Source of the DNA: a virus
IMG/VR virus record: IMGVR_UViG_3300025141_000649
Location: 1-25,919 of that record
Direction: 5' to 3' (one strand)
DNA length: 25,919 nt
Positions 1 to 25,919 of the stretch are shown one piece after another. Under the pieces are notes generated by a model, which searched no databases, had not been told where the DNA came from, and saw only the letters and a list, made by a program, of their open reading frames with translations. A program made the position numbers and the translations under genes. Numbering within the stretch: position 1 is the first letter of the stretch; each line of letters starts with the position of its first letter.

Positions 1-2
1 CT

Positions 3-815
3 CAAAATAGCATCGAGGGGAGAATACTTGACGATACTCCAACTCTGAGGACACAACATAACTTTACTTCCGCAAAAGAATCGGGAGGGGTAATAAAAAT
101 AACAAATCCTGATGGATCTACAACAGAAATCGATATATTCCAAATATCACAAAGGAGTGCCCTTGGGCTCCCCCTTGGAACTTCGGAATTAAACAATCAG
201 AATTTCCCAGCTTTTAAGATGAAGCTCTTCGGTGTACAGATTACAGGAACAGATTTAAATTATACAGGCTCTCTTGGTAATAAAATACCCCAAGTAAATT
301 GCAAATTCACGGCAACAGCACAAGTAAAAAATATATCAGATGTGCAAAAATATGAGGATCAATTTGGATCTGCCACTTCTCCAATAGATCCAAATGGGTC
401 ATATATATCAATGAATATTCCCGATTTTCTTCTAGAAATAACAGAGGATAATACAGATTTTAATTCTGAAAATTTTGACATGGAAGTATTTATGGAACCC
501 TCTAAGGAAAATATGCCCCTTTCCTATTCTGCCATATCTGATAGGTCACCAATTGTGAACGGAATTTTGATAGATCTTCCAAGTAGGGATGATAATTATA
601 TTTCACCAACAGTGGATGATATGGAATTTTATTTTAATATCAAAGCCGATCAACGAATACCTGATATTATCATAGCTGATGCCCACACACATTTTAAATC
701 AAGAGGATTTTATAATGATGAAGCAATTGTACCAATTAGAGAAGGAACAACTTTGGAAATAGTGGATATTTATTCCAGTACTACGGACCCTAAAGACATA
801 GAGGATTGTGATTAA
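3..815 (+). CDS. Virion-type protein of unknown family, 5' end cut off by the window
   Basis: The frame is open from base 3 to the TAA at 813-815, giving 270 visible codons and no stop, so the gene begins before the window. The first in-frame ATG (219) has no ribosome binding site and about 70 codons of similar composition precede it, so I treat it as an internal Met. The protein is acidic and rich in Ile, Asn, Asp and Ser, with alternating hydrophobic stretches that suggest beta structure. I see no membrane segment and no catalytic motif. Its TAA overlaps the ATG of the next gene (TAATG), so the two are translationally coupled. With two larger structural-looking genes downstream, a tail or baseplate role is an inference from context. 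I do not recognise the family. Confidence 0.75.
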   Translation, partial: QNSIEGRILDDTPTLRTQHNFTSAKESGGVIKITNPDGSTTEIDIFQISQRSALGLPLGTSELNNQNFPAFKMKLFGVQITGTDLNYTGSLGNKIPQVNCKFTATAQVKNISDVQKYEDQFGSATSPIDPNGSYISMNIPDFLLEITEDNTDFNSENFDMEVFMEPSKENMPLSYSAISDRSPIVNGILIDLPSRDDNYISPTVDDMEFYFNIKADQRIPDIIIADAHTHFKSRGFYNDEAIVPIREGTTLEIVDIYSSTTDPKDIEDCD

Positions 816-3331
816 TGAGAAATTTATCCAGACATATTGCTGCCGCCCGGTTCGAGGCACCAAGCCTCAAGCAAGCAAAGAAAAGCATGGGCATATCTTT
901 TGAAGATATAACACTAAACAACACTGATCTTTTATTTTCGATTGGTGCCACCTTAAACTTAACTTTTCTGGCACCAAATATTCGCCCACCAAAAGACATT
1001 AATAGATTTAGCGGCACATTTATAAGAGCCGCCCTGACCAGTGATATTGACTTAATAAAGACATTAAGTGCTGCAACTGATATACGGGAATTTTCAAAGA
1101 TTATCCATTCAAACACACATAAAGTTCAGCAAATTAATATTCCTTATGATGCCCACCTCCCCAAAAGAGAGATTAATTTTAAACCTATAAGCCTTCACAA
1201 TGGAGAAAATCCAGAAAATTTGTGCATGTTCGGAATGGTTTTACAAAAAAACAACAAAACTAATAAAGAAATGTTATTATCTGATATCCTAATGCAAGTC
1301 ATAATATCAGATAATATAGTTTTGAGATCCAAAAACTTAGTAGATTTAAGAAACTTAAAATTTGATTCTTATTTAGATTTTGAAATAATTAATCAGGTAG
1401 AAAATAACAATGAAGCATATTTTTCTGATCAATTTGTTTCGCTAGACCCATCCGGGTATCTAAAGTTCATTTTTTTCTGGGATAAAATACAATTTTTGAA
1501 AGAAAAGTCAGTATTTGCAAATATTTTGAAAAATGGATCACTGGCCCAGACGCAAGAGAAGATAATTGCGGATTCTAGAATCGGCAATATTGAAATAATT
1601 CGCAAAAGAGTTAAAAAGAGCATAGATGGATTTTCTAGCTTTGATGCAAATCAGGCCAACGATATAATTATTTATTCATCCGATGATAAGTCAGGAGACT
1701 TGATACCAAATGAATCAAAGGATATCAGAACTGGCGCGACAAAAGCACAAATTAGCAGCAATAAAATAATCAAAAATTCATCAAACTATATATCCTTTTC
1801 TGTCAATGATCATTTTTGCAAAAAGATAAAAATGGGGATGTATCAGTATCATGTCAGGGTACAGGTGGAAGATGGAATGTTAAAATTCTTAATCGACTCA
1901 CTGAATATTCTAAGAGAAGTGCAGAATGTATTTGAGAGATATGAGGGTGTCTACGATAGCCCATCCTTATCCTTGAAGAAGAGGAAAAATTTAGGAATAT
2001 TAAACATATTAAGAATATTATTTTCCTTAAAGACATTTTCCGATACCCAAATAGAGAGAATGCAGCAAGAATTTCTTGCATTGTGTCGGACACCGCAAGG
2101 ATTGTCTAGGGTCATGGATTTTAATCGATCTTTGATGATAAAAATAAGTTATGCCCTCGGAAAAAGAGGTGTGACATCGACCGATAATAAAGGGAAGATA
2201 TATTCAAAAGATACAAGCAAATTGTTCTTTCTGGAAGATAGCCAAAAATTCCCAGAAATTGTTGATGTATCCAAGTTGATAAATATAGAGAGTGAATATT
2301 TTGATATAAATTCAAGACCGTCCACAGGCGCATCTACATTTTCCGTAAACGACATAGAGAAAAGGTTTTTGCAAGAGTTTAAGAAAAATATGGCTTTTGA
2401 AGGAGACTATGGTGATATTAATTTTGCAACTTTGAATAAAAACTTGAGTAATGATATGGGGGGCACCAATGAATCAGATAAAATAACTGAAAATTTGTTC
2501 AATTTTGGCACAACCTTTTTCTCCTATCTGTCTCCCGCTTCATCGATTATATTCGGTACAGAAATCAATAATCAAAAAAATCCTTCTGCCTATGTTCCCA
2601 CCACCTCACCGGCTATGGTGAGTCTCTCGCAAGAATTGACAAAATTGGGAGTGAGAATCCTAACCCCCAGAGAGGTGGGTGCTTCACGAGCCAAGAAAGA
2701 AGAAACTTTGTGCTCTGAGTCAGTGGTTGGGGATATAAGTTTAAATATTGAGAAAACATACGACAGCCAATCATATGTTCCAGCTTATACCGACCTGAAA
2801 GATTTTCATGATACGATGAGGGATTCTCAAAATTTAACATCCGGTATAATTAAATATTACAATAACTTCAATTTAAAAATTAGTGACTATGATTTGGATT
2901 CTCCAAATAATTTATTGTCTGGCACAAAGTCTAGGGCAATTAACAAAAATATTGAAGAAATGCCAAATCAAATCAGATCCCTTTTCGCCTCGAAATCTGA
3001 TGGTGTGAGGGACAAGTGGGCCTCCATGGAGAATGATTTCTTTGAAAACCCATCATCCATAAAAATGATGCAAGAAAATTATAGCAACCTAATTAGAGTA
3101 GAAGTTTTGTCTGGCTTCGAGAGGGATTTATATGGATTTGAAAGTGTCAAGATGCCGATATTCAAAAGATTGGAAATGTCAGACATGCAAGGGTTGTTAT
3201 CTGGAGAATCCCTATTTTGCAGGACCTTTATTATGGACAACAAGGTGATCGGTGTGGGACAAAAGAATGTCAAAGACAATTCAATTAAAATGTATTATAA
3301 TAAACACTTTATCATAACGAGAGGAGATTGA
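815..3331 (+). CDS. Large virion-type protein, unknown family (838 aa)
   Basis: Starts at the ATG inside TAATG at 815 and ends at TGA 3329-3331. The protein is 838 residues, rich in Asn, Ser, Ile and Lys, without signal peptide or obvious membrane segment. The first 20 residues are basic and Ala-rich, followed by mixed alpha/beta-looking sequence. The region around residues 365-430 is more helical and charged. No enzymatic motif is visible. Length, composition and tight linkage to the genes on either side point to a structural role, probably tail or baseplate, but I do not recognise the family. A 5-bp GC hairpin (852-866) in the early codons is probably incidental. Confidence 0.75.
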   Translation: MRNLSRHIAAARFEAPSLKQAKKSMGISFEDITLNNTDLLFSIGATLNLTFLAPNIRPPKDINRFSGTFIRAALTSDIDLIKTLSAATDIREFSKIIHSNTHKVQQINIPYDAHLPKREINFKPISLHNGENPENLCMFGMVLQKNNKTNKEMLLSDILMQVIISDNIVLRSKNLVDLRNLKFDSYLDFEIINQVENNNEAYFSDQFVSLDPSGYLKFIFFWDKIQFLKEKSVFANILKNGSLAQTQEKIIADSRIGNIEIIRKRVKKSIDGFSSFDANQANDIIIYSSDDKSGDLIPNESKDIRTGATKAQISSNKIIKNSSNYISFSVNDHFCKKIKMGMYQYHVRVQVEDGMLKFLIDSLNILREVQNVFERYEGVYDSPSLSLKKRKNLGILNILRILFSLKTFSDTQIERMQQEFLALCRTPQGLSRVMDFNRSLMIKISYALGKRGVTSTDNKGKIYSKDTSKLFFLEDSQKFPEIVDVSKLINIESEYFDINSRPSTGASTFSVNDIEKRFLQEFKKNMAFEGDYGDINFATLNKNLSNDMGGTNESDKITENLFNFGTTFFSYLSPASSIIFGTEINNQKNPSAYVPTTSPAMVSLSQELTKLGVRILTPREVGASRAKKEETLCSESVVGDISLNIEKTYDSQSYVPAYTDLKDFHDTMRDSQNLTSGIIKYYNNFNLKISDYDLDSPNNLLSGTKSRAINKNIEEMPNQIRSLFASKSDGVRDKWASMENDFFENPSSIKMMQENYSNLIRVEVLSGFERDLYGFESVKMPIFKRLEMSDMQGLLSGESLFCRTFIMDNKVIGVGQKNVKDNSIKMYYNKHFIITRGD

Positions 3332-3334
3332 TAA

Positions 3335-6300
3335 TTGACACCACCAAAGCCACTACCGGGATCCAGAAGCGGATCACCAGCATCAATTAATCCCACTGCA
3401 GCTAGTGGGGCTTCTAATATTAAATTACCAGATGGTATGCCCAAAACGGCTCATCGTACTACTAAATATATTAGTCCTACCTCGACATCACTGAGTAATA
3501 TATCCACTTCAGACTATTCCAGAGATCCAGACTATGATAGTGCAGGAACTAATTCATCCAGCAATTATATAATCTCTACAGAGTTTGAGACTTCGGCCGA
3601 CCCTGTCAGAAGTTCTCTGCAAAGATATTGGGTATCCAAAGGGTCCGATATCAATTTTAAAAAACTGCCACTTCCTGCAGAAATTAGCTTGAAAAGCAAA
3701 GGCAAAAAGAGGCAGGATATCCTTAATTTCGAAGATGGATTGCTATATGACGGAATCTCGGAGGAGTTTGAAATTTCAATTTCAAAATCAACCCTTGGTG
3801 GAGATCATACTGACGATGCTACATATTCCGCTGACTCAAAGCTAAAAATGTCCTCTGGCCTATTTTCTGCTATGGATGAATTATTACTTTCACAAAAATA
3901 CAGTACCATGGAGGTTTATTCACTTAATTGTAAAAAGCCAATAATATATGCCTCAGATCACAGATCCGACACTCATACAGGAACTCCACAGGTTGATATA
4001 TCATTTGTGTACAATCATGAAATGCCAAATTATGAACAACTAATCTCAGACCAATCAATCAAGGAATCTTCTTTGTTGAACTATTATAAAGATTACGAAA
4101 TAATCAAAGATTCTCAAATCGCGCAACCCGGAACGAAAAAGGTAAAATATGATTATGATGGAAAAGTTAGAGATAGAATAGTTTATGGCCAAAACACTAG
4201 ATCACGATTTGATGATGAATTGACAAAAAATTCCAATAAAAAATCCAGAACAGATACAAACATTATTGTCTCGGAATCGTCCACTTTAGACATTTCATCG
4301 AAAAATTCCGACCTCCTCTCATTACCTTTTTATATAAAAATAAACATTGGAAAATCTAAAAGACCCTCCGCGCAAGACGATTTGAGTCAAAATCTTAAAG
4401 ATATTATTATGTCAGACCAATCAGATTGCGATAAAATAATGGACTATTGCTTAAAAATGACATCTCCAGGCGCTAATCCGGAATACTTGAAGAAACGATC
4501 ATTTAATTATTCTTATTTTGAATCCGCTTATGAAAATCCAGAACAAACCAAGATCTCCTTAAACAAAACACTGGATAATGAAAGCATCCTAATGATGGAT
4601 GCCTTAGATATGTCGCAGAATTTGGGCAATGAAGATATTATTTTGAATTCGAATACGATCCCCGCCACCCTAATCGGGGAAGGTCCAATCTCGACCACCA
4701 CTGGAGACTATTATTTATCCAGAGAAATTAAGAAATTATTTGATGCTTCCGAGACTTCCAAACTTCAAATTCCATATTCCAGCCTATTGGCCGGAAAAGC
4801 CGGCTTTTATTCTACGGATGTGATATTTTACAAAATATCCAAATTTGACGAAACGGACTTAAAGACGCCCATACAGAATATCTTCATACCAAACAAAGGT
4901 GCAAGCGGACAGACATATATTGATTTTCAAGTGAAATATGGCAAGAGATACACATATAAGATATATGCATATAAATTTATATCTGGACTACAATATTCGT
5001 TATCTGTATCCAAACCATTAAACTATTCCGCCTATATAGCTGAGTTGACAGAATATTTTAATATCAAGGACACCCTCACGAAGTTCGTTGTAAAATATGA
5101 AAACAAAAATGACTTGACTGATGACGACAGATATCGCTTGGGTTCTTATAAGGAGGATAAGGAGGAAGGAGATGATTGGATATCATCGGAAACAAGCTTC
5201 GACAAAGCCTTACAAAACTTCAAAGAAAATCTTGCAGAAACTAAAGAAGATGGTAGTCGAATCAGCAACAAAGAGGAAAGTAAAAAACCAAACAGCTCTA
5301 GGGAATCAAGATCTGCACAAATGCGATTGGCACTTAAGGCCCTAATCAAATTATATCCCGACACAACAGATTCCGCTGGTATCCCACTGAGAAATATAGT
5401 GGAAAGTATTTCGGAAATTATAGGAAAAGATAGTGCAACCGGAACGACCGGTGTGTATCACACAACTGATACTGACACAACAGGTGCATCATCGACAGAT
5501 AGAGATCTGCTAACCAAGGCTAAATCATCCATAGAAGACTTTTTTAAGTCTATTCGCGATCTAATAAGTGAGCTTGAATCTAGACTCGATAATAAAAATG
5601 GGTTCGGCGACAAAAAAGATGACAGAAAAAAGAAATTGCAGGATGCGATGGACATGATAGATGCTATCTACCGTAGCGAAGATACCATGATAAATGCTAT
5701 CGCAGATGTAAAGAGGTCAAACACTGATGACACATTTGATGTAAATATGCGCACCCTAAGTACTCTCACATATCCAGTGATATATTTATCAGAAATACCT
5801 TATTTCAATGATGCAGGTGCCATTTTGGATAATCCTCCAATTTTTCCTGATATTAATTTTATTCCTTACCGTGGAAGTGATAAAAACATTTCCTTCTTTA
5901 TAAATTCGGGAATAGGAAAAATAATCGATAATCCGATTGTGTTTTCTGAAGAAGAGTCGCAATTCATCTCTCTTTTTAGGGAGTCAAAAAAGCTCAACCA
6001 AGTGGAGCCAATAACTTTCAAATCGGATGAATCAAAAAACATGGAAGCCTCTTTCGAGATATACCGACTAAAGAATCCACCATCATCCTATCTGGATTTC
6101 AGCCAGTCATTATACCAGACTCTTGCAGAGTCATTTAAAGGGGGTATCCAACATCTAGGCTCTGTATCCTTTTTGGAAAAGATAAAGCCAAATGTTACAT
6201 ATTATTATATGTTTAGACAAAAGGATTCTAGGGGAGTTATATCTAACCCCTCTACCGTATTTTCAGTTTTGATCGTAAACGAGGGCGGCATGACATTCCC

Positions 6301-6577
6301 GATAATAAAAGAATATGAGTTCCCCCCCACGGAAAAGGTATATGATCGCACCATGAAGAAATTGATAAATGTGGTACCTCCCGTATATCAAATATCACCC
6401 ACAATGCCCAATGCATCGTTTGAATATAAGTCCTGTGTCTCTGGAGATAACATATCTTATTTGATGGGCCCATCCGGGAATCAACTTTTTGGAAAAACTT
6501 TCAAAATCAGATTTACCTCAAAAAAGACAGGCAGACAGATAGATCTAAATGTCACATTCGAGGCTACAGTGGCATGA
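3335..6577 (+). CDS. Very large virion-type protein with probable fibronectin-III-like segments (1080 aa)
   Basis: The start is TTG at 3335, three bases after the previous stop; GAGGAG at 3321-3326 is well spaced for it and the next in-frame ATG is about 100 bases on. About the first 75 residues are Ser/Thr/Pro-rich and probably disordered. Two segments have the alternating strand pattern and YxYKIYAYK / YYYMFRQKDS style core strands of fibronectin type III-like domains, at roughly residues 485-560 and 900-985. Between them, about residues 600-775, lies a charged Lys/Glu/Ser-rich region with a Thr-rich linker. This looks like an extended multi-domain tail, baseplate or fibre-associated protein. 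The fold assignment is by eye. Family not recognised. Confidence 0.75.
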   Translation: MTPPKPLPGSRSGSPASINPTAASGASNIKLPDGMPKTAHRTTKYISPTSTSLSNISTSDYSRDPDYDSAGTNSSSNYIISTEFETSADPVRSSLQRYWVSKGSDINFKKLPLPAEISLKSKGKKRQDILNFEDGLLYDGISEEFEISISKSTLGGDHTDDATYSADSKLKMSSGLFSAMDELLLSQKYSTMEVYSLNCKKPIIYASDHRSDTHTGTPQVDISFVYNHEMPNYEQLISDQSIKESSLLNYYKDYEIIKDSQIAQPGTKKVKYDYDGKVRDRIVYGQNTRSRFDDELTKNSNKKSRTDTNIIVSESSTLDISSKNSDLLSLPFYIKINIGKSKRPSAQDDLSQNLKDIIMSDQSDCDKIMDYCLKMTSPGANPEYLKKRSFNYSYFESAYENPEQTKISLNKTLDNESILMMDALDMSQNLGNEDIILNSNTIPATLIGEGPISTTTGDYYLSREIKKLFDASETSKLQIPYSSLLAGKAGFYSTDVIFYKISKFDETDLKTPIQNIFIPNKGASGQTYIDFQVKYGKRYTYKIYAYKFISGLQYSLSVSKPLNYSAYIAELTEYFNIKDTLTKFVVKYENKNDLTDDDRYRLGSYKEDKEEGDDWISSETSFDKALQNFKENLAETKEDGSRISNKEESKKPNSSRESRSAQMRLALKALIKLYPDTTDSAGIPLRNIVESISEIIGKDSATGTTGVYHTTDTDTTGASSTDRDLLTKAKSSIEDFFKSIRDLISELESRLDNKNGFGDKKDDRKKKLQDAMDMIDAIYRSEDTMINAIADVKRSNTDDTFDVNMRTLSTLTYPVIYLSEIPYFNDAGAILDNPPIFPDINFIPYRGSDKNISFFINSGIGKIIDNPIVFSEEESQFISLFRESKKLNQVEPITFKSDESKNMEASFEIYRLKNPPSSYLDFSQSLYQTLAESFKGGIQHLGSVSFLEKIKPNVTYYYMFRQKDSRGVISNPSTVFSVLIVNEGGMTFPIIKEYEFPPTEKVYDRTMKKLINVVPPVYQISPTMPNASFEYKSCVSGDNISYLMGPSGNQLFGKTFKIRFTSKKTGRQIDLNVTFEATVA
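4790..4808 (+). other. Terminator-like hairpin inside a coding region
   Basis: GCCGG (4790-4794) pairs with CCGGC (4800-4804) around the loop AAAAG, and TTTT follows at 4805-4808. The shape is that of an intrinsic terminator, but it lies in frame inside the 1080-residue gene, where it encodes Ala-Gly-Lys-Ala-Gly-Phe. The hairpin is seen in the sequence; any attenuating effect is speculative. Confidence 0.3.
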
Positions 6578-6582
6578 GTATC

Positions 6583-6610
6583 AAAATAAAAGGTTTTTTA
6601 TTTTATTTTT
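6583..6610 (+). terminator. AU-only hairpin followed by a U tract, possible weak terminator
   Basis: AAAATAAAA (6583-6591) and TTTTATTTT (6596-6604) form a perfect 9-bp inverted repeat with loop GGTT, then ATTTTT. It sits six bases after the stop of the 1080-residue gene and just before a candidate late promoter, which is where a transcription boundary would be expected. With no G-C pair in the stem it would be a weak terminator at best, and the repeat may only reflect local AT richness. Confidence 0.3.
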
Positions 6611-6635
6611 AAACTATTTATTTTTGAAACTTTCG
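6611..6635 (+). promoter_or_regulatory. Candidate phage late promoter, copy 1 of AACTATTTAT
   Basis: The AACTATTTAT core is at 6612-6621 and is followed by TTTTGAAACTTTCG. Cores also occur at 14419, 21814 and 23756, and the 21814 copy matches over most of this longer stretch. It lies 36 bases upstream of the ATG at 6658, in one of the few real intergenic gaps (80 bases). The minus strand reads ATAAATAG, close to the T4 late element TATAAATA. Function is inferred from recurrence and position. Confidence 0.5.
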
Positions 6636-6657
6636 CTTTTTAAAAAGGAAAAATATA

Positions 6658-7533
6658 ATGGGTTTTTTAGACAATAGTGGCGATATTATTTTAGATGCCG
6701 TACTCACTGATTCAGGCCGCGAACGCCTAGCCAGAGGCGACGGCAGCTTTAAAGTGATGAAATTCGCACTTGGCGATGACGAGATTAATTACACAAACTA
6801 CAACAAGGCTGCAGCAAGCATCTCCAAGGACTTGGAAATCTTACAGACTCCAGTATTAGAGGCATTTACGAATAATACATCGCTGATGAAATCCAAGTTG
6901 ATCACAATCACGAGAACAGACCTTCTTTATTTGCCGGTTATTAAATTAAATGGAAATTTAGGAGTTGCAAAATATACAACAGAGGATGTTGTGCTTGTCA
7001 CTTCTGACGAAACGACAACAAATGGTATGACTATCAGCGACTATCTAAATGGCTATGATATCCTTGGTGGTAAAAATCTTCGAGCGGATCAGGGATTAGA
7101 CACCAATGCAACACCACCGACAATACAACTGAGTTCGGATTTGGTTGAAACTCAATATATAGTGGAAATGGACAATCGCCTCGGAGCACTTTATTCTTCT
7201 GATGGCACTCCCTCTCCTGTATCTTTTATCGATGACGACTCTATCGCGAGCTATTTCTTTTCCAGAGATGGTATTTATGTGAAAGATAATTTAGATACCA
7301 CAGACGATGGAGGGACCCAGCAAGTTATTCAAGGGCCTAGAGGAACATACTTGGACTTCAAAATAAGAGCCTCGCAAAATTTGAGATCTAGTACATATTT
7401 GTTCGACCTCCTTGGTTCTACATTTGTTATTGGGTCCACTACTTATAAATATATTGATACGAACATCAGAATCAGCGGTGCAACTACTGGCTATAGCCTG
7501 AGTGTTCCGGTTAGATTCATTAAACAAAACTAA
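6658..7533 (+). CDS. Virion structural protein, probably tail-associated (291 aa)
   Basis: Starts at the ATG at 6658 after AAAAAGGAA (6642-6650) and ends at TAA 7531-7533. The N-terminus has a compact motif (GDIILDAVLTDSGRERLARG) followed by FALGDDEINY. From memory, this opening is typical of a conserved structural family in uncultured marine tailed phages, though its exact place in the particle is unknown to me. The rest is Thr/Ser/Asp-rich with beta-strand periodicity and ends in SVPVRFIKQN. No signal peptide, membrane helix or enzymatic motif. It is first in a block behind a candidate late promoter, followed 15 bases later by two paralogous virion-like proteins. Confidence 0.75.
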   Translation: MGFLDNSGDIILDAVLTDSGRERLARGDGSFKVMKFALGDDEINYTNYNKAAASISKDLEILQTPVLEAFTNNTSLMKSKLITITRTDLLYLPVIKLNGNLGVAKYTTEDVVLVTSDETTTNGMTISDYLNGYDILGGKNLRADQGLDTNATPPTIQLSSDLVETQYIVEMDNRLGALYSSDGTPSPVSFIDDDSIASYFFSRDGIYVKDNLDTTDDGGTQQVIQGPRGTYLDFKIRASQNLRSSTYLFDLLGSTFVIGSTTYKYIDTNIRISGATTGYSLSVPVRFIKQN

Positions 7534-7548
7534 GAGAGATAAAAAAAC

Positions 7549-8595
7549 ATGGCAGTTACATTTAAAAATCTTGTATCCGATAGGGATGTCGCAAATACTA
7601 GAACATTATTGAACGAGGCAATCCCAATCACCGGATCTGTTGTTTCCGGGACATACAGCGATAACAACATTAAAAATTATGCTCACGGTATGTTCCAATC
7701 TGTTTACGATTATCCATACCTATCTTCTTCTGCAAACCATATTTTTGATTTGACGGCAGGATACTCAGCAGATTCTTCACTTTCTAGTTCTGCAGCTTCC
7801 CAGAATTCCAAAAAGATAAATATCTATAGCCAGATGGCACAAGTTTTAGTAGGATATGATTCAGATGGGAATATCAGGGATTTTGACAGGGATGGCTCAT
7901 TGGCCTCTGGCGATAAGTTGAAAGAATGTGTTTTCATCAATCTTGCAAGACTGCTAACGAAAGACGAAATTCAAAAGGGTTCTTTCATTTTGAGTGTTGC
8001 AACAGGCGCCGCCCCAACAGCTCCAGATTTCTCAAGCCTGTTAACCATCTCGGATTATGGAGCAAATACGACAGATGTGGGCTATAAGACCAATTCTCCA
8101 GCGGGAGACTATGCACTTCTTTATACAAGTTCTGCCACTCCTAACTCCACTTCGGGAGTAGGTTTACTGTATTATCAGGCCGGCATTGCAGTACTTACAG
8201 CCTCTGTATTCGATGGGTCCTTTGGTGCTCCCGATGCAACTTATGACACATCTTCGATAGATACCGTCTTGACTGGGGCACAAATATCTTCATCTTGTGA
8301 CGGATTCAGAAACAGAATGAATAATCTGGCATTCAACAATACAACCGAACTTAATTCTACTATTTATTTCTGCAGAGCAAATACAAGTGATTTTAATTAT
8401 AGCTCAAATCCCACTTATCTGTCTGGAAGTAAAATAAGGGTAAAAGAGCAGGAAACAGACTCTCCGATCTCTTATGTTACGACAGTTGGGCTTTATTCTG
8501 CAGACAATGAACTGTTGGCAGTTGCTAAATTATCGGAACCACTCAAGAAAGACCCCTCTAATGAATTTACCTTAAGGGTAAGGCTGGATTACTAG
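7549..8595 (+). CDS. Virion structural protein, paralog of the next gene (348 aa)
   Basis: Starts at the ATG at 7549 behind AGAGAGA. Rich in Ser, Thr, Ala, Asp and Tyr, with a beta-rich look and no membrane segment. The C-terminal 80 or so residues (FNYSSNPTYLSG, then TVGLYSADNELLAVAKL, then LKK and FTLRVRLDY) align by eye with the C-terminus of the 8613 gene. A mid-protein stretch (GLLYYQAGIAVLTAS) also matches one there (GVVLYNEGFLLLTGS). This suggests an old tandem duplication of a tail, baseplate or fibre component. A late-promoter-like string (CTATTTATTTCTG) near 8360 falls in coding sequence and I do not call it. Exact role unknown. Confidence 0.75.
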   Translation: MAVTFKNLVSDRDVANTRTLLNEAIPITGSVVSGTYSDNNIKNYAHGMFQSVYDYPYLSSSANHIFDLTAGYSADSSLSSSAASQNSKKINIYSQMAQVLVGYDSDGNIRDFDRDGSLASGDKLKECVFINLARLLTKDEIQKGSFILSVATGAAPTAPDFSSLLTISDYGANTTDVGYKTNSPAGDYALLYTSSATPNSTSGVGLLYYQAGIAVLTASVFDGSFGAPDATYDTSSIDTVLTGAQISSSCDGFRNRMNNLAFNNTTELNSTIYFCRANTSDFNYSSNPTYLSGSKIRVKEQETDSPISYVTTVGLYSADNELLAVAKLSEPLKKDPSNEFTLRVRLDY

Positions 8596-8612
8596 AATAG
8601 GAAGAAAAGAAA

Positions 8613-9767
8613 ATGTCTTTTAAAAAGTTTGAGAAAAAAGACATTCTTCGCAATGTTATTGAAACGCACCCCAAGGTTCGCTTTGATATATATGATTCTA
8701 AGTTGTATTATAACAACCGGTCTCATCTAAGTGGTGCTTTTTCGGAGAATGTGAGGAATGTCCCATCGGGATTCATATCACTTTATGAGCTAAATATTGA
8801 TAAATCATCCGGAAAAAATGATTTTATTTATCCATTTGTGAAAAAAAGCTCCGATTTAATCAAATTTAAATCAGCCACAGCAACAAGCTTTAATGCAGAT
8901 GAATACGGTACTGAACTCACAGGATCATATCCTCTATCTGCCAGTATTTCTAGATATGTCGCAACATCAAATTCTGACAGGAGGATTAATGCTCTCAACA
9001 GTGCATTGGAATATTATTCGGTATTAAACCCTGAATATAGAAACATACAGAATTACTCCACCTTCCAGACTGCCAGTATAATAGACATTCCATCTATTTT
9101 TTACGGCTCATCTATTGAGAAGGGCAGCATTGATTTGAAATTTTATGTCTCTGGTACTCTCATCGGCCATCTCCAAGATAAGAATAAAAATGGGGAATTG
9201 ATTCAGGTTGCCCCAGCAGATAGCCCTTATACAATTTCGGCCTCCGTCGCAGGTGTTGTCCTGTATAATGAGGGCTTCTTGCTCCTGACGGGATCATGGA
9301 ACTTGAGTGATTCACATACAGAAGATTATGATGGAACAGCAAAACCTCCTTCTTGGATTTATTACGCTGTCGGAGCAAATGATGGAACTGCTACAGGAAT
9401 GATACCGAGTTCCAGCTATGCAATGGAATTTAATGGGCAAAATTATGTCCCTTCTTATACAATGTTCGCCCATGCTGAAATGGGCGAATTTAACCACTCA
9501 AATAATCCAACATATATTGCCTATGGACAATCAAAGACAACATTGTCGGGTGCTTATGTCTTTGAAGAGCCATCAGATCTACTCATCCAAAATACGGTTA
9601 GTTCATCTTACGTGGACCCAACGGGATCCTTTGAAAAAGTAACTTATATTTCCAAAGTTGGAATATATGATAAAGATAAAAACCTGATTGCAATCGCAAC
9701 TCCCTCAACACCTATTAAGAAAACCCAAAATAGAAACTTAACCTTTAAACTTAAATTGGATATTTAA
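8613..9767 (+). CDS. Virion structural protein, paralog of the preceding gene (384 aa)
   Basis: Starts at the ATG at 8613 behind AGGAAG; its TAA overlaps the ATG of the resolvase gene (TAATG). The protein opens with a short charged segment, then a Tyr/Asn/Ser-rich region (PKVRFDIYDSKLYYNNRSHL) and beta-like sequence. The C-terminus (FNHSNNPTYIAYG, then SKVGIYDKDKNLIAIATPS, then PIKK and LTFKLKLDI) parallels the 7549 protein. It is longer than its paralog by an insertion before the last conserved block, with a Ser/Pro/Thr stretch. Probably a surface or tail-associated particle component. Its coupling to a Holliday-junction resolvase suggests the block is read late, as packaging starts. Confidence 0.75.
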   Translation: MSFKKFEKKDILRNVIETHPKVRFDIYDSKLYYNNRSHLSGAFSENVRNVPSGFISLYELNIDKSSGKNDFIYPFVKKSSDLIKFKSATATSFNADEYGTELTGSYPLSASISRYVATSNSDRRINALNSALEYYSVLNPEYRNIQNYSTFQTASIIDIPSIFYGSSIEKGSIDLKFYVSGTLIGHLQDKNKNGELIQVAPADSPYTISASVAGVVLYNEGFLLLTGSWNLSDSHTEDYDGTAKPPSWIYYAVGANDGTATGMIPSSSYAMEFNGQNYVPSYTMFAHAEMGEFNHSNNPTYIAYGQSKTTLSGAYVFEEPSDLLIQNTVSSSYVDPTGSFEKVTYISKVGIYDKDKNLIAIATPSTPIKKTQNRNLTFKLKLDI

Positions 9768-10285
9768 TGATATTAGGATTAGATGTGAGCACGAGCATTG
9801 TTGGTGTATGTGTATATGACAGCAACAAAGAAGAAATAATCAAAGCTGATTATATTGATTTAAGAAAGATAGGCGGCCTCTTGAATAAAGCACAAGCGGT
9901 AGAGGATTATATTAATCAGAACCTATTGGATAAGAAAATAGACTATATCTTTATTGAAGAAGCTTTGATGTTTTTTCGACGAGGTGGCTCAACTGCTAAA
10001 ACAATGTCTGTTCTGCAACGATTCAATGGTATTGTTTCTTGGATTTGCTTCAAGAGTCTAAACATTGAACCAAGATATATAACACCTATATCTGCTAGAA
10101 GCAGGTGCGGAATAAAAGTACCAAGAGGTAAGAAGGCCAAAGAAGTGGTTATAGAGCACTTCATCCAAAGCAAAGAATTTCAAATAGACTATACCAGATA
10201 CGGAAATGTGCAGAAATATTGTTATGATATTGCTGATGCAATTGTTGTCGCAAAAGCAGCTTCGAAAATAATGCTTGACATATAA
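9767..10285 (+). CDS. RuvC-like Holliday junction resolvase (172 aa)
   Basis: An RNase H-fold endonuclease that would resolve branched DNA before packaging, the job done by gp49 in T4, although T4 gp49 has an unrelated fold. The expected acidic residues are visible: D6 in GLDVSTS, E64/E65 in IFIEEALMF, and D154 with D157 in YDIADAIVVAKA. A basic middle (SARSRCGIKVPRGKKAKE, about 109-126) fits DNA binding. Length is normal for RuvC (about 170). The ATG overlaps the stop of a structural gene, so expression is probably late, while the primase just downstream has its own promoter. That promoter's -35 box overlaps the last codons (Leu-Asp-Ile) of this gene. Confidence 0.88.
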   Translation: MILGLDVSTSIVGVCVYDSNKEEIIKADYIDLRKIGGLLNKAQAVEDYINQNLLDKKIDYIFIEEALMFFRRGGSTAKTMSVLQRFNGIVSWICFKSLNIEPRYITPISARSRCGIKVPRGKKAKEVVIEHFIQSKEFQIDYTRYGNVQKYCYDIADAIVVAKAASKIMLDI

Positions 10286-10303
10286 AATAGGCTGTGTTAT
10301 ACT
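10275..10303 (+). promoter_or_regulatory. Host sigma70-type early promoter with extended -10
   Basis: TTGACA (10275-10280) is a perfect -35 hexamer. A 17-base spacer follows, then TATACT (10298-10303), one base off the consensus -10, preceded by TGT, the extended -10 element. It was the only match of this quality I found on the + strand. The predicted start, 6-8 bases after the -10, is 10309-10311, which coincides with the ATG at 10310. It would drive the primase and the Mre11-Rad50 fusion with host RNA polymerase early in infection. Confidence 0.8.
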
Positions 10304-10309
10304 AATTGT

Positions 10310-11245
10310 ATGAGTGAAAAACTTTCCCTAATTTCGAATGTTTTAGGTCGATATTTCAAATCGGGCGGCGAATATCTCTTTAAGTGTCCATATTGCAAAC
10401 ATGCTAAAAATAAGTTCTCTGTCAATATTGAAAAGAACGTATTTAAGTGTTGGATTTGCGATGCAAGAGGGTCAAGCCTATACAGAATTTTCCGTCGGTT
10501 TGGGACATTCAACGATCAAGAGAGGTGGAAATCTCTAAGCGGGTTTAAGCAGGATCTGAATGAGTTCGCGGATATCTTCAAGGAAGGGTCGAATGAGGAG
10601 GAGATCGAACAAATTCTGGAATTACCACAAGGGTTCCGCAGCCTTACTAGACCCTCCAGTGGTCGGGCTTACAAAAGGGCACTTGAATATCTTGCATGCC
10701 GAGGATTAAATAGATCAGACATTTTAAAGTGGAAGATAGGATATACCACAGAAGGTCCATACCAGAACAGGATAGTAATACCATCTTTTAATTCCGATGG
10801 TGATCTAAACTATTATATTGCCAGAACATTTTCTGATGATTACAGGAGATACAAAAACCCACAAGCCTCTAGAGATATTGTCTTTAATGAGCTTTATGTT
10901 GATTTCGATCAAGAGGTCATTATCGTCGAGGGGGTCTTCGATGCCATTAAATGTCACAACGCAGTTCCGATATTGGGTTCTACAATAAGAGAAACCTCTC
11001 GCCTTTTCAGAAAGATCATCAAAAATAATACACCAATCTTACTCGCACTTGACCCCGATGCATCTAAGAAATCTGGTTTTATAAAAAGGCTCTTTCTTAA
11101 ATACGGAATCGAAGTGAGGGAAATAACATACGAAGATGATAGAGATTTAGGAGATATGTCAAAAGAAGAGGTTTTGAGCCTAAGCAAGAAGGCTAATTTT
11201 GTATATAGCCATGATAGCTTAATAAGTGCTATCTCGGCAATCTAA
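10310..11245 (+). CDS. DnaG-type DNA primase (T4 gp61-like), zinc ribbon plus TOPRIM (311 aa)
   Basis: Makes RNA primers for lagging-strand synthesis at the phage fork. The N-terminal zinc ribbon uses C26, C29, C47 and C50 (CPYC and CWIC). The TOPRIM domain has the catalytic Glu at E207 in VIIVEGVFDAI and the metal-binding D248-P-D250 in LLALDPDAS. DRDLGDM near residue 278 is also typical of the family. Length is close to T4 gp61 (about 340 aa) and no helicase domain is fused. No Shine-Dalgarno precedes the ATG, and the promoter's predicted start is on the ATG, so the message may be leaderless. The Mre11-Rad50 fusion follows 14 bases later, probably in the same transcript. Confidence 0.9.
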   Translation: MSEKLSLISNVLGRYFKSGGEYLFKCPYCKHAKNKFSVNIEKNVFKCWICDARGSSLYRIFRRFGTFNDQERWKSLSGFKQDLNEFADIFKEGSNEEEIEQILELPQGFRSLTRPSSGRAYKRALEYLACRGLNRSDILKWKIGYTTEGPYQNRIVIPSFNSDGDLNYYIARTFSDDYRRYKNPQASRDIVFNELYVDFDQEVIIVEGVFDAIKCHNAVPILGSTIRETSRLFRKIIKNNTPILLALDPDASKKSGFIKRLFLKYGIEVREITYEDDRDLGDMSKEEVLSLSKKANFVYSHDSLISAISAI

Positions 11246-11259
11246 GAGGAGAACAGATT

Positions 11260-14200
11260 TTGAAGTTTGCTCACATTGCAGATACACACATTAAGAATTT
11301 AAAGTTTCATTATGAATACAGGATCATATTCAAAAAGCTGTATGAGGCACTCAAGAAAGAGAAGGTCGATTATATCATCCATTGTGGTGATATTGCACAC
11401 ACAAAAACACAACTCAGTCCAGAATTTGTGGAAATGTGCACCAATTTCTTCAGAAGTCTGGCAGATATTGCCCCAACATACATTATTCTGGGAAATCATG
11501 ACGGGAACCTTAAAAATAGTAGCCGACAAGATGCTCTGACCCCTATTGCTGAAGCCCTAAATCATCCGAGGCTTCATCTATTAAAAAAGTCTGGAGAAAC
11601 TCACCTGGGCGATTCTGTGGCCATAAATGTTTTATCGGTTTTCGATGAAGATAATTGGATATCCCCCACTGATAAAGAAAAGATTAATATTGCTCTATAT
11701 CATGGTTCTGTTTCGGGTGTCAAAACCGATACTGGATATGTGATGGAGCACGGTGATCATCCAATTGAAATCTTTGGGGGGCATGATTACGCATTTCTGG
11801 GAGACATCCACAAGACCAATCAGAGTTTGGATAGTGAGGGTAAAATCCGCTATAGCGGCTCGACTGTACAACAAAATCACGGAGAGTCAAACGATAAAGG
11901 GATCTTAATCTGGGATATCCAAAGTAAGAAAGATTTTTCTTGCAAACATATTGAATTAAAGAACCCCAGGCCTTTTGTTACCATCAATTTGACTCCAAAG
12001 GGGAAAATGCCAAAGGGCATCAAAATCGCCCCAAAGAGTCGCCTCCGCCTTGTATCAAACAATAATTTGTCACTGGATGTAATGAGGAAGGCCCTGGAAG
12101 TTGCCAAGAGAAGGTTTAAGCCGGAAAGCATAACCTTCCTAAATCGTTCTGCGGGCAACCGTGGAGATATTAAGGATATGGCCAATGACCTCGAAATCGC
12201 CGATCTGAGAAGTATGTCCGTCCAAAAATCTCTCATTAAAGAGTATCTTAAGGACTATGAGGTCGCCGAAGATGTAATGTGTCGTATTTTGGATTTAAAT
12301 TCGAAGTATAATCAAATAGCAGAGGATAACGAGGAGATTTCAAGAAATGTCAACTGGAGACTTAGGTCTCTAGAATTTGACAACCTTTTTAATTATGGAG
12401 AATCCAATTCTATTAACTTTGATAATCTAGAAGGGATTGTTGGCATATTTGGCAAGAATTATTCCGGAAAATCGAGTATTATTGATTCTTTATTATATAC
12501 GGTATTCAATTCAACTTCTAAAAATGACAGAAAGAATCTAAACATCATTAATCAGAATCGAGAGTCGTGCTTGGCCAAAGCTGTGATATCGATTGGTGAT
12601 TTGGACTACACTATTCAGAGGGAATCAATAAAATATCTCAAGAAATTGAAGGGCAATACCACACTCGAAGCGAAAACAAATGCAAATTTTAGTGTTTATT
12701 GTCCAGTCGAAGAAGACCAAGAAATATTAAATGGGATAACAAGGAACGAAACTGATAAAAATATCAGAAAAGTTTTTGGAACATTGGATGATTTTTTATA
12801 TTCTTCTATGTCCAGTCAGCTTGATTCTTTATCCTTTATCAAAGAGGGTTCCACCAAGAGAAAAGAAATTCTGGCAAATTTCTTGGATCTTAAATTTTTT
12901 GACAGTAAATTTAAGCTGGCAAAGGAAGACGCCGCCTCCACACGAGGAGCACTGAAAAAACTGGAAGGAAGGGAATTCAATCAAGAAATACTAGAAGCTA
13001 GAATGGAACTATCAGAGTGTGAAGAAAAATTAAAGAAACAGCGAAAAGCTTGCCAGAGTTATAAGGGAGCTATCTCAAGGTACACAACACAAATTGCTGA
13101 AATAAGAGAAAAAATTAATTCAATTCCTGCCGAGATAATCGATGTGGTGAAGGTTAGAGGAGACCTGGCTCGCAAGAAAAGTCAGTTGATGAGTGTAAGA
13201 GATCAGATTAGAGACGATAGAGCCCTTCGTGCAGAAAAGAAAAATGAATATAAGGCAATTTGTGATTTTCTCAGTAAATATGAGAAGGAAAAGCTATATG
13301 GAGCCCGCCAAAGCATTGAGGGATTGCGGGATGATGTCAAACAGCTTCAGCAGAAATTGTCAAAAGAGTCCGCTGATAAGGACAGAAATCAAAATAGGGT
13401 TAAATTATTGGATGGAATCCCTTGCGGGACATCTTTTCCTACATGCAAATTTATCAAGGATGCACTGGTTGCGGAAGCAAATATACCAGAAAATTTTAAA
13501 AGAATCAACGCCATCCAATCCAGCATTGAAACAATCGGCACAGAAATATTCTCCTTAAATCCGGAGTTAAACGACACAAAGATTCAGGCTTATGAGAATA
13601 TCGTTGGAGAAAGAGACTCTTTGTCCAACAAAATCACAAATTTGGATTTGAAAATTGATAAAAATATGGCATGCACCTCCATATTATTAGTGGAGATCGA
13701 GAAGTTCGAAGAAGAGGTCACCGACTACGAAAATAACAAGGATGCAATCGAAAATTTGGAAAGCCTAAATTCTCAACTCACCACTTTTCAATATGAACAA
13801 CAAAATTTTGAGATAAGAGACGAAAAATGCAACACCAAGATTTTGAACCTCTATAAGTCCGTTGGTTCGACTGAGGAAAGGGTGAAACAATTGATAAAGC
13901 AAAAGCAAGACTTCGAAGATTTGCAGGAAGAATTTTCTGCCTTTGATTTATATATGAGGTGCATGCACCCCAATGGAATTGCTTTCGATGTAATTCGCAA
14001 AAAGCTGCCGGTTATTAATGAAGAGATTGGCAAAATTCTGTCAAATATCGTAGATTTTGAGGTTTTCTTTGAAGACGACGGAAAGAGACTCGATATATTT
14101 ATCAAACATTCGATGTATGACCCGCGACCTTTGGAGATGGGTTCTGGGGCCGAGAAAACAATCGCTGCCACGGCCATCCGCCTCGCTCTTCTGAGTGTTT

Positions 14201-14412
14201 CAAACTTGCCAAAGGGAGATATCTTTGTTCTCGATGAACCCGGCACTGCTTTGGACGAAGAAAACATGCAAGGTTTCGTAGATATTCTTGACATTATTAA
14301 ATCTTATTTTAAAACAGTACTTCTTGTTTCCCATCTCGATAGCCTAAAAGATTGTGTGGATATGCAGATCACTATTGACAAAAAAGATGGCTTTGCTTCG
14401 GTAAATATCTAA
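11260..14412 (+). CDS. Fused Mre11-Rad50 (SbcD-SbcC, T4 gp47-gp46) recombination nuclease (1050 aa)
   Basis: One reading frame carries both subunits of the DNA-end processing nuclease that feeds recombination-dependent replication and can degrade host DNA. Residues 1 to about 340 are the Mre11 phosphoesterase: D8 and H10 (IADTH), D44 (HCGDIAH), GNHD (78-81), H148, H175 and GDIH (181-184). From about 365 comes the Rad50 ATPase: Walker A GKNYSGKS (398-405), coiled coils with an apex CGTSFPTC (C722, C729), a signature-like MGSGAEKT (960-967), Walker B with D992-E993, and the switch His H1025. In T4 these are two proteins of about 340 and 560 aa. The apex is C-x6-C, not the usual CxxC zinc hook. 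The start is TTG at 11260 after AGAGGAGAA. No internal stop or frameshift. Confidence 0.92.
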   Translation: MKFAHIADTHIKNLKFHYEYRIIFKKLYEALKKEKVDYIIHCGDIAHTKTQLSPEFVEMCTNFFRSLADIAPTYIILGNHDGNLKNSSRQDALTPIAEALNHPRLHLLKKSGETHLGDSVAINVLSVFDEDNWISPTDKEKINIALYHGSVSGVKTDTGYVMEHGDHPIEIFGGHDYAFLGDIHKTNQSLDSEGKIRYSGSTVQQNHGESNDKGILIWDIQSKKDFSCKHIELKNPRPFVTINLTPKGKMPKGIKIAPKSRLRLVSNNNLSLDVMRKALEVAKRRFKPESITFLNRSAGNRGDIKDMANDLEIADLRSMSVQKSLIKEYLKDYEVAEDVMCRILDLNSKYNQIAEDNEEISRNVNWRLRSLEFDNLFNYGESNSINFDNLEGIVGIFGKNYSGKSSIIDSLLYTVFNSTSKNDRKNLNIINQNRESCLAKAVISIGDLDYTIQRESIKYLKKLKGNTTLEAKTNANFSVYCPVEEDQEILNGITRNETDKNIRKVFGTLDDFLYSSMSSQLDSLSFIKEGSTKRKEILANFLDLKFFDSKFKLAKEDAASTRGALKKLEGREFNQEILEARMELSECEEKLKKQRKACQSYKGAISRYTTQIAEIREKINSIPAEIIDVVKVRGDLARKKSQLMSVRDQIRDDRALRAEKKNEYKAICDFLSKYEKEKLYGARQSIEGLRDDVKQLQQKLSKESADKDRNQNRVKLLDGIPCGTSFPTCKFIKDALVAEANIPENFKRINAIQSSIETIGTEIFSLNPELNDTKIQAYENIVGERDSLSNKITNLDLKIDKNMACTSILLVEIEKFEEEVTDYENNKDAIENLESLNSQLTTFQYEQQNFEIRDEKCNTKILNLYKSVGSTEERVKQLIKQKQDFEDLQEEFSAFDLYMRCMHPNGIAFDVIRKKLPVINEEIGKILSNIVDFEVFFEDDGKRLDIFIKHSMYDPRPLEMGSGAEKTIAATAIRLALLSVSNLPKGDIFVLDEPGTALDEENMQGFVDILDIIKSYFKTVLLVSHLDSLKDCVDMQITIDKKDGFASVNI

Positions 14413-14417
14413 AAAAC

Positions 14418-14429
14418 AAACTATTTATA
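14418..14429 (+). promoter_or_regulatory. Candidate phage late promoter, copy 2 of AACTATTTAT
   Basis: The AACTATTTAT core (14419-14428) fills the 31-base gap between the early-type nuclease gene and the lysis cassette. The minus strand reads CTATAAATAG, a full match to the T4-type late element in the opposite orientation. Unlike the other copies it is not followed by WTTTGA, and it is only 15 bases before the ATG at 14444, overlapping the leader that carries AAGGAGAT. A late promoter here would restart transcription after the early island. Confidence 0.45.
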
Positions 14430-14443
14430 GTCAAGGAGATCGC

Positions 14444-14644
14444 ATGACAATGACTGAAATGGCACGTGGAGCAATAGATAAGGTTTTGGAGAAATTAATC
14501 TCCAGGAAACTTTTAGTTTGGGTTACAGCAACCGCCCTAATGTTCACTTCTCACATGGATAGTGGAGATTGGTTAATTTTGAGTGCTCTTTACATCGGTG
14601 GACAATCGGTAATCGATGCTATCGTTAAATTGAAGGGCTTATAG
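14444..14644 (+). CDS. Small two-helix membrane protein, probable holin (66 aa)
   Basis: Strong AAGGAGAT Shine-Dalgarno, ATG at 14444. A short amphipathic N-terminus (about 1-22) is followed by two hydrophobic segments, about 23-40 (KLLVWVTATALMF) and 43-60 (DWLILSALYIGGQSV), and a charged tail. Small size, two membrane helices and the two membrane-anchored, coiled-coil-like proteins that follow suggest a class II-type holin that would permeabilise the inner membrane. The sequence does not match a holin family I can name, so the call rests on topology and context. No endolysin gene is visible in the window. Confidence 0.6.
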   Translation: MTMTEMARGAIDKVLEKLISRKLLVWVTATALMFTSHMDSGDWLILSALYIGGQSVIDAIVKLKGL

Positions 14645-14654
14645 AGAGGTAACT

Positions 14655-15056
14655 TTGATTAACATCAAATTTGGTGATGTCTTTAAATCTATTGCAGTAT
14701 TTATGGGAAAGAACTGGCAAGTGATTGCTCTTGTGGCTGTGATTATCCTATTCTTTGTCTCCAAAAATGACTTTGGAGCTTTAAAAAAATCCATGGAAGT
14801 CATGACCTTGAGCTATCAGGAACAAATCGCTTCGATGGAGGCTCTGCATCGTAAAGAACTTAAGCTGCGCGAGGATTCGATTGCAAATTATGAAAAGCAA
14901 TTGGCTGAGATTAATCAAAAACACGAAGAAGCCATGGCGAATTTAAGAGAGAATCGTGCATCTGATATCAAAAAGTTTAAACGGGATTTCGAAGAGCAGC
15001 CCGAAGAGCTTGCAAAAGAGATTAATCAACAATTTGGATTCAAATATGTGGAATAA
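14655..15056 (+). CDS. Membrane-anchored coiled-coil protein, candidate inner-membrane spanin (133 aa)
   Basis: The start is TTG at 14655 with GAGAGG at 14644-14649; a later ATG (14703) would cut into the sequence before the membrane helix. One N-terminal hydrophobic helix (about residues 21-37, WQVIALVAVIILFFVS) is followed by a long charged heptad-like region (about 40-120) rich in Glu, Lys, Leu and Ala. This is the layout of Rz-type i-spanins, which bridge inner and outer membranes in the last lysis step. The next gene starts inside its last codons in another frame, as in Rz/Rz1 arrangements. Assignment by topology, not by sequence match. Confidence 0.6.
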   Translation: MINIKFGDVFKSIAVFMGKNWQVIALVAVIILFFVSKNDFGALKKSMEVMTLSYQEQIASMEALHRKELKLREDSIANYEKQLAEINQKHEEAMANLRENRASDIKKFKRDFEEQPEELAKEINQQFGFKYVE

Positions 15057-15477
15057 AATATTAGTGTTGCTTACAGTTGGATTTTTAAATACAGCTGCAG
15101 CCTCCGAGGGACAATTTTCTTTTATCCAAAAAGATGCACCCGCCCCGTTCACTGGTACCTTATTTGACCCGGATGCCACGGCCCGATTGGTGGCAAATCA
15201 TAAATTCTTAAAGGAAGAATATGATTTGAAGTTGGGTTTTGAATTGCAAAAACAGGAAAGCAAGTTTAAACTGGAAATTGAGCAATTAAACATCTCCCTG
15301 CACACCCAGCAGGAATATTATGAGGCCACCCTGAAGACTAAAAATACAGAGATTGAACAGCTTAATAAAATAATCAAGAAAAAGCCAGGGACAAATGCTT
15401 TGATCTGGGGCATCGCCGGCGGATTTGCAGTAGGGGTCGCTGCCACAATTGGTATAACTTATGCGGTGAATAAATGA
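15046..15477 (+). CDS. Secreted coiled-coil protein with C-terminal anchor, candidate spanin partner (143 aa)
   Basis: I choose the ATG at 15046 over the longer frame from 14956. From 15046 the protein opens with a clean signal peptide (WNKILVLLTVGFLNTAAA, likely cut before SEG), while the extra 30 residues upstream would spoil it and overlap the previous gene heavily. The mature part has a short Pro-containing segment (APAPFTGTLFDPDATARL), a heptad-like charged region (about 50-112) and a C-terminal hydrophobic helix (about 117-138). There is no lipobox Cys, so it is not a standard o-spanin. Signal plus C-terminal helix resembles unimolecular spanins without the lipid anchor. It overlaps the neighbours on both sides, consistent with one lysis cassette. 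Confidence 0.6.
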   Translation: MWNKILVLLTVGFLNTAAASEGQFSFIQKDAPAPFTGTLFDPDATARLVANHKFLKEEYDLKLGFELQKQESKFKLEIEQLNISLHTQQEYYEATLKTKNTEIEQLNKIIKKKPGTNALIWGIAGGFAVGVAATIGITYAVNK

Positions 15478-15857
15478 GTGATAAGTTGAATGACATTGCA
15501 AAATACGAAGTTGCTATATCAAAAAAATATGGTAAAGATGCCATAAAACACCCCAAAGCCGACTGGGATGACGAAAAAGAAAAAGATTATCAGCAGCAGA
15601 TAAAAGATTTGTACGAAAAAGAGAAGCATCAACAGGAAAAAAATGAAAAAATTGAAATCGATGGTTTTTTAATTTCTAAAAAACTATTTAATAAAGATAG
15701 CAATAGAAATTGCCCTGTTTGTCAAGCATATTCTTTTGAGTTGCGAGACGATGTATATATGGCAAAATTTAATTGTTGCTTTAAATGCTACATAAAGTGG
15801 GTCGACGGTCGCGAGGAAAGGTGGAAAACTGGATGGCGACCCAAAGAGGAAAAATAA
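15474..15857 (+). CDS. Small zinc-ribbon protein of unknown function (127 aa)
   Basis: Begins in an ATGA overlap with the previous gene. Residues 1-60 are highly charged and helical; residues 61-127 hold a probable zinc ribbon with C80 and C83 (CPVC) and C101/C102 with C105 (NCCFKC), then a Trp-rich basic end (WVDGREERWKTGWRP). Four or five well-placed Cys suggest metal binding, perhaps with nucleic acid or protein contact. It lies between the lysis and packaging genes. I cannot assign a function. An AACTATTTAA string near 15682 lies inside the gene and is not called as a promoter. Confidence 0.7.
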   Translation: MSDKLNDIAKYEVAISKKYGKDAIKHPKADWDDEKEKDYQQQIKDLYEKEKHQQEKNEKIEIDGFLISKKLFNKDSNRNCPVCQAYSFELRDDVYMAKFNCCFKCYIKWVDGREERWKTGWRPKEEK

Positions 15858-16367
15858 ATGGCTACAACACTAGAAATCATACAAGGAATTAATCAGGCTG
15901 CAGCAAATGCCTATGACGGTGCTCATGACGAAAGATTCGTCGACGGCGATCCCAAAAAAGTGGGCTTAAGCCGCGAGAAAGGCTGCCCCATAACGGACAG
16001 TCGAGTATCTGACGGCTTCGGTGTCAAAATCATTGGAGACATGCTGCAGATCAACTATGAGGCGAATGTTCGACTTAGAGATGTCTATTCAGGAGGCTTT
16101 GAGGAGGAGTGTGAGAGAAGATTACATGCAATTGCCGACTTTTTGAAAAAAGAGTTTAAGGTTTTGGTGGGTTCTGCTTTATCTTTAACACCACAGGGTG
16201 AAGCAAAGTGTTTAGTTCAACACACATCAAGAGTTCGCACCTTTGTTACTTGCCACAAACTTTTCAAAATTGGTGGAATGCAAGGTGTGGAAACCCTCGG
16301 AGAGGCAATCACAAATCCAATGGATGTAAAATATCAGAAATTCTTGAAAGAAGGATCCTTTAAATAG
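15858..16367 (+). CDS. Protein of unknown function preceding the terminase (169 aa)
   Basis: AGAGGAA precedes the ATG at 15858, directly after the previous stop. The protein is mixed alpha/beta: a helical N-terminus (TTLEIIQGINQAAANAYDG), a central beta-like part (DGFGVKIIGDMLQINYEANV), then helix and strand to the end. No membrane segment. In T4 the gene before the large terminase is the small terminase gp16, of similar size (164 aa), but gp16-type proteins are mostly helical coiled coil and this one is not, so position alone supports that idea weakly. A neck or head-completion role is equally possible. I do not recognise it with confidence. Confidence 0.65.
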   Translation: MATTLEIIQGINQAAANAYDGAHDERFVDGDPKKVGLSREKGCPITDSRVSDGFGVKIIGDMLQINYEANVRLRDVYSGGFEEECERRLHAIADFLKKEFKVLVGSALSLTPQGEAKCLVQHTSRVRTFVTCHKLFKIGGMQGVETLGEAITNPMDVKYQKFLKEGSFK

Positions 16368-16371
16368 GAAA

Positions 16372-17961
16372 ATGTCATATACACTATCTAAAAAAGAGAT
16401 AGTAGCCGAAATTTTAAAATGTGGAAAAGATCCCGTTTATTTTATCGATAACTACGCTAGAATCTCTCACCCTATCGACGGATTAATCCCCTTCAAGACA
16501 TACCCTTATCAGGCTGACCTACTCCAAGACTTCAATGACTATCGATTCAATGTAATCCTCAAAGCTAGACAATTAGGGATTTCAACAATTGCGGCCGGTT
16601 ATATTGTTTGGCTGATGTTATTTCATCGAGACAAGAATATTCTTGTAATGGCAACAAAGTTTAAAACTGCCTCTAACTTGGTGAAGAAAGTTAAGGCAAT
16701 CATGAAAAACTTGCCAGAATGGATCATTATATCAGAAATATCAATTGACAATAGATCGTCTTTTGAATTAACAAACGGATCACAAATACAAGCCGCTTCG
16801 ACTTCTGGTGATGCAGGCCGCTCCGAAGCACTTTCTCTTTTGGTGATAGACGAGGCCGCCCATGTCGAGAACTTAAACGAGCTGTGGGCCGGATTATACC
16901 CCACAATTTCAACAGGCGGCCGAGTTATTGCTTTAAGCACCCCAAATGGTGTGGGTAACTGGTTCCACAAGACTTATGTCGCCGCAGTCGAAGGGTCAAA
17001 TGACTTTCATCCCATAAGTTTATCATGGGATGCACATCCAGATAGGGATGAAGAGTGGTTCAACAAAGAAACCCGAAACATGTCTCGTCGAGAAATCGCA
17101 CAGGAGCTGGAGTGTAACTTCAATACGTCTGGAGAGAGTGTAATTCATCCAGACGATATCGCCTGGATTGAGACAAATGTCTGCGATCCTAAATATCGAA
17201 CCAGTTTCGACAGAAATTTGTGGATATGGGAAGAATATGATGCATCTTGTTCTTATTTGTTGGTAGCCGATGTGGCCCGAGGAGATGGTGCAGACTATTC
17301 TGTGTTCCACATCATAAAATTGGAAACAATGGAGGTGGTCGCGGAATATCAAGGAAAGCCAAATCTTGATATGTATTCAAATATTCTGATGCAGGCAGGA
17401 AAAGAGTATGGTAACTGCCTCTTAGTGGTAGAAAACATTGGCATTGGAATATCGATATTGGAAAAACTTACAGACCTTCAATATCCCAACCTTTATTACT
17501 CCGTCAAGGGCACTCATGAATTTATGGAAAGTCACCAAGGAGAATCCAGCCCTTCAGCTGTGCCCGGCTTCACCACTTCATCCAAAACACGACCATTGAT
17601 TGTCGCAAAATTGGAAGAATTCATCAGAAACAAACTAATTAAAGTATATTCGGTTCGTTTTTCGAATGAATTGCGAACCTTTATTTGGCATAATGGCAAA
17701 CCCCAAGCAATGAGGGGATATAACGATGATTTGACAATGGCTCTGGCCATAGCATGTTGGGTGAGAGATACTGCCCTGACTGTCAATAGGCGAGAAGTGG
17801 AGTACAAAAAAGCATGTTTAAGTTCAATAATAAAAGTCGACACAAAAGTTAATACTACGATCCCAGGAATGAACGGCTATAACAGGAAAGAGGCCTTGGA
17901 TGAAAAAATGTTTAAAGCAAAAGAAGATTATACAAAATATTCATGGCTAATTAAAGGATAA
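16372..17961 (+). CDS. Terminase large subunit, gp17-type packaging ATPase-nuclease (529 aa)
   Basis: The motor that cuts concatemeric DNA and pumps it through the portal into the prohead. N-terminal ATPase: variant Walker A KARQLGIST (64-72), Walker B LLVIDEAA (D160, E161) and coupling motif ALSTPNG (187-193). C-terminal RNase H-fold nuclease: D300 in LLVADVARGDG, E354 in LVVENIGIG and D452/D453 in YNDDLTMAL, matching the three acidic positions of T4 gp17. It is somewhat shorter than T4 gp17 (610 aa) but complete. ATG at 16372 with AGGAA just upstream. Portal follows after three bases, without the tail sheath and tube genes that separate the two in T4. Confidence 0.95.
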   Translation: MSYTLSKKEIVAEILKCGKDPVYFIDNYARISHPIDGLIPFKTYPYQADLLQDFNDYRFNVILKARQLGISTIAAGYIVWLMLFHRDKNILVMATKFKTASNLVKKVKAIMKNLPEWIIISEISIDNRSSFELTNGSQIQAASTSGDAGRSEALSLLVIDEAAHVENLNELWAGLYPTISTGGRVIALSTPNGVGNWFHKTYVAAVEGSNDFHPISLSWDAHPDRDEEWFNKETRNMSRREIAQELECNFNTSGESVIHPDDIAWIETNVCDPKYRTSFDRNLWIWEEYDASCSYLLVADVARGDGADYSVFHIIKLETMEVVAEYQGKPNLDMYSNILMQAGKEYGNCLLVVENIGIGISILEKLTDLQYPNLYYSVKGTHEFMESHQGESSPSAVPGFTTSSKTRPLIVAKLEEFIRNKLIKVYSVRFSNELRTFIWHNGKPQAMRGYNDDLTMALAIACWVRDTALTVNRREVEYKKACLSSIIKVDTKVNTTIPGMNGYNRKEALDEKMFKAKEDYTKYSWLIKG

Positions 17962-17964
17962 AAA

Positions 17965-19950
17965 ATGGCAGATCAAAAAAACAACCCCAACAACCCCCAA
18001 TCAGAATTATTTAGGCGATTAACCCGCCTTTTCTCTGGGCCAATTGTCAATTGGAGAACCCAGATGAACCGCAAGATCCGGAGAACCGCTCTGGATAAAT
18101 ATGCGACTCAATTTACATCTGCTTCAGGGCAACAATTTAAAAAGGCAGAATATTCTCCCTTTGATGTCATGCACTCTAAAATCATGGCTCAACAAAATCG
18201 AAATGAGAGGTATGTTGATTACGAGCAAATGGAATATATGCCCGAAATCGCATCGTCTCTAGACATATACGCCGATGAAATGACAACACACTCAGCACTA
18301 TCTCCAATGATGCACATTGAATGCCCGAATGAGGAAATTAGGGCTGTCCTATCTTCTCTTTATGAGAATGTTTTAAATTTGGACCATAATCTCTTCGGCT
18401 GGTGCCGTTCTATGTGCAAGTTTGGAGACTTTATTCTATATTTGGACATTGATGACCGAATTGGGGTCAAAAATGTGATTCCAATTCCGCTGCGAGAAGT
18501 CGAACGACTGGAGGGCGAGGATCCTACAAATCCAAACTATGTTCAATATCAGTGGAACTCTGCAGCTATGACATTTGAAAATTGGCAAGTGGCCCATTTT
18601 AGAATTTTGGGAAATGATAAATACACACCATATGGGACATCTGTCCTAGATGCCGGCCGCCGTATCTGGAGGCAACTTGTCCTAATGGAAGATGCCATGA
18701 TGGCCTACCGTATCGTGAGATCTTCTGAAAGACGTGTTTTTTACATCGATGTGGGAAACATTGCCCCACAAGATGTGGAGACCTTCGTCCAGAAAACCGT
18801 TACTTCTATGAAGAGAAACCAAGTCGTCGATGATCGCACTGGTAGAGTTGATTTAAGATACAATCCGCTCTCGGTTGAGGAGGATTATTTCATCCCGGTC
18901 CGTGGCGGCGAGTCATCCAAAATTGAAACGTTGCCAGGTGGAAATTTCACAGGCGACATCGACGATGTTAAATATCTTAGAGACAAAATGTTTGCGGCCT
19001 TAAAGATACCAGTAGCATATCTCTCCAGTGGTGAGGAGGCAGCAGAAGATAAGACAACTTTGGCACAGAAAGATGTTCGGTTTGCCCGAACTATTCAGCG
19101 CCTCCAGAGGTCAGTGGTCACGGAGTTGGAAAAAATCGGAATTATCCACTTGTACACTCTCGGTTTCCGAGGAGATGATTTGGTTAGTTTTAGGTTAAAG
19201 CTTAACAATCCATCGAAGATCGCCGAATTACAAGAGCTGGAGCACTGGAAACAGAAGTTCGATATTGCCGGCGGAGCGACAGAAAATTTCTTCTCTCGCC
19301 GATGGATCGCACAAAACATTTTCAGCCTATCCGAAGAGGAATTCATCAGAAATCAGAGAGAGATGTTCCACGATAGGAAATATGAGGCAGAATTAAATGC
19401 CGCTGCAGAGATTGCAGGCGAACAGGCCGCAGGTGAGTTCGGAGGCACGGCAGACGGAGGACTGGACCTCGACGGCGAAGGAGGATCCCTAGACTTGCCA
19501 CCCTCCGACGAAGAAGGTGGGCTGGACTTAGACATGGATTTGGATTCAGACAAAGAACCGGACGAAAAACCTCTACTGGCAGCCCCGGCCCGCCGAAGAG
19601 ATGATGCTGGGCCACATAGAGATTCGAGGGGGAGAAAAACAACTACGACCCCAAAATCTAATGGTCGCTATACACCAAAGAAGAATGGCAGAGGCGGAGA
19701 TGGAAGGACGGGTCTCTCCCAGCACCTTTCATCGCTCATTGGAAACCCATCGGGCAGAGAGGTGACACCTGGCGCGATTGACTTAAAAAGTCTATCTCGT
19801 GGCATCACAGCAGAGTCTAAGCATACCAATTATCGCCGACAAGAGAGTGATATTTTTGAGACAAGCATGGAAGTCAAGAAACTGATTTCCGAATTAGAAA
19901 AAACGGAGAACAAAGCTAATGAAGATGAAACACAACAAGAAGCGCAATAG
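17965..19950 (+). CDS. Portal protein, gp20-type, with long acidic-then-basic C-terminal tail (661 aa)
   Basis: Forms the dodecameric ring at one head vertex through which DNA enters, and the base for head assembly. Residues about 1-480 read as a T4 gp20-type portal, for example YMPEIASSLDIYADEM, IPVAYLSSGEEAAEDKTTL and an RNQREMFHDRKYE stretch. T4 gp20 is 524 aa; this protein is 661. The extra C-terminus has an acidic, repetitive part (about 490-540, repeated GGLDLD) followed by a basic Arg/Lys/Gly/Thr part (about 541-600) and a helical end. It is probably disordered. The last 32 bases overlap the next gene in another frame. AAAGGA precedes the ATG. Confidence 0.93.
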   Translation: MADQKNNPNNPQSELFRRLTRLFSGPIVNWRTQMNRKIRRTALDKYATQFTSASGQQFKKAEYSPFDVMHSKIMAQQNRNERYVDYEQMEYMPEIASSLDIYADEMTTHSALSPMMHIECPNEEIRAVLSSLYENVLNLDHNLFGWCRSMCKFGDFILYLDIDDRIGVKNVIPIPLREVERLEGEDPTNPNYVQYQWNSAAMTFENWQVAHFRILGNDKYTPYGTSVLDAGRRIWRQLVLMEDAMMAYRIVRSSERRVFYIDVGNIAPQDVETFVQKTVTSMKRNQVVDDRTGRVDLRYNPLSVEEDYFIPVRGGESSKIETLPGGNFTGDIDDVKYLRDKMFAALKIPVAYLSSGEEAAEDKTTLAQKDVRFARTIQRLQRSVVTELEKIGIIHLYTLGFRGDDLVSFRLKLNNPSKIAELQELEHWKQKFDIAGGATENFFSRRWIAQNIFSLSEEEFIRNQREMFHDRKYEAELNAAAEIAGEQAAGEFGGTADGGLDLDGEGGSLDLPPSDEEGGLDLDMDLDSDKEPDEKPLLAAPARRRDDAGPHRDSRGRKTTTTPKSNGRYTPKKNGRGGDGRTGLSQHLSSLIGNPSGREVTPGAIDLKSLSRGITAESKHTNYRRQESDIFETSMEVKKLISELEKTENKANEDETQQEAQ

Positions 19951-20746
19951 TGCTTTTATTTATGAGGTCACAATTCGTGAGTTGGCAAAAGCTATTCACG
20001 AAGGTGATGTAAAGAAGAAAAAAGCGATTATTAAGCTCATTAGAGAGGCATTTAATTCCAATACTCTATTGGGGAAAGATTTAGATCTTTACAAATCCAT
20101 TCTGGAGACAAGAGGGGTCGATAAATATACGGCTGAAAAAATCATGTTTCAATCGAGAGTACAAAAAGGCTCAATAGATCATAAGAGGCTTTTTGCAGAA
20201 CAGAGCGAATTAATAGAAACCCTTAACAGGGAGATTTCACCAGAAGTTTTTTCCAATTTTGTCCCAAATTATAAAGACTTGGCGACTATCTTTCAAATTT
20301 TTCATCCCAAGACAAAGACAAAGAATAGGGTGTTATTTGAGGGTTATATGATAGATAAGATGCTGCTTTCGGAAAAAGAAAGACAACCAGATATGAAGCC
20401 AATTGACAACTTGACATATAAAACATTTGTCAGCAAGTTTAACGAGAAATATTCAGAGGCCCTCCTGCAGGAACAAAAGAGTCTTCTCTCTAAATTCATC
20501 GGCTCATTTTCAGATAACAGCATAGAGTTGAAGATATATTTGAATGAAGAGATACCAAGATTGCTCCAATCGGTGCTCAAATCAAAAAAGATGTCAGAAA
20601 TTAAAGCTGATGAAGAGATGTCACTAAAAACTGATAAAGTAATTGACATTTTAAAAGAGACTACGGAAAGAAAGATTGACAAAGCACTAGTCTATGATAT
20701 TTTGAAAATCCAAAATCTCGTAAAGGAGATTGAGAGATGTCCATAA
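19919..20746 (+). CDS. Helical protein downstream of portal, unknown function (275 aa)
   Basis: Overlaps the portal gene by 32 bases. The start is ATG 19919 or, two codons later, ATG 19925; both are upstream of the portal stop. The protein is strongly helical and charged (Lys/Glu/Leu/Ile-rich) with a basic N-terminus (MKMKHNKKRN) and no membrane segment. In T4 the genes after portal are gp67 and gp68, prohead core proteins; those are shorter, but position and helical, charged character make a core or scaffold-associated role a fair guess. The family is not recognised. It overlaps the next gene by 10 bases, so the set is translationally coupled. Confidence 0.7.
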   Translation: MKMKHNKKRNSAFIYEVTIRELAKAIHEGDVKKKKAIIKLIREAFNSNTLLGKDLDLYKSILETRGVDKYTAEKIMFQSRVQKGSIDHKRLFAEQSELIETLNREISPEVFSNFVPNYKDLATIFQIFHPKTKTKNRVLFEGYMIDKMLLSEKERQPDMKPIDNLTYKTFVSKFNEKYSEALLQEQKSLLSKFIGSFSDNSIELKIYLNEEIPRLLQSVLKSKKMSEIKADEEMSLKTDKVIDILKETTERKIDKALVYDILKIQNLVKEIERCP

Positions 20747-21288
20747 GTCTAAAAATCCAAAATGGTGCAGAAGAACAGATTGTGACACTGGAACTAAAAG
20801 CGAGAAAAAGTCTCGATGGGAATATCATGATATTTGATCATGAGGAGATGGACATTGTTTTGATGCCTAATAAAGGTAAGATAGTAACATTTGCAAAAAA
20901 TGATTTTTCTGAAACTGTTTATAGTGCCCAAAACCGCCTTTTTGAGTTTTTGAAGAGAAAGGGGGTCATAGAATATGAGTCCATTCGAGGTGGGAGTGTC
21001 TACGGATCTTTAGAAGGCATTATTCCTGTCCCGCTCGATGAAAATCTGAATTCAATTGATTATGCCATATATGGAGTTTACAAATTTCTAAAAGAGGAAA
21101 GGCCATATTACGATTATATGGATCAATACGAAGAAATGTTAGATGATTATTTTACACAGCCAACCAGCGAAGACTCTACGGAACTCGGAGAGGTCCCACA
21201 AGCAACCGATAAGGGCTCTATAAAGCCGGGATATAATTATGCACCGTATTGGATGAGTTATATGTTAGAAAATAAGGAGAAAAAATGA
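20737..21288 (+). CDS. Small mixed alpha/beta protein of the head cluster, unknown function (183 aa)
   Basis: ATG at 20737 with AAGGAG about seven bases upstream, inside the last codons of the previous gene. The N-terminal half looks beta-rich (SLKIQNGAEEQIVTLEL, then GNIMIFDHEEMDIVLMP), followed by a helix and a Tyr/Asp/Glu-rich acidic stretch (YYDYMDQYEEMLDDYF, about 128-143). The C-terminus is Tyr-rich (PGYNYAPYWMSYML). No catalytic motif or membrane segment. It ends in an ATGA overlap with the next gene. It lies between portal and prohead protease, so a prohead assembly role is likely but unproven. Confidence 0.7.
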   Translation: MSISLKIQNGAEEQIVTLELKARKSLDGNIMIFDHEEMDIVLMPNKGKIVTFAKNDFSETVYSAQNRLFEFLKRKGVIEYESIRGGSVYGSLEGIIPVPLDENLNSIDYAIYGVYKFLKEERPYYDYMDQYEEMLDDYFTQPTSEDSTELGEVPQATDKGSIKPGYNYAPYWMSYMLENKEKK

Positions 21289-21641
21289 AACTCACATCAA
21301 AACAATTGCGAAAAATTATCAAAGAAGAGTTAAAAAACGTCCTGTCAGAAACTAAAATGATTGGCGGAATGAACTGGGAGATGGGCATCGACTCATCACC
21401 CGTGACCAACGATACGAGCGGAGATCACGCGGAAAAGCCCATCACGGGTTCTTCCGCGCGCCACACACAGCAGTTAGCTCAGTTAGAAAAATTGGCAGCA
21501 GATCAGCACATGGACTGGGCCCTAGACGACGCAAGCGGCATGGATGATGTTCTTGACGTTAAAAAACAGTTTCAAAATGGCAAAGCCACTATTAAAGATC
21601 TCATCAATGTACTTAGTAATTACGGCTACAACCATCAGTAG
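21285..21641 (+). CDS. Small head-cluster protein with possible cleavable capsid-targeting N-terminus (118 aa)
   Basis: ATGA overlap with the previous gene; AAGGAGAA gives a strong Shine-Dalgarno. The first 22 residues (KLTSKQLRKIIKEELKNVL then S-E) form a basic amphipathic helix ending in L-S-E22, which fits the (L/I)-x-E cleavage consensus known for T4 gp21. The rest is polar and loose, with an Asp-rich segment and a helix near the C-terminus. T4 internal head proteins have this plan: a short targeting helix removed by the prohead protease. The 22633 protein opens in a similar way. The targeting role is inference. Codons about 48-58 hold an unusually stable RNA hairpin. Confidence 0.65.
   Translation: MKLTSKQLRKIIKEELKNVLSETKMIGGMNWEMGIDSSPVTNDTSGDHAEKPITGSSARHTQQLAQLEKLAADQHMDWALDDASGMDDVLDVKKQFQNGKATIKDLINVLSNYGYNHQ
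21428..21458 (+). other. Very stable RNA hairpin within the 118-residue gene
   Basis: CGCGGAA (21428-21434) pairs with TTCCGCG (21452-21458). After one A-C mismatch, AGCCC (21436-21440) pairs with GGGTT (21446-21450) around the loop ATCAC. That is 12 pairs, eight of them G-C, in an AT-rich genome, and the most stable local hairpin I noticed. No U tract follows, so it is not an intrinsic terminator. Possible roles are RNA processing or translational pausing. Confidence 0.5.
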
Positions 21642-21650
21642 GTTAACCAG

Positions 21651-21950
21651 ATGTCCCTCTTATATTTTATTTTAGCGTCATACGGGATGACTCAGCTCCT
21701 TTGTTATGGAAGGATCTTTAACCGAATAAGGCCAAAAGGCTATTTTTGGTCTTGTCCGATGTGCATCGGCTTCTGGGTGGGTGTGTTTTTATGTGGTATT
21801 AACCCTCTGACAGAACTATTTATATTTGAACTTTCGTTTGTGAATCTATTTATTTGCGGATGTATAAGTTCTGGAACATCATATATATTAAATATGATTT
21901 TTGCCGATTCGGGCTTAAAGCTTGATGTAGGGAGGGGCCGACATGTTTAG
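21651..21950 (+). CDS. DUF1360-family small membrane protein (99 aa)
   Basis: ATG at 21651, ten bases after the previous stop. The protein has about three hydrophobic segments (residues about 2-18, 38-56 and 60-82) and a central CPMCIGFWVG (35-44), the Cys-x2-Cys then Phe-Trp signature of the DUF1360 membrane proteins found in phages and bacteria. Function of that family is not known. Its gene lies between head genes, with the 17-codon ORF overlapping its end. The coding sequence also holds a copy of the candidate late promoter (21814) and two adjacent hairpins (21728-21753 and 21756-21769). Confidence 0.75.
   Translation: MSLLYFILASYGMTQLLCYGRIFNRIRPKGYFWSCPMCIGFWVGVFLCGINPLTELFIFELSFVNLFICGCISSGTSYILNMIFADSGLKLDVGRGRHV
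21814..21836 (+). promoter_or_regulatory. Candidate internal late promoter, copy 3 of AACTATTTAT
   Basis: AACTATTTAT (21814-21823) is followed by ATTTGAACTTTCG. The whole stretch matches the 6612 copy except for one substitution and one missing base. It lies inside the DUF1360 gene, about 190 bases before the prohead protease ATG. A weaker CTATTTATTTG is at 21847. The long match makes chance less likely, but the coding position lowers certainty. It could start a shorter transcript for protease, bS21 and downstream genes. Confidence 0.35.
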
Positions 21951-21996
21951 AAGATGGATGCTTAGAGGTGTCAGACGTTGTAAAAACGGCTGTTGA
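21943..21996 (+). CDS. Possible 17-codon basic peptide gene with a strong ribosome binding site
   Basis: ATG at 21943 is preceded by GGAGGGG (21931-21937) at good spacing, one of the strongest Shine-Dalgarno matches in the window, and the frame closes at TGA 21994-21996. The predicted peptide, MFRRWMLRGVRRCKNGC, is very basic with two Cys. It overlaps the DUF1360 stop by eight bases and ends 19 bases before the protease ATG at 22016, filling an otherwise unexplained gap. It could be a real micro-protein or a leader coupling translation into the protease gene. No family recognised. Confidence 0.4.
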   Translation: MFRRWMLRGVRRCKNGC

Positions 21997-22015
21997 CTAT
22001 TTTAGAGGAAGAAAA

Positions 22016-22636
22016 ATGAGTAAAGTTTTATTAAGAGAATATTATGCCCTATGTGAGGGAGGCGTATGCCAAGATCTCCTCACAGAAGCAGAAAAGATAG
22101 ATGTACAAAAAAATGGTGCCATGTATCTCACTGGACTTATGCAGTGTGCTGCCAAGCCAAACGGCAATGGGAGAGTTTATCCTGAAAGTGTCTTACAGAG
22201 AGAAGTGGAGACCTATAAGAAACTCGTTAAAGAAAATCGTGCATTAGGAGAGTTGGATCATCCGGATGATTCTGTCATTAATTTAAAAAATGCTTCCCAC
22301 ATCGTCACCAATATCTGGATGGAGGGAAATGATGTCAAAGGTACCGTTAAAGTGCTTAACACTCCGTCAGGAAAAATCTTACGCTCTCTTGTTGAGGGCG
22401 GCTGCCAGCTTGGAATTTCCTCTCGCGGCCTTGGGTCCGTGAGAGATATGCCTAACGGCTGTGTAACTGTTGACGACGATTTCCAACTTATATGCTTCGA
22501 CTTTGTTTCAGAGCCATCAACTCCAAATGCTTTTATGAGCTTACAGGAGGGCAAGAAATATGACGAGCCGAATATTTTTACCAAAGCTGATAGAATTAAC
22601 AGAGCACTCAATGATGTATTAGGTGATAAAAGATGA
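22016..22636 (+). CDS. Prohead core protease, T4 gp21-type (206 aa)
   Basis: A serine protease of the phage/herpesvirus assemblin type that works inside the prohead, cutting scaffold, internal proteins and the capsid protein after (L/I)-x-E. The core motifs are clear: H82 in GELDHPDDS, S135/S136 in GISSRGLGS, and the conserved FDFVSEPSTP. I choose ATG 22016, which has AGAGGAAG upstream and gives the usual short N-terminus (SKVLLREYYALCEG). A GTG at 21968 would add 16 residues of poor fit that overlap the 17-codon ORF. Length is close to T4 gp21 (212 aa). The stop overlaps the next start (ATGA). Confidence 0.93.
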   Translation: MSKVLLREYYALCEGGVCQDLLTEAEKIDVQKNGAMYLTGLMQCAAKPNGNGRVYPESVLQREVETYKKLVKENRALGELDHPDDSVINLKNASHIVTNIWMEGNDVKGTVKVLNTPSGKILRSLVEGGCQLGISSRGLGSVRDMPNGCVTVDDDFQLICFDFVSEPSTPNAFMSLQEGKKYDEPNIFTKADRINRALNDVLGDKR

Positions 22637-23034
22637 AAAAACAAGAACTTAAGAATATTCTGAAGCCACTTATTAAAGAGTGTATTCGGGAGTCTATTTT
22701 CGAAGAAGGTATGCTATCTGGATTGATCAAAGAGGTTGTACAGGGTCTCGACACCCGTCAGGTTGTCGTAGAAGCCGAAACAGCTGACTTTTCCAGAAAT
22801 CATTCTGTGGAATTGCAAGAATCTGCAAAAAAGGATTTGCAAAATCGCCGCAGCAAACTAGAACAGAGCATGGGTGACAACTTTAAGGGTATTTTTGAAA
22901 ATGTGAAGCCGACTTCGGCACCTGCCCCATCTGGGGGCAACAGTCCGCTATCCACATATGCACCGAACGATGCTGGAGTGGATATCAGCGGCATTTTGTC
23001 CATTGGTGGCTCCAATTGGAAAAACATGATTTAA
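22633..23034 (+). CDS. Small head-cluster protein, candidate internal head protein (133 aa)
   Basis: Coupled to the protease gene by ATGA. The N-terminus (KKQELKNILKPLIKECIRE) is a basic amphipathic helix, similar in style to the 21285 protein. It is followed by I-R-E20 and I-F-E24, both fitting the gp21-type cleavage rule. The middle is helical and charged; the C-terminal third is Pro/Ser/Gly-rich and likely loose, ending in a Gly/Ser/Trp segment. Gene order right after the protease supports a prohead core or packaged internal protein. The family is familiar to me from marine phage head clusters only in a general way, and no function is known to me. Confidence 0.65.
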   Translation: MKKQELKNILKPLIKECIRESIFEEGMLSGLIKEVVQGLDTRQVVVEAETADFSRNHSVELQESAKKDLQNRRSKLEQSMGDNFKGIFENVKPTSAPAPSGGNSPLSTYAPNDAGVDISGILSIGGSNWKNMI

Positions 23035-23047
23035 AAAAGGGGTTATT

Positions 23048-23269
23048 ATGGCTAAAAGACCAGTGAATGTATCAACAAGGCCAAGAGGTCGAAACGATAC
23101 ACAGGAAAGAATGATCAGACGTTTTATCAGAAAATGCAAAAAAGAAAAGATTGTTGAAAAAGTTCGGGAAAACTCATATTATGAGAAGCCCTCGGTCGTC
23201 AGAAGGAAAGCCGCCAAAAGAAGAAGAAGAGTTTTAGACAAATTGCGAGAAAAAGAAAGAAATTCATAA
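23048..23269 (+). CDS. rpsU: Ribosomal protein bS21 homolog (73 aa)
   Basis: A small, very basic protein matching bS21 along most of its length: IRRFIRKCKKEKIVEKVREN corresponds to the RRFKRxxEKAGVLxExR region. SYYEKPSVVRRK corresponds to the diagnostic (F/Y)YEKPT/S-x-x-R-K motif, and a Lys/Arg-rich C-terminal helix follows. Normal length is about 70 aa. bS21 sits on the 30S platform near the anti-Shine-Dalgarno end of 16S rRNA and acts in initiation. Phage-encoded bS21 is known from marine phages. AAGGGG precedes the ATG at 23048. It lies just upstream of the scaffold and capsid genes, so it is probably made late and may replace or supplement host bS21. Confidence 0.88.
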   Translation: MAKRPVNVSTRPRGRNDTQERMIRRFIRKCKKEKIVEKVRENSYYEKPSVVRRKAAKRRRRVLDKLREKERNS

Positions 23270-23275
23270 AATAAA

Positions 23276-23286
23276 AACTAATTATA
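23276..23286 (+). promoter_or_regulatory. Weak variant of the late-promoter motif
   Basis: AACTAATTATA differs from the AACTATTTATA seen at 14419 by one base. It lies in the 37-base gap between the bS21 gene and the ATG at 23307. The extended WTTTGA part is missing. It is listed only because of its position at an intergenic boundary. Confidence 0.2.
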
Positions 23287-23306
23287 AGATGGAATAGGAA
23301 CAAAGA

Positions 23307-23705
23307 ATGTCAATTTATCAATATAAGGCCGGATTACAGAACGCCGCATCATATCAATCATCGGGATCCCCATTTGTAACGGGCTCATCACCTCTCATTG
23401 GAGTGCAAAGAATAGATTTCCCGAATGTGACAAAAAGAATTCAGGTTTGGAATTTGGATGCTGGCGAGGCCGCAGCCCACAATATTTATGTCTACTTCCA
23501 CGAAGGCGCACCACTTGATAACAAAATTGCCGTAACGGCAGCCAAGGACACCGGCCCCGCCCACATCGACATCGATGTTAAATGCACACACTGCTTCATC
23601 TCCTCGTCGCATGCGGCCGGCTGTGATTTCAGACTTTATGCCTCTTTAACCGGGATCGAGCCAAAACAGATGTTTGAATTAACTGGATCCGGAATCACAG
23701 AATAG
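23307..23705 (+). CDS. Small beta-rich virion protein near capsid genes (132 aa)
   Basis: ATG at 23307 behind ATAGGAAC. Opens with SIYQYKAGLQNAASYQSSGS and continues with a Ser/Thr/Ala/Gly-rich beta pattern (IQVWNLDAGEAAAHNIYVYF, then HIDIDVKCTHCFISS) to a conserved-looking end (MFELTGSGITE). This recalls a family often found beside scaffold and capsid genes in marine phages, but I know no confirmed function for it. A single beta-sandwich domain of this size would suit a head decoration or other surface protein. No signal peptide and no membrane segment. The stop is followed by the 93-base intergenic region that holds the scaffold promoter. Confidence 0.7.
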   Translation: MSIYQYKAGLQNAASYQSSGSPFVTGSSPLIGVQRIDFPNVTKRIQVWNLDAGEAAAHNIYVYFHEGAPLDNKIAVTAAKDTGPAHIDIDVKCTHCFISSSHAAGCDFRLYASLTGIEPKQMFELTGSGITE

Positions 23706-23718
23706 TATTAACCAATAA

Positions 23719-23791
23719 CCCTCTTTATAAAAACATGTCTTTTTATATTTTTTAAAACTATTTATTTTTGAGATATTTTTTATAAAGGGAG
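23719..23791 (+). repeat. Inverted repeat that could hide the scaffold gene's ribosome binding site
   Basis: CTTTATAAAAA (23723-23733) is perfectly complementary to TTTTTATAAAG (23777-23787). A further G-U and C-G pair extend it outward (T23722-G23788, C23721-G23789). The 43-base loop contains the late-promoter core at 23756. The right arm covers AAAGGGAG (23784-23791), the Shine-Dalgarno of the scaffold gene at 23799. Only read-through RNA would hold both arms. The stem is mostly A-U, so stability is moderate. Confidence 0.5.
23754..23772 (+). promoter_or_regulatory. Candidate phage late promoter for scaffold and capsid, copy 4 of AACTATTTAT
   Basis: The AACTATTTAT core (23756-23765) is followed by TTTTGAGA; it shares the 17-base string AACTATTTATTTTTGAR with the 6612 copy. 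It is 33 bases before the ATG of the scaffold gene, in the loop of the inverted repeat. A start a few bases downstream, near 23772, would leave out the left arm of the repeat. The most abundant head proteins lie downstream, where a strong late promoter is expected. Confidence 0.5.
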
Positions 23792-23798
23792 TCTTTTT

Positions 23799-24779
23799 AT
23801 GTCTTCACTATTAGAACAAGCAATAATTGATGCAGCCGCACTGAAAGAGGCAGCAATTAAGAATGCAGAAACAGCTATTTTGAACAAGTACTCTGCAGAT
23901 ATTAAAGAGGTCGTTGAGAATCTCTTTGAACAAGATGAAGAAACCGAAGTTGTTTCAGACACCATCGAAGAGCCAGAAATTTCCACCCCTCTTGAGGACA
24001 GTATTCCACTCGGATTAACGCCGGAGGGTGCAGACTCGGAGGCGGAAATTGTATTAAATATGGAAGAGCTAAAAGAAATGGCAGAAGTTTTATCTGCACA
24101 GGATGAAGATTTGATGGGCGACCCAACCCCCCATAAGGATTTGGTGGACTCTGACGAAATGACCCCACAATCACCAGCTGCCACAGATGCGGAGGTAGAT
24201 ACAGTTTCGGTCCAAGCCGCATTGGAAGAAGAAATCGACATTTCAGATATTGACGAACTACTGGAAGAACTGGTCGTGGATATTGACCCCCAGAAATCTG
24301 GCTGGGCTGGAACTCCTAACGACATCATGCATTACAAAGAACAGCTTAAGCTGGCTCAACTCTCAGCAACAAAAGCAGAAGAAGAGAATAAAGAGCTTGT
24401 TGCTGCCAGAGACAGACTTTCTGAAGAAAACAAGAAATTGAGAGACGGCGTTAGGGTTTTGAAAGAAAAATTCAACCAATCAAGCCTCTCTAACGCAAAA
24501 CTTTTATATACGAATCGTGTTTTGACAAACACCTCTTTGAATGAGCGACAAAAAATTAGAATTGTCGAAGCTTTGTCAAAAGCGGATTCGATTAATGACG
24601 CAAAGGTTATTTTTGAGACTCTTAAAAGCGCAGTGGGCAGTGTACAGGGTAAAACACGGCCACAATCACTCCGCGAGACCGTCGAAAAGCCTACTGCCAC
24701 TTTACCCAGAAGAGAAGCTAAAGAACAACATTCTCCCATAACGGATAGAATGCAACTTTTAGCTGGCATTAAAAAATAA
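23799..24779 (+). CDS. Prohead core scaffold protein, gp22-type (326 aa)
   Basis: Forms the inner core on which the capsid shell assembles, and is then degraded by the prohead protease. Evidence is position (just before the capsid gene, as gp22 before gp23 in T4) and composition. Residues about 1-175 are very acidic (Glu/Asp/Ala/Val-rich), residues about 180-240 are heptad-like (LAQLSATKAEEENKELVAAR), and a basic end closes with DRMQLLAGIKK. Many (L/I)-x-E sites suit digestion by the gp21-type protease. T4 gp22 is 269 aa. ATG at 23799, seven bases after AAAGGGAG. A 182-codon antisense ORF over it is a Ser-rich artefact. Confidence 0.85.
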   Translation: MSSLLEQAIIDAAALKEAAIKNAETAILNKYSADIKEVVENLFEQDEETEVVSDTIEEPEISTPLEDSIPLGLTPEGADSEAEIVLNMEELKEMAEVLSAQDEDLMGDPTPHKDLVDSDEMTPQSPAATDAEVDTVSVQAALEEEIDISDIDELLEELVVDIDPQKSGWAGTPNDIMHYKEQLKLAQLSATKAEEENKELVAARDRLSEENKKLRDGVRVLKEKFNQSSLSNAKLLYTNRVLTNTSLNERQKIRIVEALSKADSINDAKVIFETLKSAVGSVQGKTRPQSLRETVEKPTATLPRREAKEQHSPITDRMQLLAGIKK

Positions 24780-24802
24780 TATAAAAAGGAGAATTTTTTA
24801 AA

Positions 24803-25919
24803 ATGTCTATTATTAATAAATTAACTGAAGGAATTGTTAGACGTGACCTCTCCAAAGAAGGTGCAGCTCTTCTCACTAAGTGGGAAAAGACTGGTCTCTT
24901 GGAAGGCATTACTGACGAAAGAAAGAAGCAAGGCATGGCCTCACTTCTTGAGAATCAGGCAAAGGAGCTTCTTCGTGAATCTTCTTCAATGTCTGCTGGC
25001 GATGTAGAAGGTTTCGCTTCTGTCGCCTTTCCGATTGTCCGCCGTGTATTCGGTGGCTTGATCGCGAACGATCTTGTATCTGTTCAACCAATGAGTCTAC
25101 CAAGTGGGCTCATTTTCTTCTTGGATTTCACATTCAACAAGAATCGTCTTGATCAGCTTGCAGGAGAATCTATTTACGGCGGAGGACAAGTCGCTTCTGG
25201 AATCACCAATGGTGTCTCCCTCGCTGGTGCAAATGCAGAAAAATCTTTCTATGCACTAAACAACGGCTATTCAAGCCCGACTGGTTCTGCAGCTGGGGTC
25301 ACAACCATGATCGCCTCTGGTACAGTGGGCGATTCGAATACTTGGTTCTGGTTAGATGCCGACTATAGTTCATCTGCACCTTCCAGTATGGTTCGCTTCG
25401 ACCCTGATCTTGAAGGTGTGAAAGTCGCAGTTTGCAGCATTCCATCTGCAGGCCTTATCACTGGCCAATTGAATGTTAAAGATTATGTCACCATTCAACC
25501 AGATTCAGTTCTTTCAGCGGGTAGAGTCACTCGTCGTCTAACTCGCGATGATAATGTCAATGCCGGCAACCTGCTTATCACCATCGCCGCAACTGGCTCA
25601 GAGACTTTGGCAGATTTATCTACCTCATTAGATGCTGTCACTGACTGGAAGTTTGTCATTGATGATAACTTTGGCGGCTCAACATCTGCCCTCGGCGGAG
25701 TTCTTGCAACAAACTTGTGGGGATTGGAAGAAGGAAGTGACACTGATGCAGGTTTGCACGGTGCGATTCCAGAAATCGACATCAAGGTTGATGCAGTGTC
25801 TGTCACAGCCAAGACTAAAAAGTTGAAGGCCAAGTGGACACCGGAACTTGCTCAAGACTTGAATGCATACCATAACTTGGATGCAGAGGTTGAGCTTACT
25901 AGTGTTCTTTCAGAGCACA
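24803..25919 (+). CDS. Major capsid protein, gp23-type, 3' end cut off by the window
   Basis: The frame runs from ATG 24803 (behind AAGGAGA) to the window end with no stop, about 372 codons; T4 gp23 has 521. The N-terminal part is helical (about residues 1-60), and L-R-E59 before S60 is a good (L/I)-x-E cleavage site, close to T4 gp23's cut after residue 65. Next comes FPIVRRVFGGLIANDLVSVQ then PM, which closely parallels the T4 gp23 VRR...LIA.D...VQPM region. The sequence is then rich in Gly, Ser and Asp, and KAKWTPELAQDL near residue 332 is also gp23-like. It forms the shell hexamers. The short 24-base gap to the scaffold gene indicates a shared transcript. Confidence 0.93.
   Translation, partial: MSIINKLTEGIVRRDLSKEGAALLTKWEKTGLLEGITDERKKQGMASLLENQAKELLRESSSMSAGDVEGFASVAFPIVRRVFGGLIANDLVSVQPMSLPSGLIFFLDFTFNKNRLDQLAGESIYGGGQVASGITNGVSLAGANAEKSFYALNNGYSSPTGSAAGVTTMIASGTVGDSNTWFWLDADYSSSAPSSMVRFDPDLEGVKVAVCSIPSAGLITGQLNVKDYVTIQPDSVLSAGRVTRRLTRDDNVNAGNLLITIAATGSETLADLSTSLDAVTDWKFVIDDNFGGSTSALGGVLATNLWGLEEGSDTDAGLHGAIPEIDIKVDAVSVTAKTKKLKAKWTPELAQDLNAYHNLDAEVELTSVLSEH

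Follow-up and report, generated by a model that had tools for sequence, protein, structure and literature searches.

A family of single-chain phage Mre11-Rad50 proteins with variable cysteine spacing at the coiled-coil apex

T4 gp46 and gp47 act in DNA-end processing in recombination-dependent replication. They are made from separate genes, as in the T5-like, cyanophage, Campylobacter and most Herelleviridae relatives that we examined. In the 25,919 nt of viral DNA analyzed here (the window), a single frame appears to hold both proteins. Moreover, the CxxC zinc hook is absent from the tip of its Rad50 coiled coil, where the sequence reads CGTSFPTC, i.e., two cysteines (C722 and C729) with C-x6-C spacing. 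Is this a genuine fusion protein, and how might two such chains be joined at their far ends?

Window positions 11260-14412 on the plus strand form one open reading frame of 1050 codons and a stop, uninterrupted by internal stop codons. The start codon is TTG, with an AGGAG ribosome site 8 nt before it. The following features were assigned, with their basis in brackets:

11245-11251, plus strand: ribosome binding site AGAGGAG, 8 nt ahead of the TTG start (sequence)
11260-14412, plus strand: fused Mre11-Rad50 (gp47-gp46 or SbcD-SbcC) gene, 1050 aa (Pfam, PHROG, AlphaFold2, Foldseek)
11260-11955, plus strand: Mre11-type metallophosphoesterase domain, residues 1-232 (Pfam, ligand columns)
11956-12213, plus strand: putative Mre11 capping domain, residues about 233-318 (position and secondary structure)
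12214-12330, plus strand: helix-loop-helix, putative Rad50-binding domain of Mre11, residues 319-357 (helices 319-329 and 337-357 in the model; family as in PMC3175470)
12331-12351, plus strand: Mre11/Rad50 junction, seven residues, 358-364 (model, relatives)
12352-12882, plus strand: Rad50 N-lobe, residues 365-541, with Walker A GKNYSGKSS at 398-406 (Pfam, model, conservation)
12892-13404, plus strand: outgoing coiled coil, residues 545-715 (model)
13405-13446, plus strand: apex loop, residues 716-729, LLDGIPCGTSFPTC, with C722 and C729 (sequence, model, relatives)
13447-13965, plus strand: returning coiled coil, residues 730-902 (model)
14056-14406, plus strand: Rad50 C-lobe, residues 933-1049, with signature S962-G963, Walker B D992-E993 and switch H1025 (sequence, model, Foldseek, conservation)

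The original prediction had read one 1050-codon frame with Mre11 followed by Rad50 domains, and reading frame, Pfam, PHROG, AlphaFold2 and Foldseek agree on this layout. Pfam assigned Metallophos (PF00149) to residues 1-185 (4e-15, N-terminal part searched), AAA_23 to 371-604 and SMC_N to 368-1025. Comparison with the SbcD and SbcC families, proposed along with the prediction, gave matches for both halves (PHROG SbcC-like 7e-53, SbcD-like 8e-34). A single-chain AlphaFold2 model built from 59 relatives (mean pLDDT 83) contains the nuclease domain and two helices within 319-357; its Rad50 part has the first strand at 365 and extends into a long coiled coil, in which helices 676-715 and 730-765 flank the apex loop with C722 and C729; these two positions had been placed correctly. 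In Foldseek searches the Rad50/SbcC half matched 7zr1_C (3e-22) and 7yzp_C (1e-14), and the Mre11/SbcD half 3qg5_C and 7yzp_A (both about 1e-11) as well as 3thn. The Mre11 part hence has a calcineurin-like phosphoesterase fold (PF00149, Foldseek), and the Rad50/SbcC layout is present with Walker A, signature, Walker B and switch histidine at the ends of a long antiparallel coil.

The catalytic residues are conserved throughout the 163 distinct relatives described below. K404, S962, G963, D992 and E993 are invariant and H1025 is found in 161 of the 163. All Mre11 ligand positions (D8, H10, D44, N79, H80, H148, D182 and H184) are likewise filled and invariant, but the first histidine of GHxH is Asp182 (window 11803-11805), which stands at His206 of P. 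furiosus Mre11 and is aspartate in every relative. The "full set" of Mre11 motifs originally claimed is thus complete in that each position is occupied, but not canonical at D182. Also, H47, equally invariant, is a histidine instead of the third aspartate of GDxxD. GHxH is intact in gp47 of T4 and of most other phages, and the T5-like D12 protein examined has GDxH.

Scanning with the window protein found 22 contigs; alignment-based scans found many more, and at least 296 loci carry a relative. Whole proteins in a single frame occur at 222 of these, and 163 are distinct after removal of duplicates and one outlier. Most of the remaining loci are cut by contig ends, L184 looks frameshifted, and one group is split inside Mre11; a split at the Mre11/Rad50 junction was found at none of the at least 296 loci. 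The junction segment (residues 345-379) keeps a length of 35 residues in 148 of the 163 relatives, and in the AlphaFold2 model about seven residues lie between the last Mre11 helix and the first Rad50 strand. Among named phages, full-length relatives were found in Microcystis phage Mel-JY01 and in uncultured huge phages.

A single frame of this kind could in principle arise from an assembly join or a sequencing error between two adjacent genes. The 163 distinct full-length homologous frames come from many metagenomes and share the sequence and length of the junction; moreover, the annotated genome of Mel-JY01 carries a fused homologue (WWT39521.1). Because so many distinct frames are homologous over their full length, we discard an assembly artefact or a chance frame and regard the probability of such a join as negligible. 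An internal start for a separate Rad50 was also rejected, the in-frame starts at 307, 319, 340 and 344 having no clear ribosome site and all lying before the Rad50 domain. The window protein is a single-chain Mre11-Rad50 fusion. The prediction hence holds in that gp47 and gp46 (SbcD and SbcC) are genuinely one chain whose apex is not CxxC, and its relatives are neither all split nor all of the CxxC type. The fusion is not new as such, since phage and viral Mre11/Rad50 fusions have been in print since 2011, when Yoshida, Claverie and Ogata described them in bacteria, eukaryotes and a Bacillus phage as well as in Mimivirus R555, and inferred a phage origin for many of the abundant marine relatives (PMC3175470). 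As to the original suggestion that a fusion might alter the assembly of the complex, the 2011 paper argues that the order of the domains fits the geometry of the separate-chain complex, in which the Mre11 C-terminus lies about 28 Å from the Rad50 N-terminus (PMC3175470). For structural work, the fused chain offers Mre11 and Rad50 at 1:1 from one gene.

One set of relatives carries the gene in two pieces, divided within Mre11 just after GDIH at about residue 190 (L271:2291-6448, L025:2944-7169, L254:255-3533, L118, L119, L157, L212, L293 (L148), L298 and L304). The gap at L271 and L025 holds an endonuclease-like gene (Vsr-like or TnsA-like C-terminus); at most other split loci the two halves lie end to end or share a few bases (ATGA). 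A self-splicing intron was rejected, as Rfam gave no match and the gaps are either empty or occupied by an endonuclease-like gene. At the clearest split loci the N-terminal half has gained an acidic tail (REVEIEIDEDDL) and the C-terminal half a new basic N-terminus (MGKKIKIKVKK), as though the two Mre11 pieces were held together by an extended beta hairpin. At two further loci, L077:8180-8359 and L094:7714-7896, a downstream fragment duplicates the end of the gene, roughly its last 60 codons. A 64% identical relative, L028, lies on the chromosome of a candidate division WOR-3 MAG (CP070664.1), where the match ends at residue 627; prophage, decayed copy and viral contamination are candidate origins.

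The apices of the relatives fall into four main types. Type A, to which the window protein belongs, reads PCGxx[FY][PS]xCKFIKDA, with C-x6-C and at times C-x7-C spacing; type B is EYDPDCxxCxxNxFVKDA (CxxC), type C DPxFLRGCKCL (CxC) and type D KMCPSCFPLI (CxxC). Among 127 loci not chosen by apex, 103 had type A with C-x6-C, six type A with C-x7-C, ten type B, three type C, three type D and two other apices, i.e., PCGPDC (C-x3-C, L090) and PCDCFEHLPTC (three cysteines, L287). C-x6-C is therefore the commonest apex, and a one-off mutation is ruled out. Within the C-x6-C proteins P721, C722, C729 and I732 are 100% conserved, P721 and both cysteines by definition of the class, and G723 and F731 99%. 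A DNA pattern for PCGxx[FY]xxCKFI gave at least 120 matches, and all those listed lay within the same fusion family. CxxC occurs at the equivalent position in relatives of the window protein at 50-54% identity, and relatives up to 96% identical in their head domains carry CxxC, C-x7-C or CxC there. The segment 712-740 holds two cysteines in 145 of the 163 relatives and three in the other 18, never fewer than two; in the rest of the coil cysteine makes up 0.5%.

The Rad50 hook has been described as a highly conserved or invariable CxxC (PMC9569753, PMC1533848); here we find a common environmental family in which another cysteine spacing is the norm. The C-x6-C apex appears to be previously unreported in the open-access literature. 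An oceanic hinge-less SMC without CxxC is a different thing, i.e., a cellular actinobacterial SMC that by its authors' account has no viral homologue (PMC12153180).

The coil contains a second pair of cysteines:

13051-13053, plus strand: C598, mid-coil cysteine (sequence, relatives)
13828-13830, plus strand: C857, its partner on the opposite coil strand (sequence, relatives)

Both are present in 74 and both absent in 87 of the 163 relatives, with two discordant cases. For six independent pairs on supported branches, a change at one position is accompanied by a change at the other in nearly all draws (median p 0.03, sign test). Counting from the helix breaks of the model, we infer that C598 and C857 would be separated by no more than about one to two turns, and a cross-strand contact is likely.

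The original prediction had suggested that the apex might bind metal differently or dimerize by another route. Because at least two apex cysteines are always kept at variable spacing, these sequences favor a metal clasp of altered geometry and speak against a wholly different route. The simplest reading is a putative metal clasp to which each chain would contribute two cysteines of variable spacing. Alternatively, C722 and C729 might form an intrachain staple, by a disulfide or a metal bound within the chain, that shapes the loop, with the arms joined by another surface or not at all. The conserved PCGxx[FY]PxCKFI frame indeed resembles a structured loop of its own; also, gp46 proteins examined outside the fusion family all have CxxC, so the C-x6-C geometry is unlike any hook compared. 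However, a flexible metal site of four cysteines accounts more easily than a staple for spacings of C-x1-C, C-x2-C, C-x3-C, C-x6-C and C-x7-C with at least two cysteines always kept, and close relatives carry CxxC versions at the same place. We therefore consider the staple improbable, and think it probable that the protein is a functional gp47-gp46 fusion whose chains would dimerize by a metal clasp with two cysteines at variable spacing.

We compared the apex types with a head tree calculated from nuclease and ATPase columns only, testing groupings by apex type with the AU test. The tree requires at least ten changes of apex type, and single head clades were rejected for type B (p 2.9e-37), type C (p 3e-4) and type D (p 1e-4), which argues for repeated exchange or repeated re-evolution of the apex across heads. 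Individual comparisons point the same way. L072 (type A, C-x6-C) and L088 (type D) are 96% identical in their heads and 30% in the apex segment; the apex of L080 is 38% identical to that of L088 and 25% to that of its head sister L073; and L058 is nearest to L086 in the apex (41%) and to L031 in the head (68%). Synonymous sites were saturated in most pairs tested, which ruled out a proof of recombination by synonymous divergence. Exchange is hence argued from shared specific sequences, not from breakpoints, and for a given pair recombination and very fast apex evolution are not cleanly separable.

From these shared sequences we infer that the apex is an exchangeable cassette, its types being swapped between relatives by recombination. 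A tip that evolves very fast under weak constraint, with CxxC and C-x6-C recurring in place, would require no exchange; it would agree with the rapid divergence of the whole coil, which outpaces that of the heads in nearly all pairs, and with an identity that declines gradually toward the tip. Against it stand the long specific sequences common to one type across unrelated heads (EYDPDCxxCxxNxFVKxA, DPxFLRGCKCLxEAE). Moreover, within one type the apex can be conserved where the flanking coil is not, e.g., L001 and L029 are 100% identical at 716-738 and about 50% at 681-715. Evolution in place is thus rather unlikely in our estimation, if still a serious contender. More broadly, we tentatively suggest that in this abundant family of marine phages the Rad50 hook may be a natural exchangeable dimerization cassette with several cysteine geometries, C-x6-C being the commonest and CxxC not universal, and that the apex type may set which copies pair; this larger claim is one we would sooner question than assert. 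If true, pairing by apex type could separate self from non-self in co-infection. Close relatives differing at the apex alone, such as L072 and L088 with their 96% identical heads, form natural matched pairs in which hook requirements and mutual exclusion of types could be studied.

What might the protein do for its virus? A DnaG-type primase gene precedes the fusion, and genes for T4-type terminase, portal gp20, head protease and gp23 follow it; five large upstream genes (window 815-9764; 838, 1080, 291, 348 and 384 aa) had no PHROG match and no Pfam match above cut-off. In each of ten virus contigs of 123-204 kb the fusion gene was the sole SbcC-like and the sole SbcD-like match, and a second copy of gp46 or gp47 was not found in them. 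The fusion therefore presumably does the gp46/gp47 job. A role in DNA-end processing for recombination-dependent replication, and possibly in host DNA degradation, is likely by analogy because the catalytic residues are conserved, the gene is single-copy and the surrounding gene set is of T4 type. The protein would then serve a T4-related myovirus as its recombination or end-processing nuclease in the form of a single chain, in which the Mre11 part would act as metal-dependent nuclease and the Rad50 part as ATP-driven clamp. Two chains would form the usual 2:2 complex, each supplying both domains. Solved complexes, together with a junction that is short and conserved in length, suggest that the Mre11 helix-loop-helix would sit at the root of the Rad50 coil. 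At their far ends the coils would be connected, as in the zinc hook, by a metal site of four cysteines, two from each chain; in the commonest version the two would be six residues apart in the conserved PCGxx[FY]PxCKFI loop instead of in CxxC.

The T4 and cyanophage gp46/gp47 pairs are the same enzymes with presumably the same role in recombination-dependent replication, and the window shares with them T4-type terminase, portal, protease and capsid genes. They differ in their separate genes, the CPTC (CxxC) hook, the canonical GHxH of gp47 and a shorter Rad50 chain (560 and 573 aa compared with about 690 in the window protein). Closer in architecture is the Mimivirus R555 group, which combines an N-terminal Mre11-like and a C-terminal Rad50-like domain in one chain (PMC3175470). 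R555 also has the histidine in the GDxxH motif and an aspartate in place of His206, and its relatives are marine, enriched in viral size fractions, adjoin phage primase genes and are the sole copy in their virus (PMC3175470). In contrast to our analysis, that paper did not mention the hook and confirmed full fusion for few metagenome sequences; we compared R555 by its description.

Mel-JY01 WWT39521.1 and the uncultured huge phage LR756508 are 29% identical to the window protein along almost the whole length and arrange their domains in the same order, but their apices are CxxC (CKHC and CEYC), and in LR756508 the Mre11 part is interrupted by an endonuclease-like gene. A search of the open-access literature found no publication on Mel-JY01. 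Single-chain SbcD-SbcC proteins also occur in the cultured Xanthomonas phage XacN1 (ORF305) and Listeria phage LMTA-57 (AID17555.1). These are very distant (about 20%), XacN1 having a CPYC hook and keeping GHFH, and look like other fusion events. Of two Listeria phages (L306:1917-4946 and hit H55), LMTA-57 is annotated as single-chain, and LMTA-34 was matched by the SbcC part alone; a recent independent fusion or a sequence difference is possible. Finally, an engineered yeast Rad50 with an SMC hinge in place of the hook still works (PMC6969161), the tip therefore being swappable without harm to the heads. Compared with that engineered exchange, the one in the phage family seems to be natural and to take place between cysteine spacings.
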